64,000 nt of DNA, taken from NCBI GenBank assembly GCA_030065125.1, contig JASJDM010000001.1:186001-250000 (forward strand), given 5' to 3'. Numbering within the stretch: position 1 is the stretch's first letter; each line of letters begins with the position of its first letter. Shown here in pieces: positions 1 to 64,000 of the stretch. The notes under the pieces were generated by a model that saw only the letters and a program-made list of their open reading frames with translations, did no database searches and was not told the origin of the DNA. Both the position numbers and the translations under genes were made by a program. The DNA comes from Lysobacterales bacterium. Lineage in GTDB: Bacteria > Pseudomonadota > Gammaproteobacteria > Xanthomonadales > SZUA-38.

Positions 1-745
1 CGTTGGCGTTCCAGGGCTCGATGCCGCGGCCGTTGGAGTTGGTGGTCCAGCCGGCCTCGGTGATGACCACCGGCTTGTCCGGGTAGTGATCCGCTACGCT
101 GCGGTAGTTCTGCAGGGTGTAGTCCAGCGCCCCCTCGATGGTGTGGTACTCCCACACCGGGTAGCTGTGCAGGGACAGGAAATCCAGCTCCGCGGCCAGG
201 GGCTCCAGCTTCTGGGTCCAGGGCACGTAGTTTTCGCAGAAGGTCACCGGCGAATTGATTCGGCTCTTGATCCGTCGCACGTAGCCGATCAGGCTCTCTA
301 CCGGCACCATGTGATCGGTCCAGTCCACCGTCGCCTCATTGCCGACGGAAACCGCGAAGGTGGCGTCGGGAAAGCGCGCCGCCAGGTCGATCATCCGATC
401 GATCTCGTCGCTGTTGTGGCGGCGGTTTTTCTCCAGCCGATCCTCGGAGAAGTTCGCCCCCCAGGGACAACCGGGATTACTCTGTTCAGCCCACATGTCA
501 GCGCCCAGCATGACCTTGAAGTCAAAGCCCTCCTGCTGGATGGCCTCCAGCACCAGCTCGGCATGACGGCTGGTGTCGTAGAGACGCAGGTATTGCCAGT
601 GATGGTCCAGGATCCGCAGATCCTCACAAACCTGTTCGTAGCTCGGATAGGTCCGGTTCAGCGGCGACTGATTCTCACGGTATCCCGAGTAGCAGATCGC
701 GTTGCCGAAGCGAATGCCCGGCACGGCGTTTGTTTTGGATGACAT
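1..745 (-). CDS. GH17-like beta-1,3-glucanase / glucan-modifying glycosidase (C-terminus cut off by the window edge)
   Basis: Reading the minus strand gives at least 248 residues, running off base 1. Two motifs match the catalytic pair of glycoside hydrolase family 17: VSVGNEATVDW (E137, expected acid/base) and VVITEAGWTT (E230, expected nucleophile), about 93 residues apart, on a TIM-barrel-like background (YLRLYDTSRHAE, FLSLHSYPVWEY). GH17 enzymes cleave or transglycosylate beta-1,3-linked glucans. The start at 745 has a weak AAGAGA 8 nt upstream. An in-frame ATG at 778 adds 11 residues and cannot be excluded. No signal peptide is visible, so the piece looks cytoplasmic, unless the gene is fused to a membrane domain beyond the edge, as in some bacterial glucan synthases. 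Family assignment is fairly secure; substrate is not known. Confidence 0.75.
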   Translation of the reverse strand, partial: MSSKTNAVPGIRFGNAICYSGYRENQSPLNRTYPSYEQVCEDLRILDHHWQYLRLYDTSRHAELVLEAIQQEGFDFKVMLGADMWAEQSNPGCPWGANFSEDRLEKNRRHNSDEIDRMIDLAARFPDATFAVSVGNEATVDWTDHMVPVESLIGYVRRIKSRINSPVTFCENYVPWTQKLEPLAAELDFLSLHSYPVWEYHTIEGALDYTLQNYRSVADHYPDKPVVITEAGWTTNSNGRGIEPWNAN

Positions 746-882
746 CCCCGAAATCTCTTGGTTTGACAGCGTTGTCATTGTATCCAAGGGGACAGGGCGT
801 CAGCAAACCACCACGCGGCAACTGGATTCGAGGAGACTGACCTGCGAAGGACCCCGGCGGCCGAAGCCGCCGGGGCAATGGA

Positions 883-3800
883 TCAATTGCCGGACTCGAC
901 CATCTCAGCGGTCTCGAAGCCGTCACGGAAGATCGGAAACGCGTCCAGCAGAATCAGACCGTCCAGAAACAACTCCAGGTTGGGATCGGCACCCAGATCC
1001 TGCAGGCTGAATTCGCACTCAACCGAGGAGGCATTGCCTGGCGACTGCATCAGCGCCTCGAACTTCAACCAGACGCCGACGGGGTCACCCAGGGGTATGA
1101 CCTGGTCGATCGACCCCAGCCCACTACCGGCGCAGTTCGGGCCATTGAAGAAACTGCAGCTTCGGGTCAGGGTCCCGGGCACCTGGGGGGCAGCGTCATA
1201 GCGGTAGCGGCCGAACAGCCGGTAACGGGCGTCACCCCGGACGGGCACACACTGGGCAATGGCACTCTGGCCGCTCACCGTGTGGGAGATTCTGAGGGAC
1301 GCCGACACGGGCGAACCATCGGAATCGTCCACCCCGGCCTGCCCCGGCAGGATGCCATTGGGTGGTGTGGCAACCGTAGTCCACGGATCCAGCGTAACCG
1401 GGCAGTCGTCAAAATGACCGTTTTCAAAAAGGTTGAACGGGTCTGCCCGGAAAAACGGAACCAGGAAACTGCCGCCGGGCTGCATATCGTTGTCACCGTC
1501 CAGGGCGTTGCCGGCGTCATCCACGATACTGTCGCAGGCCACCACCCGGTGCAGCCCCGGATTCAGCGGCCGGAAGCTGAGGGTTGCCTGTACGGAATCC
1601 GTGCCAACGGCCAGCACCGAGTCAATGTTCACCGGCTGGTCGTCTCCCAGCACGGCACAGCTGTCGGTGGAGAAATCCCCGTCGGGGCCTGCCGCAATGA
1701 TCCGGTAATTGGCCGGATCGTCGGCGTTGGCCACCAGTCCGTCATCCACGATGCTGATGGTGACCTCGGTCAACTCCTGCCGCAGGTTGTCGCAGGTGTT
1801 GAGCGGGCCGCCGGGAATGGCGATGCCGGTAACCCTCGGCGGGACACCGTTGACCGTGAGTGTGGCCGAAGCTGAACCGCTGTTACCGGAATCGGAGGTC
1901 AGATCACCGCTGACGTTGACCAGTGAACCGGCCGTATCCGCGACCACGTCAACGGCAACTGTACAGGATGCGCTGTCCGCCACGCTGCCGCCGCTGAGGG
2001 AAATCACGCTGGTACCCGCATCCGCGGTCAACGTGCCGCCACAGCTGTTGGCGACACCCGGAGGAGTCGCCACGGTCATGCCGGCCGGCAGATTGTCGGT
2101 GAAGTCCAGGTTGGGTGCCGCCACCAGGGACTGGGAATTGTCGATGGTGAAGGTCAGCGTAGAGGGTATATTCAGCCCGACCAGTGCCGGCGCGAAGTCC
2201 TTGGCAAACGCCGGCGGCAGCGGAATGACCTGGAGTGTCGCATTGGCCGGGTCGGCAATCCGCAGACCACCCTGGAAGAGGGGGCTGGAGGCGCTGACAA
2301 AGTCGCCCGGAACTACTGACACGGGCACCAGGATTTCCACGTCAAACGAACACGATCCCATGGGCGGTAAATCCCCGCCGTTGAAGGTGAGAAAGGATGT
2401 GCCCGTAAGTGCCGAACCCGCCCCACAGGGAACCGCCGGCAGGCTGCTGGCCACCAGGCCAGGGAGAACGGCATTCAGGTCCTCGGTGAATGCGAGGCCC
2501 GCGGCGGCGTCCACGCCCGGATTGGTAATGGTGTAAGTCAAGGTGACAGTGCCGGTGGGTAACACGGGCGCGGCAAAGGCCTTGCTGAAGTCCAGCCGCT
2601 GGACTACCTCGAGCTCTCCGGCGGCCGCCGGGCCGGTTATCGGCAATGCGTTCATGGTGCCGGTCACCGCACTGGTCGTGCCGGGGTAGACGCCGGCCGC
2701 CGCCAGGGCGGGCACACCGGCACTGATGCGAACGGTGCAGGACGAGCCGCCCGCCAGCGAGGCCCCGTCCACCGTAACCAGGCCGCTAGCGATGCCGCTC
2801 ACCGTGCCGCCGCAGTCGTCAAACAGTACGCTGTCAAAGGTCAGGTCAGCCAGCGTCGCGCCCAGGTCATCGGTGAAATCGATGTCCGTCGCGGGCAGGT
2901 CAGCGTCCAGGTTGGTCAGGGTGTACTCCAGGGTGACCGGGTCCCCGGGCGGAACCGGATCGTCAGTGAATTCCCGGCTGAGCGCCAACCGGGCGGAGTC
3001 CACCGTGAGCGTGTCCACGGCGGGATCGATGAGGACGCCACCACCCTGGTCGGCAAGCAAAGCGCTGGTGACATTGTTGTAGACTCCGTCGGCTGCGCCT
3101 GGGGGCACCAGCACCTCCACCTCGATCTGGCAACTGGTACCGCTGAGCACGGACCCGCCGGCATACGCCAGAATGGTGGTTCCGGTCAGGGTTCCGCCGC
3201 ATTCGTTCGTCGTGGCAGGCCCGGTTGCGGTAAGCCCCGAAAGAACATTAATCAATTCATCTGTGAATGCTGCGGGGGCAGGGGACAAAGTCGCGTCCAG
3301 GGTGGGATGGACATTGTCGATGGTGAATCGCAAGGTCAGCGTCTCACCGGCAATGGCCGGGTCGCCGAGGAATTCCTTGGTGAACACCAGGCCTGACACG
3401 TCAAGCGTGTCCGAAGCAGCCGGAGAGGTGGCGCTGACACCTTCAACCGTTGCACTGACAATGCTGCTGGTAATGGCATAGCTGCCTGACGCCGCGGCAG
3501 CGGGAATGTCGATGTCCACGCTGATTGTGCAGGACTCTCCCGGCTGCAGCGTACCGTCCACGAAGGCCAGCATGGTATCGCCGGCGGACCCACTGAGCGT
3601 GCCCGTTCCGGGAATGGGGCCGGGCCCATCCGGATCACAGGCGCCAGCAATCGGAAGGCCGGTGGCCACCAGCCCGGCCAGCGGCGTCAGGTCGTCAGTA
3701 AAGGTGATATCGGTGGCGTTACCCGTGGCATCGGCCGGGTAGCTCAGCGTGTAGTTCAAGGTCGTGGAGACTCCCGGACCGACCGGATCGACAAAATCCT

Positions 3801-5628
3801 TGCTCAGGCTCGGCGCCGCGATCACCGTCACCGTGTCACTGGCTGGCCGACCCAGCCGGGTGGCACCGTCGACGGTGGCTTCCACGGGACCGGTGAAATT
3901 TTCATACAGCCCCGGAGGCAGGGTGCCCGGCGTGCTGACGGTTACATCGAATTGACAGGTGGACATACCCATGCCTGCGACGGGCTGCAGGACACCGTTG
4001 GTCAACTGCAGCCCCTGCCGATCGGTATCAATGAACGCCAGCGCCAGCGACGAGCCGTCCCCGCAAGGCGGATCGGGTATTGGCGGCAGCGTCACTGATA
4101 CCGGAAACGGCAGGAAGCCGCCGGACGGCCCGATTCCCGGGATGAAGGCGTCGGTGAGTTCGTCGATGAACGTGACGTCGGTGGCTGCGGACGTCGAGCT
4201 GGTATTGGCGATGGTGTACCTGAGAACGAGGTCGTCTCCCGCATTGATCACCGGGTCCGGCGCCAGGGTTCCCGCCTCGAGGATTTGCATGGTGAACGTG
4301 GGAATGGGTTCCACGAACAGCAGTTCCGTGGCTTGATTGCCCGTTACCAGATCACCGTTGATATCGGCGCTGACACTGCCCGTCGTATTGGTGTACGCGC
4401 CCGGCGTTGCCCCGGGCGGCACATCGAGACTGACCGACAGTCTGCAGGAGGACTCAGCGGCCAGGGCGCCGCCGCTGAAGTCAATCAGGGTACCACCGGC
4501 GCCGGTCACACTACCTCCGCAATCATTAGACAGCAGACTGCCGAAAGTCAGGCCCGGGAGTACGGCACCCAGGTCATCGGTGAATGCGACGTTGGTGGCT
4601 GGGAAATTCCGATCGAGGTTGTCAATGATGAAATCCAGGGTCACCGCACCCCCAGGTGGCACGGGGTCGTCCACGAATGACTTGCGAATGGCCAATGCCG
4701 GAGCGGTAACCGTCAGCGTGGCGCTGGCGATCCCGGCGCTCACCCCACCCACCAGCAGGTCATCACTGATATTGTCCAGCTCACCCACGGTGCTGGCGGT
4801 GACGTCAACACTGACGACGCAGGCTGCACCGGCAGCCAGCGAAGGAAAGGTGGGCAGGAATGCACCGACGCCCAGGCTAATCAGGCTGGTTCCTGCCAGC
4901 GCGGTCAGTTCTGGCGGAAACGTCGCATTACCGCAATCGGTGAAGGCGTTGGCCGGGTCCGCGATCAGCAGGCCCGACGGCAGCACGTCAATGAAGCTGA
5001 GCTGGGCGAGGCCGGAGCCATTCGCTGTATTGTCGATGGTAAGGGTCAGAGTGCTTCGACCGCCCACCGAAACCGTGGACGGCGAGAAGCCCTTGGTGAA
5101 ACCGGGAAGTCCGGAGGACACGGTCAGATCGATAGGCAGGCTCTGCCGGCTGCCGATTTCCGTGTTCAAGGTAACCGCCGGGTTGGTGTAAACACCCACC
5201 GTTGCTGCTGTGACGTCCACGGTCACCGTACAGGTCTGACCCGCGCCGATTCGGGCATTGGACAGGCTGATAGTGCTGCCGCCGTCCGGGGCGCTCAGGA
5301 TGCCGCCGTCACTCATGTCACAGCTGGTCGACGGGTTGCCGGGATCAGCGATCAGCAGCGAGGAAGGAACGACTGGAAGATTATCCGTGAACGAGAGCCC
5401 GGCCACGGGGATCGGGTTCTGGTTGTTGATGGTGAAGGTAATGGTGCTGACACTACCCGGGCCCATGGTGTTGGGCGTAAACACCTTGGAAAAAGAAGGC
5501 ACCGAAAATTCGCCGGCCAGCAATGCCGGCCCCAATGTCGAAAGAATCAGCGCCTGCAGTGCTATAACCCATGTCAGCGCCGTTCGCGTACGGCACCGAT
5601 TTGCCTTGGTCTCATTCATCAGCCACAT
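883..5628 (-). CDS. Giant secreted DUF11-type repeat protein (about 1581 aa) with C-terminal IFRDGFE tail
   Basis: A hydrophobic signal segment (ALTWVIALQALILSTLGPAL) follows a basic start and ends near LLAGEF. About nine Ig-like repeats of 110-150 residues follow, each marked by a variant of FTDDLGAVLPGL plus a Cys-containing strand such as CTVTVDV or CRLSVSL. These are typical of the DUF11/conserved-repeat-domain family of bacterial surface adhesins. After roughly residue 1270 comes a different Ig-like segment (PRVTGIAIPGGPL), then a possible carbohydrate-binding-like jelly roll (FENGHFDDC ... LFLDGLILLDAF), and finally the tail FPIFRDGFE. I chose the ATG at 5628 because AGAGACGGG lies just upstream; an ATG at 5619 and a longer reading from 5736 are alternatives. 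Likely role: cell-surface or secreted structural or adhesive protein. No enzymatic motif is seen. The next gene in the same direction is the secreted propeller upstream. Confidence 0.8.
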   Translation of the reverse strand: MWLMNETKANRCRTRTALTWVIALQALILSTLGPALLAGEFSVPSFSKVFTPNTMGPGSVSTITFTINNQNPIPVAGLSFTDNLPVVPSSLLIADPGNPSTSCDMSDGGILSAPDGGSTISLSNARIGAGQTCTVTVDVTAATVGVYTNPAVTLNTEIGSRQSLPIDLTVSSGLPGFTKGFSPSTVSVGGRSTLTLTIDNTANGSGLAQLSFIDVLPSGLLIADPANAFTDCGNATFPPELTALAGTSLISLGVGAFLPTFPSLAAGAACVVSVDVTASTVGELDNISDDLLVGGVSAGIASATLTVTAPALAIRKSFVDDPVPPGGAVTLDFIIDNLDRNFPATNVAFTDDLGAVLPGLTFGSLLSNDCGGSVTGAGGTLIDFSGGALAAESSCRLSVSLDVPPGATPGAYTNTTGSVSADINGDLVTGNQATELLFVEPIPTFTMQILEAGTLAPDPVINAGDDLVLRYTIANTSSTSAATDVTFIDELTDAFIPGIGPSGGFLPFPVSVTLPPIPDPPCGDGSSLALAFIDTDRQGLQLTNGVLQPVAGMGMSTCQFDVTVSTPGTLPPGLYENFTGPVEATVDGATRLGRPASDTVTVIAAPSLSKDFVDPVGPGVSTTLNYTLSYPADATGNATDITFTDDLTPLAGLVATGLPIAGACDPDGPGPIPGTGTLSGSAGDTMLAFVDGTLQPGESCTISVDIDIPAAAASGSYAITSSIVSATVEGVSATSPAASDTLDVSGLVFTKEFLGDPAIAGETLTLRFTIDNVHPTLDATLSPAPAAFTDELINVLSGLTATGPATTNECGGTLTGTTILAYAGGSVLSGTSCQIEVEVLVPPGAADGVYNNVTSALLADQGGGVLIDPAVDTLTVDSARLALSREFTDDPVPPGDPVTLEYTLTNLDADLPATDIDFTDDLGATLADLTFDSVLFDDCGGTVSGIASGLVTVDGASLAGGSSCTVRISAGVPALAAAGVYPGTTSAVTGTMNALPITGPAAAGELEVVQRLDFSKAFAAPVLPTGTVTLTYTITNPGVDAAAGLAFTEDLNAVLPGLVASSLPAVPCGAGSALTGTSFLTFNGGDLPPMGSCSFDVEILVPVSVVPGDFVSASSPLFQGGLRIADPANATLQVIPLPPAFAKDFAPALVGLNIPSTLTFTIDNSQSLVAAPNLDFTDNLPAGMTVATPPGVANSCGGTLTADAGTSVISLSGGSVADSASCTVAVDVVADTAGSLVNVSGDLTSDSGNSGSASATLTVNGVPPRVTGIAIPGGPLNTCDNLRQELTEVTISIVDDGLVANADDPANYRIIAAGPDGDFSTDSCAVLGDDQPVNIDSVLAVGTDSVQATLSFRPLNPGLHRVVACDSIVDDAGNALDGDNDMQPGGSFLVPFFRADPFNLFENGHFDDCPVTLDPWTTVATPPNGILPGQAGVDDSDGSPVSASLRISHTVSGQSAIAQCVPVRGDARYRLFGRYRYDAAPQVPGTLTRSCSFFNGPNCAGSGLGSIDQVIPLGDPVGVWLKFEALMQSPGNASSVECEFSLQDLGADPNLELFLDGLILLDAFPIFRDGFETAEMVESGN

Positions 5629-5835
5629 CCCGTCTCTGGCGCGACGCGGCTTTTGCCGGACGATGGCCCGGTCCTGGCCTGCGTCGCTGTCAACCCTGCT
5701 CTTCCGCAGAATACCAGTTTCGGACGTTCGTGCCACAAGCCCGTGGCCAATTGCCTGGGCGCGACCGGCCGCAGCCTGCCGGCGGGCGTCAGCGTGATGT
5801 CTAACGGCGGCCCGTGGTCAATCCTGACCTGGGGC

Positions 5836-8037
5836 CTACTGGGCTTCGAATCCGCTCTCGAAGATGGTCTCCAGCTTGATAGAAAAGGCGCCGATGTTCT
5901 CGGCCCAGACGTTTCCGGCCTGCTGGAACAGGCCACCCAGATAGACCGTACTGCCGTCGATCATGAGCGTCAGGCCGCTGGAGCCGGTAAATTCGGCAAA
6001 CAGTCCTGGCCCCAGGGGATACCACTGCTGACCGTCGAAGTAGGCCAGCTTTTCGAGGCTGGTCCCGTCTGAGCTGTCGAACCAGCCGGTGGCAATCAGT
6101 GCATCCTCCGCAAACACCAGGTCTTCTACCCCAAAGCTGGTGCCTTCCAGGCCGGCACCCAGGTCCGACCATGCCGTGCCATCCCATACGGCCACCTGTC
6201 CGTTGAACCGACCGCCGGCATACAGCAGGTTGTCCCGGACCAGAAGCGTGTTGATTGATCCCAGGCCGCGCTGCAGGTTGTCGGTGAATGTCTCCCAGGC
6301 GCTGCCGTTCCAGCGCTCCAGCACCGCTACGCCGCCCTGCACGCTGGCCGCAACAAGGTCACCCTGGTATACGGCCATGGCCGTGGGCGTCCGGAAGCCC
6401 GGCAGGTCCTGGAATTCGGTGAGGTTATTGCCGTCCCAGGTCAGGATGGGGCCCAGCCCCGAGGGTGTCGTCCCGGTCACGACCAGGAGGTCGTTCCAGA
6501 CCAGCAGGGGATCGTTGGGAAAATTCAGACCCTCGCCTACGGAGCTCCAGTTCTGGCCGTCCCAGCGAGCCAGGCCGAACGCGTCCTGTCCATCGGCCTG
6601 GTTGAATAACCCACTGACGTACAGATCGCCCTGGTAGACCGCCATGGCGCGCACGTCTCCCGGGTTTGACCCGGTGGCGCCGGTGAACACCAGGCCGCCA
6701 CCCAGGGGGGCCCAATCGCCATTGCGGTACTCGGCGATGAAATTGGTCAACTCGTCACCGGCCGCCGAGAATTCGCCGCCGGCCACCACCGCGCCGTTGT
6801 ACCTGATGATATCCAGCACCTGGCCGTTGATGCCCTGGGCCAGTCCACGCCAGCGCTGTCCGTCATTGCAGGCGACGCCACGACTGAAGAACAGCTGGTT
6901 GGTGCCGAATCCCTGCTGAACGCCGCAGATTTCGCCGCCCAACCGGAACAGGTCGGTAAATGAAGGGGTGTCACCCAGAGCATCAGAGTCAGGAACGGCT
7001 TCCCACTCCAGTGATGCGTTGAGGCGGGCGATACCGCGGGCATCGGCGTCAATCCCGGTGAAATCGCCGGTGGCGTGAAAAAAGCCCTGGGCTACCGCCA
7101 GCGCACCAAAACCGGTATTGACTCCGGAACTGCTGCCCACGGCGCTCCACTCCATGGTGCCGGCGTCGTACTCTGATACGGAGCCGGCCGGTAGACCGCC
7201 CCATAGAGTGGACACGCTGGAAGTCGCCGCCACCCGGGTGTTGTTGATCTCGATGTCGCGAACCGGATTCAGGGTATTGCTGCTGCCCAGGTCGGTCCAC
7301 TTGTCATTTGCGCTGGGATTCCACTGGCGCACGCCCGAGCCCACCCCTGCGTAGACAAAGGAAACCGAGGGCAGAATTGCCGTTACCGTGCTGTTGACGC
7401 CGTTGCTGGTTCCCACGTTATCCGAGTCCAGCGTGTCCCAGCTCAAGCCGCTGGTGCGGACGATCCGTCGGGCAGAGGTGGGAGGCATCATGGCGTTATC
7501 CACCTGGGTAAAGCTGCCGCCCAGGTAAACAAAGGTGCCGTCAAAGGCCAGCACTTCCACCGAACCGTTAGGGCCATTGCCTGGCCCGTTGATCTGCTGC
7601 CACTGGCCGGCGGCGTTGTAGCAGGCGAAGTAATTCAGATCGTCCGGGCCCAGACCGGTAAAGTCACCGCCCACGCAGATGCTGGTGTTGAATGGCGTCA
7701 CGTCCTTGAACGGCACGCTGCCCGACAAAAACGCGCAGCTGTCACCACCGGGCGTACTCGGGCCCACGTCCCCGGTCGTGCTCCACTGGCCGTTCTCATA
7801 GCGAATCAGCACGTGGCACTCAAGGGAGCCATCGGGGGCGCGGAACGGCACCGGAATGGTGCGTGCGCCGGTTGCGCCGACAAATCCATTGGCTGAGGGG
7901 GCGGCATTTCGCAGCAACGTTTCCGGGTAACCCGCAAACTGGTTGATCCAGGTAAATTCCGGCGGCGCTGACCAGGCACTGCCCGCCAGCATCAGAAAAA
8001 GCAACAGGGTTGACCCACTCCGGCGACTCCAATCCAT
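5836..8037 (-). CDS. Secreted beta-propeller (kelch/delta-60-like) protein with C-terminal IFESGFE tail
   Basis: The start at 8037 is set by GGAG six bases upstream of ATG. The first ~23 residues form a signal peptide (SGSTLLLFLMLAGSAWSA, cleavage before PPEFTW). The rest is built of blade-like repeats: an aromatic/D-rich turn, then L[VY][VA][AS]G.F, then W[DN]G..W..[LV]G.GL. Clear copies include YNGAVVAGGEFSAAGD, YQGDLYVSGLFNQADG, DNLLYAGGRFNGQ and STVYLGGLFQQAGN. This is the pattern of delta-60/kelch-type propellers, with at least seven or eight blades. The protein ends in TIFESGFEAQ, related to the tails of the neighbouring DUF11 protein and of the beta-helix protein at 26.8-28.3 kb. Function is unknown; propellers of this kind usually act in extracellular binding. 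About 200 bp separate it from the downstream DUF11 gene, so an operon is possible but unproven. Confidence 0.8.
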   Translation of the reverse strand: MDWSRRSGSTLLLFLMLAGSAWSAPPEFTWINQFAGYPETLLRNAAPSANGFVGATGARTIPVPFRAPDGSLECHVLIRYENGQWSTTGDVGPSTPGGDSCAFLSGSVPFKDVTPFNTSICVGGDFTGLGPDDLNYFACYNAAGQWQQINGPGNGPNGSVEVLAFDGTFVYLGGSFTQVDNAMMPPTSARRIVRTSGLSWDTLDSDNVGTSNGVNSTVTAILPSVSFVYAGVGSGVRQWNPSANDKWTDLGSSNTLNPVRDIEINNTRVAATSSVSTLWGGLPAGSVSEYDAGTMEWSAVGSSSGVNTGFGALAVAQGFFHATGDFTGIDADARGIARLNASLEWEAVPDSDALGDTPSFTDLFRLGGEICGVQQGFGTNQLFFSRGVACNDGQRWRGLAQGINGQVLDIIRYNGAVVAGGEFSAAGDELTNFIAEYRNGDWAPLGGGLVFTGATGSNPGDVRAMAVYQGDLYVSGLFNQADGQDAFGLARWDGQNWSSVGEGLNFPNDPLLVWNDLLVVTGTTPSGLGPILTWDGNNLTEFQDLPGFRTPTAMAVYQGDLVAASVQGGVAVLERWNGSAWETFTDNLQRGLGSINTLLVRDNLLYAGGRFNGQVAVWDGTAWSDLGAGLEGTSFGVEDLVFAEDALIATGWFDSSDGTSLEKLAYFDGQQWYPLGPGLFAEFTGSSGLTLMIDGSTVYLGGLFQQAGNVWAENIGAFSIKLETIFESGFEAQ

Positions 8038-8170
8038 GTCATTCTCCAGATTTATTTTTCCACCAGACAACATGCGAGATTCTGCCAGAATTTACGCCAC
8101 GGGACCCGCTGGCCCGCCGGGGCCACCATGGGCATGACCCAGGCCTGTGGCAGAATGGCGCCCAACCACC

Positions 8171-9172
8171 ATGAGCAAGCGATCCCCCAATCGAGTTTCC
8201 CCATTCACGCCAAGCCCGGAACAGATGGCGTGCTGGCCGGATATCTCCGGCAACAAAATCAACGGCGTCGGGGAAGCCGGGATGCGGCGACCCTCCCGCA
8301 TCATGTGGCACGACCCGGATACCCAGCCCCATGGTCAACTTCAGAACTGGTTCTGGAAACAGGGTGCGAATCAGCCGGAACTACGGGAAAAAAGAACCGA
8401 GCGTCAAAAAGTGATCAATGTGGAACTGCCACCCATTGCTGATGAAAAGCAGCAGGTGGACCCGGCGGACGCATCGGACAGGATCAGGCAGCTGGCATTG
8501 GATGCCGGCGCCGACCTGGTGGGCATCATCCCCGTTCAAGACGAGTGGGTTTTTGAAGGGTATGACTTCGACTATCCCTGGATGGTGATACTGGGTGTGG
8601 CCATGGACTTTGACAAGCTGGCCACTGCGCCCGAAATCACTGCCGGCATGGAGGTGGTAGACAAATACACCTACGGCTGGGTGGTGGCACGCCCGGCCGC
8701 CAACTGGATCCGTTCCCGGGGATGGCGGGCCGAGCCCAAGGGCGGTCCCCTGGCGGGGCCTGTAAATCTGCTGCCCGCCGCCATCGAGTGTGGTTTTGGC
8801 GAACTGGGCAAACACGGCAGCCTGATCAACCGGCAGCTGGGTTCCCGGTTCCGTCTGTCGGCGGTGTTCACGGACCTGCCCCTGGTGGCCGACGGCGAAG
8901 ACCGTTTCGGGGCAGATGATTTCTGCGCCGGTTGCCAGGTGTGCGTCCGCGCCTGCCCGGTAGACGCCATCGGCAACGACAAGGTGCTGGTCCGGGGAGA
9001 GCACAAATGGTACGTGGACTTTGACCGATGCATGCCCTACTTCGCCGAGACCTTTGGCTGCGCCATCTGCATAGCAGTCTGCCCCTGGTCAAAGCCGGAC
9101 CGGGCACCGGTGCTCGCGGATCGCTGGACACGGATTTCCCAGCGCAGGCATGACCCCGATGGGCGGAATTGA
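8171..9172 (+). CDS. Reductive-dehalogenase-like / QueG-like Fe-S (probable corrinoid) protein
   Basis: The C-terminal half carries two ferredoxin-type cluster signatures: CAGCQVCVRACPVDAI (CxxCxxCxxxCP) and FGCAICIAVCPWS (CxxCxxxCP). Just before them comes GELGKHGSLINRQLGSRFRL followed by VFTDLPL, which in my reading resembles the catalytic core of respiratory reductive dehalogenases (RdhA) more than the equivalent block of epoxyqueuosine reductase QueG. There is no Tat signal and no second membrane-anchor gene, unlike classical rdhAB. At about 333 residues it is shorter than RdhA (450-500) and close to QueG (about 380). The start is uncertain: ATG 8171 is preferred, and an in-frame GTG at 8147 adds eight residues. 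Established knowledge: both families use cobalamin plus two 4Fe-4S clusters for reductive chemistry. Substrate and pathway here are unknown. Confidence 0.72.
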   Translation: MSKRSPNRVSPFTPSPEQMACWPDISGNKINGVGEAGMRRPSRIMWHDPDTQPHGQLQNWFWKQGANQPELREKRTERQKVINVELPPIADEKQQVDPADASDRIRQLALDAGADLVGIIPVQDEWVFEGYDFDYPWMVILGVAMDFDKLATAPEITAGMEVVDKYTYGWVVARPAANWIRSRGWRAEPKGGPLAGPVNLLPAAIECGFGELGKHGSLINRQLGSRFRLSAVFTDLPLVADGEDRFGADDFCAGCQVCVRACPVDAIGNDKVLVRGEHKWYVDFDRCMPYFAETFGCAICIAVCPWSKPDRAPVLADRWTRISQRRHDPDGRN

Positions 9173-9186
9173 CCCCCCGTAATCCT

Positions 9187-9202
9187 GGTTCGTTCACGAA
9201 CC
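9187..9202. repeat. Short hairpin between Fe-S protein gene and DUF457 gene
   Basis: GGTTCGT-TC-ACGAACC, a 7-bp perfect stem with a 2-nt loop, lies 14 bases after the Fe-S gene stop and upstream of the next start. It has no T tract. It could be a weak terminator, an RNA stability hairpin or an operator. Confidence 0.3.
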
Positions 9203-9224
9203 CGGTAATACCATTCGCATCACC

Positions 9225-10178
9225 ATGGACCCCATTTGCCACACTCTGGTGGGTGCGTCGCTGGCGTGCACAGGCCTGGAAAAAAAGGCGCGCTTTGGCC
9301 GATCGACCCTGATCATCGCCGCCAATCTGCCCGACATCGACGTGGCCGCCATGTTCTGGGGCGGAGCCGCTGCTTACGGTTTCCGCCGCGGCATCACCCA
9401 CGGGCTTCCGGCCCTGGTTGTGCTGCCCGTGATCCTGGCGCTGCTCATGCTGGCGTTGAGCCGGCTGCGGCCAGCCCGGGACGGCGTCGACTCCTCCTTC
9501 CGATGTTTATTGCTGCTGTCCGCCATCGGCGTCGTTTCCCACCCGATGCTCGACTGGCTCAATACCTACGGCATGCGCTGGCTGATGCCCATGGTGGACC
9601 AGTGGTACTACGGCGATACCCTGTTTATCGTGGACTGGATGATGTGGCTGATCCTGGCCACCGGGCTGCTGCTGACCCGCCGGATGGCCAGCGGGGACCA
9701 GCCCGCGCTGCGCCGGCCCGCGGTGCTGGCGCTGCTGACTATGACCGCCTACGTCGGCGCCAACTTCGCAATCACCCAGCAGGCCGAGCGGGTCACGCTG
9801 GCGGAACTGCAAAGCAACCCGCCGACCCGGCTGATGGCTTCGCCGGTGGCCCTGAATCCGCTGCGACGGGATCTGGTGCTGGAGTACCCCGACGAGTATC
9901 GCTTCGCCACCTACCGTTTGAACGATTCGCCGACTTTCGCAATGGATCCGCTCACCATCGCCCGGGGCGACCCGGCAGACCTGGAGCTGGCGCGGCAGGA
10001 CCGGGATGGCGCATGGTTCCTGCACTGGGCACGATTCCCGTACTCGGTGTCACAAGTGGGCCGGGGCCAGCGCGTCATCAAGATGGCAGACGCCCGCTAT
10101 GTGCGCCAGATCGACAATCCCAGGCTGGACGGCTTTGGGGTGTTTACCGTGACCATTCGTGAAGGAGAAGGCCAATGA
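9225..10178 (+). CDS. Membrane-bound metal-dependent hydrolase, DUF457/YdjM-like
   Basis: The N-terminus MDPICHTLVGASLACTG, then NLPDIDVAAMF, RRGITHG and SHPMLDWLNTYG form the scattered His/Asp motifs of the DUF457 (YdjM/YbcI) family, thought to bind metal at the membrane face. Three to four hydrophobic segments follow in the first 170 residues (ALVVLPVILALLMLAL, LLLLSAIGVVSHPML, MMWLILATGLLL, AVLALLTMTAYVGANFA). The last ~150 residues form a soluble domain that is longer than in the minimal YdjM form. The family is annotated as a hydrolase by similarity and its physiological substrate is unsettled. The stop overlaps the start of the M19 dipeptidase-like gene by 4 nt (ATGA), so the two are probably co-translated. 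Confidence 0.75.
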   Translation: MDPICHTLVGASLACTGLEKKARFGRSTLIIAANLPDIDVAAMFWGGAAAYGFRRGITHGLPALVVLPVILALLMLALSRLRPARDGVDSSFRCLLLLSAIGVVSHPMLDWLNTYGMRWLMPMVDQWYYGDTLFIVDWMMWLILATGLLLTRRMASGDQPALRRPAVLALLTMTAYVGANFAITQQAERVTLAELQSNPPTRLMASPVALNPLRRDLVLEYPDEYRFATYRLNDSPTFAMDPLTIARGDPADLELARQDRDGAWFLHWARFPYSVSQVGRGQRVIKMADARYVRQIDNPRLDGFGVFTVTIREGEGQ

Positions 10179-11254
10179 CCTTCAGCCGCCGCAAGCTATT
10201 GAAAATAGCCAGCAGTGCCGCCCTGGCCGGCGGCCTGCTGGAATCCCAGGCCCGTGCCAGCAGGGCACCTGTGAATCTGTATGACCAGGCCCTCGTCATC
10301 GATGCACTGTGTTTCGGCCGCGACTGGGATGAATCGGTGTTCGCCGCGCTGCGCCAGGCCAACTACTCCGGCATCGTGGAAAGCCTGCCGCGGCAGGATC
10401 TGCAGACTGCCATCGACGCGTTGCTGGAGTGGCAGCTGCGGATTCAACAGCACCCGGATCAACTGTTGCCTGCACTTGAGGCAAAAGACTTTGAGCTGGC
10501 GCGGGAGTCCGGCCGCACCGCGGTACTGATGAACTTCCAGGATTCGACCATGCTGGAGGGTGAGGTCCAGAACATTGACGCCCTGCACAGCCTGGGCATG
10601 CGCGGCTTTCAACTGACCTACAACGCCCGCAACCTGGTGGGTGACGGCTGCCTGGAGCGGACCAACGCCGGCCTGTCGGACTTCGGTGTGGCGGTGGTGG
10701 AACGCATGAACCAGGTGGGAGTGCTCATCGACCTGTCACACTGCGGTGACCAGACCACCCTGGATGGCATCCGGTTTTCCAGCAAACCGGTGGCCATGAC
10801 CCACACCATGTGCCATGCCCTGCGACCCCATCCCCGGGCCAAGACCGACCAGCAGATTCGCGCCTGCGCCGACAAAGGCGGGGTAGTCGGCATCATCGCC
10901 CTGGGTTACTTCATCGGCCCGGACCCGGGCGGCGACACCACCATGGAGCACTACCTGGCGCACATCGAGCACGCCGTTAATCTGGCCGGAATCGACCAGG
11001 TGGGCCTGTCTACGGACTTTCCGCCCCAGGGCATTTCACCCTGGGCCACCAAAGAGAACTGGTACGAACCCCGGCTCGGCTACTTCAAGCCCAGCTACGA
11101 GGTGCGCTGGCCGCCGTGGATTCCGGAACTGGACAGCCCCGACCGATTCCGCACCCTGGTCGGGATGCTCGAAAAGCGGCGCTGGCGGAGCAGTGACATC
11201 GAGAAGCTGCTGGGACGGAACTGGCTCAGGCTATTCCAGGACGTGATCGGTTGA
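10175..11254 (+). CDS. Tat-exported M19 (renal dipeptidase) family protein lacking the N-terminal HxD metal motif
   Basis: The N-terminus has a twin-arginine signal: FSRRKLLKIASSAALAGG with a cleavage region near SQARA. The body matches membrane dipeptidase family M19: LEGEVQNIDALHSLGMRGFQLTYN (E128, the expected bridging zinc ligand), VLIDLSHCG (H189), and MTHTMCHAL (H210). The usual N-terminal HxD zinc pair (family consensus DGHNDLP) is replaced by VIDALCFGRD, so one metal site appears altered. Length (359 aa) is normal for the family. Known M19 enzymes hydrolyse dipeptides with a broad side-chain range; whether this one does is open. It overlaps the DUF457 gene by ATGA and is the last gene of that plus-strand run. 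Confidence 0.8.
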   Translation: MTFSRRKLLKIASSAALAGGLLESQARASRAPVNLYDQALVIDALCFGRDWDESVFAALRQANYSGIVESLPRQDLQTAIDALLEWQLRIQQHPDQLLPALEAKDFELARESGRTAVLMNFQDSTMLEGEVQNIDALHSLGMRGFQLTYNARNLVGDGCLERTNAGLSDFGVAVVERMNQVGVLIDLSHCGDQTTLDGIRFSSKPVAMTHTMCHALRPHPRAKTDQQIRACADKGGVVGIIALGYFIGPDPGGDTTMEHYLAHIEHAVNLAGIDQVGLSTDFPPQGISPWATKENWYEPRLGYFKPSYEVRWPPWIPELDSPDRFRTLVGMLEKRRWRSSDIEKLLGRNWLRLFQDVIG

Positions 11255-11262
11255 AGGATTGA

Positions 11263-12423
11263 TTATGCGGCGGTGGCCGGCTCAGCCGTCACCCGGTTGC
11301 GTCCGCCGCGCTTGGATCGATACATGGCCCGGTCAGCCCGACGCAGCAGGTCGTCCAGGCTGCGGTCGCCTTCGCTCAGGACCGACACCCCGACGCTGGC
11401 TGTGACGCTGGCGTCCGGCAGGATCGGCAAGTCCAGGTCTTCAATGCCCTGGCGCAGGCGCTGAGCCGTTTCCACCGCCTGCTGGAGCGTTTGATCCGGC
11501 AGAATGATGGCAAACTCCTCCCCCCCAAAACGCGCCAGTACGTCGCTGCTGCGAAGGGTGCGCGACAGGTAAAGGGCCAGGTCCACCAGCACCTGGTCGC
11601 CGACCCCGTGGCCCAGGCGGTCGTTGATCTGTTTGAAGTGGTCAACATCAAACACCAGCAGCGCCAGCTGGCTTTGATAGCGAATGGCCCTTTCAATCAG
11701 CGGGCTGGCAGCCTGCTCCATGCCGCGACGATTCAAAATCCCGGTCATGGCATCGGTATTGGCCAGGGCCTTCATCTGCATGGACAGATCGGAGGCGAGC
11801 AGGAATACCGTGAACAGCCCCATGCCGATATAGCCCGCAGGCAGCGCCAGGAAGTTCACCCGGCTGTACAACTCTGCGTAGTAGGGATCGGGTGTGACAC
11901 CCTGCATCAGCGCCAGGCTGCCCGCCAGAACCTGGGACAGTCCAAACATCACGAAAACCACGGCGGCAGCGGCTTCAGCCGGGGCAACCCGATCCCGGTG
12001 ATTGAAGATGATGACGCCGCAAAGGCAACACAGCACGCCTCCGTACGCGGGGCCAATGAACATGTTGAGCCCAAGGTGGGGCTGACCCAGCTTGAACCAG
12101 GCCACGCCGCCCCAGACCACCAGCCCAGCGGCAACCAGCGACCAGAGCCCGGCTTTGCGCCCCGACCACATCAGGAAACCCGCCAGCGCCAGTGATACCA
12201 CCAGGATCCCGGTCGCCACCGCCACCAGCCAGTAGGCATCGTGGCTGGGAAAGCGATCGGACAGGGCATTGATGCCCCACTGGATACCGCCAAAAAGAAA
12301 CGCAGCGGCCCAGGCCAGGGCGTGCCGCGGCCGTCCGAAGCTGTGCCAGGCCATGACAAAAATGGCACACAGCATCAGGCTGGATATCAGCAGGGAAATG
12401 ATGAGGTAGGCGGCGGGCGTCAT
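11263..12423 (-). CDS. Membrane diguanylate cyclase (GGDEF)
   Basis: The start ATG at 12423 is preceded by AGGA (CCAGGAACCATG). Residues ~5-205 contain about seven hydrophobic segments (YLIISLLISSLMLCAIFVMA, YWLVAVATGILVVSLALAGF, GLWSLVAAGLVVWGGVAWF and others) that form a membrane sensor of no recognised family. Residues ~220-385 are a complete GGDEF domain: NTDAMTGILNRRGME, FDVDHFKQINDRLGH and RFGGEEFAIILP. The signature is the active GGEEF form. An RxxD inhibitory site (RSSD) sits five residues before it, so product inhibition by c-di-GMP is expected. It should make c-di-GMP from two GTP at the inner membrane. It converges with the M19 gene, with 8 nt between them. Confidence 0.92.
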   Translation of the reverse strand: MTPAAYLIISLLISSLMLCAIFVMAWHSFGRPRHALAWAAAFLFGGIQWGINALSDRFPSHDAYWLVAVATGILVVSLALAGFLMWSGRKAGLWSLVAAGLVVWGGVAWFKLGQPHLGLNMFIGPAYGGVLCCLCGVIIFNHRDRVAPAEAAAAVVFVMFGLSQVLAGSLALMQGVTPDPYYAELYSRVNFLALPAGYIGMGLFTVFLLASDLSMQMKALANTDAMTGILNRRGMEQAASPLIERAIRYQSQLALLVFDVDHFKQINDRLGHGVGDQVLVDLALYLSRTLRSSDVLARFGGEEFAIILPDQTLQQAVETAQRLRQGIEDLDLPILPDASVTASVGVSVLSEGDRSLDDLLRRADRAMYRSKRGGRNRVTAEPATAA

Positions 12424-12656
12424 GGTTCCTGGTGGCTCATGCCGGAGCAGGCCATTACTGCGCCAGCCAGCGCCGGCAAAGTCAATAGTTGCGCGGCACC
12501 CCATCGGCTGGCGGGGACCTCTGACCGGCAGTCCTGGCCGGCCCAAAGCCAGGATGGTCACGGGACTGTTCAAGGAACATCAGCGTCGCAGCCAACCTGC
12601 CAGGGGACCCGCGCCGGCTGCAGACCATAGGCCCGTCCGGCAGATCGCCGGCCGTC

Positions 12657-13883
12657 TCAGGCGTCCACGGCGCTCAGCTTCGCCGGGGACGACGGCCCAG
12701 GGGATGCGGGTTCTCGAGGGCGGAAACTCAGGCCAAACAGCGGCCGCAGCAACGCCACCCGACGAATGACGAATTCGTGCAGCAGGTAGCAACCGCCAAA
12801 GGTGGCCAGCAGCACGAGCAGGGGCTCGATCACCGGCCCCAGTGCCAGCTTTGACAGGTGGTACCCCGCCACGATGGTCAGGGTCTGGTGCAGGATGTAC
12901 CACGGATAGACCGCCTCGGTGGCGTAGGTCAGCCACCCGCGAGGCCGGTTCAGAAGGTGATAGCCCCAGCCCAGCACCATGATGACCCACAGCCAGCGAT
13001 TCAGGTAAATGACCAGCAGTTCCACCCCTCGCGGAACCGAGTCGTCGGGCAGCCAGTTGAACATGCCGTAGTAGGCTGTGAAGGACACCACTGCCAGGGC
13101 AAAAAACAACTTGCGCAGCCTTTTCAGTTCGTCCCACACACCGGGGTTACGGCCCAGCAGAAACCCGTACAGAAAAAACGTGAAATACATGGCGTGGGAG
13201 TACCAGTCGTCGAACAGAGCGTGACTCATCTCGGGAAAATGCGGATAGATGAACAGCCCGTGCAGCATCAGAGGCAGTATGGGCAGCAGGATCAGCCAGG
13301 GTCCGCGCATCAGCTTGAGGCCCCGCTGCAGTAAACCACCGGCAGGCCGAAAGGCTGCGGCCAGGGGAATCAGAACCAGGGTATAGCTCAACAGGTACGG
13401 CAGGTACCACAGATGGGTCCAGGTCCAGGTGGCAATTTCGACACCGCCCCAGGCATCGGCCGGAAACTCGCCCTGGCGCAGGTACCGCGCCATAAACTCC
13501 CAGAACCCCGGCTCAATGGCGCCTTTGGACACGGCCTCGTAATAAGCCTGGGGCGCGCAGATCACCGCCATGCCGAACACCAGGGGCAGCAGCAGCCGCC
13601 AGGTCCGCTTACCTGCGAGCCGCCAGGCCGGGTACTTGCCCCAGATGAAGCTCATGGCCAGGCCCGAGATCAGGAACAGCAGGGGCATGCGCCACTGGTT
13701 GACTACCAGCATGGGCAGCTGAAGCCATTCCGCGGTGTATGCGGACTTGATGTGCCAGCCCCAGTCGGCCACGTAAAACATGCCCACGTGGTAAAGAATC
13801 AGCAAGCCGAAGGCAAATACCCGCAGGGCGTCGATGTCGTGGCGTCGCCGGGTGGAAAGCAGGGTGTCGGAGGCGTGGGTCAT
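12657..13883 (-). CDS. Integral membrane acyltransferase, acyltransferase-3 family (OpgC/OafA-like)
   Basis: 408 residues with about ten transmembrane segments. The opening RRHDIDALRVFAFGLLILYHVGMF matches the acyltransferase-3 signature R-x-D-x-L-R...H found near the N-terminus, with the conserved His in the first membrane helix. NQWRMPLLFLISGLAMSF fits the next conserved block (R...F..FF.SG in the family). These enzymes transfer acyl groups, usually acetyl or succinyl, from the cytoplasm to periplasmic or surface glycans. There is no fused SGNH domain, so an OpgC-like or general glycan O-acyltransferase is most likely; the acceptor is unknown. The 230 bp to the next gene (diguanylate cyclase, same strand) hold no feature I can name. 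Confidence 0.82.
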   Translation of the reverse strand: MTHASDTLLSTRRRHDIDALRVFAFGLLILYHVGMFYVADWGWHIKSAYTAEWLQLPMLVVNQWRMPLLFLISGLAMSFIWGKYPAWRLAGKRTWRLLLPLVFGMAVICAPQAYYEAVSKGAIEPGFWEFMARYLRQGEFPADAWGGVEIATWTWTHLWYLPYLLSYTLVLIPLAAAFRPAGGLLQRGLKLMRGPWLILLPILPLMLHGLFIYPHFPEMSHALFDDWYSHAMYFTFFLYGFLLGRNPGVWDELKRLRKLFFALAVVSFTAYYGMFNWLPDDSVPRGVELLVIYLNRWLWVIMVLGWGYHLLNRPRGWLTYATEAVYPWYILHQTLTIVAGYHLSKLALGPVIEPLLVLLATFGGCYLLHEFVIRRVALLRPLFGLSFRPREPASPGPSSPAKLSAVDA

Positions 13884-14062
13884 GGCGATGGTCTTGCAGC
13901 TTCTGATGGCTCCAATGTCTCCTTAGCGGGCTGATATTGGAAGCGTAGTATGTCGAATCGACCGTCAGGTGGGACAAACGGCGGGTTCCAGGGACGAGCT
14001 GTTGCGGTCTCGGCAGCCATTCGAGGTAGCATGGACCCGCAGAACGGGAGCGAACTGACGGC

Positions 14063-14914
14063 ATGACGCTGGACGCCTACCTGAAGAACCGACGCCTGTT
14101 TGAGGTGAGCGGCTGGCTGATCTACCTGCTGGTCGCCTTCGTGACCAATGTCGCCATCGTCTGGATCGAACACAGCCGCATACAGTCCAGCGTTGAGCGC
14201 TGGGAGCCCGTGGTGTGGGAAGGGACCAGCCTGGCGCTGCAGGGTGTGCTGATTCCCATGATCCTGTGGTTTGACCGCCGCTTCCCTATCGGCCTGCCCA
14301 GCTGGAAACGCAGCGTTCCGGCCCATGCTGCTTTTTCCCTGGTGTTCTCACTGCTGCACGTCGCAGGGATGTACTGGGCCCGCGTATTCACCTATCGGCT
14401 GCTGCGGTCGGACCACGGGTACTACTGGCCGGACTGGTGGGCCAACTTCGGCTACGAGTATCTGAAGGACTTTCGCAGCTACATCATGATCCTGGTGGTG
14501 ATCTATCTGTATCGGTTCATCCTGCGCCGGCTGCAGGGTGAGGCCGGTTATCTATCCGACGGAGATGACTCTTCACCGGATGAAACGATATCCGACCGTT
14601 TCCTGATCAAGAAACTGGGCAAGGAATTCCTGGTGCGGGTTGAGGACATCGACTGGATCGAGGCCAACGGCAATTACGTCAACCTGCACGTGGAGTCCAG
14701 GGTGTATCCGCTGCGGGAAACCATGACGGGCATTTCCCGGCGGCTGCAGCCCATGGGATTCCAGCGGGTGCACCGTAGCGCCGTGATCAACCTGGACCGG
14801 GTAGCGGAAATTGTCGCCTTCGATACCGGGGATGGAGAAGCCCGTCTGCACAGCGATGCCCGGGTGCCCGTCAGCCGCCGTTACCGCAAGGACCTGCGTG
14901 AAAGGCTGACCTAG
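14063..14914 (+). CDS. Membrane-anchored LytTR-domain transcription regulator
   Basis: The first ~160 residues contain four hydrophobic helices (WLIYLLVAFVTNVAIVWI, SLALQGVLIPMILWF, AAFSLVFSLLHVAGMYWA, YIMILVVIYLYRFIL). Residues ~180-283 form a LytTR DNA-binding domain: FLIKKLGKEFLVRVEDIDWI, EANGNYVNLHV, YPLRETMTGISRRL, FQRVHRSAVINLDRV and VPVSRRYRKDLRERL. The fusion is a one-component regulator whose DNA-binding domain is tethered to the membrane. There is no receiver domain and no adjacent histidine kinase. It is divergent from the acyltransferase gene with about 180 bp between starts, which makes that gene a candidate target (inference only). The upstream ribosome site is weak (GGGAG about 11 nt before ATG). 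Confidence 0.88.
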   Translation: MTLDAYLKNRRLFEVSGWLIYLLVAFVTNVAIVWIEHSRIQSSVERWEPVVWEGTSLALQGVLIPMILWFDRRFPIGLPSWKRSVPAHAAFSLVFSLLHVAGMYWARVFTYRLLRSDHGYYWPDWWANFGYEYLKDFRSYIMILVVIYLYRFILRRLQGEAGYLSDGDDSSPDETISDRFLIKKLGKEFLVRVEDIDWIEANGNYVNLHVESRVYPLRETMTGISRRLQPMGFQRVHRSAVINLDRVAEIVAFDTGDGEARLHSDARVPVSRRYRKDLRERLT

Positions 14915-14930
14915 CAGGCAGACCCGCCGA

Positions 14931-15698
14931 CTATTTACCGTAGGTCTTCTTCAGGTACTCGACGATGTCAGCCGACTGCGCCATTGAGTTCCCGGTATTG
15001 GGATCCACCAGGTAGGGAATAGACACCCGGCCGGCCCGTTCCATCAGGGCCGCGCGATTGCGCAGACCTGAAGACGGCTTGATCCCGGTCAGGTCCCGCA
15101 CCGGTGGCGGCACCCAGTCCCCGATGGCGCCACGCCCGCAGTTGCGTAACAGGTAGGGTATCTCCATCTCGCTCAGCAGTTCGCGAACCGGGCGAGCGTA
15201 GGGGCTGGACTCAAAGCTGTACAGCTCCAGCAGTTTTTCCGGCTGCCGGGAACCGCGAACCATTCGACCTTGCCACGGTCGCGGGATTCCCGACAGCGAG
15301 GAACCGATCACCTGGGCAGGGGCCACCCGCCAGCGAGCCGGCAGCGGCCGCTGGCCATAGGTCTCGAACAGGTAGCGCACAATGTCCAGGGACTCGTACA
15401 TGGCCACGTTCTGATTGGCGTCCACCAGGAACGGAAACTGCTGCTTGCCGCCCAGTTTGGATACCGTGGGACGAAATCGCTGGCCGCCCTTGGGGCAGGG
15501 ATAGATGATGGCATCCAGGTCCAGCTCGGTCAGGGCCTCCCGGACAAGCCGGCAGAACGGGCAGTTCTCGAACTCGTAAAGTTCCAGCGTCTGATCGGGC
15601 TGCAGCGTCGCCGGATCGGTGTTGACGCCCATGCCAAAGCGCAGAGCGGTAGACGCCGTGGACGTCAGGATGTCGATGCCGTGAAACAGCTTGTTCAT
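14931..15698 (-). CDS. Tandem glutaredoxin/GST-N-fold protein
   Basis: About 255 residues with two thioredoxin-fold, GST-N-like domains in one chain. Domain 1 (about 35-120): LELYEFENCPFCRLVREAL, then FPFLVDANQNVAMYESLDIVRYL; it has a CPFC redox motif. Domain 2 (about 158-250): LELYSFESSPYARPVRELL, then IPYLVDPNTGNSMAQSADIVEYL; its CxxC is replaced by SPYA, so it is probably redox-inactive but could still bind glutathione. No GST C-terminal helical domain is present. The architecture resembles proteins annotated as glutathione S-transferase N-terminal domain proteins and plant-like tandem forms. The start at 15698 (MNKLFHG) removes a low-quality N-terminal extension. It converges with the LytTR gene. 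Substrate unknown. Confidence 0.82.
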   Translation of the reverse strand: MNKLFHGIDILTSTASTALRFGMGVNTDPATLQPDQTLELYEFENCPFCRLVREALTELDLDAIIYPCPKGGQRFRPTVSKLGGKQQFPFLVDANQNVAMYESLDIVRYLFETYGQRPLPARWRVAPAQVIGSSLSGIPRPWQGRMVRGSRQPEKLLELYSFESSPYARPVRELLSEMEIPYLLRNCGRGAIGDWVPPPVRDLTGIKPSSGLRNRAALMERAGRVSIPYLVDPNTGNSMAQSADIVEYLKKTYGK

Positions 15699-15780
15699 CG
15701 TTTCAGCCTGTGGAATTGGCAGGACCCCATTATCCCGATCCGCACAGGTGCAGAGCAATGACCAAGGCGTGAAGGTCAGA

Positions 15781-17640
15781 TCAGCCGCATTCGAACTCGT
15801 CCGCAGCAATGGGCCGGCAGAACCGCCCCCAGCCGAATTCCCGCCAGTAGGACACCAGACCCAGATCCTGCATCAGCTGGCGGAATCCCGGAAGCTGCCG
15901 CGCCTGGGCGCTGACCGGCAGCCAGATGCCCCACAGGTCCGGCGTTCGGCGCATGGCCTGCAGGGCCAGCTCCGGGTCATCCAGGTAGCCCGCCCACACC
16001 ATGGTGTAGTAGTCCGGAATCGTGGAGTCTTCGAACCCCTGTCGCAACCAGGCCAGGGCGTCGGCGGGCCGTTCGATCAGTTGAGCCATGGCGGTATGCA
16101 CACCCCGGGCGCCCGGCTGCTCGTGGGTCACGGCGCGCTTCAGCCAGCGACGCACCAGGGCCGGGTCACCCGTGGACAGTGCTACCACCAGTCCCTCTAC
16201 ACTCAGCGGCGGCAGATAACCGCCCATGGCGTAGCCCCGCTCCAGTTCATCCAGCGCCGCTTGAACCTGGCCCTGCATGGCCAGCAGGTGTCCGGCGAAC
16301 ATGGTGGTGCCGGGGTGCAGCGGGTCCAGCCGGCGCACCCGCTCGACGATGGCGCTGGCCTCATCGGCCCGACCGACCTTGAACAGGAAGTCCGTGGTGA
16401 CGCCGGTAGTCTTGGCATCGCTGTCGGGATCCAGGGCGTGGATGCGGCCCAGCTTGCGCTCCACCTGCTCCCACTCGCCCAGGGTCATATGCATGTAAGC
16501 CGCGCTGCGCAGCACGTGGGTGGAATCCGGCGCCAGGTCCAGCGCACGCCCCAATGCCTGCTCCGCCTGCTGCTGCCGGCGGGGAGACGGTCCCAGTACC
16601 CACTCGGTATTGCGGTAGACGTCGGAGAGCTGAGCCCAGGCCACGGCAAAACCCGGGTCGATGGTCACCGCGCGCTCGAAGTAGCCGGTGGCCTGGGCCA
16701 GAGAATCTGCGCTGAATTCCCGGTACATGGCGTTGCCTTTCATCACGGCTTCCCAGGCATCCACGTTGGCGGTACCACCCTGCATCCGCCCCAATTTGCC
16801 GACGCTGAGTTTCACCGACAGCGCCAGCGCCACGGCTTCGGCAATTTCTTCCTGGACGGCAAATACGTTCTGCAGCGGCCGGTCGAAGGTCTTGGACCAG
16901 ACCTGGAATCCGTTCTGCACATTGGTCAACCTGGCAGTAATCCGAAGCTGGTTGCCGGATTTGCGCACGCTGCCATCCAGCAGGTGCCCAACGCGCAACT
17001 GCTGTCCGATCTGTCTGGGATCCCGATCGCGGTTTTTGAAATAGAACGCCGAGGTTCGCCCGGTGACCTGCAGACCCTGAATTCGGGTCAGGCGGTTGAT
17101 CAGTTCCTCGGACAGGCCATCGGCCAGGTAATCCTGGTCGCCGTCGGGGCTGAGGTCCGCGAATGGCAGCACCGCGACCGATCCGTCCAGCGGCCCCGGG
17201 GCCGGGGCCTGCCCCCGGTACGCCAGCACCGCGGTGCCGAGCAGTACAGCCAGGACCAGTGCGAGCCCGGGCCAGGATACCCCGATGCGCCGCTCAGCGG
17301 CCCTGGCCAGCGGCGTTACCGGTGTCACCAGGCGGAATCCCACCCGGGGAATGGTTTCAATGAAGCGGGCCTCCCGGGCCGAGTCGCCCAGGGCCCGGCG
17401 CAGCTCTACCACGCACTGGGCCAGGGTGTCTTCCGACACGATGCCTCCGTGCCAGACGGTTTCAAACAGGTCCTGGCGGGACACTACCTCGCCCCTGGCG
17501 CCGGCCAGTACCACCAGCACGGTCATGGACTTGGGCTTTACCCGAACCTGTTGGTCGCCCCGCTCCAGGCAGCAGCGCTGGGGGCGAACCGTCCAGTCAC
17601 CAAGGCGGAAATCCCCAGGTTCCGATTGCAGCATTGGCAT
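15781..17640 (-). CDS. CadC/ToxR-like membrane regulator with FlgO-type domain and TPR repeats
   Basis: Residues ~10-105 form an OmpR/CadC-type winged helix (FRLGDWTVRPQRCCLERG, VSRQDLFETVWHG, RFIETIPRVGFRL). One transmembrane helix follows (SWPGLALVLAVLLGTAVLAY, ~120-140). Then comes a FlgO-like segment found in many TPR regulators: SVAVLPFADLSPDGDQDYLADG, GRTSAFYFKNRD, LLDGSVRKSGNQLRITARL. The last ~300 residues are TPR-like helices (YFERAVTIDPGFAVAWAQLSDVY). In CadC-type proteins the periplasmic part senses a signal and the cytoplasmic winged helix binds DNA. Start 17640 is the first ATG; ATG 17634 (MLQSEPGD) is equally possible. It is related to the FlgO/TPR protein at 25.0-26.7 kb, which lacks the DNA-binding domain. 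Target genes unknown. Confidence 0.85.
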   Translation of the reverse strand: MPMLQSEPGDFRLGDWTVRPQRCCLERGDQQVRVKPKSMTVLVVLAGARGEVVSRQDLFETVWHGGIVSEDTLAQCVVELRRALGDSAREARFIETIPRVGFRLVTPVTPLARAAERRIGVSWPGLALVLAVLLGTAVLAYRGQAPAPGPLDGSVAVLPFADLSPDGDQDYLADGLSEELINRLTRIQGLQVTGRTSAFYFKNRDRDPRQIGQQLRVGHLLDGSVRKSGNQLRITARLTNVQNGFQVWSKTFDRPLQNVFAVQEEIAEAVALALSVKLSVGKLGRMQGGTANVDAWEAVMKGNAMYREFSADSLAQATGYFERAVTIDPGFAVAWAQLSDVYRNTEWVLGPSPRRQQQAEQALGRALDLAPDSTHVLRSAAYMHMTLGEWEQVERKLGRIHALDPDSDAKTTGVTTDFLFKVGRADEASAIVERVRRLDPLHPGTTMFAGHLLAMQGQVQAALDELERGYAMGGYLPPLSVEGLVVALSTGDPALVRRWLKRAVTHEQPGARGVHTAMAQLIERPADALAWLRQGFEDSTIPDYYTMVWAGYLDDPELALQAMRRTPDLWGIWLPVSAQARQLPGFRQLMQDLGLVSYWREFGWGRFCRPIAADEFECG

Positions 17641-17774
17641 AACCCCATGTTAGTCGGAAGTGGCGCGCGGCGCCGCTTCCAATGGTCATACACATAATGC
17701 TTGGACACCGGAACCTGGAGATATGGCTGCAATTCCTGAGCGATTAGTCAGTAATTGCAACCTGTGCGAGCCTG

Positions 17775-18038
17775 CTAGCCGCAGAAGTAGAGGGTGCCTC
17801 GCCGGGGCGCACCGGACCGTCCCAGGCCGCCGCTGGCATTGATGATCATGGTCCGGCCCTGAGACTCGCAGGCGCGCCGGGTGGCGTGAAAACGGTTTTC
17901 GAACTCAAGCTGGCGGGCGTGGCGGGTATCCATGCTGTGGGTGCTGACTCCGGCACATCCGCCAATCATCGCCAGCGCCCCTGCCGTCAGGATCCCGGCC
18001 AGTAGCGGCCTGATGCGGAAGTTCATAGGTTTGGCCAT
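17775..18038 (-). CDS. Small lipoprotein of unknown function
   Basis: 87 residues. The N-terminus MAKPMNFRIRPLLAGILTAG is followed by ALAMIGGC, an acceptable lipobox (IGG-C), so lipidation is expected at Cys 28 or so. The mature part is short and polar, with two further cysteines (RRACESQG and the C-terminal YFCG) that could form a disulfide. The start is well supported by GAGGAGAGAGAC before ATG. I recognise no family. It is transcribed away from a region with four 11-bp-spaced CTCGTG repeats, which may be its promoter or operator. Confidence 0.7.
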   Translation of the reverse strand: MAKPMNFRIRPLLAGILTAGALAMIGGCAGVSTHSMDTRHARQLEFENRFHATRRACESQGRTMIINASGGLGRSGAPRRGTLYFCG

Positions 18039-18103
18039 GTCTCTCTCCTCGTGTCCTGCCGGTTGCTGCCGGCGTGATTACGAGGCTAGTCAGGCCAATC
18101 GAA

Positions 18104-18147
18104 ACACACATGAGAAACACACGAGCGCCACACGAGCATCCCACGAG
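18104..18147. repeat. Four 11-bp-period CACGAG repeats
   Basis: Cores ATGAG, ACGAG, ACGAG and ACGAG begin at 18110, 18121, 18132 and 18143, each preceded by CAC, CC or similar. On the other strand this reads CTCGTG every 11 bp. Exact helical phasing suggests a cooperative protein-binding array. It lies about 66 bp from the lipoprotein start and 150 bp from the selO start. Confidence 0.5.
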
Positions 18148-18151
18148 CGGC

Positions 18152-18171
18152 GAAAATTAAGGATAATTTTC
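18152..18171. repeat. 8-bp-stem hairpin in the selO upstream region
   Basis: GAAAATTA-AGGA-TAATTTTC is a perfect 8-bp inverted repeat with a 4-nt loop, AT-rich in a GC-rich setting. It could be an operator or part of a 5' leader of selO. It is not a terminator for a visible gene on either strand. Confidence 0.35.
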
Positions 18172-18295
18172 AGTTAGTTACATCAGGAGACATTAGCAGG
18201 GATTTGGGCCGCGCCAATAGCAGTAACGGTGACGTAACCACGATTCATAACGGCGCGCGCTACCAAATCTGATCAGCTGCCCCCATGTCTGGCGG

Positions 18296-19759
18296 ATGTT
18301 GGAACAAACAAATGACAGCTACCGCAGCCTGCCGGGTCGGTTCTACAGCCTGCTGGACCCGACCCCGGTGGCCTCGCCCCGGATTATCCGTTTCAACCAA
18401 GGCCTGGCAGCAGAGCTTGGCCTGGCCAGCCTGGCGAACGCACCCGACGCCGCCCTGTTTTCCGGCAATGAACTGCCAGTCGGATCTCAGCCCCTGGCCA
18501 TGGCCTATGCCGGCCACCAGTTCGGTCAGTTTGTGCCACAACTGGGCGACGGGCGCGCCATCCTGCTGGGTGAGGCGACCGACCGACAGGGCAGGAGTCG
18601 GGATGTCCAGCTGAAGGGATCCGGCCCAACACCCTATTCCCGCGGCGGTGACGGCCGAGCCGCCCTGGGCCCGGTGCTGCGCGAATACCTGGTCAGCGAG
18701 GCCATGCACGCACTGGGCATCCCGACTACCCGGGCGCTGGCGGCGGTGAGCACCGGTGAACCCGTTTATCGGGAGGGTGCCCTGCCCGGCGCCATCCTCA
18801 CCCGGGTCGCATCAAGCCATGTTCGGGTAGGCACCTTCCAGTACTTTGCCGCCCGGGGTGAACAGCCGGCCGTGGCCCAGCTGGCCGACTGGGTGATTCA
18901 GCGCCACTATCCGGACTGCGCCGAAGCCGACCAGCCTCTGCTGGCGCTGCTGGAGGCAATCCAGGAACGCCAGGCCAGTCTGGTGGCCGGATGGATGCTG
19001 GTGGGGTTCATTCACGGGGTAATGAATACCGACAACATGGCGGTGTCCGGGGAAACCATCGACTACGGCCCCTGTGCCTTCATGGACCGCTACGACCCCA
19101 GGACGGTCTTCAGCTCTATCGACCGAAACGGCCGCTACGCCTATATCAACCAGCCCCCCATCGCCCAGTGGAACCTGGCCCGGCTGGCCGAAACGCTGCT
19201 GCCCCTCCTGCCAATGGACCAGGAGCAGGCCGTGGCCGAGGCTACCGCAGTCATCGAAGGTTTCCCCAATCGATTTCAGCACCACTGGATGGCGGGCATG
19301 GAGCGCAAGCTGGGGCTGCTGGAGACCCGGCCGGATGATGGTCGACTGGCCCACGACCTGCTCGATGTCATGCACGCGGACGGCGCGGACTACACCCTGA
19401 CGTTTCGCCAGTTGTCAGAACTGGCGCAGAACATGGTGGAAGACTCCGGCGCCGCCTGGCCCGGGCCACCGCCGTCCCAGGCCCTGGAAGATTGGCTGCA
19501 GCGCTGGCGGGACCGGGTTGTGGCCGGAGACCTGGCGCAGCGGGCACAATTGATGAAATCCAGCAATCCAGCGGTGATTCCGCGCAATCACCAGGTGGAG
19601 CGGGCGCTGGAAGCAGCGATTCGGGAGCAGGACTTCGGACCCTTCGAACGACTCGTGGCGGTATTAGCGGCACCGTTCGATGACGCTGACCAATGGATGG
19701 AGTTCACCCAGCCACCGGAGCCCACCGAGCAGGTTTATCAGACTTTCTGCGGGACCTGA
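18296..19759 (+). CDS. selO: SelO/YdiU family pseudokinase-fold AMPylator
   Basis: 487 residues matching the bacterial SelO (YdiU) family along the whole length: GRFYSLLDPTPVASPRIIRFN at the N-terminus, then AYAGHQFGQFVPQLGDGRA, LKGSGPTPYSRGGDGRA, LREYLVSEAMHALGIPTTRAL, GVMNTDNMAVSGETIDYGPC and FMDRYDPRTVFSSID. Established knowledge: SelO has an inverted-nucleotide kinase fold and transfers AMP to protein Ser/Thr/Tyr, with a role in redox stress. The C-terminus ends in Cys-Gly-Thr. The Cys sits at the antepenultimate position, where animal SelO has selenocysteine and E. coli has Cys. The start ATG 18296 follows GGCGG. It stands alone on its strand, after the phased repeat region. Confidence 0.93.
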   Translation: MLEQTNDSYRSLPGRFYSLLDPTPVASPRIIRFNQGLAAELGLASLANAPDAALFSGNELPVGSQPLAMAYAGHQFGQFVPQLGDGRAILLGEATDRQGRSRDVQLKGSGPTPYSRGGDGRAALGPVLREYLVSEAMHALGIPTTRALAAVSTGEPVYREGALPGAILTRVASSHVRVGTFQYFAARGEQPAVAQLADWVIQRHYPDCAEADQPLLALLEAIQERQASLVAGWMLVGFIHGVMNTDNMAVSGETIDYGPCAFMDRYDPRTVFSSIDRNGRYAYINQPPIAQWNLARLAETLLPLLPMDQEQAVAEATAVIEGFPNRFQHHWMAGMERKLGLLETRPDDGRLAHDLLDVMHADGADYTLTFRQLSELAQNMVEDSGAAWPGPPPSQALEDWLQRWRDRVVAGDLAQRAQLMKSSNPAVIPRNHQVERALEAAIREQDFGPFERLVAVLAAPFDDADQWMEFTQPPEPTEQVYQTFCGT

Positions 19760-19777
19760 TCCGGCAGGCGAGGACCG

Positions 19778-20158
19778 CTAATCGACCGAACTGCCCTGCA
19801 GCAGCCAGTCCCGGGCCTCCTCCACGCTGGCGTGAATGCCGATATTCAGCCCCTGGTGCATCAATACCGTTTCAATGAAACGAACAATTTTGACCGCCTG
19901 GGGATTGGTTTCCACCCAGGCGATCTGGTAACGCTCGTCGATGCCAGCGGAGACAAAGATCTTGTGGTGATCGAAGGCATCCCAGGGCGACATCAGCCGG
20001 GTGGTGTTGGCGATGCCCAGCACCCGGAAGCAGTCGTTCTCGTTACAGACCCTGCTGACCTGCGCCCATAGCCGGCAGGCAAAATCGTAGTCTTTCTCGC
20101 CGTCGGAGATAACTTCGACGTAGTCGCCTTTTGGCGTGACCTGGATGCGGTTTTCCAT
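19778..20158 (-). CDS. SpoIIAA-like / STAS-fold small protein
   Basis: 126 residues. An alternating beta-alpha pattern (YVEVISDGEKDYDFACRLW, CFRVLGIANTTRL, DERYQIAWVETNP, KIVRFIETVLMHQGLNIGI, ASVEEARDWLL) resembles the SpoIIAA-like (STAS/SEC14-type) single-domain proteins common in proteobacteria. That is a fold-level resemblance, not a strong family match. The final helix with EEARDWL is typical of the family. No enzymatic motif is seen. It converges with selO, with 18 nt between stops. A weak ribosome site precedes the ATG. Function unknown. Confidence 0.6.
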   Translation of the reverse strand: MENRIQVTPKGDYVEVISDGEKDYDFACRLWAQVSRVCNENDCFRVLGIANTTRLMSPWDAFDHHKIFVSAGIDERYQIAWVETNPQAVKIVRFIETVLMHQGLNIGIHASVEEARDWLLQGSSVD

Positions 20159-20243
20159 GGCGGACCGTGGGGTTACGGACCACTAACCTACAGGGAAAAC
20201 CCCACCTCAGGCAATTGCCGAAGGCTACGCTCACCCCAACGGG

Positions 20244-20912
20244 TCAGCCTTTTGCGGGGCATTGGGGGTGGCGAACACCGGGGTTTTCCCGGCACAGCCG
20301 GGCCGTCAACTGCTCCACCAGCAGACGCTGATAAAAGTCAGCCGCCCGAGGCGCAGCCTCGGCCAGGAAGTCCAGCATTTCGGATGGTTCCCGGCGGGGG
20401 ATCTCGCCACACCCGTGAAATTTTCCCTGCAGCGCATAGTGGGGAAAACCCACCAACCCGGCAAACCGTCCGGTCAGGGCCGACTCCCGGATCAGCTCAC
20501 CGCCACGGCAGGGATCGCCCTGCTGACCGCCCCAGCCGGTCACCTCCACGTACCCCAGCACAAACAGCGCCTGGGGATAACCGGCCTCTGCGGCCCTGGC
20601 CAGGTACGGTTTGCTTTCCTCATACCGGCCGGCATACCCCAGGGTACGGCCCAGCTGGTAATTGAGTCGGGGGTTGTCCGGATCCTGGGTAACCGCCGCG
20701 CGGCAGGCCGCGATAGCCTGGTCATGGTCTACCTCTGAGCTGGACACGCCGGTGGCCACCGCCTCGGGATCGCTGGGGTGCGCAGCCAGGCGATCGCAGT
20801 CCGTCACCGACCGATTCCAATCATCGCGCTGATACTTTCCCGCCAGGGTCTGGCCGATACCGGCGGTGCTGAGCACCAGGCCGAAGATCAGAACAGCAAA
20901 TCCGGCTTTCAT
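20244..20912 (-). CDS. Exported TPR/Sel1-like repeat protein
   Basis: Start ATG 20912 is fixed by GGAGG seven bases upstream. A signal peptide (MKAGFAVLIFGLVLSTAGIGQTLAG) opens the chain. The mature part has TPR/Sel1-type helices: AIAACRAAVTQDPDNPRLNYQ, LGRTLGYAGRYEESKPYLARA, AEAGYPQALFVLGYVEVTGWG. Several cysteines (CDRLA, ACRAA, PCRGG, GCGEIP, LCRENP, PQCPAKG) suggest a periplasmic disulfide-stabilised protein. About 220 residues. No precise family is recognised; periplasmic Sel1/TPR proteins commonly act as binding scaffolds. It lies on the same strand as the upstream cytochrome c gene, with 92 nt between them. Confidence 0.68.
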   Translation of the reverse strand: MKAGFAVLIFGLVLSTAGIGQTLAGKYQRDDWNRSVTDCDRLAAHPSDPEAVATGVSSSEVDHDQAIAACRAAVTQDPDNPRLNYQLGRTLGYAGRYEESKPYLARAAEAGYPQALFVLGYVEVTGWGGQQGDPCRGGELIRESALTGRFAGLVGFPHYALQGKFHGCGEIPRREPSEMLDFLAEAAPRAADFYQRLLVEQLTARLCRENPGVRHPQCPAKG

Positions 20913-21004
20913 CAAACGTCCTCCCAAACCAGGCAAAGTCGGAAGCTGACGAGGATATCAGCCCGGTCCCCCGCCGAATGACTCGAACCCGCCTCATGCC
21001 GGGA

Positions 21005-21883
21005 TTACTGCCGCCACCATACCCCCTGGGGAATGGGTTTACCCGGCAGGGTGCGCAGGAATGCCAGCAGGTCTTCCAGTTCCTGGTCCGTGAAATAGGC
21101 AAACCGGTCCTTTGCCACCATGGACATGAGGTTGAGATCGTCCCTGCCACCCAGTCCAACGCCCAGCTGCATGAGCGTCCTGAAGCTGTCGTCCGAATAG
21201 GCTCCCAGGATGGCAAGGTCCGGCATTGCGCCGCCATTGGTGGCGCCACGCAGATCGAACCCATGGCATTCGTTACAGGTTGTCATGGCCAGGTACTCGC
21301 CGCGACGCAGGCTTTCCTCAGCGTCCGACCGCAATTGCAGTGGCGGCACATCGGCAGCCCAGTCCGCCATGTGGGTATCTCTGCCCAGCACCATACTCAG
21401 CCGAATCCCCAGGCCCAGCCTTGGGGAGGGCAGGTCTTTTTCCACCACCGGCGCGTTCTGCAGGAAGGCGATCAGGTCAGCGGTATCGGAATCGCTCAGG
21501 TGCACCCAGTTGTAGGAAGGCATGGACCATAGCGCGCGGCCGTCATGGCCGACGCCCTGGCGAATGGCTCTTTCCAGCACCTGGCTGCTGTGTTGCCGAG
21601 CATGCAGCGCCAGGTTAGGCGCCACCGCCCGGTCTACCCAGTCCCATTCGCTGGAGAAGACCCGGCCTTCCAACTCCTGCCCGTGGCAGCCAAAACAGCC
21701 CCGGGTCCTGGCCAGATGGCGTCCGCGCTCGATGGCGGCGGCGTCAGTGGGAATCGGCAGATCGAAGGCCAACGCTTGCGGCACGTCCCGCAGCTGACTT
21801 TCACTCAACAGGTACACCGTACCCACACCGGCTCCGCCCAAGGCCAGCAGGGACAACAAAACGATAGTGATGACTCGGATCAT
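21005..21883 (-). CDS. Membrane-anchored diheme cytochrome c
   Basis: 292 residues with an N-terminal anchor (VITIVLLSLLALGGAGVGTVYLL). There are two class I cytochrome c domains, each with a CxxCH heme site: RGCFGCHGQEL (about residue 63) and TTCNECHGFDLRG (about residue 200). Candidate distal Met ligands are WSMPSYNW and LNLMSM. The ribosome site GGGAG lies eight bases before ATG 21883. The layout resembles cytochromes that pass electrons from periplasmic dehydrogenases to the respiratory chain. No dehydrogenase or oxidase gene is adjacent, so its partner is unknown. It would be matured by the Ccm system in the periplasm. Confidence 0.88.
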   Translation of the reverse strand: MIRVITIVLLSLLALGGAGVGTVYLLSESQLRDVPQALAFDLPIPTDAAAIERGRHLARTRGCFGCHGQELEGRVFSSEWDWVDRAVAPNLALHARQHSSQVLERAIRQGVGHDGRALWSMPSYNWVHLSDSDTADLIAFLQNAPVVEKDLPSPRLGLGIRLSMVLGRDTHMADWAADVPPLQLRSDAEESLRRGEYLAMTTCNECHGFDLRGATNGGAMPDLAILGAYSDDSFRTLMQLGVGLGGRDDLNLMSMVAKDRFAYFTDQELEDLLAFLRTLPGKPIPQGVWWRQ

Positions 21884-21956
21884 GCTTCCACTCCCGGAAC
21901 AGTCAGTGTCAGGAATAAAAAAGGCCGGCCAGCCCGATCAGCGCACAGCTCCTGTT

Positions 21957-24413
21957 TCAGTTGTCGATCCGCTCCGCAATCTCGACCACCTTGGCGGATA
22001 GCGGATGGTCCCGTCCCAGCTTTTCCTCGATGGTCGCCCTGAGCGGCTCGAGTTCAGCCCGGGCTTCATCGTCGCGCCCCTGCTGGGCGAGCATGTCGCA
22101 GAAGTAAACCTGGGTTTCCAGCGCCATCAGGGAGGACCTGCCCCCTGCCCGGTCGGACTCGATGGCCAGGCGGAACTGCCGCTCGGCTTCATCCGGCTCA
22201 CCGCGAGACCACAGGGCCCGGGCAAGGATCGCGCGGGCACCTGCGGTGACGGCGCTTTCTTCACCCAGGTTTTCCGAGGCCGCAGTCGCGGTGCTCCTGG
22301 CCAGCGCTTCAGCATCGTCCATGCGTCCCCTAAGCAGGATCACTTCCGCCAGGTTGGAGCCGTTCATCAGGGTCATCCGATGGCCCTGGCCCAGCTTGTC
22401 CATGGTGGCAGCATGGGAATCCGAAATGGCGGCCTCGGCCTCGGCCAGGCGGCCGGCTTGCTGGTATCGGATGCCCAGGCCGCTTCGGGCTACCAGGGTG
22501 ACGGGATGGTCGGCCGCATAGAGCGCGGTAGCACGCTCGATGACCTGCAGGTTCAACTGGATCGCTCGCTCATGTTGCCCCAGTTTCGACAACACGACAG
22601 ACAGGGAATTGGCAGTGGCAATCCAGGACCTGCTTTGAACACCGGAATCCTGCTCGTCGGCGGCCAGCTTTCGCTCCAGTACACCGGCGGCGGGCTCATA
22701 CTCCGACAGCTCGATGAGCGTTGTCGCCAGGGCGTGGGAGGCCATGGAGGTGACGGCATGGCCCTCTCCGACCAACGCAATCAGGCCGTCGTGGGCCTGC
22801 TGCAGCATGTCACGCGCCTGGTTAACCTGGCCCTGTCTTCGCAGGTTTTCACCCAGCCGGACCAGGGTGGCCCAATTGTCGGGGTCCCGGGTTTTCTCCG
22901 ATGCCGGCCAGATCTCCAGCGCCCGCCGCAGCCAGCGCTCGCCCTCCTTCAGGTCGCCGCGGGTCCGGGCAATGCAGGCCATGATCTTATGAGCACCCCG
23001 GTTGGCGGAATGGGTCGGTGGCAGGTTCTGGACCGCTGCAAAGGCCTGCTCCGCGTATTCCAGGGCCCGCTCAGGGCTGCCCTGGCACTGGAAGATTCCA
23101 AGCTGCACGGCCGCCATGCCCGTCTCGGCATTGACCGGCATATCCATGCCTTTCAGTGAGGCCAGGCTGGACTCCAGCAAGGCCAGGCCGTCGTCCCGGC
23201 GGCTGGTGCGGACGTAAGCGCCACCCACGGTGTACTCCACCATGGCCCGGACGTACTCGTCGGTGTCATCTGCCAGCCGCAGCTCGGCCTCCTCCAGCAC
23301 ATCCATGACACGCACATCGTTGCCTCGGCCGCGCTGAAACGACGCGCCGATCACGTCCTGCAGGAAGGACATGGATGCGCGGCTGCGGTTGGCCGCCATT
23401 TCCGACGTCTGGCGGGCCTGGTCCGACACATACCAACCGGCGGCCGTGGCCACGATTACCGCGGCGAGGCCGGCAAAAGCCAAAACCAGGGACCGTCGAC
23501 GCCGACGCTGCTCGGGCGCCTGGAGGATGTCCTGCAGGCGAGCCACCACTTCGCTGGCATCGGGCCTGTGGTCGGGATCGGTCGCCAGCATCATCCGCAG
23601 CAGGGCACGGTAATCCGGAGGTATTGCCTCCAGCGGCGGCGCTTGCCGCCGGGCACGATCCAGCTGCTCCAGGGTGTCCGCCGGGAAGGGGTATTGTCCA
23701 ACCAGGCAGCGATACAGCAGCACCCCCAGGGAGTAGACATCGGAGGCCGGACTGGCCGGGTGACCTTCGAGGGTTTCTGGAGCGGCGCTGAGCGGCGAAG
23801 CGGCGGTGAGTTGATCACCTTCTCGCAAGTCCACCGCCGCGCCAAAATCCAGCAGGATCACCCGCCCGCTGGGCTCAACAATGACGTTGCCGCCCTTGAC
23901 GTCCCCGTGCACCAGGCCGGCGTCGTGCACCGCCACCAGGGCCGAAGCCAGCGACGTCACCACCTCGTGGGCCGGCGCGGTTGCCAGCGGCCCGTCCTCC
24001 AGCAGCTGGTCCAGTGACACGCCCTCCACCAGGTCCATCCAGATGCCGCCGTAATCCCCCTCGGTTTCCGCCCCGTGGATGCCGATGACGTTGGGGTGCC
24101 TGACCCGGGCCAGCCGGCGCGCTTCGTCCAGCCAGGTGCGCGTTTCGGTGGACCCCGCCGGCAACATTTTGAGCGCAACGTATCGGCGCAGCTGGCGGTC
24201 GTACGCCCGGTGCACGCTGCCGAAGCTGCCGCGTCCAATCACCTCATAGACCTCCAGGTGGCGCCAGTGGAAGTCGCTCTCAGGCTGAACCGGCTCGTGG
24301 CTGTTGAAATCGTCGAACAGGGTAACAACCCGACGCACCCGGTCCAGGGCTGGAGATTTCTCCCCGAGGTCGGTTTCGATCTCCGACCAATCGAGTTGGT
24401 TTTTGTCGCTCAT
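21957..24413 (-). CDS. Transmembrane Ser/Thr protein kinase with C-terminal TPR repeats (module 1)
   Basis: About 818 residues. Kinase domain ~55-320: glycine loop IGRGSFGSVHRA, VALKM (K82), E97 in LDEARRLARVRHPN, catalytic loop LVHGDVKGGNV, DFG at 189-191, and SAAPETLEG. The HRD arginine is Gly (HGD), so this is a non-RD kinase that should not need activation-loop phosphorylation. One membrane helix follows (LVLAFAGLAAVIVATAAGWYV, ~340). About 450 residues of TPR repeats complete the chain (typical unit: ATALYAADHPVTLVARSGLGIRY). The start ATG 24413 overlaps the stop of the upstream ECF sigma gene (ATGA), which implies coupled translation. Inference: the kinase controls or is controlled by that sigma factor. 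It is paralogous to the kinase at 33.8-36.3 kb. Confidence 0.92.
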   Translation of the reverse strand: MSDKNQLDWSEIETDLGEKSPALDRVRRVVTLFDDFNSHEPVQPESDFHWRHLEVYEVIGRGSFGSVHRAYDRQLRRYVALKMLPAGSTETRTWLDEARRLARVRHPNVIGIHGAETEGDYGGIWMDLVEGVSLDQLLEDGPLATAPAHEVVTSLASALVAVHDAGLVHGDVKGGNVIVEPSGRVILLDFGAAVDLREGDQLTAASPLSAAPETLEGHPASPASDVYSLGVLLYRCLVGQYPFPADTLEQLDRARRQAPPLEAIPPDYRALLRMMLATDPDHRPDASEVVARLQDILQAPEQRRRRRSLVLAFAGLAAVIVATAAGWYVSDQARQTSEMAANRSRASMSFLQDVIGASFQRGRGNDVRVMDVLEEAELRLADDTDEYVRAMVEYTVGGAYVRTSRRDDGLALLESSLASLKGMDMPVNAETGMAAVQLGIFQCQGSPERALEYAEQAFAAVQNLPPTHSANRGAHKIMACIARTRGDLKEGERWLRRALEIWPASEKTRDPDNWATLVRLGENLRRQGQVNQARDMLQQAHDGLIALVGEGHAVTSMASHALATTLIELSEYEPAAGVLERKLAADEQDSGVQSRSWIATANSLSVVLSKLGQHERAIQLNLQVIERATALYAADHPVTLVARSGLGIRYQQAGRLAEAEAAISDSHAATMDKLGQGHRMTLMNGSNLAEVILLRGRMDDAEALARSTATAASENLGEESAVTAGARAILARALWSRGEPDEAERQFRLAIESDRAGGRSSLMALETQVYFCDMLAQQGRDDEARAELEPLRATIEEKLGRDHPLSAKVVEIAERIDN

Positions 24414-24988
24414 TTTTCCTCTGGTTCGGGCAGTTCCTTGACCAGCGCCGCCAGGGCCCGCTGCACCATCATCCGGGCCGCATTGGCCGAGGGGCATTCC
24501 AGCTCGCGCGCTATGGACTCAAAGTCCAGTCCCAGCTCCACCCGCAGGATCACCGCGGTGCGCTTGGGTTCCGGCAGACGGTTCACCGCCGCCTCGAAAG
24601 CCTCCAGGTCTTCCAGGTCCGCGATGCTGTCGGGACCTTCCGCTGTTCGCAGGCGTACGCTTTCGGCCAGGACAATCCGCTGGCGTGCCCGGCTGGTGCG
24701 CCGGACTTCGTCTTTGACAACGGACAACAGTACCGTTCGCAGGTAGGCCAGGAATGCACCGGGATGCTTCGCTTCAAAGTCCTCCAGGTTGTTTAAGGCC
24801 CGAACCAGGGTGATTTGCACAAGATCGTCGGTTTCTGACAGGTCGCGCCCGTACTTGGGGAGCCGTCCGCGGGCCCAGCGGGTGAGAACCGGCAGGCATT
24901 TTTCGGCAAGCAGATCCCGCGCAATCACTTCCCCCGCGTTTGATCGGGCGATGAGCTCGCGGGTTGTCGTCAGGTCGGCGCCTTCCAT
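24410..24988 (-). CDS. ECF-type RNA polymerase sigma factor (module 1)
   Basis: 192 residues. Region 2: ALLEKCLP-like start (DLLAEKCLPVLTRWARGRLP), DLSETDDLVQITLVRALNNL, and FLAYLRTVLLSVVKDEVRR. Region 4: LPEPKRTAVILRVELGLDFESIARELECPS, a helix-turn-helix. No anti-sigma gene is near. Instead the next gene is a Ser/Thr kinase overlapping by 4 nt, a pairing known for kinase-associated ECF groups in which phosphorylation replaces anti-sigma control. It is closely similar to the sigma factor at 36.3-36.8 kb (shared GRLPxYGRDLxETDDLVQIT). Promoter target unknown; autoregulation is possible. Confidence 0.92.
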   Translation of the reverse strand: MEGADLTTTRELIARSNAGEVIARDLLAEKCLPVLTRWARGRLPKYGRDLSETDDLVQITLVRALNNLEDFEAKHPGAFLAYLRTVLLSVVKDEVRRTSRARQRIVLAESVRLRTAEGPDSIADLEDLEAFEAAVNRLPEPKRTAVILRVELGLDFESIARELECPSANAARMMVQRALAALVKELPEPEEK

Positions 24989-25021
24989 CAGCAGGATTCC
25001 TCTCGGCAGAGGATGCCAATG

Positions 25022-26701
25022 TTAGCGCAGACGGCGGTGACTCCGATCAACCGCTGACGAAGTTGCTTTTGCCCGGGACCTGCGGCCGAACCAGCGTTTG
25101 CGTTTTCCCTGCTGCGGTAGGTTTTGCAGCAGCCGGTCAAAGCGCGGATCCCCCCGGAGCGGGGCGAGGTCTTCGTCATTGCGCATCCACGCTGCCGACA
25201 CCGTGCCGTGTTCAACGGATTGCTCAAGGTACTCAAAAGCCTTTTCCACATCCCCCAGGGTGGCGTAATTGCACGCGAGATTGTAGAGCACCACGGAATC
25301 CGTGGGATCGATTTCCACGGCCCGATTGAGCCAGCGGATGGCGCGCTCCGTTTGACCCAGCACTATCAACGAACCGGCGCCCAGGTGCAGGGCCCGGGTA
25401 TCGTCGGGATACCACTCCAGATGCCTTTCCACCACTTCGATGGCTTCTGCTGCCTCTTTTACGGCCAGGTCCATCTGGCCCAGGCCTCGCAGGATCTGTA
25501 CCCGCAGCAGTCGCGCCTGAAATTCGCCCGGACTGACCTCCGCGGCCCTGGCAAACAGCTCGGCGGCCCGTTTGAGATGACCCTGGTGAAACCGTGCCCG
25601 TGCCGAGTAGTAGTAGGCTTCGTAAAGCTTGGGGTTCAGGGTAAGCGCTTCCGCGAACTCGGCGTCGGCCCTGGCGTAATCGTCACTGATCAGCAGCGCC
25701 AGGCCGCGGGATGCATGGGCCTCGGCCAGGTCCGGGTTCAGGTTCACGGCCTTGCGGCTCGCCACCCGTGCCTCCTCCCGGTAATCCTCCTGGGGATCCT
25801 CGTACATTACCAGGAAGGAAAAACAGTCCGCGTAGCCCGCCCACGCCAGGGAAAAATTGGGGTCGATATCGATGGCCTGGCGAAACATCTGCCGGGCGAA
25901 CTGCATGTCCTTTTTCCGGAACCGGTTAAAGAACTCCCGCCCCCGCAGATAATACTGGTAAGCCAGAATGTCCTGGCTGAATGTGGACTTGATGGCCGAC
26001 TGTTCATGAGGCTGCAGCGTTTCGACCATGGACCTGGCGATGCTCTCGGCAATCTCGTCCTGCACGGTAAACAGGTCCCCCAGTTCGCCGTCGTAGCAGT
26101 TGGACCAGAGGCGGTACCCGTCGGCCACGTTGATCAGTTCGGCCGTCACTCTCAACTGCTCACCGGCGGTCCGGACACTACCCTCGAGAACGGATTGAAC
26201 ACCCAGTTGCCGACCGATTTCACGAACATCGATGGACTGGCCCCTGAACTGAAACGAGGAGGTCCGGGCCGAGGTATGCAGACGCTCGATGCGGGTCAGG
26301 GCGCTCAGGATGGCCTCGGCCACGCCGTCACACAGATACTGCTGATCCGAGTCCGGGCTCATATCTGCGAAGGGCAATACCGCAACGGACGGAAGGTCAT
26401 CCGGCGGGGCTGGAGGAGTGCGGATGATGCCGCTTTTGCCCGCTGCGGAATCCGGAAGTAATCGGGGCGGGCGCAGCTCAAAATACCAGGAGATGATCAG
26501 GACCAGCGGGAATCCCGAGATGACCAGCACGACCAGGGCCGTCAATGCCCAATCGGGCAGATGCAGCGGGGCAAAGGTGACTTCCCCGATCTGCAGTAGA
26601 AGCCAACCCACGACCGCATATGCCACTGCGGCCCGCAGCACCTTCCGGCCTCTCAATTCAGCGATGAACCCGGACAGGCGCTGATGCAGGGATTCACCCA
26701 T
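25022..26701 (-). CDS. Membrane FlgO/TPR protein without DNA-binding domain
   Basis: About 559 residues. Two N-terminal membrane helices (VLRAAVAYAVVGWLLLQIGEV and LTALVVLVISGFPLVLIISWYF) follow a short basic cytoplasmic start. A FlgO-like domain comes next: SVAVLPFADMSPDSDQQYLCDG, HTSARTSSFQFRGQ, SVLEGSVRTAGEQLRVTAEL. The last ~320 residues are TPR repeats (ARQMFRQAIDIDPNFSLAWAGYAD, YARADAEFAEALTLNPKLYEAYYY, AIRWLNRAVEIDPTDSVVLYNLA). The C-terminus is very basic. The arrangement is common in proteins annotated as TPR/adenylate-cyclase-like in Xanthomonadales-type genomes. It lies 33 nt upstream of the ECF sigma gene on the same strand, so it may belong to module 1. GTG 26710 would add three residues. 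Function unknown. Confidence 0.82.
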   Translation of the reverse strand: MGESLHQRLSGFIAELRGRKVLRAAVAYAVVGWLLLQIGEVTFAPLHLPDWALTALVVLVISGFPLVLIISWYFELRPPRLLPDSAAGKSGIIRTPPAPPDDLPSVAVLPFADMSPDSDQQYLCDGVAEAILSALTRIERLHTSARTSSFQFRGQSIDVREIGRQLGVQSVLEGSVRTAGEQLRVTAELINVADGYRLWSNCYDGELGDLFTVQDEIAESIARSMVETLQPHEQSAIKSTFSQDILAYQYYLRGREFFNRFRKKDMQFARQMFRQAIDIDPNFSLAWAGYADCFSFLVMYEDPQEDYREEARVASRKAVNLNPDLAEAHASRGLALLISDDYARADAEFAEALTLNPKLYEAYYYSARARFHQGHLKRAAELFARAAEVSPGEFQARLLRVQILRGLGQMDLAVKEAAEAIEVVERHLEWYPDDTRALHLGAGSLIVLGQTERAIRWLNRAVEIDPTDSVVLYNLACNYATLGDVEKAFEYLEQSVEHGTVSAAWMRNDEDLAPLRGDPRFDRLLQNLPQQGKRKRWFGRRSRAKATSSAVDRSHRRLR

Positions 26702-26842
26702 TTCGACCACCGTACGACAGGCGATCCAGCCCTATTTCAAACTACGCCGGCACAATCGGAATTGGCACCGTGAAAGCTACCTATCTCCCGCAGTGTGAAG
26801 CGGATCATGGTTGAGGTCGCCCAGGACTTCTACACTGGGGAG

Positions 26843-28312
26843 ATGAACACTGGTTTATTCAGGCTTGTCCCGCTGCTCGCCGCGCTGGGTGTCACCCAGG
26901 CCATGGCCGGGGACGTTTTTTTCGTAGCACCCGGCGGCAGCGATCAGACCGGCAACGGCAGCCCTGGAAACCCCTGGGCCAGCATCACCCATGCGGTGGA
27001 CAACGCAACCGAGGGCGCCACTATCCTGGTACGCCCGGGAACCTACAACGGTCGGCAAAGACTCAGGCGTGAATTTGAAAGCACCGTCACTGTCATGTCC
27101 GAGGTGCCCTACGCAGCGCGCCTGCGCCACAACGGTGGCGCGCCCCTGATCGCCTACTACGCCCGCAATATCACTATCGAGGGGTTCGACATCGCCCACG
27201 CGCCGGACAATACCGGCGGGCTGGTGATTCAGGTCCAGGACCTGCTGGGTGCGGTCAGCGGCAGCGCCGGCGGAACCGATCCCGTGGTCTCGGGCATTAC
27301 CTTCCGCAACAACATCATCCACGACAGCACCAACAACGACCTGTTGAAGATCAATAACGGCGCGGAAGATGTGCTGGTGGAGGGCAACCTGTTCTTCAAC
27401 CAGCAGGGATCCGACGAACACATGGACGTCAACAGCGTGATTGGCGTGACGATCCAGGACAACATCTTCCTCAACACCGTGGACACAGGCACCAGTTCTT
27501 TCGTGGTGGTCAAAGACAGCAATGGCAACGATGACTCGGTTCTGGGGGCCAGCGATATCATTGTGCGGCGGAATGTCTTTTTGAACTGGAACGGAAATGC
27601 GGGGCAGAGTTTCCTGCGCTTTGGAGAGGACGGCACCGCCAACTTCGAGGCCTTCGATCTGCTGGTGGAGAACAACCTGATGATCGGGAACTCAGGGGAC
27701 CTGATGCGAACGCCCTTCACCGTGCAGGGGTCTCGGGACCTGGTGTTCCGCAACAACACGCTGGTCGGGGACATGCCAGCGCGCAGTTTCGCCGGGCGGC
27801 TTCTGGCCGGCGGCACTGGCGGCAATGAGAATCTGCGGTTCGTCAACAACATCTATTCTGATCCCACCGGCACCATGGGCAGCGAGGCTTTCAGTGGCGT
27901 GGACCTGTTCGACGCGCCGGCCGGCGAGACCGCGTCATTCCTGCTGGACAACAATATGTACTGGAACGGCGGTAATCCTATCCCCAACGACTCCGGCCAG
28001 GCGGTGATGTTTGGCGATGACGCCAACGCCATCGTGGCCGACCCCCAATTAGGTAACCAGGCGGGCCTGGTGGTACCGGTGTGGAACGGCAGCACCTTCG
28101 CCGATGGGTCCAGCTCCATCCGGCAGGCCTTTGAATCCCTGGTCAATCAGTACGGCGTTCCCGGATCCAATACCCAGGCGGTGGACACCGCCGACCCCAC
28201 CGAGGCCGCTTTTGAAGACATCCTGGGCCGGGAGCGGGGACCGCTGCCGGACCTGGGCGCCTACGAAATCGACCCCATCGACGACACCGTTTTTTCCGAC
28301 AGCTTCGAATAA
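26843..28312 (+). CDS. Secreted right-handed parallel beta-helix protein with C-terminal VFSDSFE tail
   Basis: Signal peptide MNTGLFRLVPLLAALGVTQAM-A with cleavage before GDVFFVAPGG. The segment GSDQTGNGSPGNPWASITHAV, then GATILVRPGTYN, is the usual N-terminal cap of DUF1565/beta-helix proteins. Repeated coils follow: ARNITIEGFDIAHA, VSGITFRNNIIHDS, VEGNLFFNQQ, VTIQDNIFLNT, FDLLVENNLMIGNSG, DLVFRNNTLVGD. The fold is that of pectate-lyase-like and other polysaccharide-active proteins, but I cannot identify a catalytic residue set. The end, DDTVFSDSFE, matches the tail class of the two secreted proteins at 0.9-8.0 kb. Start 26843 is chosen for the signal peptide; a GTG at 26795 would add 16 residues ahead of it. 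Confidence 0.85.
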   Translation: MNTGLFRLVPLLAALGVTQAMAGDVFFVAPGGSDQTGNGSPGNPWASITHAVDNATEGATILVRPGTYNGRQRLRREFESTVTVMSEVPYAARLRHNGGAPLIAYYARNITIEGFDIAHAPDNTGGLVIQVQDLLGAVSGSAGGTDPVVSGITFRNNIIHDSTNNDLLKINNGAEDVLVEGNLFFNQQGSDEHMDVNSVIGVTIQDNIFLNTVDTGTSSFVVVKDSNGNDDSVLGASDIIVRRNVFLNWNGNAGQSFLRFGEDGTANFEAFDLLVENNLMIGNSGDLMRTPFTVQGSRDLVFRNNTLVGDMPARSFAGRLLAGGTGGNENLRFVNNIYSDPTGTMGSEAFSGVDLFDAPAGETASFLLDNNMYWNGGNPIPNDSGQAVMFGDDANAIVADPQLGNQAGLVVPVWNGSTFADGSSSIRQAFESLVNQYGVPGSNTQAVDTADPTEAAFEDILGRERGPLPDLGAYEIDPIDDTVFSDSFE

Positions 28313-28332
28313 TCACCGCCCGCTGACCCCAC

Positions 28333-28356
28333 CTGCCGCCGATTTCTGAGCGGCAG
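28333..28356 (+). terminator. Possible terminator hairpin after the beta-helix gene
   Basis: CTGCCGC-(10 nt)-GCGGCAG lies 20 bases after the beta-helix stop codon. The 7-bp GC-rich stem has no following T tract, so intrinsic termination is possible but weak. Confidence 0.35.
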
Positions 28357-28403
28357 ATTGCCGCCGTTGGCCCGACCCGGGCCGCCGTTTTGTTTCATTT
28401 TGA

Positions 28404-28430
28404 TGCATTTCCGGATATGCATTGCCGGAT
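28404..28430 (+). promoter_or_regulatory. Two 13-bp direct repeats upstream of the DUF6502-like operon
   Basis: TGCATTTCCGGAT (28404) and TGCATTGCCGGAT (28418) are near-identical direct repeats with a 14-bp period, about 90 bp before the start of the DUF6502-like gene. Such direct repeats often bind a dimeric regulator. No other copy was noticed in the window. Confidence 0.4.
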
Positions 28431-28455
28431 CGATTGTGTTAAAAAAACTCCCTGG

Positions 28456-28494
28456 TGAAAAAATTTTTTCATTTGAAGCCTTTTTTTGCTTCAA
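28456..28494 (+). promoter_or_regulatory. AT-rich leader with a 16-bp palindrome and a T7-loop hairpin
   Basis: TGAAAAAATTTTTTCA (28456-28471) is a perfect palindrome. It is followed by TTGAAGC-(8 nt, T-rich)-GCTTCAA (28473-28494). Both lie within 52 bp of the next start codon, in a strikingly AT-rich stretch for this genome. They could be an operator, a leader structure or an attenuator-like element. Confidence 0.45.
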
Positions 28495-28507
28495 AAGAGA
28501 GGACCTT

Positions 28508-29320
28508 ATGTCAGCCCTTCAGCAGGATTATTTTTTAGAGTCACGTATTCACATCCGCAAGGCGGTGTACTCGGTGTTCTACCCGGTTTGCCGGCTGCTG
28601 CTTCGCTACGGCTTCAACTACCGGGAACTGGTCGACATCCTCAAGAAAGCCCTGGTGGACGCGGCCCGGGAAGAGGGCCAGATTGACGGCCGAAAACCGA
28701 CCAAGGCACGGGTCGCCATGCTGTCCGGGCTGACCCGGCAGGACACTTCCCGCCTGCTGGACTCGACCCTGACGGAGATTCCGCACAAGTCGAATCCCCA
28801 GGCGCAGATCCTGGGCGCCTGGAACTCCCAGCCCCAGTGGATGACCGGCAAAGGCACACCGCGCAGCCTCTCCATGGAGCAATTCACCGAGTTATGTGCC
28901 GAACACACCACCTCTTACACGCCCAACACCATCCTGGAGGAGTTCCTGACCAGCGGCAAGGTGGAGTGGACGGAAAAGAAAAAGCTGCGGCTGCTGGAAG
29001 TTGAATACTCGCCCGCGGACAGCACCCGCCGCTTCGTCACCGGCATGGTGGCAGTAAACCGCGTTCTCAACACGGTACTGAACAACCTGTCCACGGAACC
29101 GGGCACGGATCGCTATTACCAGCAGACTGTTCTCAGCCGATTCATTCCTTCCTCACGCCGGCTGGAACTGCGCGAAAAGACCAAGGAAGCGGCACGGGAC
29201 TTTCACCAAGAAATCGGGGCCTTGTATGACCTCGCAGAGGCCACTCTCGACGGTATGGAAAAAGACACCGTCGGACTGGTGGCCGTTTACTTCGAAGAAC
29301 CGCTCGATGAAAAGAGCTAA
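28508..29320 (+). CDS. DUF6502-like protein, probable HTH-containing regulator
   Basis: 270 residues starting at ATG 28508, preceded by GAGAGGACCTT. The N-terminal ~100 residues look like a divergent helix-turn-helix: AVYSVFYPVCRLLLRYGFNYRELVDILKKALVDAA, then KARVAMLSGLTRQDTSRLL. The pattern of a 'gone through DNA-binding helices, then a mixed C-terminal domain' layout fits proteins annotated DUF6502. The C-terminal part (RRFVTGMVAVNRVLNTVLNNL, FIPSSRRLELREKTKEAARDF) is helical and lacks known catalytic motifs. The gene is followed 29 nt later by a small secreted peptide gene with its own strong ribosome site. Inference: it is a regulator paired with that exported peptide. Family name is from memory of similar sequences. 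Confidence 0.6.
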   Translation: MSALQQDYFLESRIHIRKAVYSVFYPVCRLLLRYGFNYRELVDILKKALVDAAREEGQIDGRKPTKARVAMLSGLTRQDTSRLLDSTLTEIPHKSNPQAQILGAWNSQPQWMTGKGTPRSLSMEQFTELCAEHTTSYTPNTILEEFLTSGKVEWTEKKKLRLLEVEYSPADSTRRFVTGMVAVNRVLNTVLNNLSTEPGTDRYYQQTVLSRFIPSSRRLELREKTKEAARDFHQEIGALYDLAEATLDGMEKDTVGLVAVYFEEPLDEKS

Positions 29321-29349
29321 ACCCCCACGATCCAACAGGAGGAAGTCCT

Positions 29350-29592
29350 ATGAACCGCGTATTTCGTGCGGCTATCGTCGCCGCTTGCTTGTCTATCACT
29401 CCCGTTATTGCCTCTGAAAACGACGGCACCACCGGTAAGTCCTTTTCCAACCCCACAACAACCATGGCGACTTACTGGCAGGCCATAGCCTGCAAGTACT
29501 TTGGTGTATGTCAGGCCAAACCCGCGACCCCCAAATCAGAAAACGACGGAACTACGACAAAGTCAGAAAACGACGGAACAACAGGCGATTGA
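29350..29592 (+). CDS. Small secreted peptide with SENDGTT repeats
   Basis: 80 residues. The start ATG is preceded by AGGAGGAAGTCCT, a strong ribosome site. A signal peptide (MNRVFRAAIVAACLSITPVIA) is followed by the mature start SENDGTTGKS. The motif SENDGTT occurs three times: right after the signal peptide and twice near the C-terminus (SENDGTTTK, SENDGTTGD). Between them lies a Cys-flanked segment, WQAIACKYFGVCQAK, which could form a small disulfide loop (C-6-C spacing). The mature product would be about 59 residues. It follows the DUF6502-like gene at 29 nt, then a strong hairpin terminator. No known family recognised; possible secreted peptide, bacteriocin-like or signalling, is speculation. 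Confidence 0.7.
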   Translation: MNRVFRAAIVAACLSITPVIASENDGTTGKSFSNPTTTMATYWQAIACKYFGVCQAKPATPKSENDGTTTKSENDGTTGD

Positions 29593-29600
29593 GCCAGCAC

Positions 29601-29627
29601 GATGAGCCCGCCCCGGGCGGGCTCATC
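29601..29627 (+). terminator. Strong hairpin after the DUF6502-like/secreted-peptide operon
   Basis: GATGAGCCCGCCC-C-GGGCGGGCTCATC is a 13-bp perfect inverted repeat with a one-base centre, 9 bases past the peptide gene stop. No T tract follows, but the stem is strong enough to mark the operon end. Confidence 0.65.
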
Positions 29628-29763
29628 AAGCTTCAAGACTGACCATGCTTAAGACCACGACAACAAACAAATCATCAGCACCGGAGGGATCCGGGACGGC
29701 TCCCATGCTCGGCGACGGACTCGCGGGCACCGGGATCGCCCGGTAGCGACTGCCTCAGCGCGG

Positions 29764-31131
29764 CTAAAGGTTGGCTTCCACCGGAACGCCCTCGCGCTTG
29801 TAGACCACCCCGCCCTTCATCACCAGGTCAACCCTGGACAGCAGGTTGATGTAGCGCAGTACGTCACCCCGAACGGCCACGATGTCGGCGTACTTGCCTG
29901 CCGAAACGGTACCCCACTGGTCGCTGACCCCCATCATGACCGACGGCCAGTAAGTGGCCGATCGGATCACCTGCATGGGAGGGATGTCCATGATGCGAAC
30001 CCACACATCCAGTTCGTTCCAGGTTGACTGACAGTGAAACTTCATGGGGATACCACTGTCGGTGCCCACCAGGAACACCACCCCGGCGTCTCTCAGCTGG
30101 TTGATCTTCCGTTTCAGTGTTGGCTTGCGCAGAGGCGTCAGCTGGGAATATCCCAGCTGTCCGGGATGCTGAATGGATGCCTTGATATCCTGGATCAGGT
30201 CGTCTGACAGGCCGCGATGCCAGCAGTCGTTGTCCAGGTGCTCCGGATTGGCCACCGTGTTGGTGTAGTTCCACAGCCCTTCCACCGTTGGCGTCCAGTA
30301 CAGCGGGCCACCCGCCACACGCCCGGTGGCGGTGCGTTCCCGCAGGGCAGCAATCACGTCCGGCGGATACTCCGGCGCCGTGGTCAGTCCGGTGTGCTCG
30401 AAGTTGTCCACGCCGATTTTCAGCCCCACCCGGATTTCGTCGGGGCGATGGGAATGCGCCACGACTTTCAGTCCGTGTTTGTGGGCCTCGTCCACGATGG
30501 CGCTGGCCTCTTCCAGGGTCATCTTGTCCTGGTCGATGAGCTTGACGATGTCCATGCCGGCCTCGGCCAGTTGCCGCACCTTCTGCCGGGCGTCACGCTC
30601 GCCTTTCACCGCCCAGCGATAGCCGGCCTGCCACTCCTCCACCTCGTGCTGGAGAAAGGGGCCCGACATGAACATCCGGGGGCCCGGAATCTCTCCACTG
30701 TCGATGCGCCGCTTGACCTCGGCCGAGGCCTCCAGCGGTGCCCCCAGGTCCCGGGCCGAAGTGATTCCCGCCAGCAGAAGCTGTACCGCACTGGCCGGCA
30801 TGATCTCCCTGGCAAAACGCCCCTGGTAGGTGCGCTGCCAGTGGGGATAATCGGCGTGACCCGTAATCATCAGGTGGGCATGGGACTCCCACAGGCCCGG
30901 GAGCACTGACATGCCTTCGGTGGAGATGACCTGGTAACCGTCGGGCACAGCCAGCGTCTCCACGGTGCCCACGGCTTCGATCCGGTCGCCGTTGACCAGG
31001 ATCACGCTGTCGGCCAGCGGCGCTCCGCCGAATCCATCAATCAGGCGTCCACCAACCAGGGCCTTTTGATCCTGGCAGTGTGCAGCGGCGGACAACGTCA
31101 GCAGGACAAGCAGTGTAAGCAAGGATTTCAT
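29764..31131 (-). CDS. Exported amidohydrolase-family metallohydrolase (imidazolonepropionase/prolidase-like)
   Basis: 455 residues with a signal peptide (MKSLLTLLVLLTLSAAAHCQ). Amidohydrolase landmarks are in order: N-terminal beta-sandwich with LVGGRLIDGFGG and DSVILVNGDRIEAVG; WESHAHL (HxH metal pair); the MDIVKLIDQD region containing the likely bridging Lys; VVAHSH; FEHTG; and VGTDSGIPM (metal Asp). The C-terminal KYADIVAVRGDVL is typical. Related enzymes hydrolyse N-acyl amino acids, Xaa-Pro dipeptides or imidazolone-type rings. Which substrate this periplasmic form uses is unclear. It stands alone on the minus strand between plus-strand genes. Confidence 0.88.
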   Translation of the reverse strand: MKSLLTLLVLLTLSAAAHCQDQKALVGGRLIDGFGGAPLADSVILVNGDRIEAVGTVETLAVPDGYQVISTEGMSVLPGLWESHAHLMITGHADYPHWQRTYQGRFAREIMPASAVQLLLAGITSARDLGAPLEASAEVKRRIDSGEIPGPRMFMSGPFLQHEVEEWQAGYRWAVKGERDARQKVRQLAEAGMDIVKLIDQDKMTLEEASAIVDEAHKHGLKVVAHSHRPDEIRVGLKIGVDNFEHTGLTTAPEYPPDVIAALRERTATGRVAGGPLYWTPTVEGLWNYTNTVANPEHLDNDCWHRGLSDDLIQDIKASIQHPGQLGYSQLTPLRKPTLKRKINQLRDAGVVFLVGTDSGIPMKFHCQSTWNELDVWVRIMDIPPMQVIRSATYWPSVMMGVSDQWGTVSAGKYADIVAVRGDVLRYINLLSRVDLVMKGGVVYKREGVPVEANL

Positions 31132-31298
31132 GGATCAATCTCCGGCGGGGACACTGCGCCAGCCTGCCGACGACGGATGCTGACGTCAACCGGGAGCGCT
31201 CCTCCGGGCGGATCATGACGCGCTTTCGACCCCAAATTCACGTGGCCATCAACACGGCCCTCATGTAATTGAACGTCATCAGATGCTGGAGCACGTAG

Positions 31299-31733
31299 AT
31301 GGAATTGACGCTGGAAACTCTGTTCTCCTGGGCCAACGGTATTGCCTTCATCGGCTGGGTTTTCCTGCTGCTGATTCCGCGTCGCCAGGGCCCGCTGTTC
31401 TGGGTTCCCCAGTACGTGATCCCGTTCGGTCTGGGGCTGGTCTATTCAGCGCTGATCCTGCCCCAGATCTTTGTCGCCGACGGTGGTGGATTCGGATCGG
31501 TGCAGGAGGTCCGCGCGATGTTTCAGAACGACGCCGTGCTCGTGGGCGGCTGGATCCACTACCTGGCCTTTGATCTGTTCATTGGCTCATGGATTGCCCG
31601 CAACGCCGATGACCTGGGAATTCCACGGCTCATCCAGGTCCCGATTCTCGCCGCCACCTTCATGCTGGGACCCGTTGGCCTGGTCATCTTTCTTGCCATG
31701 CGCTCCCTGTACCGACGGCCCGAGTCCCCGTGA
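31299..31733 (+). CDS. ABA4-like (DUF4281) four-helix membrane protein
   Basis: 144 residues with four hydrophobic helices (LFSWANGIAFIGWVFLLLIP, QYVIPFGLGLVYSALILPQIF, VGGWIHYLAFDLFIGSWIAR, VPILAATFMLGPVGLVIFLA). The block GGWIHYLAFDLFIGSW, then the second GP near the end, matches the ABA4-like/DUF4281 family; in plants ABA4 is needed for neoxanthin formation. The bacterial role is not established. The stop overlaps the next gene's GTG start (GTGA), so the two are co-translated. Confidence 0.75.
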   Translation: MELTLETLFSWANGIAFIGWVFLLLIPRRQGPLFWVPQYVIPFGLGLVYSALILPQIFVADGGGFGSVQEVRAMFQNDAVLVGGWIHYLAFDLFIGSWIARNADDLGIPRLIQVPILAATFMLGPVGLVIFLAMRSLYRRPESP

Positions 31734-32542
31734 CTCCCGCGCGGCCATTGCTGTTATCCGGCCTGGACTGCGACCACCTGACCCGGGCATGGATCGCCAG
31801 CGCCATGCTGATGCTGGTGCTGCTACTGGTGCTTGCGCCCGCGTCGCTGGCCGACCCCAGAACTCTGGACGGCGTCAACGTCTGGGCCAAACCGTTGAAG
31901 TTTGCCGTGTCGCTGTTCCTGCATTTTCTGACCCTTGCCATACTCGCCCAGCAGCTGCCGCGCCGGGTTCGCAGCGGCGCGGTGCTGTCTGTGTTCGGTT
32001 ACCTCGCCGTGATGGCCATGCTGTTTGAGCAGGGCTACATCAGCTTCAAAGCCGGCCAGGCCCGCCGCTCACACTTCAACTACGAGACCGAGCTGGAAAC
32101 CCTGATGTACGGGCTTATGGGCATCGGCGCCATCCTGCTCATTCTGGCCGCTTTCGTGCTGGGCCTGCTGATCTGGTGGAAAGGCAGCGACACCGGGCCA
32201 GGGCTGCGCTGGGGGACCATCAGTGGGCTACTGCTGTCCCCTGTCGCCACGTTCGCGGTAGCTGCCTACCTGTCCGCCCAGGGCAGCCACCTGGTCGGGC
32301 CCGCGTCAGCCCCAGGCAACGGTCTGCCGGTGGTGGGCTGGTCGCGGGAAGCCGGAGATCTGCGCGTCGCACACTTCTTCGCCACCCACCTGATGCAGAC
32401 GCTGCCGCTGGTGGGCCTGCTGGGCGACCGGCTGAACTGGCGCCCACGCGCCCTGGTTGTGCTCGCGGCCGTGATTCAACTGGCCCTGATTGGCTGGCTG
32501 TTCACAATGGCCCTGGCAGGAAGGCCGCTGCTCCCCGGCTAG
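31730..32542 (+). CDS. Seven-helix membrane protein of unknown function
   Basis: 270 residues, GTG start overlapping the stop of the ABA4-like gene by 4 nt. About seven hydrophobic helices are seen (WIASAMLMLVLLLVLAPASL, LKFAVSLFLHFLTLAILA, AVLSVFGYLAVMAMLF, LMGIGAILLILAAFVLGLLIWW, TISGLLLSPVATFAVAAYL, HFFATHLMQTLPLVGLL, ALVVLAAVIQLALIGWLF). Charged or polar residues within helices (H55 region LFLHFLTL; HFFATHLMQ) could bind a ligand or metal. I recognise no family. Because of coupling, it probably works with the ABA4-like protein at the membrane. Confidence 0.65.
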   Translation: MTPARPLLLSGLDCDHLTRAWIASAMLMLVLLLVLAPASLADPRTLDGVNVWAKPLKFAVSLFLHFLTLAILAQQLPRRVRSGAVLSVFGYLAVMAMLFEQGYISFKAGQARRSHFNYETELETLMYGLMGIGAILLILAAFVLGLLIWWKGSDTGPGLRWGTISGLLLSPVATFAVAAYLSAQGSHLVGPASAPGNGLPVVGWSREAGDLRVAHFFATHLMQTLPLVGLLGDRLNWRPRALVVLAAVIQLALIGWLFTMALAGRPLLPG

Positions 32543-32626
32543 CGCCGGACCCGCGCCTGCCCTGTCGATTTGCCTCGGATCAGGCAGCGGCGTAGTTTGT
32601 ACGGGTGATCTATGGGGACAGGAAAG

Positions 32627-33295
32627 ATGATTGACGATCTCAAGGGTGACGAATCCTGGCGGATGTTCAGGATCATCAGTGAGTTTACCGAGGGTTTCGA
32701 CACCCTGGCCGATCTGGGTTTTGCCATTTCGATTTTCGGCTCGGCGCGGACTACTCCGGACAACCCGTATTACCAGACGGCGGTGGAACTGGCCCATGCT
32801 TTGGGCAACAACGGGTTCTCGATCATTACCGGCGGCGGCCCCGGCATGATGGAGGCCGCCAACAAGGGGGCTTTTTCTGCGCCGAACACCAAATCCGTCG
32901 GCCTCAACATTGAACTTCCCCATGAACAGGCGGCCAACCACTTCCAGGATATTTCCCTGAGCTATCGCTATTTCTTCGCGCGCAAAGTGATGTTCGTCAA
33001 ATATTCCATGGGTTACGTCTGCATGCCGGGCGGCTTCGGCACTCTGGATGAGTTGATGGAAGCACTGACGCTGATGCAGACCGGAAAAATTTATCCTTTG
33101 CCGCTGGTGCTGGTGGGAGTCGATTACTGGCAGGGGCTCATCGACTGGATGAAATCATCCCTGCTGCCGTTTGGCGCCATCTCCGCCGAAGACCTGGATT
33201 ACATCACCCTGACCGACGAGATCGACGAGACCGTGGACATCATGTGCCGGCATCGCCAGTGGAAGCTGGAACAGATTGACACGCTCGAAGGCTGA
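32627..33295 (+). CDS. LOG family nucleoside-5'-monophosphate phosphoribohydrolase
   Basis: About 222 residues. The LOG/TIGR00730 hallmarks are clear: IFGSARTTPDNPYY, TGGGPGMMEAANKGA and MPGGFGTLDELMEALTLMQ (the PGGxGTxxE motif). Such enzymes release the base from cytokinin or purine-type nucleoside monophosphates; in bacteria without cytokinin signalling they likely serve nucleotide housekeeping. The start is uncertain: ATG 32627 (MIDDLKG) has AGGA close upstream, while ATG 32612 (MGTGKM) follows GGGTGATCT. Single gene, converging with the MaoC gene downstream. Confidence 0.9.
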   Translation: MIDDLKGDESWRMFRIISEFTEGFDTLADLGFAISIFGSARTTPDNPYYQTAVELAHALGNNGFSIITGGGPGMMEAANKGAFSAPNTKSVGLNIELPHEQAANHFQDISLSYRYFFARKVMFVKYSMGYVCMPGGFGTLDELMEALTLMQTGKIYPLPLVLVGVDYWQGLIDWMKSSLLPFGAISAEDLDYITLTDEIDETVDIMCRHRQWKLEQIDTLEG

Positions 33296-33319
33296 CACCG
33301 TCAGACGTCACAGCCCCGG

Positions 33320-33772
33320 TCAAGCCCGGCGCTCTACCAGGTTGGTGCTCTTACAGCGGAAGATGAATTCGTCGTCCTGGTTCAGCAGTCCATAGTCGCA
33401 CACCACGATGCCTCTTCCCGGTTTTGAGGAGTCGCGTTTTTCCAGCAATTCCCAACGGGCCCTCACCCGGTCACCCGGGTGCAGGGGCTTGTTCCAGCGC
33501 AGCTCGTCCCAGGCAATACCGCAGATCCAGCGGATGTCCCCGGCAACCTGGTGATCCAGCTGCCGCCAGATAGCCAGGCTGTGGATGCCTGATGCCGCAA
33601 CCTGGCCCCAGGGATGATCCCTGGCGGCCTCGGGGTTGGTGTGAAAATACTGAGGATCGTACTGCTTTGCGAAATCAAGGATTTCGGATTCGCTGACCAG
33701 CCGCGCTTCGGAAATGCGCAGGTCTCCAACGCGGAGATCTTCATAGTAGAGCCGCGGTTCAGGACTGTTCAT
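33320..33772 (-). CDS. MaoC-like hot-dog hydratase
   Basis: 150 residues with the MaoC dehydratase signature: YYEDLRVGD, then DFAKQYDPQYFHTNPEAA (the D-x-x-x-x-H active-site pair), WGQVAASGIHSLAIW, and the C-terminal RVRARWELLEKRDSSKPGRGI. These hot-dog enzymes hydrate enoyl-CoA or related thioesters. The ATG begins at the base immediately after the stop codon of the upstream kinase (stop 33773-33775, start 33772), so it is translated as the third gene of the second ECF-kinase module. A fatty-acyl enzyme in a signalling operon is unusual. Confidence 0.85.
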   Translation of the reverse strand: MNSPEPRLYYEDLRVGDLRISEARLVSESEILDFAKQYDPQYFHTNPEAARDHPWGQVAASGIHSLAIWRQLDHQVAGDIRWICGIAWDELRWNKPLHPGDRVRARWELLEKRDSSKPGRGIVVCDYGLLNQDDEFIFRCKSTNLVERRA

Positions 33773-36262
33773 TCAGCCGGTCTCCGTTGTCAGAGCGACC
33801 AGTCTGCGCGCCGCCTCGATCTTACGATGGCCTGGGGGATAAAAGTCTATGCGCTGCTCCAGCAGCTGCCTGGCCCGCGCATGCAGGTCAGGCCTTTTCG
33901 TTCCCAGGTCCAGTTCGGCCCGGATGAGGATTTCGACGGTATCCCAGGTCATGGGGTGATCGGCGCCGATGGTCTCCTGTTTCACCCGGCGGGTGCCCAG
34001 CAGCAGCTCCCTGGCCTGCTCCAGCTCGCCGATGTGCATCAGGGCTGCCGCCCGATAATCCGCTGCGGTGAGGGTGAGGATGTGCCTTGGACCCAGGTTT
34101 TCCAGGGCGTCATCATATACCTGGCCAGCTCGCTGCTGCAGGGCCTCGGTACGCCCGGCAGCCAGCAGGTGACCGTTCAGCTCTATCTCGTAAAGCAGCG
34201 TCATGGGCGCTTCGGCCCCCAGGTTTTGACGGCCCAGCTCGATGGCCCGGGTGGTGTATTCGACCGCTTTGTCAAAATCTCCGAGCGCCGCGTACCGGTC
34301 ACCCACATTGCCGATGACGGACAGACGGTGTGAGGGCGTTGCGAACTCGTAATCCTCGATCATGCGCAGGGACTCGAGTTCGCCGGCCAGGCCCTCCTCC
34401 ACCTTTCCGGCGTATGACAGCGCTCCGGACAGGGTTGTATTCAGGGTGATCAGCTCGGCGGTCACGCCCAGGTCAAACTGCTCCAGTGTGGCCATGGCTT
34501 CCCGGGACAGCCGCGCCGCCTCGTCGTATCTGCCGGCGCGAAAGTGGACCGTTGCCAGCATTTGCCGCTTGGCCACCGTGCCATAGCTGTCGGGTCCACG
34601 CTGGCGGATCTCCCACTGCAACGCTTCGCTGGCCAGTTGCTCCGCCTGAGGCACCATCCCGGAATCCCGATAGATTTCCGCCAGAGCCAGCTGCGCGTTG
34701 CTCAGCAGAGGATCTTCTGCTGGCACGCGCGCCCCTGACGCCAGGACCTTCTCCAGCAGGCGCCGCTGCAGCGCCTGGTCACCCTGACGCCGGGCCACCA
34801 TGGCTCTCAGGTAGCGGGCCTTGAGGGTGATCGGATGATCCTGGCCCAGTGTCACCGAGGACAGATCTTCGAGCCCGGACAGGCTCTGGTCCGCCGTGGT
34901 CAGCTGGCCTGCCTCCAGGTCGATCTGGGCCAGGTCCAGACTCAGGCTCAGATACCGCTCATCCGGGCCATCGCCGCGGTGCAGGTCCAGCGCTCGCAGG
35001 ATCTCGGCCCTGGCCCGCTCCAGCTCATGCAGCGAGCGGTAGGTCTGGCCCAGGATCATGCGCAACTGGGATTCCTCCAAACGACCGGGGGATTGCCGGC
35101 TGAGTTCACTGGAGGCCAGGTTCAGCAAGCGCTCTACCGTGAGCTGGCGACCCTGGTTATATGGGCTGGGCGCCGCCAGCATATTCTGCAGGAAGCCCAG
35201 GGTCGTCTCCGCGCGGAGCCGTTCCCGGTTAGCCAGATCGGCGGATCGCTGGGCGCGCAGGAATCCGAGGCTGCTCAGCAGAAGACCCAGGGCCAGGCTG
35301 GCGATCACGGCGCTGATGGCCATGCGTCTTCGACGCAGCCGCGGCGCATCGATCAGGCCGTCCAGCGCCGCCAGCACCTCCTGGCTGGATGGCCGTGTAT
35401 CCGGGGCGGCCGCCAGGCAGCGTCTGGCCAGTGAACGCAGTGGTCGAGGCAGGTCGGAGACATCGACCGGCCCGCCCTGCTGGTGACGGGCGGCCAGCGC
35501 CTCCAGGGTGTCGCACTCCAGAGGATAGCGGCCGGTCAGGGCAAACATCATGGTGGCGCCAAAAGCATACACGTCGGTGGCCGGCGACTGCGGCTCTCCA
35601 GCGAACAGCTCCGGCGCCATGACGATGGGTGAGCCGGCCACGGGTCCGACAGTCCGCAGGTCCGCGCCTGCGCCAAAATCCATCAGCACGGGCTCGCCGC
35701 TCTCCAGGATCATGACGTTGCCCGGCTTGAAGTCCCCGTGGGTGACGTGGCGATCATGGATCAGGACCAGCGCGTCGGCCAGGGGCCTGAACAGGGTGAG
35801 CATGTCGGCTGCCGACAGCCGGCCCCGGGCGTCCACCATCTGCTCCAGTGTTTGTCCATTCAACAGGTCGGACCAGATGCCGGTGCGCCCATCTTCCAGG
35901 TCGGCACCGTGAATCGCCAGGATGCTGGGGTGCCTGAGGCGGGCCATGCGCCGGGCCTCGGCCACGATCAGGCGGTCTCGATCGACGCTGTTGCCGGTGT
36001 GGGCCAGCTTCAGCGCCACGTCCCGTTTGAGCAGCGGGTCGAAGGCCCGGTAGACCTCACCGAACCCACCCTTGCCAATCAGCTCTACGGCTTCCAGGTG
36101 ACGCCATCGGAACAGGCAGTCCCGACACGGCTTGTCCCGCTGCGTGCGGCGAAAGGCCTGGCTGATTCGATCGATGGTTCTAAGGGTCGCGCTCCCGGCG
36201 TCGTCCAGGCCGGTACCGTCAGCCACGGCAGCGGCCTGTTGTTCCAGTGGAGAATGTTCCAT
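33773..36262 (-). CDS. Ser/Thr protein kinase with C-terminal TPR repeats (module 2)
   Basis: 829 residues, architecture as in the kinase at 22.0-24.4 kb. Kinase ~58-310: LIGKGGFGEVYRA, VALKLAHTG (K85), AEARRMARLRHPS (E102), VTHGDFKPGNVMI, DFG at 195-197, MAPELFAGE. HGD again replaces HRD. A membrane helix follows (MAISAVIASLALGLLLSSLGF, ~315-335). The remaining ~480 residues are TPR-like (RLEESQLRMILGQTYRSL, YDEAARLSREAMATLEQ, DFDKAVEYTTRAIELG). A CysCys-containing N-terminal patch (KPCRDCLF) could bind metal or sense redox state. The start overlaps the sigma gene's stop by one base (TGATG). Inference: the kinase acts with that sigma factor. Confidence 0.92.
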   Translation of the reverse strand: MEHSPLEQQAAAVADGTGLDDAGSATLRTIDRISQAFRRTQRDKPCRDCLFRWRHLEAVELIGKGGFGEVYRAFDPLLKRDVALKLAHTGNSVDRDRLIVAEARRMARLRHPSILAIHGADLEDGRTGIWSDLLNGQTLEQMVDARGRLSAADMLTLFRPLADALVLIHDRHVTHGDFKPGNVMILESGEPVLMDFGAGADLRTVGPVAGSPIVMAPELFAGEPQSPATDVYAFGATMMFALTGRYPLECDTLEALAARHQQGGPVDVSDLPRPLRSLARRCLAAAPDTRPSSQEVLAALDGLIDAPRLRRRRMAISAVIASLALGLLLSSLGFLRAQRSADLANRERLRAETTLGFLQNMLAAPSPYNQGRQLTVERLLNLASSELSRQSPGRLEESQLRMILGQTYRSLHELERARAEILRALDLHRGDGPDERYLSLSLDLAQIDLEAGQLTTADQSLSGLEDLSSVTLGQDHPITLKARYLRAMVARRQGDQALQRRLLEKVLASGARVPAEDPLLSNAQLALAEIYRDSGMVPQAEQLASEALQWEIRQRGPDSYGTVAKRQMLATVHFRAGRYDEAARLSREAMATLEQFDLGVTAELITLNTTLSGALSYAGKVEEGLAGELESLRMIEDYEFATPSHRLSVIGNVGDRYAALGDFDKAVEYTTRAIELGRQNLGAEAPMTLLYEIELNGHLLAAGRTEALQQRAGQVYDDALENLGPRHILTLTAADYRAAALMHIGELEQARELLLGTRRVKQETIGADHPMTWDTVEILIRAELDLGTKRPDLHARARQLLEQRIDFYPPGHRKIEAARRLVALTTETG

Positions 36263-36819
36263 CAGGCCATGGCTTCGGACAGGTCAGCGATGGCACGCAC
36301 CACCATCATCCGTGTTGCGTTGACCGACGGGCGTTCCAGCTCCCGGGCGATCTCGTCGTAGTCCATGTCGAACTCCACCCGCATGACGACGGCCAGCCGC
36401 TTCTCGTCGCTCAGCTTGGACAGGCCACGCTCGTAGGATTCCAGTGCGTCCCGGCCAACCACGGCCTCCACCGGTGAGGTATGGCTGGCGAGCTGGGTTT
36501 CCTCCAGGCTGGTTCGGTCCGGGGCCCGGGTGGTGCGCCGGATCTCATCACGAACCACGTTCATGAGAATGGTCCGCAGATACGCCAGAAATGCCCCGGG
36601 GCGCTTGTTTTCGAACCGTTCCAGGTGGTTCATCGCCCGGATCAGGGTGATCTGCACCAGGTCGTCGGTTTCGGCCAGGTCCCGCCCGTAGGTCGGCAAG
36701 CGCCCGTGGGCCCAGTGGCGCAGGCGCGGCAGGTAGCGCTCCATGAGCTCTTCCTGGGCCCGGTTGTCACCGGTGCCCACGCGCTCCAGCAACTGGGTGG
36801 TTGTTCGAAGATCGGACAT
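36262..36819 (-). CDS. ECF-type RNA polymerase sigma factor (module 2)
   Basis: 185 residues, paralogue of the sigma factor at 24.4-25.0 kb. Region 2: LMERYLPRLRHWAHGRLPTYGRDLAETDDLVQIT-like core and FLAYLRTILMNVVRDEIRR; region 4: LSDEKRLAVVMRVEFDMDYDEIARELERPSVNA (helix-turn-helix). Its stop overlaps the kinase start by one base. No anti-sigma gene is present. The kinase-coupled arrangement implies control by phosphorylation or by protein contact, which is an inference from other kinase-linked ECF groups. Confidence 0.92.
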   Translation of the reverse strand: MSDLRTTTQLLERVGTGDNRAQEELMERYLPRLRHWAHGRLPTYGRDLAETDDLVQITLIRAMNHLERFENKRPGAFLAYLRTILMNVVRDEIRRTTRAPDRTSLEETQLASHTSPVEAVVGRDALESYERGLSKLSDEKRLAVVMRVEFDMDYDEIARELERPSVNATRMMVVRAIADLSEAMA

Positions 36820-36939
36820 CGGCCGGGAGCTGACGAACTCACCATGAAAAACCGCATTTTAGCCTGAATAATTCCTGAGTTTTGCTGTAGGAGCGTGTGT
36901 CCAGGCTGGCGCTGCGGCAGCCCCATGGCGATGACAGGG

Positions 36940-38805
36940 TCAGTCGTTGACCTGGATGGCCTCGGTGTAGGCGACCAGCTGCCCGCGCGTTTCCTCGAAG
37001 CATGTCTCCACGTCGCCGAAGACCGCCTCGATCTCCCTGCGGTGACCGCCCTTGGCCGCGCTTTCGAGGTAGGTGGCCCATTGGCGTAGTCGGCGTGCCC
37101 CAAAAGATCCGCTGGAGCTCTTCAAGGGGTGGGCGTAGCTGACGATGTCCTCGATGCGGTCCTCGGCCAGGGCGAGCTCGATCTGCAGCAACCGGACCCG
37201 GGACTCCTTCAAATAAGCGTCTGCAATGTCCGGGATGATGGTTCGGTCCACTTCCTTTTCCAGCCGCTTCAGGTCGTGGGGCTCAAACAGCGCGGTGGAC
37301 ATCAGCTGCTGCAGTTGCCGCTGGTCCCGCAGGGTCCGCGTGCGGGTTCCCCAATGCTCGATGGCGCGCCGCAGCTTGTCCCGGTTCACGGGCTTGGCCA
37401 GGTAATCCACCATGCCGGCGGCCTGGCAGGCCCGTCGGTCCACTGACAGGGTATTGGCTGTGACGGCGATGATGGGCGCCGTGGCGTCCTGGGCAGCTTC
37501 GCGCTGGATGCGCGTGGCGGCCTCGATACCGTCCATGCCCGGCATCTGGATGTCCATCAGGATGACGTCGAAGGGAATCTGCTTGGCGGTCTGGATGGCT
37601 TCCCTGCCGGACCCGACCGCGGTGACCTGGTGGCCCAGGTGCTTACACATGCTGGCCGTCACCATCTGGTTGGCCACGCTGTCGTCCACCACCAGTACCC
37701 GCTTGCCGCCGGCCTCCGCGATACCAGCACCGGAAAAGCCGGCCCGCTCCATTTCGTACTGGGGCAGAATGATCTGGCACAGCAGGCGGTAGCTGCAGGC
37801 CGGATAGGGAAATACGAACACGCTGGGATGGTCGGCAGATTTGAGTCGCGCCATGGCCTTGTCGCTGGTGCAAAGAGCGATGATCGTATTGGCATCAGAC
37901 TCTGACAGGGCCTTGTTGATCTCGCCCATCTTGGGATCCAGCAGCACCGCCGTGGTGCTGATTTTTTCGTCGGCCCTGGCGTCCAGCCGCCAGTCCGAGG
38001 CGACGTGCACCACCCGGGAGTCCTTTCTCGCCGCCAGGTTGCCAAAGCAAACCCGGGTTTTGCGCGCCAGGCGCCGCAGTTTCGTCATGCGCCGATCCTT
38101 TTTCTGGATGCAGATCGATGCCGGCAGCACCAGGTCGATGCGGCTGCCGCGCTTGACCTTTCTCGCCGACAGCCGGCCGTGCAGCAGGTGGGCGCCCTTG
38201 ACCGCCACGCAAAGCCCCAGCCCCAGGCCCAGGCCATCTCCGGTCTCAGGCTCGCCGTTGATCAGCCCCATAATCTCGTCCGGCAGACCCGGCCCGTCAT
38301 CCTTGACCGAAAATACCAGGTTGCCGGACTGGCGTCCGATCACCATCCGTACGCGCCCGGACTCCGAATACTCCACCGCGTTCTCGACCAGGTTGATCAG
38401 GATCTGGCGCAGCCGTCCCGGGTCGCACTGGATCCAGCGTGCGGTCGCTCGTGAAATATTGGCCCAGATGTCCAGACCCTTGTCCTCGGCCCTGGTCCGG
38501 TACAGGTCAACCACTTCACTGACCAGGCTGGGAATGAAGATTTCAGCGTCTTCCAGGGCAACCCGGCCTGTCTCCACGTCATTCAGGTCGATCAACTGGT
38601 TGATGCGGATTCGCAGATCGGCACCCTCGTGGTCGATGACCGAGACCAGCTCCGCCTGCTCGCTGTCCAGGGAGGTGTCCCGCAACAGGGTTGCGGCGCT
38701 CAGCAGGGCGTTCAGGCTGTTGCGCAGGTCGAAATTGAAGCGGGAAATCCACGCCGCCGCTTCATGGGGCGAGGGTTCAATGGTTGGGATTTCGGGTTTG
38801 TTCAT
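36940..38805 (-). CDS. Hybrid histidine kinase (HATPase-REC-Hpt) with the phospho-accepting His missing
   Basis: 621 residues. Residues ~15-75 align with HisKA, but the usual SHELRTPLN is NFDLRNSLN, with Phe25 where His should be. The HATPase domain is intact: NLVENAVEYS (N-box), KDDGPGLP (G1) and GLGLGLGL (G2). Then come an REC-like segment of uncertain state (~255-350, no clear Asp motif), a full receiver domain (VLVVDDSVAN, VILMDIQMPGMDG with D418, Lys in YLAKPVNR), and a C-terminal Hpt domain with AHPLKSSSGSFGA (H559). There is no membrane helix, so it is cytoplasmic. The start MNKPEIPT at 38805 is chosen over a longer N-terminus from 38859. Because H25 is absent, it may act as an ATP-binding regulator or phosphatase. 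Confidence 0.87.
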   Translation of the reverse strand: MNKPEIPTIEPSPHEAAAWISRFNFDLRNSLNALLSAATLLRDTSLDSEQAELVSVIDHEGADLRIRINQLIDLNDVETGRVALEDAEIFIPSLVSEVVDLYRTRAEDKGLDIWANISRATARWIQCDPGRLRQILINLVENAVEYSESGRVRMVIGRQSGNLVFSVKDDGPGLPDEIMGLINGEPETGDGLGLGLGLCVAVKGAHLLHGRLSARKVKRGSRIDLVLPASICIQKKDRRMTKLRRLARKTRVCFGNLAARKDSRVVHVASDWRLDARADEKISTTAVLLDPKMGEINKALSESDANTIIALCTSDKAMARLKSADHPSVFVFPYPACSYRLLCQIILPQYEMERAGFSGAGIAEAGGKRVLVVDDSVANQMVTASMCKHLGHQVTAVGSGREAIQTAKQIPFDVILMDIQMPGMDGIEAATRIQREAAQDATAPIIAVTANTLSVDRRACQAAGMVDYLAKPVNRDKLRRAIEHWGTRTRTLRDQRQLQQLMSTALFEPHDLKRLEKEVDRTIIPDIADAYLKESRVRLLQIELALAEDRIEDIVSYAHPLKSSSGSFGARRLRQWATYLESAAKGGHRREIEAVFGDVETCFEETRGQLVAYTEAIQVND

Positions 38806-39029
38806 AGTGGCCCGGTCTCGCGCTGCACAGGAACCCCGCGACGAAAACGGGGTCATCACTATGGTTTTCGGCCACTGCGTGTGGTTCTGAAGCCCAAGGC
38901 GGGTCGATACCGCGACGACTCAGCTGGGGGTAGTCGATGATCGGCAGAAAAAATTCCCGAAAACAGCTTCGGGCCGCCTCATTTGTGGACTATGCTGTAG
39001 GGACGAAATCTGCCTGAGGTTGGTCAAGC

Positions 39030-41285
39030 GTGAAACCGATTCATTTCCTTCTTCCGGTCTTTCTGGCGGGCCTCGCAACGGGTTACCTGTTGTTCAAAGC
39101 CGACCCGGAGCCTGCTCAGCTGGCGGCGACAAAACCAGCGGCACAGCCTGCCACCCAGGCAGCGGATTCCCCGGCACAAATTCCTCCGCCTCGGCCGGCA
39201 GAAAACGTGACCACAATGCCCTCACAGCCGGAATCCGGTGGGTCAGCCCGCCCGGATACCGGGCCGGAACCGGCGTCTCAGCCGGGGCCGGACAGCATCA
39301 TGGAAACCATGCAGCTGAGCGGAGACTTCGCCCAGACCGAGGCCCTGTATGTCATGGCCGGGCGGGCCGATCGGGAAACCCTGGAGCGCTACATCGACGA
39401 GGCCATCGGCATCGACATCCCGGCCGAGCGCGAGGCTGCCCTGCAGATTCTCTACCTGCGCTACAGCGAGCTGGATCCGGACGCCAGCCTGACCCACCTG
39501 CTGGCCCTGGACATCAGCCGGAAAGTGAACATCCTGTACGTGATGTTCAACGGCTGGGCCAAGTACGACCTGGACGGCGCCATCGAGCGGGCCGCCAGGA
39601 TCGAGTCCTCCAACGACCAGGGCATTGTTCAGCAGGCCATCATGCAGGCCTACGAAACCGAGCCCGGAGAAGTGATGCTGCAGATCGCCGAGCGCCTCAA
39701 CGACTCCATGGCCCGCAGCGCCGTGGCGGTGCGCGGCATCGCCACCACGGCGCGCAGTGATCCGGCTGCGGCCATGCGCCACGCCATGTCACTGACCAGC
39801 GCCCGCAATCAGGCAGAGGCCGTGGTGATGATCGGTCGAATCTGGGGTGAAACGGATCCCCAGGGCGCCCTGGCGTACAGCAGCCAGCTGAACAATCCAA
39901 GGCTGGCCCGGGAATTCCGCATGGCGGCGCTCGGAACCATGTTGCAGAAGGATCCAGAGTCGGGTTTTGATCTGCTGGACGGCAGCTTTTCCCAGGAGCA
40001 ACAGATGATCCTGGGAATGTCGGTCAGCGTCATGGCCCAGGCAGACCCGGAACAGGCGCTGCGCCGTGCCCTGGCCGTGGAGAACCCGCAGTTGCGCCAG
40101 TCCGCCCTCAGCACCACCGTCAGCACCTGGGCCAATACGGACCCCATGGCCGCAGCGGCCGCTCTGGAATCCATGCAGGACCTGACGCCCGACCAGCGCC
40201 GTAACATGGCATACGGCGTCCTTCATCATATGGCCCAGGCAGATCCGCAAGAGGCCCTTGCCTGGGCCGCGCGCATGGATAACGGGCAGGACGGACTATG
40301 GTCGTCGGCGGTGAATACCATCGCCTCCCAGAATCCGGAAGAGGCCCTGGCGGTAGTGCTGGCCATGGACCACTCGCGCCGTCGGACCGACGCTCTGAGC
40401 AACGTTCTGGGCAACATTGCGTTATCCGATCCCCTGCTGGCCACTGAGTACCTCGATGAAATCCCGGCCGGTGAACTGAGGGAACAGGCGTTCACCAACA
40501 TCGCATCCAACTGGGGCAACAACGACCCGGTGGCTGCGATGGAATGGTTGCTGCAGCAGGACAATGTCAGCCAGAGCTGGGCATACCAGAACCTGGCCCA
40601 GCAGATCGCCCACATGGACCTGCAATTGGCAAATGATTACATCGAGCAGATTCCGGAGGCAGGTCGGGGCGCATACGTCGGCATGATCGCCATGGTTTAC
40701 GCACAACGTGATCCGGCAGCCGGCGCCCGCTGGGTCATGCGGTTCGAGGACTCCCCGAACTTTGGCACTTTAGTGGGCCAGATTGCTGCCGGCCTGGCGA
40801 AAAGCGACCCGCGCCGGGCAGCGCGACTGATGGATGAGGTGCCGGAAGGCGAGCAATACGTCATGGCTCAGCAAACCCTGATCAGCCAGTGGGCCGATTT
40901 TGACCCGGCCGCGGCAGCCCGCTGGTGGGGCCAGCTCCCGGCACAAAAACAGCTCGATCATTCGGTAAGACAGCTGGTATATCCCTGGGCCCGGTTCGAC
41001 CGGGAGGCGGCCCAAAAATGGGTTCTGGGACTGAAGATGAGTGAGCAGCGTGACCAGGGCATCGCCGCCCTGGTAGACAACAACCTGGAACTGCGTGAGG
41101 CGGACAAGCTGATTCGCAAGATCCAGTCGCTGGACCTGCGCATGCAGGCTTACCAGAACCTGGCGTTCAACCTGTCACGCTACGATCGTGACGATGCCGA
41201 AGACATGATTGGCCGGGCACGACTACCGGACGAATACAAGCAGCAACTGCGTCAGGTACTGGGTCAGGCGTATCCACGGCACTGA
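39030..41285 (+). CDS. Secreted or membrane-anchored alpha-solenoid protein with about 16 DPxxAL repeats
   Basis: 751 residues, GTG start after GAGG. The N-terminus FLLPVFLAGLATGYLLFKAD is a single membrane or signal helix. A Pro/Ala/Thr-rich linker follows (residues ~25-80). The rest is a helical solenoid of ~30-34-residue units, each containing [TAS]DPxxAL or a variant: SDPAAAMRHA, TDPQGALAYS, ADPEQALRRA, ADPQEALAWA, QNPEEALAVV, NDPVAAMEWL, RDPAAGARWV, SDPRRAARLM, FDPAAAARWW. I count about 16. Similar long periplasmic solenoids with W/DP repeats occur in planctomycetes and verrucomicrobia. A binding scaffold is the simplest reading. No catalytic residues are seen; it is not in an obvious operon. 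Confidence 0.75.
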   Translation: MKPIHFLLPVFLAGLATGYLLFKADPEPAQLAATKPAAQPATQAADSPAQIPPPRPAENVTTMPSQPESGGSARPDTGPEPASQPGPDSIMETMQLSGDFAQTEALYVMAGRADRETLERYIDEAIGIDIPAEREAALQILYLRYSELDPDASLTHLLALDISRKVNILYVMFNGWAKYDLDGAIERAARIESSNDQGIVQQAIMQAYETEPGEVMLQIAERLNDSMARSAVAVRGIATTARSDPAAAMRHAMSLTSARNQAEAVVMIGRIWGETDPQGALAYSSQLNNPRLAREFRMAALGTMLQKDPESGFDLLDGSFSQEQQMILGMSVSVMAQADPEQALRRALAVENPQLRQSALSTTVSTWANTDPMAAAAALESMQDLTPDQRRNMAYGVLHHMAQADPQEALAWAARMDNGQDGLWSSAVNTIASQNPEEALAVVLAMDHSRRRTDALSNVLGNIALSDPLLATEYLDEIPAGELREQAFTNIASNWGNNDPVAAMEWLLQQDNVSQSWAYQNLAQQIAHMDLQLANDYIEQIPEAGRGAYVGMIAMVYAQRDPAAGARWVMRFEDSPNFGTLVGQIAAGLAKSDPRRAARLMDEVPEGEQYVMAQQTLISQWADFDPAAAARWWGQLPAQKQLDHSVRQLVYPWARFDREAAQKWVLGLKMSEQRDQGIAALVDNNLELREADKLIRKIQSLDLRMQAYQNLAFNLSRYDRDDAEDMIGRARLPDEYKQQLRQVLGQAYPRH

Positions 41286-41294
41286 GCCGGACAA

Positions 41295-41645
41295 TCAGGG
41301 AATCTTCAACTCGGACCCGACCATCTCCACCAGCCCAACGGTGTTTCCGGCCGGGTCGGCCAGCAGCCCCAGGATAACCACACCGGGGACTTCGAATCGA
41401 TGCGCAATCACGGTGCCGCCAAGGGCTGCCGCCTGTTCCAGGGTCGCACTGACATCAGGCACCCCCATGTAGATCACCTTGTCCGTGGGGTCCTGGCGGA
41501 TGGTGGCGTCCAGGCTGGCGGCGATCACCGGAGCGCTGAAACGGCCGTCATCGCCGATATCCCAGTCGAACAGTTGCTGGTAAAACGGCTTGAGCTGGGC
41601 CGTATCGGGCCCGGCGATATCAAAGAAAACGATGGGTGCCGGCAT
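41295..41645 (-). CDS. VOC (glyoxalase/bleomycin-resistance fold) family protein
   Basis: 116 residues, the usual length of a one-domain VOC protein. PIVFFDIAGPDTAQLKPFYQQLFDWDI at the N-terminus and PGVVILGLLADPAGNTVGLVEMVG at the C-terminus are the two paired beta-alpha-beta-beta-beta halves. The ribosome site is exceptionally strong (AAAGGAGGT seven bases before ATG). No metal ligand set could be fixed with confidence, so substrate is unknown. It is followed by a 40-bp gap to the aminotransferase gene on the same strand. Confidence 0.82.
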   Translation of the reverse strand: MPAPIVFFDIAGPDTAQLKPFYQQLFDWDIGDDGRFSAPVIAASLDATIRQDPTDKVIYMGVPDVSATLEQAAALGGTVIAHRFEVPGVVILGLLADPAGNTVGLVEMVGSELKIP

Positions 41646-41685
41646 GGGCTGTACCTCCTTTCAGGCGACAGCCCATGGTAACGGC

Positions 41686-43026
41686 TCAGAGCGTCAGCTG
41701 AACTCCTGATTTCACGAATGCATGAAAGCCTGCCTCGTCCCGGGAGGCCTCGTCGATGCGTGTCACGGCCTCGGCCAGGTCCTTGGAGCCGGTGGCCACC
41801 GAAATTCGCAGGAAATGCTGACCTTCGCTGTCCTTGGCGCAGAACGACCGGCGATCCATGGTGGCCACATGGTACTTGTGCAGCAGGAACAGCTGAAACA
41901 GAGTAGCGGGGCTGGAGTCACTGCGAACTTCCGCGGGCAGTCGCTCGAAGGCCTCGATGGCACCCAGCCTGCCCAGCGCCCCTTCCACATTGGGGAAGGC
42001 GTAGAACGCGCCCTTGGGCAGCTGGCAATGCACGCCGTCAATCTCGTTCAGCCCGGCGACCACCTGGTCCCGGCGCCGCTGGAAGGCGTCCACCATCATC
42101 TGGATGGCGGCATCACTTTCGCTGGACTCCAGGGCCTCGATGGTACCAATCTGGTTGTAAGGCGGGATGCTGGCGAAGTAGTTGATGTTGAGGTTCCGGG
42201 CCACCTTGGCTTCCGCCACGCTGGGATAAACCGCCCAGCCCACCCGGCCGCCGGTCCAGGCATAGGTCTTGGAAACCGCCGAGGCAATGATGGTGCGATC
42301 AGCCATACCTGGGAGCGACGCGATGGACACATGGTCCTCACCGTCGAAGGTAATGGCCTCGTAGGCTTCGTCGGAATACACCCGCACGTTGGGCCGGGTC
42401 TTTTCCAGGATGAGTTCGGCCAGCGCCTGCAGTTGCTCCCGGGTAGCCACGCCGCCGGTGGGGTTGCTGGGGAAATTCAGGTAAATGAGCCGGGTGCGGT
42501 CGGTGATCAGCGGTTCCAGGTCATCCACCGTGAGCGAGAATCCATGGTCCTCACGCAGGTGGATGGGCACCCGCCGCGCGCCCACATAGGGAATGTAGGA
42601 TTCGTACAGCGGATAGCCCGGTGTGGGGTAGATGATTTCGTCGCCCTGCTCGCAATAGGTCTGCTGGGCAAAGCCGATAGAGGGCCGGGCGCCGGGAAAC
42701 ACCGCCACGCGCTCGGGGTCAATCTCTTCAAGGCCGCGATCAGCCGCGATCTTGCGAGCCAGGGCGGCGCGCAGTTCCGGCATGCCCTGGGGGTCACAAT
42801 AGGTGGTCTGGCCGTCCTCGATGGCCTTGATCACGGCCCGGGCGATGTGATCTGGCAATGGAAAATCCGGTTGGCCCAGGTTGCAGCGGATCACCCGTGC
42901 GTTGTCGGACTGCTCCACCTCGACAATTCTTGATCCGAACCCGAACGCGGCTTCAGTGCCCATGAGCTTGACGCGCTCGGCAAAGATAGCGGTATGGGGT
43001 GGTGGCATCGGTCGAACGGCACTCAT
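41686..43026 (-). CDS. Class I/II PLP-dependent aminotransferase
   Basis: 446 residues. Fold-type I aminotransferase motifs: CNLGQPDFPLPDHI, YCDPQGMPELRAALA, YPTPGYPLYESYIPY, LNFPSNPTGGVAT, YSDEAYEAITF and SKTYAWTGGRVGW, where the Lys is the PLP Schiff-base residue. AspC/alanine-aminotransferase-like enzymes interconvert amino acids and 2-oxo acids; the exact specificity is not readable. The start has AGAGGA upstream. It is transcribed in the same direction as the D-2-hydroxyacid dehydrogenase gene, separated by a REP-like hairpin, so the pair may or may not be one transcript. Confidence 0.9.
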   Translation of the reverse strand: MSAVRPMPPPHTAIFAERVKLMGTEAAFGFGSRIVEVEQSDNARVIRCNLGQPDFPLPDHIARAVIKAIEDGQTTYCDPQGMPELRAALARKIAADRGLEEIDPERVAVFPGARPSIGFAQQTYCEQGDEIIYPTPGYPLYESYIPYVGARRVPIHLREDHGFSLTVDDLEPLITDRTRLIYLNFPSNPTGGVATREQLQALAELILEKTRPNVRVYSDEAYEAITFDGEDHVSIASLPGMADRTIIASAVSKTYAWTGGRVGWAVYPSVAEAKVARNLNINYFASIPPYNQIGTIEALESSESDAAIQMMVDAFQRRRDQVVAGLNEIDGVHCQLPKGAFYAFPNVEGALGRLGAIEAFERLPAEVRSDSSPATLFQLFLLHKYHVATMDRRSFCAKDSEGQHFLRISVATGSKDLAEAVTRIDEASRDEAGFHAFVKSGVQLTL

Positions 43027-43109
43027 GTCATTTCCTCTCCTCGGCTGCCGCGCCCAGTGTAGGGTAATCGCGCCCGACTGGCTGTCAGGGAATGCCGAGA
43101 GCCGTTGAA

Positions 43110-43191
43110 TTCTGGGGTCAGAGTAAAGGGACAGAGTAAATGCGATTTACTCTGTCCCTTTACTCTGACCCCCGAAGTCTTGACCCCAGAA
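43110..43191. repeat. REP-like element: perfect 28-bp hairpin with an outer 11-bp inverted repeat
   Basis: The left arm 43114-43141 begins GGGGTCAGAGTAAAGGGACA; the right arm 43145-43172 is its exact complement, with loop GCG. Outside it, TTCTGGGGTCA (43110-43120) pairs with TGACCCCAGAA (43181-43191). The GGGGTCAGAGTAAA/TTTACTCTGACCCC sequence type is familiar from REP elements mobilised by REP-associated tyrosine transposases (RAYTs) in gammaproteobacteria. No RAYT gene is in the window. It lies between the stop of the 2-hydroxyacid dehydrogenase gene and the aminotransferase start. Confidence 0.8.
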
Positions 43192-43196
43192 GTCGT

Positions 43197-44162
43197 CTAC
43201 AGCACCTCGGGATTGACCGGGTTGGGCGGACGTTCACCGTTGATCACGGCCGCCGCGTTTTCGGCTGCCATCACGCACATGCGGGTTCGGGTTTTCACAG
43301 AGGCACTGGCGATGTGGGGCGCCATCACCAGGTTGTCCAGGGCCAGCAGTTCCGGTGACACGGTTGGTTCATTTTCGTACACGTCCAGGCCGGCGCCGGC
43401 GATGCGCTTCTCCGCCAGGGCCTGAGCCAGGGCCAGTTCATCCACCACCGGTCCCCGGGAGGTATTGATCAGGATGGCGGTAGGCTTCATGAGGGCCAGC
43501 TCGGGCGCACCGACGCAGTGGCGGGTTTCGTCATTCAGCGGGACGTGGATGGACACAAAGTCGGACTCGCGAAACAGGGTTTCCTTGTCGACAAATTTCA
43601 GACCGAGCTGCTCGTCGTAGTCCGCGCGGACGGCGTCGTGATAGATCACCCGCATATCGAAGCCGGTGGCCCGCCGGGCCATACAGCGACCGATCCGCCC
43701 CAGGCCGTAAATACCCAGGGTGTGGTGGTTGATATCCTGGCCGCTGAACATGTCGATTTCCCACTGCTGCCAGCGACCGTCCCGCAGGAACCGTTCGGCC
43801 TCGGTGACCCGCCGCGCCGCGGCCATCAGCAGGGTGAAGGCAAAATCGGCAGTGGTGTCGGTCAATACGCCCGGAGTGTTGGACACTACAATCCCCCGCT
43901 CGGTGGCCGCGGCCACATCGATGTTGTCGAAGCCCACCGCCACGTTGGCAATGACCTTCAACTCCGGCGCGGCGTCCATCACCTCGGCATCCATGGGGTC
44001 GGTGAGCTGACACACCACGGCCTGCTTGTCGGCCACGGCGCGCAGCATAGTGTCCCGGTCCAGGCCGGAAGACGAATCGTGATACTCCAGCTCGCCACAG
44101 CCCTGCAGCAGTTCAATGGCTTCGGGATAGACGTGGCGGGTTACCAGGATTTTTTTTGTCAT
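43197..44162 (-). CDS. D-2-hydroxyacid dehydrogenase (glyoxylate/hydroxypyruvate reductase type)
   Basis: 321 residues. NAD-binding fold: LGIYGLGRIGRCMARRA (GxGxxG), HDAVRADYDE, and INTSRGPVVDELAL; substrate domain: NVAVGFDNIDVAAAT, TPGVLTDTTADFAFTLLMA; catalytic Arg/Glu/His set: NTSRGPVVD, LDVYENEP, MAPHIASAS (catalytic His). Most like glyoxylate/2-ketogluconate reductases (GhrB type), which reduce 2-oxo acids with NAD(P)H. AGGGGA precedes the ATG. The stop codon lies next to the REP-like hairpin, and the start faces the MITE-like intergenic region. Confidence 0.92.
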   Translation of the reverse strand: MTKKILVTRHVYPEAIELLQGCGELEYHDSSSGLDRDTMLRAVADKQAVVCQLTDPMDAEVMDAAPELKVIANVAVGFDNIDVAAATERGIVVSNTPGVLTDTTADFAFTLLMAAARRVTEAERFLRDGRWQQWEIDMFSGQDINHHTLGIYGLGRIGRCMARRATGFDMRVIYHDAVRADYDEQLGLKFVDKETLFRESDFVSIHVPLNDETRHCVGAPELALMKPTAILINTSRGPVVDELALAQALAEKRIAGAGLDVYENEPTVSPELLALDNLVMAPHIASASVKTRTRMCVMAAENAAAVINGERPPNPVNPEVL

Positions 44163-44267
44163 GTGCTTTCCCCTGCAGTGGGCCCCTAGTGTACTTGTCG
44201 AGAAGATTAGCGGTATTGCGGATTTTGGCTACAGACAACATGCGCCCAAGGGGCGCACTCCGAAAAA

Positions 44268-44472
44268 CGTCATCCTGAACTCGATTCAGGATCCATCTGA
44301 AATCCCGAAGCCGCATTCGTTCATACCTGCACTCCACCATAGCAAAGCCATCGTCAGTGACCCTCTCCGCCGCCGCCATGTTCGATCGAAGCCTCCGGTC
44401 AAACCGCTGTCTTGATCAAAGGCTATTCAGACCCAAATCTCAGATGGATCCTGAATCTAGTTCAGGATGACG
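44268..44472. mobile_element. MITE-like element copy 1 with 33-bp terminal inverted repeats
   Basis: The ends are CGTCATCCTGAACTCGATTC... and, on the other strand, the same sequence with one change (32 of 33 positions match). Each end itself contains the ATCCTGAA-nnn-TTCAGGAT hairpin. The 205-bp body (CCGAAGCCGC ... GCAAAGCCATCGTCAGTGACC ... GATCAAAGGCT) has no coding potential. This is the structure of a non-autonomous miniature inverted-repeat element. Confidence 0.7.
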
Positions 44473-44479
44473 GAATGTA

Positions 44480-44700
44480 GAACTCGATTCAGGATCCACC
44501 TGAAATCCCGAAGCCGCCTTAGTTCACACCTGCACTCCACCACAGCAAAGCCATCGTCAGTGACCCCCTCCGCCGCCGCCGTGTTTCGAACGAAACCTCC
44601 GACCAAACCACTGCCTGGATCAAAGGCTTTGCAGACCCCACTCTCTGATGGATCCTGAATCGATCCCGGATCGGGGTCCGGGACATGGTTCAGGATGACG
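44480..44700. mobile_element. MITE-like element copy 2, diverged, with an altered right end
   Basis: The body repeats copy 1 at an offset of 203 bp with scattered changes (for example AGTGACCC..CTCCGCCGCCGCC shared). Its left terminal repeat is missing the first ~9 bases, and its right end carries an extra ~20 bp (GATCCCGGATCGGGGTCC) inside the GGATCC...TTCAGGATGACG sequence. It therefore looks like a tandem duplication or nested second insertion. Confidence 0.65.
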
Positions 44701-44830
44701 GCGGGGGGGGCTGACAGCTGAGGGAGGATAACGACCGGGGTGAGGCTGAACGCTTGGGGGGAGGACAACGACTGGGTCGAGTTCACGCCTAGGGGTTGCG
44801 TAAACGTCTGGGGGAAGGATGACGTCTCCA
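44700..44830. repeat. G-rich degenerate repeat tract
   Basis: AGGATAACGAC, AGGACAACGAC and AGGATGACGTC occur about 40-55 bp apart within GGGG-rich sequence, between MITE copy 2 and the MscS gene. They look like eroded copies of the MITE end (AGGATGACG) rather than a functional array. Confidence 0.35.
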
Positions 44831-44875
44831 GGCACCATCGCTAAAATTGTCGCCCCATTTAATCGACCCTGAACC

Positions 44876-46132
44876 ATGGAACAACTGTTCTCCGACATCT
44901 CCACCTGGCTGACGGACCTGCCGCCATACGCAGTGGCCATAGCCGGTCTCCTGGCCCTGCTGCTGGTGGGCCTGATTGCCGATCGCATCATCCGGCCTCG
45001 GCTGTTGGCTATGGTCAGGCGCTTAGCCAAGGGCACGCGCAGTCAGTGGGACGACATGCTGGTGGAGCACAAGGTCTTCGCCAGGGTGGCGGAAACAGTG
45101 CCGGCCGTGGTGATCTACTTCGGAGCTCCGCTGGTGCCGGAACTCGACGCCCGGGTCATGGACATCATCCGCAACGTGGCGCTGGCCTACCTGGCGCTGA
45201 TGGTGACCCTGGCTCTCGGGGCGCTGCTGAGCGCGGTCAACGCCATCTACAAGACCTACCCCATTTCGCGGGAGCGCCCCCTCACTGGATTTATCCAGGT
45301 GGCCAAGATAGCGATTTACGTGCTGGGTGGCGTGGTGGTGATTTCCGCCCTGATCGACAAGTCGCCCCTGGTGCTGCTGACCGGCTTCGGCGCCATGACC
45401 GCCATCCTGCTGCTGGTGTTCAAGGACACCATCCTGTCCCTGGTGGCCAGCGTGCAGCTGACCAGCCTCGACATGGTGCGGGTGGGTGACTGGATCGAGA
45501 TGCCCCAGTACAACGCTGACGGCGACGTCATCGACGTGGCCCTGCACACGGTCAAGGTGCAGAACTGGGACAAGACCATCACCACCGTTCCGACCCATAA
45601 GCTGATCAGCGAGTCCTTCCGCAACTGGCGCGGCATGTCCGAGTCGGGCGGGCGCCGCATCAAGCGGTCTCTTTTCCTGGACGTCAGCTCGGTCCGCTTC
45701 CTGTCGGAGGACGAGGTCGAGCGGTTCAAGGAGTTTGCCCTGCTCAAGGGTTACATCGAGGACAAGCAGCGGGAACTGGCCGAATACAACGCCCGGATTC
45801 CCGACACCGCCAACGTCAACCTGCGGCGCCTGACCAACCTGGGCACCTTTCGGGCCTACCTGTTCAACTACCTGAAGCATCACCCGGAGATACATGACAG
45901 TATGACCCTGCTGGTGCGCCAGCTGCAGCCCGGCCCCACCGGCATCCCCATCGAGGTATACGCCTTTACCCGCACCACGGCCTGGGGAGAATACGAGCGG
46001 ATCCAGGCCGATATTTTCGACCACATCCTGGCCCAGTGCAGTGAGTTCGGGCTGCGGGTCTTCCAACAGCCCAGCGGGGCAGACCTGGATGCCCTGGGAT
46101 TGATCCAGCAGGGGCCGCAGCAACAACGGTAA
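44876..46132 (+). CDS. Mechanosensitive channel, MscS family (YbdG/MscM-like)
   Basis: 418 residues. N-terminal hydrophobic helices (AVAIAGLLALLLVGLIADRI, AETVPAVVIYFGAPLVP, VALAYLALMVTLALGALLSAV, ALIDKSPLVLLTGFGAMTAI) precede the MscS pore helix ILLLVFKDTILSLVASVQLT. VGDWIEMP, DVIDVALHTVKVQNWDKTITTVPTHKLI follows, the conserved beta-domain of MscS. The large C-terminal cytoplasmic domain with an extra insertion (residues ~250-300) fits the YbdG/MscM-like subfamily. Role: opening on osmotic downshock to release solute. The first methionine is used; no strong upstream ribosome site was seen. Confidence 0.92.
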   Translation: MEQLFSDISTWLTDLPPYAVAIAGLLALLLVGLIADRIIRPRLLAMVRRLAKGTRSQWDDMLVEHKVFARVAETVPAVVIYFGAPLVPELDARVMDIIRNVALAYLALMVTLALGALLSAVNAIYKTYPISRERPLTGFIQVAKIAIYVLGGVVVISALIDKSPLVLLTGFGAMTAILLLVFKDTILSLVASVQLTSLDMVRVGDWIEMPQYNADGDVIDVALHTVKVQNWDKTITTVPTHKLISESFRNWRGMSESGGRRIKRSLFLDVSSVRFLSEDEVERFKEFALLKGYIEDKQRELAEYNARIPDTANVNLRRLTNLGTFRAYLFNYLKHHPEIHDSMTLLVRQLQPGPTGIPIEVYAFTRTTAWGEYERIQADIFDHILAQCSEFGLRVFQQPSGADLDALGLIQQGPQQQR

Positions 46133-46185
46133 ATATGTTGGCCTATACTCAGGGAGAAATTCGAGGAACCACAGAGGACTGGCTA

Positions 46186-47064
46186 ATGAACCGACGGACC
46201 ACCATCCTGGCATCGCTGCTGCTGATGCTGTCCACCTCTGTCAACGGCCAGATCTACGCCTTTCACTCCGACATCCAGGGCGTGTACTGGAATCCGTCCC
46301 TGGCCGGCTGGGGTTTTGCCTTTGACGTGCAGAAAGGCATCCTGTTCGGCGCGGTATACGGTTACGACAACCAGGGTGAACCGGTGTTTTACACCCTGAT
46401 ATCCGAAAAAGCCGACGGCAACGCCGGGCTCACTTTCCAGGGCGACGCTTTCCTGACCCGGGAAAACGGCAGCGCCACCAGTGACGTCGGCCAGTTCACG
46501 CTGCAGTTCGGCCGCACCGGCGGGCAACCCGCCCTGGCCATCAACATGGAAACACCCTCCCTGACCCTTGAGGATTTTCCGCTGATCCGGTTCGCCTATG
46601 CCGAAGTGGGCAGCCTTGGAATGCTGTCAGGGGCGGAGGTACGGACCTGGTACGGCCAGGCCGGCGACAGCCAGAATCAGAACGGCACCAGCTGGTCCAT
46701 CGGCAACACCCGCACCCAGGTAGAGGGCCGCGAGACCCTGGATGTTCTCAACGACCAGGGCGAAACAGGTTTCGCGGCGCTGGTGGAAACGCCAACCATC
46801 ACCACCTACGTGATTTTCTTTCCCATTAACGACAGCCAGGCGCTGACCTATGACTTTGACCTGGCCAACGCCAGGGGCGGCCAGGGCCTGCGCGTGGTGA
46901 TCGACAACCAGGGCACCCCGGTGGGCGATCTGGAAACCTTCGCCAGTGCCGTGGTCCAGGTCGACGAAGCCAGCAACAAGGCTGGCGTCAATCCTGTTCC
47001 CGTCGCCCGGCGCAGCGAGATCCTGACCGCCTTCGAACGCTATCTGGAGCTGAACGGGAAATAG
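46186..47064 (+). CDS. Secreted protein with GV[YF][WF]NPxxxGxG motif, unknown function
   Basis: 292 residues from ATG 46186, preceded by GAGGACTGGCTA. Signal peptide MNRRTTILASLLLMLSTSVNG, cleavage before QIYAF. The mature start GVYWNPSLAGWGFAFDVQ, then VYGYDNQGEPVFYTL, is a beta-sandwich pattern seen again in the DUF4397 protein at 61.2-62.4 kb (GVFFNPATPGQG ... VYSFDTTGTNQAWY). The rest is beta-rich and without known catalytic residues. It follows the MscS gene at 53 nt and may be co-transcribed. Possibly a periplasmic or outer-surface protein. Confidence 0.65.
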   Translation: MNRRTTILASLLLMLSTSVNGQIYAFHSDIQGVYWNPSLAGWGFAFDVQKGILFGAVYGYDNQGEPVFYTLISEKADGNAGLTFQGDAFLTRENGSATSDVGQFTLQFGRTGGQPALAINMETPSLTLEDFPLIRFAYAEVGSLGMLSGAEVRTWYGQAGDSQNQNGTSWSIGNTRTQVEGRETLDVLNDQGETGFAALVETPTITTYVIFFPINDSQALTYDFDLANARGGQGLRVVIDNQGTPVGDLETFASAVVQVDEASNKAGVNPVPVARRSEILTAFERYLELNGK

Positions 47065-47128
47065 CTTCACAGGTCCCATCTGGCACTTTTGTCACCCGCC
47101 AGCGTGCCGCCCGTGCATTAGAATGGCC

Positions 47129-47150
47129 GGGCCCTGCCCGCGCGGGGCCC
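47129..47150 (+). terminator. GGGCCC hairpin between the secreted protein and SDR genes
   Basis: GGGCCC (47129) and GGGCCC (47145) form a 6-bp stem with a 10-nt GC-rich loop, 65 bp after one stop and 29 bp before the next start. No T tract. It may be a weak terminator or part of the leader. Confidence 0.35.
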
Positions 47151-47178
47151 ATAGAAACCAGAACAAAGGAGCCCCGTG

Positions 47179-48339
47179 ATGACCACCCGACGACGATTTA
47201 TCCAGCTCACCTCCGCCAGCATGCTCGGGTTGGGACTGCACGGACTCAGCGCCGCTGACAGCCATGCCGGCAAAAGCGGCGGTTTGAACATCCTCATCCT
47301 GGGCGGCACCGGGTTCATCGGCCCCCATATGGTGAGACGGGCCCGGGAACGGGGTCACACCGTCACCCTGTTCAACCGCGGGCGCACCAATACCGACCTG
47401 TTCCCGGATGTCGAAACCCTGGTCGGGGACCGGGACAGCCAGCTGCAGGCCCTGGAGGGCCGTAAGTGGGATGCGGTCATCGACAACTCAGGCTACGTGC
47501 CCCGCCACGTGCGCGAGTCCGCTGGCCTGCTGAGCGAGGCCGCCAGACAGTACCTGTTTATTTCCTCGATTTCCGCCTACGGCAACTTCGAACAGCCAGG
47601 TATCGACGAGGACTACGTGCTGGGGACCATGGAAGACGAATCCGTGGAGCAGGTCACCGGTGCCACCTACGGCCCCATGAAAGCCCTGTGCGAAAAAGCC
47701 GCCGAGGAAGCGTTTCCGGGCCGCGCCACCATCGTGCGCCCGGGCTACATTGTTGGCCCCCGGGACAGCACCGACCGCTGGACCTATTGGCCGCTGCGCG
47801 TCGCCCGGGGCGGCACCGTGGTGGTGCCCGGGACGCCGGACGATCCGGTGCAGTTCATTGACGCCCGGGACCTGGCCGCTTTCACCATCCACGCCCTGGA
47901 AAATAACATCACCGGCCGGTTCAACGCGGTAGGCCCCGGCGAGCCCATGACCATGGGTGCCATGCTGGACGCCATGAAGGAGATCACCGAATCGGACGCC
48001 GGCTTTCAATGGGTCCCTGCCGAAACCCTGACCGAGAAAAACGCCTTCTTTCCGATCTGGGCATCACCGGAGGGCGACACGACCGGCGTGCACCTGGTCA
48101 GCAACAAGGCTGCCGTTGCAGCAGGCATGACCTTCCGACCCCTGGCCGAGACGGTGAAGGACACCCTGGCCTGGTGGGACGGGTTGGAAACGGAGAGACA
48201 ATCGGCCATGCGCTCCGGGCTGCGGGTGCTGGACGGACCGCCCGAGGGCATGCGGCCGGCGCCGGTCTCGCTGGAACAGCAGATGGAAATGGAAGCCAAG
48301 CTGGTGGAGGAACTCTGGAGTTCGCCGGCCGAAGGCTAG
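47179..48339 (+). CDS. Tat-exported NAD-dependent epimerase/reductase (extended SDR)
   Basis: 386 residues from ATG 47179, with AAAGGAG seven bases upstream. The N-terminus TTRRRFIQLTSASMLGLGL is a twin-arginine signal (RRRFIQ). The mature enzyme is an extended SDR: ILGGTGFIGPHMVRRA (TGxxGxxG), LFNRGRTN, ISSISAYG, TYGPMKALCE (YxxxK), VRPGYIVGPRD. An exported Tat-dependent SDR would have to carry its nucleotide across the membrane folded. The sequence resembles NAD-dependent epimerase/dehydratase proteins annotated with Tat signals. Substrate unknown. It is convergent with the PII-like gene. Confidence 0.85.
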   Translation: MTTRRRFIQLTSASMLGLGLHGLSAADSHAGKSGGLNILILGGTGFIGPHMVRRARERGHTVTLFNRGRTNTDLFPDVETLVGDRDSQLQALEGRKWDAVIDNSGYVPRHVRESAGLLSEAARQYLFISSISAYGNFEQPGIDEDYVLGTMEDESVEQVTGATYGPMKALCEKAAEEAFPGRATIVRPGYIVGPRDSTDRWTYWPLRVARGGTVVVPGTPDDPVQFIDARDLAAFTIHALENNITGRFNAVGPGEPMTMGAMLDAMKEITESDAGFQWVPAETLTEKNAFFPIWASPEGDTTGVHLVSNKAAVAAGMTFRPLAETVKDTLAWWDGLETERQSAMRSGLRVLDGPPEGMRPAPVSLEQQMEMEAKLVEELWSSPAEG

Positions 48340-48372
48340 CTGTGATCTGTCGAGAACAGGCCCAGCGGGCAA

Positions 48373-49563
48373 TCAGGACGCCTGGGCCGCGGTCTCGGCC
48401 CCCAGGTAGGTGTGCGCCCGGGTCACCGGCTGGGTATAAACGCAGGCGGTGGTAAGGCCCTGTTCGGCAATGTAATCCCGCACGGCCCGGGCCACGGTTT
48501 CTGCATGGCCGCGTTCCAGCACGATGTGCACAATGCCGCGCTCGGTGGTGAGCCGAACGCCCTGGCTGGTCTTTTCGCAGGCCTCTTCGATGAACTTGGC
48601 CTGGGCCACGTTGGCCCCCGGCGCGCCGGCCCGGGTGACGGTACGCATGATGTCCGGCGTGACCTTGCGTGCCGCCACGCAGCTCAGGATCACCTGGTCC
48701 TCCAGCGCCGTGCGCTGCCGGATCTTGCCGAACAGTTTGAGTCCCGCCGACTTGGCGGCGACACCCTCGATGACGCTGCGATCCCGCCAGTTGGTCCCGC
48801 CCTGGAGCTGATCGATGGCGGCGACAATCTGCTGCATGCTGGCCTGCTGCCGCACGCTGCCGTAGGTACTGGCGATGCTGATCAGGCCTTTCTCCACCGG
48901 CATTCGGAACAGGAAACCCCGGCCCGGCGTGTCAATGCGTCCGGCGGATACCATGGCCTCCACCACCGCGTCTGCGTCGGCGTTGTCCACGATCAGCAGC
49001 AGCTCTTCCTTGGTGCGTTTCTTGGTGATGCGCAGCCAGCCCAGCCGGTCCCGCAGCCCGCGGCCCTCGCAGTAATGGACGATGGGGCCATGGCCGCCGG
49101 CCTGCATGGCGGCCCGCGCCACCACGTCGCTCTGCTCCGGCTGAACGATGCAGAATATGGCGGTGAGGTTTTCCTTCAGGGTGTGGGAGGCGTCGCGACG
49201 ATCGGTCTGTTCCCGGCCACCGCTCCACAGCTGCAAATCCGAACTGTGAAAAAACTCTTCGCAGGGCACTGAAAATACGGCGCCGGCACCAGCCATATGC
49301 AGCCGGCCGCTGTCTACCACCTCCTCCATGATGTGGTCCACCTCCCAGTCCGGCACGTAGAACTGAAGAATGCTTTTCTCCGGGCTGACCAGGGGCAGGA
49401 TGGACTGATACCAGCGGTCCTTGGCCAGGGTGCCCCGGGCCTGCATCAGCAGCACGCTGGGATCGCCCTCGTTGAAAACCCGGTTGATAACGCGGCCGCT
49501 GCTGCGCCGGGGCAGCACGGCGGTGACGATGGACACCGCGTGATTTTCGATCATCTCGCTCAT
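48373..49563 (-). CDS. Three-domain PII-like protein (paired with DUF1538 membrane protein)
   Basis: 396 residues, no signal or membrane helix. Three tandem PII-type ferredoxin-like domains can be aligned. Domain 1 (~10-105): IVTAVLPRRSSGRVINRVF ... AGAGAVFSVPCEEFF. Domain 2 (~130-240): LTAIFCIVQPEQSDVVARAAMQAGG ... SAGRIDTPGRGFLFRMPVEKG, closest to classical GlnB ends. Domain 3 (~290-390): VILSCVAARKVTPDIMRTVTRAG ... GIVHIVLERGHAETVARAV. The three domains mimic a PII trimer in one chain. The start overlaps the DUF1538 gene's stop by 4 nt (ATGA), so both are translated together. Inference: a ligand-sensing soluble regulator of the membrane protein. Domain 1's ligand site differs from GlnB, so the ligand is open. 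Confidence 0.8.
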   Translation of the reverse strand: MSEMIENHAVSIVTAVLPRRSSGRVINRVFNEGDPSVLLMQARGTLAKDRWYQSILPLVSPEKSILQFYVPDWEVDHIMEEVVDSGRLHMAGAGAVFSVPCEEFFHSSDLQLWSGGREQTDRRDASHTLKENLTAIFCIVQPEQSDVVARAAMQAGGHGPIVHYCEGRGLRDRLGWLRITKKRTKEELLLIVDNADADAVVEAMVSAGRIDTPGRGFLFRMPVEKGLISIASTYGSVRQQASMQQIVAAIDQLQGGTNWRDRSVIEGVAAKSAGLKLFGKIRQRTALEDQVILSCVAARKVTPDIMRTVTRAGAPGANVAQAKFIEEACEKTSQGVRLTTERGIVHIVLERGHAETVARAVRDYIAEQGLTTACVYTQPVTRAHTYLGAETAAQAS

Positions 49564-51419
49564 GACGCGGCCTCCGCTTCCATTTCTTCCCGGGCCTGGC
49601 GCCGGGCCACCAGCCGGCCGATGAACAGCACCGTGATAATGGGCCCGACCGAGGCCAGGGCAAGGATGCCGAATCCGTCAATTACGCCGGGCACGTTGCT
49701 GCCAATGCCCAGGCCCATGGCCAGCACCAGCGGTACCGTAATGGGTCCGGTGGTCACACCGGCGCTGTCCCAGCCAAAGTTGACGAACTCCTCGGACGAG
49801 ATCCAGGTCAGGAACAGCAGCGCCAGGTAAGGCGGCACCAGCAGGTAGGCCAGGGGAATGTTGTAAGCCATCTTCAGGACGCCGGTGGCGATGCCCATGC
49901 CGACGCCGAACGCCACGGACTGCATCAGCAGCTTTTTCTTGAACGCCCCCACCGTGATCTTCTCCACGGTGTTTCCCAGGGCGTTCAGCGCGGGTTCGGC
50001 CAGGGTGGCGCCGTATCCCAGGAAGAAAGCGAACACCGCCGCGATGATCTTGCCGGTATTGCTGGATTCGAACAGCGGCTGCTCGACGCCCTGCATGCCC
50101 CAGGGCGTAATGGCGGCAAAGGTCCCCGGTACGTTGCTGCCCAGCTGGCTGCCCAGGGGCGTCAGGCCCAGGGCGATACCAATGACAAACAGGCACATTC
50201 CGCCCAGGGCGAAACCCAGGCCGATGGTGATCTCATCCAGGCTGCGGATCTTTTCACGCAGGATGAACCGCAGGGTCAGAAACAGGAACAGGCACAGGGG
50301 CACAATGGCCCGGGCCGCTTCGATGGCCGCCTGGCGGAAGGTGTCAACAATGGACTTCTGCTGATCCCACTGCTGGTCGCCCACCATGACCGGCCTTTCG
50401 TCCGGGATCTTCTGCAACACCACGGTGGGATCGGTCAGCACGATTTCACCGTCCTTCAGCACCGGGTCACCCCCCTGGAACACGATGGCGTAATCTTCGT
50501 CCGCCCGGGGGTCGGCCAGGAATTCCTGGAACTCTTCCTGGGTGATGCTGGCGGTGTTATCCCCCGCTGCATCGCCCTGGGGACCGGATTGCGCATCAGC
50601 GACCGCTGCTGATCCCTGGTAGTTGGGCTGGCCGTAGTAGTCGTCCGCGCCGTAGTGATACAGGCCCAGCAGCAGCACCGCCAGAATGGGGAACAGGGAG
50701 GCCAGGGTGACGATGCCAAAGCCGGCGTTCTTGGATTCGCCACTGCCGACGATCCGGCAGACCCCGACGCCCAGGGCCAGCACCAGGGGCACCGTCACCG
50801 GTCCCGTGGTGACCGCGCCGCAGTCCCAGGCCAGAGCCAGGATCGGATTGGTCACCGGGTCGAAGTGCATGAACAGGGTCAGGCCACTGAGAATCAACAC
50901 CCCGGGAATGATCAGCAGCTTCAGCGACCAGCCGTAGAAAAACCGCAGCACGCCCAGCGCCACGGCGCAGCCAACGCCAACCCCGACCGAGGCCACCAGC
51001 TGGCCGGAAAAATCATTCAGCAGGCTGTACAGCAGCGGCGCCTGGTCCGGCCGCACTCCGGCGCCGGCGGCCCGCAGCACGGAAATCGCAGGTTCGGCGA
51101 AGGTGGCGCCCACGCCCAGGATAAAGGCAAAGGTCAGGATGATGGGCAGCGAGGAATTGCGCGGCAGTACCGCGCCGATGATCTCACCCAGCGGCATCAG
51201 GCCCAGCCGCAGACCTTCCATGAAAAACATCAGCCCTACGGCCACCACCAGCAGGCCGATCCCGATCATGCCGGCGTAGACGATGGGCAAGCCCAGCACC
51301 AGGATCTGGAACGCGATCAGGTACACCACAATGAACCAGATGCTCTTGACCTGTTCCAGGAAATTTTCAGCGAAATAGGGAAACAGAATCCGAGCGGTAT
51401 CGGCAATGCTGAGCTTCAT
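49560..51419 (-). CDS. DUF1538 membrane protein with internal duplication (probable transporter)
   Basis: 619 residues with about 14 hydrophobic helices. Two homologous halves are plain: ATFAEPAISVLRAAG and ATLAEPALNALGNTV; DCGAVTTGPVTVPLVLALGVG and DSAGVTTGPITVPLVLAMGLG; FGIVTLASLFPILAVLLLGL and FGILALASVGPIITVLFIG. The matching VTTGPxTVPLVLA blocks in both halves look like a pseudo-symmetric transport core. Between halves lies a polar loop (YYGQPNYQGSAAVADAQSG...). The gene is first of a two-gene operon with the three-domain PII-like gene. Established knowledge: DUF1538 has no assigned function. Inference: a membrane carrier gated by its PII-like partner, like SbtA/SbtB or AmtB/GlnK pairs. 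Confidence 0.85.
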   Translation of the reverse strand: MKLSIADTARILFPYFAENFLEQVKSIWFIVVYLIAFQILVLGLPIVYAGMIGIGLLVVAVGLMFFMEGLRLGLMPLGEIIGAVLPRNSSLPIILTFAFILGVGATFAEPAISVLRAAGAGVRPDQAPLLYSLLNDFSGQLVASVGVGVGCAVALGVLRFFYGWSLKLLIIPGVLILSGLTLFMHFDPVTNPILALAWDCGAVTTGPVTVPLVLALGVGVCRIVGSGESKNAGFGIVTLASLFPILAVLLLGLYHYGADDYYGQPNYQGSAAVADAQSGPQGDAAGDNTASITQEEFQEFLADPRADEDYAIVFQGGDPVLKDGEIVLTDPTVVLQKIPDERPVMVGDQQWDQQKSIVDTFRQAAIEAARAIVPLCLFLFLTLRFILREKIRSLDEITIGLGFALGGMCLFVIGIALGLTPLGSQLGSNVPGTFAAITPWGMQGVEQPLFESSNTGKIIAAVFAFFLGYGATLAEPALNALGNTVEKITVGAFKKKLLMQSVAFGVGMGIATGVLKMAYNIPLAYLLVPPYLALLFLTWISSEEFVNFGWDSAGVTTGPITVPLVLAMGLGIGSNVPGVIDGFGILALASVGPIITVLFIGRLVARRQAREEMEAEAAS

Positions 51420-51542
51420 GCAGATTCAATCCCCCTGTTGCCTGAACGGTTGACCAAGACGACGCCCAGGTCGGCCAGACCGGTCCCCAGGCTTATGCCA
51501 CAAATCGGCGCCGGCGGCAAAAACTTTAGCGTTTTTGGGGGG

Positions 51543-52286
51543 TTAGTGCACCCGGCGCAGAAACTTGTAGCCCAGCGCGGTCACCACCAGCACCAGGAAG
51601 TAGGTCAGTGGCCAGGTACGGGTCCAGGTGGGGCCGACGGTGTGCAGCTGACGGGATTCCAGGCCGATTTCCACCAGCTCCAGCGGCGAACCTGCCGGCA
51701 GATAACCGCCGGGATTGGCGATGAGCCAGTTCCACCACTGCCGCGCATGCAGCACCGGCGTGGGGTGCTGCCCATCCAGGTTAAACAGGGGTTTTGCGTC
51801 AGCCGCAACCTCCAGGCTTTTCGCCGGCCACGGCGCCCGGTAGCTGCCCGGGTCCGCCGCAGGCTCCAACGCTTCGGGCAGGACTTCCGCCGGCGTCAGG
51901 CGCAGCTCCACGGGGGCACCGGCCTCGGGCGCCATGTAGCCGTAATGGTTGGAGATCCATGCCATGACAAAAATCACCGGAATCCCGGCCCACAGGGCTG
52001 GGCCCAGGGCCAGGCGCAGATGCCGCAGGGAAAGTCCCAGACTGCGCCTGATCAGCGGCCACATCTCGTTGAATTCACCGTCGAAGCTGTTGATGGCCGC
52101 CTGGGATTGTTTGATCTCTCCCTTCAATTCCGCCAGGGCGTCCTGCCGCGACAGAAGCGCATACAGCCACATGGACAACACGCCGGAGACGGCGCCCCAC
52201 AGGGCCACGCGCAGCAGAGCCGGCAGGAATGCCAGCAGCTGATCGATCCAGGAAAACAGGGGTGCCGGCAGGTCGAACAGACCCAT
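51543..52286 (-). CDS. Membrane protein of unknown function (two-pass, DUF-type)
   Basis: 247 residues with three hydrophobic helices: LLRVALWGAVSGVLSMWLYAL (~20), LGPALWAGIPVIFVMAWI (~95) and TYFLVLVVTALGYKFL at the C-terminus. A coiled segment (ALAELKGEIKQSQAAINSF) lies between the first two, and a ~100-residue exterior domain precedes the last. I recognise no family. It follows the small YIGPGAG protein gene at 8 nt and precedes the DUF1538 gene by 123 nt, so it may belong to either group. Confidence 0.6.
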   Translation of the reverse strand: MGLFDLPAPLFSWIDQLLAFLPALLRVALWGAVSGVLSMWLYALLSRQDALAELKGEIKQSQAAINSFDGEFNEMWPLIRRSLGLSLRHLRLALGPALWAGIPVIFVMAWISNHYGYMAPEAGAPVELRLTPAEVLPEALEPAADPGSYRAPWPAKSLEVAADAKPLFNLDGQHPTPVLHARQWWNWLIANPGGYLPAGSPLELVEIGLESRQLHTVGPTWTRTWPLTYFLVLVVTALGYKFLRRVH

Positions 52287-52294
52287 GGCGGCGG

Positions 52295-52534
52295 TCAGGC
52301 GTTGCTGTCTTCTGAGATTTCAGGCCCTTCCGCCTGGGCAGCGCGCTGCTTGCGGCGCTTCAGCATGCGGCGCACCGGCCAGAACAGGATCGCGCCGATA
52401 GCCACGACGATGGTGGCCAGCAGTCCCAGCAGGGAGCCGATCACGCTGATGCCGGCGCCGGGGCCGATGTAAGCCGCGGCAGGGGCCGCAACCGTGGCCA
52501 GGCAGAGCAGTACGGCCAGTCGAAACATTTTCAT
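52295..52534 (-). CDS. Small YIGPGAG membrane protein
   Basis: 79 residues. MKMFRLAVLLCLATVAAPAAA is a signal peptide; the mature start YIGPGAGISVIGSLLGLLATI... leads straight into a single membrane helix (LLGLLATIVVAIGAILFWPV) and a very basic, then acidic tail (RRMLKRRKQR). The YIGPGAG opening is familiar from short proteins and N-terminal segments found beside alkaline-phosphatase-superfamily genes in other bacteria (memory of context, not a search). Here such a gene lies 4 kb upstream on the same strand. Start uncertain (ATG 52534 or 52528); the ribosome site is weak. Function unknown. Confidence 0.6.
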   Translation of the reverse strand: MKMFRLAVLLCLATVAAPAAAYIGPGAGISVIGSLLGLLATIVVAIGAILFWPVRRMLKRRKQRAAQAEGPEISEDSNA

Positions 52535-52543
52535 AGAAGTGAC

Positions 52544-52555
52544 AGTAACGTTACT
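52544..52555. promoter_or_regulatory. 12-bp perfect palindrome before the YIGPGAG gene
   Basis: AGTAACGTTACT is a perfect palindrome just upstream of the small YIGPGAG gene start and after the stop of the preceding gene. It could be an operator for a dimeric repressor or a chance feature of an AT-rich gap. Confidence 0.3.
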
Positions 52556-52601
52556 AAACCACCATTTTAGCATTAACGACGGTTGGAAGGCGGAATTCCC
52601 C

Positions 52602-54347
52602 CTACTGGTCGCCAGCGTCTTCCGGGCGAACGATCAGCCTCACCGGCTGGTTCCCCGGCTCCACGGTTTGCCGCCAGTCGTTCGAGCTCCAGGAATTCGG
52701 AGAATCCCGCAGACGCAGAGTGTGCGGCACGTTGGCGATACCGTAGAACGCGAACCAGCCGTCCTCATCGGTGGTGGTGGTGCGAATTGACAGGCTGCCG
52801 GCAAAGCCCTCTTCAACGCCAACGGACCTCCGAAACCGCAGAGTCCCGGGCATCATATGTTCGGTTCCCTCCGGGTAGGTCCAAGTCAGGCTCACAGTTT
52901 TTGCCGGGAGCGGGCGGCTATCGGGACCCAGCAAGTGACCGGAGATTGCGGCGTCACCAACGTCAGCGAACAGGGTCAACTGTTTGACCTCGCCTGGTTG
53001 CATGTGAATGCCAAACATCTCCAGTTGAACCCGGGAATAGGAGCGAAACCGCAGGTGTCCTTCGGGCACATCCTCAATGAAAAAGGTCCCGGCAGAATCC
53101 GTGCGAACCGTGGCGATGGAGGCAAAATTCTCGTACACCAATTCCATGGGAAAATCGGCCAAAATATGTCGATCCGCCGTGAGGACCCGGGCATGAATGG
53201 TGCCGTGCTGAGCATCCTCCAGGTGGACTGTGAGAGAAACACCCTCCGCGCCGACAAAAACCTCTGGAACTGTTTTCGGGCGCAGATTGGAGGCCGGCTG
53301 ATCAGGACTGGGCTGGGCGGCGACCTCGATGTCGTAGTGGTTCTCCGCCTGGACCTCGCCCTGGAAAATGCCGTTGAGGTCCGTGTGGCCGCCGCTGTTC
53401 CCGCCGCTGCCTGTCGGAGCAACGTTAACGCGCGCCCGCACGGGGCGCCCACGAAGATCAAGCACTTGAACACTGACCGGCGCCCGCTGTAACTGATTTG
53501 CTGTGGGATCGAGTACAACATCCCTGCGATAGATCCCTTCGGTATCATGCTCACTCTGAAAGATCTCCACATGCTCCAGGACACTTGTGGAAACGCCGGT
53601 AGCTTCGTTGAGACTTCGGTACCAGAAGAACACGTGATAGGGGTCATCGTTCGGCGTCACCCTGAACATCAGTTGGTAGTGACCGTCTTCGTCGGTTTCC
53701 CCCCAGGCTTTCTCGGCAGGGCTCGGCCGACTGACGCGGACGCCGGCCAGCCCGACACCGTCGGGATCACGTACCGTACCCGCCAGGGTGAGCTGCTGGC
53801 GTCCCCGGGGGTGCAACAACAGGATGACTTCATTCTCGAAGTCCGAGGTGGCGAAACTGGCTTCCCGCCACGCTTCGCTTTCTCTCACATAGAACCAGTG
53901 GCGTTGTGCCGGAAGTTCAACCTGGAACAGCCCCGCTTCGTCGGTCTGCACCGTGAGCACAGCGCCGTCTCCTGCCAGGTTCGAATCTCCGATCTCAACG
54001 GTCACGTTTCCAAGGGGCGCCCCGCTCCCCGACAGGGTACGGCCAAAAAAACGGACTGAGTCCAGATCATCCCGGGGGTTCTTCTCCTCTGCAATCCGGT
54101 CCGACAAAACCGCCACCGGGCCGGGTCCAGCCCGAGGATTGCTGGCAACAGGGGCAGGTGGATTCAGCGATTCTGATAGCGTCTCGCCAGGGGTCGTGAT
54201 GGAATGATCGACACCGGCAATGGGGGGCTGGTCCGTCTGAACAGATTCCTTTCCGCCCTTGTCAGCCGTTTCAAACAGAATCAGCGCGCTGACGGCCAGC
54301 ACTGCGACCAGTATCGACCCAATTTTGCTGGCGGCAGATCGGCCCAT
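52602..54347 (-). CDS. Membrane-anchored carboxypeptidase-regulatory-like / Ig-like repeat protein
   Basis: 581 residues. The N-terminal helix SKIGSILVAVLAVSALILFE anchors it in the membrane. A low-complexity Pro/Ser linker follows. Then come about five CarboxypepD_reg/Ig-like beta units: VRFFGRTLSGSGAPLGNVTVEI, LTLAGTVRDPDGVGLAGVRVSR, VSVQVLDLRGRPVRARVNV, GTIHARVLTADRHILADFPM and AISGHLLGPDSRPLPAKTVSL. They have typical DEDGWF- or TDEAGLFQV-type turns. Such domains are structural or carbohydrate-associated and usually not catalytic. It lies in the minus-strand run after the DUF-type 403-residue gene, 21 nt apart, and is probably co-transcribed with it. Confidence 0.75.
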   Translation of the reverse strand: MGRSAASKIGSILVAVLAVSALILFETADKGGKESVQTDQPPIAGVDHSITTPGETLSESLNPPAPVASNPRAGPGPVAVLSDRIAEEKNPRDDLDSVRFFGRTLSGSGAPLGNVTVEIGDSNLAGDGAVLTVQTDEAGLFQVELPAQRHWFYVRESEAWREASFATSDFENEVILLLHPRGRQQLTLAGTVRDPDGVGLAGVRVSRPSPAEKAWGETDEDGHYQLMFRVTPNDDPYHVFFWYRSLNEATGVSTSVLEHVEIFQSEHDTEGIYRRDVVLDPTANQLQRAPVSVQVLDLRGRPVRARVNVAPTGSGGNSGGHTDLNGIFQGEVQAENHYDIEVAAQPSPDQPASNLRPKTVPEVFVGAEGVSLTVHLEDAQHGTIHARVLTADRHILADFPMELVYENFASIATVRTDSAGTFFIEDVPEGHLRFRSYSRVQLEMFGIHMQPGEVKQLTLFADVGDAAISGHLLGPDSRPLPAKTVSLTWTYPEGTEHMMPGTLRFRRSVGVEEGFAGSLSIRTTTTDEDGWFAFYGIANVPHTLRLRDSPNSWSSNDWRQTVEPGNQPVRLIVRPEDAGDQ

Positions 54348-54368
54348 GAACCGGCGGTTACCGTGCTC

Positions 54369-55580
54369 TCATTGCTGACCCACTCCGTGAAACAGCCTGA
54401 GGTAATTGCCCCAGCCATCCGGGCCGTCCGGGACCAGTGTTTCAGCCTGGTCCAGATACCAGCGCCGCGCGACGGACAGGCAGGCTTGCACCCGCTCGGA
54501 CCGGATCGGAAACTCCACTGATGGCGTCCCGGCCGGCTGTTCCGGTGGTCCAGGGCGGCAGATATGCTCCGCCAGTTGTGCCTCGATGTGATAGCCACGA
54601 AATGAGGGTGACTGCAGCAAAGACTGCCGCCTTGCCTCCACCGTGAACTGAGCAGCCTGCTCGCGCAGCTGCGAGACGCGCTCCGCGGAATTCGCTATGA
54701 GGTCGAACTCCCACATCTCCCGTGAGTAGTCGTGGGTTGCCAGGAATTCCTGGTAAGCGTCGTCGGGCACCATGCCGTCCAGCACCGCCTCCAGCGCCCT
54801 GGCCTGGTCTTCCTTGCGCTGCCGTTCGGCCAGGACGGCCTCTGGATTCAGGTCTAGCACCCCACGCTCCACCAGATAGGCCTCACGGGACTCCAGCGAG
54901 TCGTCCAGCGAATACTCTTCCGCCAGGTGCGCGATCAGGCTGGCTTCGATGACCTGAGCGAAGCTTTGCGCGCAATGGGATGGACCGAGAGCGCCGACAC
55001 CCACAGCCACGGCGATTCCCGGCTTGCCGTCTGAAGTGACGGGCATGGCCATCAGCGTCTGCTCCTGGGCTGGAGGCTGGTCACGCCACTGCTGATATTT
55101 GTCTGGCCGGGCCGCCCACAGCCCTGCGAAGTCAATCACTCGGTGACGACTGTCCGGCAGGATTTCTTCTTCCAGAAACCGGCGAACGATCGCCCCGCCC
55201 TGATCCGACAGCTTCGCCATCAGCTCACCCCAGCGCGTCTCGTAGTCACCTTGCAGTTGGGCCATCAACCCGGTCAGGTGACGGCCGGCTACCTCAGGCC
55301 CGGGATCAGTCGCCAACAGGGGCTCGGACTCTCGCCGCAGGAATTCCGCTTCCGTCGGCCGGTTGATGCAGTCATCGTAGGCAAACCGCCCCAGCAGGGC
55401 CGCGTCGCCAAGGGGTAATGACAGGTGGCCCGAACGCAGGCGACTCACCAGTTTGCCGGTGAAGGCCATGGCGGGAACCTCATCCGGATGAGTCCTGCCG
55501 TCGATCACGGTGATGTATGGGGACGTCATGCTTGAGGTCATTATAAGACCCGCCAGCGCCACCCCCATGGCGATCTTCAT
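54369..55580 (-). CDS. Exported protein of unknown function
   Basis: 403 residues from ATG 55580, which overlaps the stop of the sulfotransferase gene (ATGA); a GTG at 55586 adds two residues. MKIAMGVALAGLIMTSSMTSPYI looks like a signal or anchor sequence. The rest is largely alpha-helical and charged: LLGRFAYDDCINRPTEAEFL, HLTGLMAQLQGDYETRWGELM, DDSLESREAYLVERGVLDLNPEAVLAERQRKEDQA. A conserved core domain could not be named. The four-base overlap ties it to the sulfotransferase, so it may assist that enzyme or a product of it. Confidence 0.6.
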   Translation of the reverse strand: MKIAMGVALAGLIMTSSMTSPYITVIDGRTHPDEVPAMAFTGKLVSRLRSGHLSLPLGDAALLGRFAYDDCINRPTEAEFLRRESEPLLATDPGPEVAGRHLTGLMAQLQGDYETRWGELMAKLSDQGGAIVRRFLEEEILPDSRHRVIDFAGLWAARPDKYQQWRDQPPAQEQTLMAMPVTSDGKPGIAVAVGVGALGPSHCAQSFAQVIEASLIAHLAEEYSLDDSLESREAYLVERGVLDLNPEAVLAERQRKEDQARALEAVLDGMVPDDAYQEFLATHDYSREMWEFDLIANSAERVSQLREQAAQFTVEARRQSLLQSPSFRGYHIEAQLAEHICRPGPPEQPAGTPSVEFPIRSERVQACLSVARRWYLDQAETLVPDGPDGWGNYLRLFHGVGQQ

Positions 55581-56695
55581 CGGCACAAGCTCATTGTGCG
55601 GAGTCGTTCCACCGCCGGCCCGGTGAGTTGCCGGATTAACTGCTCTTCTTCAGCGCTGAAGTGAGGCTGGTAGTAATCAGGCAGCGTGAGTTCAGCACTG
55701 TAACGGGCACGCTGCTCGGAAAACGGCTCGGCAGGCAGTGCGCATTGGTCCAGGAGTCGGTCGATGGTGGACTCGGACTCGCTGCACAGTTGCTCGTAGG
55801 CGACCCAGTGGGCGGCATCAGAGAGGCTGGTGGAGCTCTCGACCTGATCGACGAGGTATTGATACAGGCCTGCCCAGTAGAGCGCCCAGCCGCGGACTTC
55901 CTGGCCTTCCTGCCAGCAGTCGAGAATCTCCCGGGTCGCCTGGGAGTCCCCCCAATTGATGGGCGTGCGGTCCAGCCCGAACTCGAAATGCCCTGAGGCA
56001 CCGAGCTGGAAGCGCATGCGCGGGTTGGCCGTCTGGCCTTCGCTGAACAGCCGATGCTGCTTTTGCAGCGAGGCGATGTGGGCCACGGGATCACGCCAGG
56101 CCAGCACGAAGCGGGCATCGGGAAAGAGTCGTTGCAGGTAGCCCAGGCGGCTGACGTTGTAATTGCCCTTGGCCAGGTAGCGCCGTGCCTGGCGGACCAG
56201 CAGCAGCTTGGCCAGGTGGTCACGGTAGAAGGCCTCGAACTCCGGGTGCTGGTGATCGGCTCCCAGGTGCTGGTTATGGCCGGCATCGTGGCACTCCGGA
56301 TGAAAATACATCCACAGCACCTCCTCCACGGCTTCCGGGCTGTCCTGGGTGACCTGGATGCGATCCTGGTGGGCACGTTCAACGGGCTTGGGTTGGACCA
56401 CCTGGGAGCGCTGGCGCAGCCAGTTCCGCCAGTAGGGAGTCCAGGTGGCAGGAAAATCCGAGTAGCGGTGGCTGGTGACGTCGGGATGGGCGTTGAGCAA
56501 CTCGGTCAGCATGGTGGTGCCGGACCGGGCCAGGCCGCATACGTAGATGGGAGCCTCGATTGCCTTCGATTCCAGCTCGTCGCGCAGCACGCTGGACTCC
56601 AGGTTGCCCAGGGCCAGCCAGAGCCGACGGGTGGCAGCGAAAAGACGGGTCTGCCAGTACAGCCCGGACGGGACCTGGTGCCGAGCGGCTGGCAT
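55577..56695 (-). CDS. Sulfotransferase family protein
   Basis: 372 residues. The 5'-PSB loop IYVCGLARSGTTMLTELLNAHP is the PAPS-binding P-loop of sulfotransferases. FVLAWRDPVAHIASLQ is the 3'-PB region with the conserved Arg and Ser. Acceptor-side residues cannot be assigned. No signal peptide, so cytoplasmic. It stands between an alkaline-phosphatase-superfamily lipoprotein gene (9 nt upstream) and an exported-protein gene (4-nt overlap), so a sulfated or phospho-modified envelope glycan is a plausible context. The enzyme would transfer sulfate from PAPS to a hydroxyl or amine. Confidence 0.87.
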   Translation of the reverse strand: MPAARHQVPSGLYWQTRLFAATRRLWLALGNLESSVLRDELESKAIEAPIYVCGLARSGTTMLTELLNAHPDVTSHRYSDFPATWTPYWRNWLRQRSQVVQPKPVERAHQDRIQVTQDSPEAVEEVLWMYFHPECHDAGHNQHLGADHQHPEFEAFYRDHLAKLLLVRQARRYLAKGNYNVSRLGYLQRLFPDARFVLAWRDPVAHIASLQKQHRLFSEGQTANPRMRFQLGASGHFEFGLDRTPINWGDSQATREILDCWQEGQEVRGWALYWAGLYQYLVDQVESSTSLSDAAHWVAYEQLCSESESTIDRLLDQCALPAEPFSEQRARYSAELTLPDYYQPHFSAEEEQLIRQLTGPAVERLRTMSLCR

Positions 56696-56704
56696 GGATA
56701 GAGG

Positions 56705-58609
56705 CTACTCTCCGGCCAGCAGCGACTGAACGAATGGTGCGATATCCCGGATCGCGGCGGGCGGCGATTCGGTGGGAAAGGAGGTGAACAGCACCCCGGG
56801 CACCACCTCGGGGTCCATACAGTGATCGCCGCTCCACTTGCGCCGGTTGTCTTCCACCAGCGTCGCGGGAACCGCACCCAGGGTGGTCTGCCAGGACGCC
56901 CGGTAGCCCGAGTCATAACCCACCACCAGGTCCGGCGCGTCACCGTTGGCGTTGCCGGCGTAGATCTCGTCGCCGTCGAACACCCGGCGAACCATGTCGG
57001 CGCCGCTGGCGGGATCGGTCAGAAACATCAGCTTGGCGGCCAGTTCGCTCTTTAGCAGGCGAGCTTCCGCGTCGGTCAGGATTCCCTGGCTTTCGCGGCC
57101 GGCCCGGTTCAGATAGAGCCCGTTCAGGCCCAGGGCATAGGCTCGAGAGCGTGACCAGTCCACGCTGAGGAAACCGGCGTCGGATTCGCTCTGGCCTCGC
57201 CTCAGTACCAGGTAGCCCTCGTCCACCAGCCAGCGGTTCAGATGGACAGCCCGCCGGAAGGGTGCGAAGCCGTGGTCGCTGACGATGATCAGCTGATCCT
57301 CGGGCCCCATGCTGTCCAGGGTCTGGCCGAGGATGCGGTCAGCCTCGGTGTAGATCCACTGGATCGCGCCACGGGCCAGGGGCGATGTCTCGGGATAAAG
57401 GGGGTGCTGTTCGTCCAGGCCCCGATAGAACATGTGGCTGACCCGGTCGGTCTGCACGAAAACCCCCACCACCAGGGCGCTGTCGCGCTGCTCCAGGGCG
57501 TCAAAAAACATCGCCTCTCGTTCGGCCAGGATGGTTTTTTCCATCGCCAGCCAGGCCTCGTCGGAGAGGTGGTTTTCGTTCAGTGACCAGGTTTCTTCCG
57601 GCATGCCGATGGTGTGGTACAGACCAATTCGCTCAGCCAGCTCAGGGGCATAGTCCGCCGGCGACGACAGCGGCACCACCGGCTCCTGGGGGTGGATCTG
57701 GATCGGTGACACGTACAGCTCCACTTCGGGGTAGCCGGAGATCAGGTACAGCCGCACCGTGCCGGCCACGGACTGCAGCGGTGCAAAGGGAAACTCCACG
57801 GTGACCCAGTCCGACCAGGTGCCGGGCTGCAACCTGGTTTCCACCTCATCCAGCTGGATTGATACCGCCTCACCATCAGGCTGGATTACCAGGGGCACCG
57901 ACAGCGGAGGCGCCTCCATCTTGAGGGGGTGGGCCGGGCCTTCCAGGGTGGTCCGCATCACCTGCTCGCGATCCGGGCGCAGGCGTTCGACCCGGGCATT
58001 GGTGGCGGACCGGGACAGTGGCCGGGTCGAGTACAGAGTGTAGGTGCCCTGGGTGCCCAACAGGTCCGGAACCCCCATGCCCGCCATCATGCGGTGGATG
58101 GGATCCGGTGGAAAAGTCACCGGCACCCGCAGTACGGTGGATTGTCCACCATGCTCCTCGTAGGCGCTCCAGAAGGGCTGCCCAATCCGCCGGTTGATGA
58201 TCTCCCCGCTGGAAATCGGAATGCCTATCCCAAGAATTTCCCAGACCTTTGCTGGCGTTACCCGGGAGATGGAAAAATCCGGCGCGTAGGTTTCGGGGTC
58301 CCGCCGCAGGAAATCGTAAATGCCGTGGGTCCCGGGGGTCGTGCCCGTGGCAAAGGAGACCCAGGCCACCGGAGACTGGGGCGGATTGCTGGTGGCCAGG
58401 GGCCCAAAGAAGCCCTCTTTGCGCAGCCGGTCAAAATTGGGCAACAGTCCCTGGTCCATCCAGTTGCTGGCCAGATTCGGATCCATGCCATCGAATCCCA
58501 GGATGATGACCCGCTTGGACACCGGCTCCCGCTGATCGGAGCAGCCCGGAAGCAGGGCGACGCACAGCAGCAAGGATGCGAGTAACCTGAGAGATCGGTT
58601 TCTTGGCAT
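56705..58609 (-). CDS. Lipoprotein of the type I phosphodiesterase/nucleotide pyrophosphatase (alkaline phosphatase) superfamily
   Basis: 634 residues. Lipobox LLPGCSDQ near residue 22. ILGFDGMDPNL supplies the first metal Asp; VSFATGTTPGTHGIYDFL holds the nucleophile region (AT or TG-T). IIVSDHGFAPFRRAVHLN is the second metal site (SDHGF). Several C-terminal segments (MFLTDPASGADMVRRVFDGD, DLVVGYDSGYRASWQTTLG) are typical of phosphodiesterase/phosphoglycerol transferase members. It would act at the inner face of the outer membrane or the periplasm on nucleotide or glycan-linked phosphate. It is divergent from the sulfatase-like lipoprotein gene (57-70 bp apart) and first of a minus-strand run with the sulfotransferase. 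Confidence 0.85.
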   Translation of the reverse strand: MPRNRSLRLLASLLLCVALLPGCSDQREPVSKRVIILGFDGMDPNLASNWMDQGLLPNFDRLRKEGFFGPLATSNPPQSPVAWVSFATGTTPGTHGIYDFLRRDPETYAPDFSISRVTPAKVWEILGIGIPISSGEIINRRIGQPFWSAYEEHGGQSTVLRVPVTFPPDPIHRMMAGMGVPDLLGTQGTYTLYSTRPLSRSATNARVERLRPDREQVMRTTLEGPAHPLKMEAPPLSVPLVIQPDGEAVSIQLDEVETRLQPGTWSDWVTVEFPFAPLQSVAGTVRLYLISGYPEVELYVSPIQIHPQEPVVPLSSPADYAPELAERIGLYHTIGMPEETWSLNENHLSDEAWLAMEKTILAEREAMFFDALEQRDSALVVGVFVQTDRVSHMFYRGLDEQHPLYPETSPLARGAIQWIYTEADRILGQTLDSMGPEDQLIIVSDHGFAPFRRAVHLNRWLVDEGYLVLRRGQSESDAGFLSVDWSRSRAYALGLNGLYLNRAGRESQGILTDAEARLLKSELAAKLMFLTDPASGADMVRRVFDGDEIYAGNANGDAPDLVVGYDSGYRASWQTTLGAVPATLVEDNRRKWSGDHCMDPEVVPGVLFTSFPTESPPAAIRDIAPFVQSLLAGE

Positions 58610-58681
58610 GGTTTTCTCTGGTGGTAATTCCGAAGGCGGCCGCTAAGATATCACGCTCTTTCGTCAATGACGTACGCTTTC

Positions 58682-60019
58682 ATGACCACTGGAAACCCTC
58701 GAATCTTCCTGGCACTACTGCTTTGCCTGACCGTGCTGTGGGGCTGCAGCGAAGACGCCCGGGAAACCGTTCCCGGTCTGGCCGACCGACTGCCGGTGAC
58801 ACCGGACCTGAACGTTCTGATCGTCAGCTTCGACGCCCTGCGGGCCGATGCCCTGGGTCTGTACGGAAACACGCGCGGCCTGTCCCCTTACCTGGACCAA
58901 TGGGCTGCCGAGTCCCTGGTGTTTAACCACGCGCACACCGCGGCACCGGTTACGCCGACGTCATTCGCAGCCGCCTTCACCGGGCAACAGCCCTACCGGG
59001 TATTCCTCGGCTGGAAGTTGACGGAGGCCACCACCATTGCCCAGGTGTTCGAACAGGCCGGTTATTACACCTTCGGGCTGTTCAACAATGTGCAGCTGGT
59101 GACCGAACGACACTTCGACAGAGGCTTCCAGAACTACGAAGTAACCAACCTGAACGATGACGTGGTGCTGGACAAAGGCAGGCAGCTGTTGGCCGAGCTG
59201 CCCCAGCAACCGTTTTTCGGCTGGATTCATTTCATCTCACCCCATACGCCGTACACCTATATGGAGATGTCGAAACATCTGTACGACCCGGATTACCAGG
59301 GCCGATTCGAGAAGGCGGTGCCCGGAGAGTTTGATGTACAAACGCCCGAAGAGCTGAAGCGGGTCAAGGACCTGTACGACGGCGAAGTGTTCTACCTGGA
59401 CCACCTGTTCAAGGAGCTGATGGGGGAGCTGGAGCGCCAGGGGCTTAAGGACAATACCCTGGTGGTCGTGACCACCGATCACGGCGAGGAGTTCATGGAG
59501 CACGGCCAGGTTCAGCACAACGCGCTGTACGAGGAACTGCTGCACATCCCCATGATCATCCATCATCCCGGCGGAATCCCGGGGCGCACCGATGTGCCTT
59601 ACTCCAACGTGGACCTGCTGCCCACCCTGGCCGCCGTTGCGGGGATTGAGCACCCGCCGGTGATGGATGGACTGGATCTCACCCAGCCGGTACCGGCGGC
59701 GCGTAAACGGGTGTCCACCGGCATGACCCACAACACCCGCCGCGACATGTCCTCCACGTCTGGCGACAACAAATTCATCGTGCTGTGCAAGCCGGAGTAC
59801 CGGGAAGAGCTGTACAACCTGGCTAGCGACCCCGGCGAGCAACAGGACCTGATCCTGGATGACCCGGACCTGGCGGCAAGCCTGTTTGATGGACTGGAGT
59901 CCGTCGCGACCCGGGATCCCTGCGAGGCCATCCAACTGGCCATCGGCGGCACTTCCCCCACCCAGGACCTGACACCCGAGCAGATCGAGCAGCTCAAGTC
60001 GCTGGGTTACATCCAGTAG
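58682..60019 (+). CDS. Sulfatase-superfamily lipoprotein with a non-formylglycine active site
   Basis: 445 residues. Lipobox LTVLWGCSED. LIVSFDALRADALGLYG gives the metal Asp pair. The sulfatase nucleophile block is APVTPTSFAAAFTG. Aligned against the canonical APW-T-L-PSHASMFTG / C-x-P-S-R, the nucleophile is Thr, not Cys or Ser that could become formylglycine, so it is more likely a phospho- or other transferase/hydrolase. VVTTDHGEEFMEHG supplies the second metal motif. The C-terminus ends in LTPEQIEQLKSLGYIQ, a common sulfatase-like tail. ATG 58667 (five more residues) is an alternative start. It lies divergent from the other alkaline-phosphatase-superfamily lipoprotein. Confidence 0.85.
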   Translation: MTTGNPRIFLALLLCLTVLWGCSEDARETVPGLADRLPVTPDLNVLIVSFDALRADALGLYGNTRGLSPYLDQWAAESLVFNHAHTAAPVTPTSFAAAFTGQQPYRVFLGWKLTEATTIAQVFEQAGYYTFGLFNNVQLVTERHFDRGFQNYEVTNLNDDVVLDKGRQLLAELPQQPFFGWIHFISPHTPYTYMEMSKHLYDPDYQGRFEKAVPGEFDVQTPEELKRVKDLYDGEVFYLDHLFKELMGELERQGLKDNTLVVVTTDHGEEFMEHGQVQHNALYEELLHIPMIIHHPGGIPGRTDVPYSNVDLLPTLAAVAGIEHPPVMDGLDLTQPVPAARKRVSTGMTHNTRRDMSSTSGDNKFIVLCKPEYREELYNLASDPGEQQDLILDDPDLAASLFDGLESVATRDPCEAIQLAIGGTSPTQDLTPEQIEQLKSLGYIQ

Positions 60020-60055
60020 GAAAGCGATCCGCCGGCCCAAGCGGGTTCATGAAGC

Positions 60056-61117
60056 CTAGGGCTGGCGGACGCAAAACTCAGGCGTCAGTCGCGGATCCAC
60101 CAGCAGGGTGTCCTGAGGTTCGTTGCGCAACACCGCGAACATCTGGGTGGGCTTGAACCTGCCGCTCAGGAACCCTTCCTCGTCAGCCGCATGCAGGCGG
60201 TCGATGTAATCCCGATCCCATTCACCGGCGGCGTCGAAGTTGTGGCCGAACGGCCGGTCGATCAGCACCGTGACCAGGTTGGCAAACGGGATGAACAGCT
60301 CGAATTCGAACCGTTGGATCAGCAGGGGCAGGATGTCCTGGGCACGGATGCCTTCGAAGCCATGGCCGGAACAGTCGTGGTTCATGAACCGCTGCTCCTG
60401 GCGCTGGAGCAGCCGGTTGAAGCGATAGGCATCTGGCAGCTCGTCCCAGAATGGTTCCAGGGCGTCCAGGGCTTCGGGCCAGCGCTGGTGGCCGTTTCGG
60501 CCGATCATGTCGGCGGTCAGGAACCGGCCGCCGGGCGTCAGGCTGCCTTTGATGGCATCAAACAACCGCTCCAGTTCCACCACGTGGTGCAGACTCTGGT
60601 TGGCCATGATGACGTCGTACCGGCCCTCGGGCTGCCAGTTGTTGAAGTCTACTCGCAGCGGCACGATGTGCACTTGCACGCCAGAGTCTTCAGCCAGCTC
60701 CCGGCCACGGTCCAGCATCTGCTGATTGATATCCAGGCATTCGATATGGAAATCAATAATGCCGGATTCATTCAAAGCCTGGGCCAGTCGGACCTCGGTG
60801 TCGCAGTTGCCACTCCCAATGCTGGCAATGCGCAGGGGCCTTTGGCTGCCCTTGTAGTCAAACGCCTTGCGGCAATAGAAGCTGTAGAACTGGTCCGGAT
60901 GCGAAAAACCGAAGCGCTCCAGCTGTGGCCGCAGGTAGCGATTGGACCAGTAGTGGAAAATCTCCGGCAACTCGTGGACGTTTTCACAATCCCGGTAGGT
61001 CTGCTGTTCCTGTTGCAGGCGTTCGGCATAGGCTTCAGCATCCGACGAATCCGGTTCTTGTAGCCCGGGGTCCGCCGCACGCCCCAGACGCAGAAGTTGC
61101 CGAATTTTGCTGAACAA
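60056..61117 (-). CDS. SAM-dependent methyltransferase-like protein
   Basis: 353 residues from a TTG start (61117) with GGGAG eight bases upstream; an upstream ATG at 61273 would run through the terminator and overlap the preceding gene, so it is rejected. RIASIGSGNCDTEVRLAQAL is methyltransferase motif I, CLDINQQMLDRG motif II, VDFNNWQPEGRYDVIMANQSLHHVV motif III/IV, and LTPGGRFLTADMIGRNG the next strand. The SAM fold is secure; substrate is not. N-terminal part (~1-75) is charged (AEAYAERLQQEQQTYRD). It may be an orphan. It follows the DUF4397 gene beyond a strong terminator. Confidence 0.8.
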   Translation of the reverse strand: MFSKIRQLLRLGRAADPGLQEPDSSDAEAYAERLQQEQQTYRDCENVHELPEIFHYWSNRYLRPQLERFGFSHPDQFYSFYCRKAFDYKGSQRPLRIASIGSGNCDTEVRLAQALNESGIIDFHIECLDINQQMLDRGRELAEDSGVQVHIVPLRVDFNNWQPEGRYDVIMANQSLHHVVELERLFDAIKGSLTPGGRFLTADMIGRNGHQRWPEALDALEPFWDELPDAYRFNRLLQRQEQRFMNHDCSGHGFEGIRAQDILPLLIQRFEFELFIPFANLVTVLIDRPFGHNFDAAGEWDRDYIDRLHAADEEGFLSGRFKPTQMFAVLRNEPQDTLLVDPRLTPEFCVRQP

Positions 61118-61181
61118 TCCCGTCGCTCCCAAGGTGCCGGCAAGAGCGGCGATGATAGCGCAATCCCGGGAACATGAGTGG

Positions 61182-61211
61182 CAAAAAAAAGCCGGGCGCT
61201 GAGGCCCGGCT
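61182..61211 (-). terminator. Rho-independent terminator of the DUF4397 gene
   Basis: On the minus strand, AGCCGGGC-CTCAGC-GCCCGGCT is followed by eight T. The 8-bp GC stem, 6-nt loop and T tract form a textbook intrinsic terminator, 28 bp past the DUF4397 stop at 61239. Confidence 0.93.
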
Positions 61212-61238
61212 CGAAAAGGGGGAGAGCTTACGTTCTTG

Positions 61239-62357
61239 TTACTGCAGGGCCGTGGTGCAGGCCAGGCGATCACCCAGGCGGGTGTAGTCCAGGGTCACTT
61301 CGCCCTGGCCGTTGCCAAAATCACCGGTGATTTCCACGTCATCACAGCTGGTGAAGGTGATGGTACCCGTGCCCACCTGGACCAGGTTGGCGGCCGTTGC
61401 GTCGTTGAACACGCCGCCTTCGGATCGGTAGATGGTGATGGCGCCGGTGATGCCGTCAAAACCGCCGGGAGTGGCGCAGGTCTCGGAGGAGGTATCCGTA
61501 TTGCAGGTATCGAAGTGGTACCAGGCCTGGTTGGTTCCGGTGGTGTCAAAGGAATAGACGAATCCCAGGGCACGGTTCTGGCGGGGGAAACCCAGGATCT
61601 GGGCGCCCTGGCCAGGAGTGGCCGGGTTGAAGAACACACCCGTGGCGGTGGCGTCCACGGGGACCCGCAGCGGCAGGGAGCCGACCGGCAGCGCATCGAT
61701 GCCGATGGACTGATTCACGCCGTCACCGTTTGCGATCACGGTCACAATGGCGCCGTCACCCAGCGGTACCGGCAGGGGGTCAATCAGGTTGACGCTGCCG
61801 TCGGGTGTAGCGACCTTGAGGTCGTAGGTGGCGGCAGGCAGTTCCAGGTAGCCGCTGGCCACGCCGAACGGCACCGGGTTGAGGCCGCCCACCACGTCAC
61901 CGCCGGCGGTGCGGATGGAGACATTGGTACCCTCGAGGGTCGGGGCAAACGGCGCGGCGTGTACCACGCGAATTTTGATGTTGCCGGCAGCCGGAGGTGT
62001 GTTGTCGTCGGTCAGGGCCAGCAGGTCCAGGGGCTGATTGGCACCGTCGCCCACGGCCAGCAGGGTATAGTCGCCCTCTGGCAGGTCGCCGGAGAAGGAA
62101 ATCGCCGGGTCGGTAGTGCCCGTGGGGATGATATTCACTTCGTATGATCCAGCAGGTCCCAGGTCGATGTAGTCGGTGAAGTCACCGTACACAACGTCGG
62201 TCAGCGCGTCAGCACCGTTGATCTGGATGGTCACCGAGGTCCCTTCTGCGGTATCAGCAAAGGGTGCGAAGTGGCCTGCCACGACGCGCACCTGGGCGCT
62301 GGCCGGAATGGTGAAGGCCGCGGCCAGGGCGCCGGCAACCAAAGTTCTCTTGATCAT
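61239..62357 (-). CDS. Secreted DUF4397-repeat protein
   Basis: 372 residues from ATG 62357 (GGAGG eight bases upstream). Signal peptide MIKRTLVAGALAAAFTIPASA, cleavage before QVRVV. Two DUF4397-type repeats: VRVVAGHFAPFADTAEGTSVTI ... YEVNIIPTG and IRVVHAAPFAPTLEGTNVSI ... YDLKVATPDG. The C-terminal third adds a beta domain containing GVFFNPATPGQGAQIL and VYSFDTTGTNQAWYHFDTC, related to the secreted protein at 46.2-47.1 kb, and four Cys (DTC, CNT, CATPG, CDDVE, LACTT) that could form disulfides. Ends in a strong terminator. Function unknown; DUF4397 proteins are secreted and often Ig-like. Confidence 0.82.
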   Translation of the reverse strand: MIKRTLVAGALAAAFTIPASAQVRVVAGHFAPFADTAEGTSVTIQINGADALTDVVYGDFTDYIDLGPAGSYEVNIIPTGTTDPAISFSGDLPEGDYTLLAVGDGANQPLDLLALTDDNTPPAAGNIKIRVVHAAPFAPTLEGTNVSIRTAGGDVVGGLNPVPFGVASGYLELPAATYDLKVATPDGSVNLIDPLPVPLGDGAIVTVIANGDGVNQSIGIDALPVGSLPLRVPVDATATGVFFNPATPGQGAQILGFPRQNRALGFVYSFDTTGTNQAWYHFDTCNTDTSSETCATPGGFDGITGAITIYRSEGGVFNDATAANLVQVGTGTITFTSCDDVEITGDFGNGQGEVTLDYTRLGDRLACTTALQ

Positions 62358-62507
62358 GTGAAGTGCCTCCAATAGCAGTTGTTGTTAAGCGATTGTTCAT
62401 GAGCCTGGGGCTCGAGGAGGCGGGATTATTTTGGTGCAGCCGTGAACGCCTTGTGACCCGGGCGTTGCCGGAGGGTTCACATCCGTGAAGACTTCCTCAC
62501 GGTCAGA

Positions 62508-62894
62508 TCAAGCGGACGTGAAGCTGTGATAGAGCAGCGCCAGGGCCGCACCACCCAGGGCAGTGAAGGTCAGCGCCATGCCGGTCACCCGAAGCCGGAG
62601 ATCTTCGCGGGGACTGCTGACGCCCACGGCATGGACAAAACGCCCCACCAGCAAGGCCGCCCCCAGGGCATGCAGCAGCAGGGGTGAGGCGGACTGCTGC
62701 TCCAGCATGAAAAGCAGCAGCAGCGACAGGGGCGTGTACTCGGCAAAGTTGGCGTGCACCCGCATGGCCCGCAACATGGCGTTGTCGCCCCGATCCCCAA
62801 TGGCGATACCCAGGGACTTGCGCAGGGACAGGGTGCGGACGCTCAGTGCGATAAAAATGAGTGCGAGACATGCAGCATAAAAAGGAATGATCAT
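62508..62894 (-). CDS. MAPEG family membrane protein
   Basis: 128 residues with four helices (FYAACLALIFIALSVRTL, EYTPLSLLLLFMLEQ, LHALGAALLVGRFVHAVG, MALTFTALGGAALALLYH). RVHANFAEYTPLSLLL is the family block HxNxxExxP and GRFVHAVGVS the second. MAPEG proteins (microsomal glutathione transferases and relatives) conjugate glutathione or act on eicosanoid-like lipids; bacterial members are mostly uncharacterised. AGGTGA precedes the ATG by 7 nt. Stands alone. Confidence 0.88.
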   Translation of the reverse strand: MIIPFYAACLALIFIALSVRTLSLRKSLGIAIGDRGDNAMLRAMRVHANFAEYTPLSLLLLFMLEQQSASPLLLHALGAALLVGRFVHAVGVSSPREDLRLRVTGMALTFTALGGAALALLYHSFTSA

Positions 62895-63009
62895 TGGGTA
62901 TCACCTCATGATGGGGTCTGGTGGTCATCGTGCCACATAACGCTCGGCCGCAACCGCATGTCCTTAGGCACTACGAGTAAAACGCCTTCGGTGCTAGGCT
63001 TTGCGGGAG

Positions 63010-63612
63010 ATGACTTTTCAGAATCTTCCAGTGGAACCGGGCTCACTGCCGCAGGTGTCCAACTTCAAGTTCAAACCCATGGCGCCAGCTTACCCCAAAG
63101 AGGTCAGGCTCCAGCATGGCATCGTCTGGACCATCGTGATCCTGGCCCAGGTGATTCCCAGCATTATCGTCGCCAAGCCCCTTGGCCTGAAGATGGCGCT
63201 GCTGGGGCTGCCGGTGCTGGGGCTGATCATGGGCATTGGGTTCACGGCCCTGGCGGTGAAATCGGCCAGGGTCAAGGGCTGGACCCTTCGGCAACACGAC
63301 ATCGCCTACCGATCCGGGATCTGGTGGCGCAAAATCGTGGTGCTGCCCTTCGACCGGGTACAACATGCGGAAATCTCCAGCGGGCCGCTGCAGCGGAAGT
63401 TCGGTCTGGCCTCGCTGAAGTTCTTTACGGCTGGCGGCGCCTCCATCGACCTGCGCATCGACGGCCTGAGCGAGGACGTGGCCAGCGACCTGCGCGAGTT
63501 CATCATGCAGCGCGCCGCCGAATCCCAGGACGACCACAGAGCGCCCCAGGGCAATTCAGAGGCGGCGCCCGCTGATCCCGACAAATCCCCGGTACTACCC
63601 AATGGAGCCTGA
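63010..63612 (+). CDS. Bacterial PH-domain membrane protein (YdbS-like)
   Basis: About 200 residues. Two membrane helices (GIVWTIVILAQVIPSIIVA and ALLGLPVLGLIMGIGFTALAV) precede a bPH2 domain: GWTLRQHDIAYRSGIWWRKIVVLPFDRVQHAEISSGPLQRKFGLASLKFFTAGG. That is the YdbS pattern. YdbS/YdbT proteins act in pairs at the membrane. Start uncertain (TTG 63001 or ATG 63010; ribosome site weak). The stop overlaps the start of the next gene by 11 nt, so the two are co-translated. Confidence 0.82.
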   Translation: MTFQNLPVEPGSLPQVSNFKFKPMAPAYPKEVRLQHGIVWTIVILAQVIPSIIVAKPLGLKMALLGLPVLGLIMGIGFTALAVKSARVKGWTLRQHDIAYRSGIWWRKIVVLPFDRVQHAEISSGPLQRKFGLASLKFFTAGGASIDLRIDGLSEDVASDLREFIMQRAAESQDDHRAPQGNSEAAPADPDKSPVLPNGA

Positions 63613-64000
63613 GGCCAAAGAACCGGCCTCCGCCCACCGGTGGCGCCGGACATCGCCAGTGGCGGTGGTGTTCTACGTGCTCAAGTTCGCCCGCCACATG
63701 GTGACCGACGGACTGCCGGCGGTGGCGCCAGCGGTGGCGGTGTTCGCCACGGCCGACGGCTGGATGAAAACCGCGGGGATCGGGGCCCTGTCGGCCCTGG
63801 CGCTGATTGGTGCCGTGGGCGCCATACTGAGCTACCTGCGGTTCCGTTTCCGCTTCGAGGGTCAGCAGCTGCTGGTCCGCCGCGGTGTCATCAAACGCGA
63901 GCAGCTCAACGTGGACTTCGACCGCATCCAGGACGTCGCCATCGACGAGCCGTTTTACGCCCGGCCATTCGGACTGGCCATGCTGAAGCTGGATACCGCC
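63602..64000 (+). CDS. Bacterial PH-domain membrane protein (YdbT-like), truncated by the window end
   Basis: 133 codons to the edge, start ATG 63602 inside the preceding gene's last codons. Two hydrophobic stretches (VAVVFYVLKFARHMVTDG area and AVAPAVAVFATADG..ALSALALIGAVGAILSYL) precede the bPH2 core FRFRFEGQQLLVRRGVIKRE, LNVDFDRIQDVAIDEPFYARPFGLAMLKLDT. The pattern is that of YdbT, which follows YdbS in many bacteria and usually carries three PH domains (~480 aa). Partner of the upstream protein. Confidence 0.82.
   Translation, partial: MEPEAKEPASAHRWRRTSPVAVVFYVLKFARHMVTDGLPAVAPAVAVFATADGWMKTAGIGALSALALIGAVGAILSYLRFRFRFEGQQLLVRRGVIKREQLNVDFDRIQDVAIDEPFYARPFGLAMLKLDTA

Follow-up and report, generated by a model that had tools for sequence, protein, structure and literature searches.

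The window, a stretch of 64,000 nucleotides from a Lysobacterales bacterium (assembly GCA_030065125.1, contig JASJDM010000001.1), carries a two-gene pair on its reverse strand, in which a gene for a DUF1538 protein of 619 aa is followed by one for a PII-like protein. The extent assigned to the pair in an earlier note is exact. The genes and their junction are:

49560 to 51419, reverse strand: putative fused UmpA-UmpB (two DUF1538 units) membrane protein, 619 aa (Pfam, NCBIfam, AF2)
48373 to 49563, reverse strand: three-domain PII-like protein, 396 aa (Pfam, hhalign, AF2, Foldseek; 45 homologous loci)
49560 to 49563, reverse strand: ATGA overlap of the umpAB stop and the PII-like gene start (read directly in the sequence)
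49571 to 49575, reverse strand: GGAGG Shine-Dalgarno sequence, 7 nt before the PII-like ATG and within the end of umpAB (read directly)

The DUF1538 gene ends in TCATGA, and the ATG within this sequence begins the 396-aa gene. The PII-like gene therefore does start in the last codon of the DUF1538 gene, as had been noted, and this overlap and the GGAGG sequence support the proposed translational coupling of the two. Overlaps of 1 to 11 nt are found in 32 of the 44 three-domain loci with UmpAB upstream. A consensus promoter scan of 48200-51700 gave no match, which is uninformative.

Apart from UmpAB, the three-domain loci have no conserved neighbours; neither a window neighbour nor any other gene is present in more than 4 of them. 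With no further recurring gene, a larger conserved cluster is ruled out, and the opposite-strand and shifted-frame ORFs that do recur are shadows of the two genes. There is no PHROGs match, and a phage origin is rejected. An MscS-type mechanosensitive channel gene lies a few kb away in the window (44876-46132, forward strand); beside the other three-domain loci no homologue of it was found. Translated stretches such as VILNSIQDPSE are found both at window 44113-44786 and at L004:350-869, suggesting that the genome holds an interspersed DNA repeat.

The larger protein was described in the earlier note as an uncharacterised carrier. This has to be corrected, since its halves match UmpA and UmpB, for which Na+(Li+,K+)/H+ antiport has been shown experimentally in Halomonas (PMC5484666). 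In Halomonas zhaodongensis the two form a heterodimer with a pH optimum of 9.0, and neither UmpA nor UmpB works alone; the strain used to demonstrate antiport was E. coli KNabc (PMC5484666). Within the window protein, Pfam DUF1538 matches two stretches (365 bits, E 1.1e-109). Each half has its own set of motifs, TFAEPA or TLAEPA with VTTGP[VI]TVPLVLA, so the AT[FL]AEPA and VTTGP[VI]TVPLVLA duplication reported before is upheld. The NCBIfam models (NF041627/NF041628) match UmpA in the first half (8.7e-65) and UmpB in the second (2.3e-49), at scores under the equivalog cut-offs (218 of 490 bits and 168 of 500 bits). The two-gene UmpA of the same genome is likewise under its cut-off (320 of 490 bits). 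The window shares with the Halomonas proteins the two homologous DUF1538 units, matched respectively by its two halves, and differs in having one chain, an acidic stretch between the halves and a triple PII gene attached. From these matches, the gene is best seen as a natural fusion of umpA and umpB, which encode two subunits of an antiporter family. Its parts are:

50649 to 51419, reverse strand: UmpA-like half, residues 1-257, with breaks in its helices at TFAEPA and at VTTGPVT (NCBIfam, AF2, alignment)
50352 to 50648, reverse strand: acidic stretch of 99 aa that joins the halves (residues 258-356), with a net charge of -15 and a probable periplasmic location
49563 to 50351, reverse strand: UmpB-like half, residues 357-619, with a probable cytoplasmic C terminus (NCBIfam, AF2, alignment, charged loops)

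In the confident AF2 model of UmpAB (pLDDT 82.9, pTM 0.84), the AEPA and TTGP motifs interrupt helices in both halves. Foldseek of this model against the PDB gave no match with E <0.001, ruling out a known fold at that threshold. By counts of charged loops in 46 fusions, both termini fall on the inside and the stretch that joins the halves on the outside. With this arrangement the two halves would be inverted relative to each other, and the acidic stretch is probably periplasmic. The stretch is 96-107 aa long in 31 of the 32 aligned fusions of the three-PII type, with 161 aa in the remaining one (L066), and in each of the other 14 gammaproteobacterial fusions it measures 25-34 aa; the window type has roughly 70 extra residues here, in what is probably a periplasmic loop. 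Among 369 genomes of the class, homologues of the acidic stretch are found in exactly the 6 genomes that hold a full three-domain PII. The insert and the PII triplication share one lineage of origin, so their joint occurrence may go back to a single event and does not prove interaction statistically.

PII units normally assemble as a trimer of separate copies. In the 396-aa protein, Pfam P-II matches the middle domain only (residues 135-225, scoring 32.7 bits where the cut-off is 25); the first and third domains of the window protein give no match, and those of some orthologues match weakly. As only D2 is detected in this way, the thirds were examined separately. The features of the chain are:

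49228 to 49548, reverse strand: PII domain D1, residues 6-112, with invariant R43-G44-T45, W51, P61 and G94 (hhalign, PDB profiles, conservation)
48859 to 49188, reverse strand: PII domain D2, residues 126-235, the most conserved and the only one detected by Pfam (Pfam, hhalign, alignment)
49006 to 49068, reverse strand: T-loop of D2, residues 166-186, EGRGLRDRLGWLRITKKRTKE, invariant at 8 of its 21 positions across 47 proteins
48904 to 48939, reverse strand: B-loop of D2, residues 209-220, PGRG core, G214 in 46 of 47 and G216 in 47 of 47
48715 to 48858, reverse strand: linker between D2 and D3 with a conserved helix, MQQI..AID.L.G...WRD (alignment, AF2)
48388 to 48714, reverse strand: PII domain D3, residues 284-392, with both the T-loop and the B-loop degenerate (hhalign, PDB profiles, alignment)

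Aligned by hhalign with the single-domain PII proteins linked to DUF1538, all three thirds prove to be PII homologues, with probabilities of 98.2% (D1), 99.7% (D2) and 98.3% (D3), against at most 5.8% for column-shuffled control profiles. In PDB profile searches with D1 and D3 each taken alone, the best matches of D1 (E 0.001) and D3 (E 0.0004) are PII, as are nearly all of the listed matches of either. The shuffled controls and these separate searches rule out a chance likeness of D1 and D3 to PII. The AF2 model of the chain, built with 47 sequences (mean pLDDT 82.8, pTM 0.81), is predicted to have three beta-alpha-beta-beta-alpha-beta units, each with the ferredoxin-like fold, and the top Foldseek matches of the model are GlnK/PII. 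Pfam for D2, hhalign, the PDB profiles and the predicted structure therefore agree with the original observation of three tandem PII-fold domains in one chain. The length of 374-411 aa at all 45 loci fits no homotrimer of single-domain chains, the usual form in the superfamily; there are three domains per chain. The pTM of 0.81 implies that the three units would have a defined packing, and from this value we infer a pseudo-trimer in a three-fold ring. The linker between D2 and D3 (invariant residues Q245, D251, G255, W259 and R260) has a helix that is absent from the single-domain PII proteins.

The three domains have not been kept equally. Over the 47 sequences, the mean majority frequency and number of invariant residues are 0.67 and 13 in D2, 0.54 and 6 in D1, and 0.44 and 1 in D3. 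The T-loop values are 0.86 for D2, 0.67 for D1 (5 of 20 positions invariant) and 0.37 for D3, the loops of which have no invariant positions. The tip of the D2 T-loop has low confidence in the AF2 model. The B-loop glycines are kept in D2, partly in D1 and not in D3. The idea of three non-identical ligand sites holds in part, as D2 keeps most of what is conserved and D1 some of it, but the T-loop and B-loop conservation of D3 has been lost. When D1-D3 are aligned with a pair of GlnB-type proteins from this genome, the ATP-phosphate residues of GlnB (Lys90 and the C-loop arginines) and its T-loop tyrosine prove absent or not conserved in them. With these residues missing, GlnB-type sensing of 2-oxoglutarate and ATP, and uridylylation, are unlikely for the three-domain PII.

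PII genes lie beside DUF1538 genes far more widely than this pair. When 369 genomes of the class were searched with the PII protein, 6 proved to have a full-length copy with three domains, the window genome among them. Single-domain matches with retrieved surroundings (n=14) all adjoin DUF1538, 13 of them beside fused UmpAB and one (L047) beside a seemingly interrupted DUF1538 ORF. The three-domain PII loci in GTDB genomes number 45, all gammaproteobacterial as far as record titles tell, and UmpAB is immediately upstream in all 44 with upstream DNA. At two of them the UmpAB frame is interrupted and the PII gene open, by a frame change at L041/L082:3113-5001 and an in-frame stop at L083:3118-5004; these could be sequence error, decay or a true split.

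Where DUF1538 loci of the class were picked by a match to the carrier, PII and a CBS-domain gene are downstream in 40 of 40. A phylum-level draw, overlapping the class sample by a few genomes, has PII in 29 of 30 DUF1538 loci, the exception (L177) being without PII within the retrieved stretch. All five annotated plasmid records viewed have the pair, including ones from Bacillota and Alphaproteobacteria. Automatic annotation names such neighbours 'P-II family nitrogen regulator' and 'DUF1538 domain-containing protein'. The adjacency of carrier and PII genes is that of PII-gated carriers, and the proposed co-occurrence of the two families is confirmed (40/40 class loci and 44/44 three-domain loci); with 29/30 in the phylum-level draw, chance neighbourhood is ruled out. 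A second DUF1538 locus in the same genome (G000 contig C22, L059:4549-6829, reverse strand) is a tight operon of separate umpA, umpB, one-domain PII and CBS genes, and is likely to be the ordinary form of the system. Clostridial plasmids (L146:3087-5281, L147:2265-4416 and L148:2265-4416) have a fused DUF1538 gene followed by a two-domain PII chain of 222-224 aa, although the first domain of that in L146 is matched weakly. PII domains have therefore been joined in one chain beside fused UmpAB outside the Gammaproteobacteria also.

Five types can be recognised. Type I has umpA, umpB, a one-domain PII and CBS, the last not found in some type I loci of the phylum draw and in Alphaproteobacteria. 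Type II has a fusion of mostly 583-607 aa, a one-domain PII and no CBS. Type III, that of the window, has a fusion of about 620 aa or more, the 96-107-aa stretch between the halves, a three-domain PII and no CBS. Type IV has a short fusion of 502-521 aa, a one-domain PII and CBS, and type V is the clostridial fusion with a two-domain PII. In the alignment, the size of the inter-half stretch splits type III from types II and IV without exception. A CBS profile search of the retrieved type II and III loci found none, which rules out relocation of the CBS gene nearby in the window type. The umpA-umpB-PII-CBS operons (L059 and the 40 class loci) share the carrier family and the wider PII group with the window; they differ in a two-gene carrier or short fusion, a one-domain PII and the presence of CBS.

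With the stretch between the halves removed, the carrier tree joins types II and III (SH-aLRT 99) apart from I and IV. In a PII tree of 21 loci, which is short (107 columns) and weak at its deep forks, D1, D2 and D3 each form one clade (SH-aLRT 100, 98 and 100), so that the triplication goes back to one event that predates the divergence of these lineages. The umpA-umpB-PII operon, often with CBS, is the general form and the three-PII type a rare derivative found only in Gammaproteobacteria.

Known systems offer a model for what the pair may do. In GlnK-AmtB and SbtB-SbtA the T-loop enters or plugs the carrier (PMC10710835, PMC8352866). Like the window, the bicarbonate carrier system SbtA-SbtB has carrier and PII-like genes in one operon, a T-loop and possible nucleotide clefts between units; unlike it, the system pairs a homotrimeric SbtB with a carrier that is itself trimeric, where the window has three diverged domains per chain and an unrelated carrier family. 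AmtB-GlnK also has linked carrier and PII genes, and T-loop gating is the working model. GlnK, however, has one domain, with ATP/2-oxoglutarate residues of the GlnB type and a tyrosine that is uridylylated, where the D2 T-loop of the window has no tyrosine and the domain lacks these GlnB-type residues.

The preferred reading, which the analysis makes somewhat better than an even bet, is a two-gene module in which a pseudo-trimeric PII docks on the fused cation/proton antiporter UmpAB and restrains or tunes antiport mainly through the D2 T-loop. The membrane protein would be a fused UmpA-UmpB antiporter of monovalent cations (Na+/K+/Li+) and protons, and its 396-aa partner a cytoplasmic single-chain pseudo-trimer made in step with it by translational coupling. 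The partner would dock on the cytoplasmic face of UmpAB, where the conserved T-loop of D2 would insert into the carrier so that antiport is restrained or tuned, with some help from D1 and with D3 as a scaffold. The affinity of the partner for the carrier would depend on a small ligand, such as a nucleotide, bound in the inter-domain clefts. By analogy with T-loop plugging, this would be a ligand-controlled brake. Direct contact, the class of ligand, inhibition over activation and the role of the periplasmic stretch are what we infer here.

The 4.2-kb clone in which UmpAB was described has four ORFs (truncated ORF1, ORF2, umpA and umpB), none of them PII, and the main text of that paper makes no mention of PII (PMC5484666). 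Because this clone works nonetheless, its own PII is not needed for transport, which favours a brake or tuner. E. coli has PII proteins of its own, which weakens this argument. Against gating, the PII-controlled carriers known so far are trimers and UmpAB has been reported only as a UmpA-UmpB heterodimer; the use of PII on transporters appears restricted to carriers able to function as trimers (review PMC10710835). A tentative proposal, with the balance somewhat against it, is that a single-chain pseudo-trimer in which only one T-loop is fully kept gates a single-chain cation/proton antiporter that is not trimeric.

Antiport has been shown for a distant two-gene relative and the equivalog cut-offs are unmet, so the substrates of the window carrier may differ. 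It is possible, if unlikely, that it moves something other than monovalent cations, such as an anion or organic solute, under PII control. Types II and III do form a long-branched clade separate from two-gene UmpA and UmpB, and the fold resembles no solved structure; yet the AEP and TT-x-x-[VI]T-x-PL core is kept in all carrier types, and cation/proton antiport is what the one family member tested so far carries out (PMC5484666). Rather improbable is a sensor relay, in which UmpAB recruits or releases the three-domain PII according to ion or pH state and the PII controls other targets. PII proteins can have multiple targets (review PMC10710835), and there are separate conserved surfaces on D1, D2 and the D2-D3 linker, but the strict one-to-one linkage with the carrier and the lack of any other conserved neighbour gene argue against it. 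Least probable is an assembly or stability factor, a chaperone-like subunit of UmpAB without ligand sensing, which would suit the lost canonical ligand residues, the degenerate D3 loops and a gene overlap typical of complex subunits but not the strongly conserved flexible T-loop and B-loop glycines of D2, nor two-gene UmpAB working in E. coli without a co-cloned PII. The T-loop and B-loop are the sensing and acting parts of PII proteins.

Few signal proteins of bacteria are as widespread as PII. PII-gated carriers and the UmpAB antiporter are known separately; in the literature within reach, which took in few subscription journals, no paper links PII to DUF1538, and neither the umpA-umpB-PII-CBS operon nor the three-PII chain is described. 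It appears that bacteria control UmpAB-type exchangers by a PII switch. The triple PII is a natural covalent trimer with unequal arms, in which mutation of a single domain can show the working arm, as is not the case in a homotrimer, and a cultured host of this type is available in Sinimarinibacterium flocculans DSM 104150 (L068). If the tentative proposal above is true, the gating of a non-trimeric carrier by a single chain would break the trimer-only rule stated for PII-regulated carriers, and monovalent cation/proton antiport would be a widespread PII-controlled process. The presence of PII beside almost every sampled copy of this antiporter family, for which Na+(K+)/H+ exchange has been measured, suggests direct control of cation and pH balance by nucleotide or metabolic signals in many bacteria.
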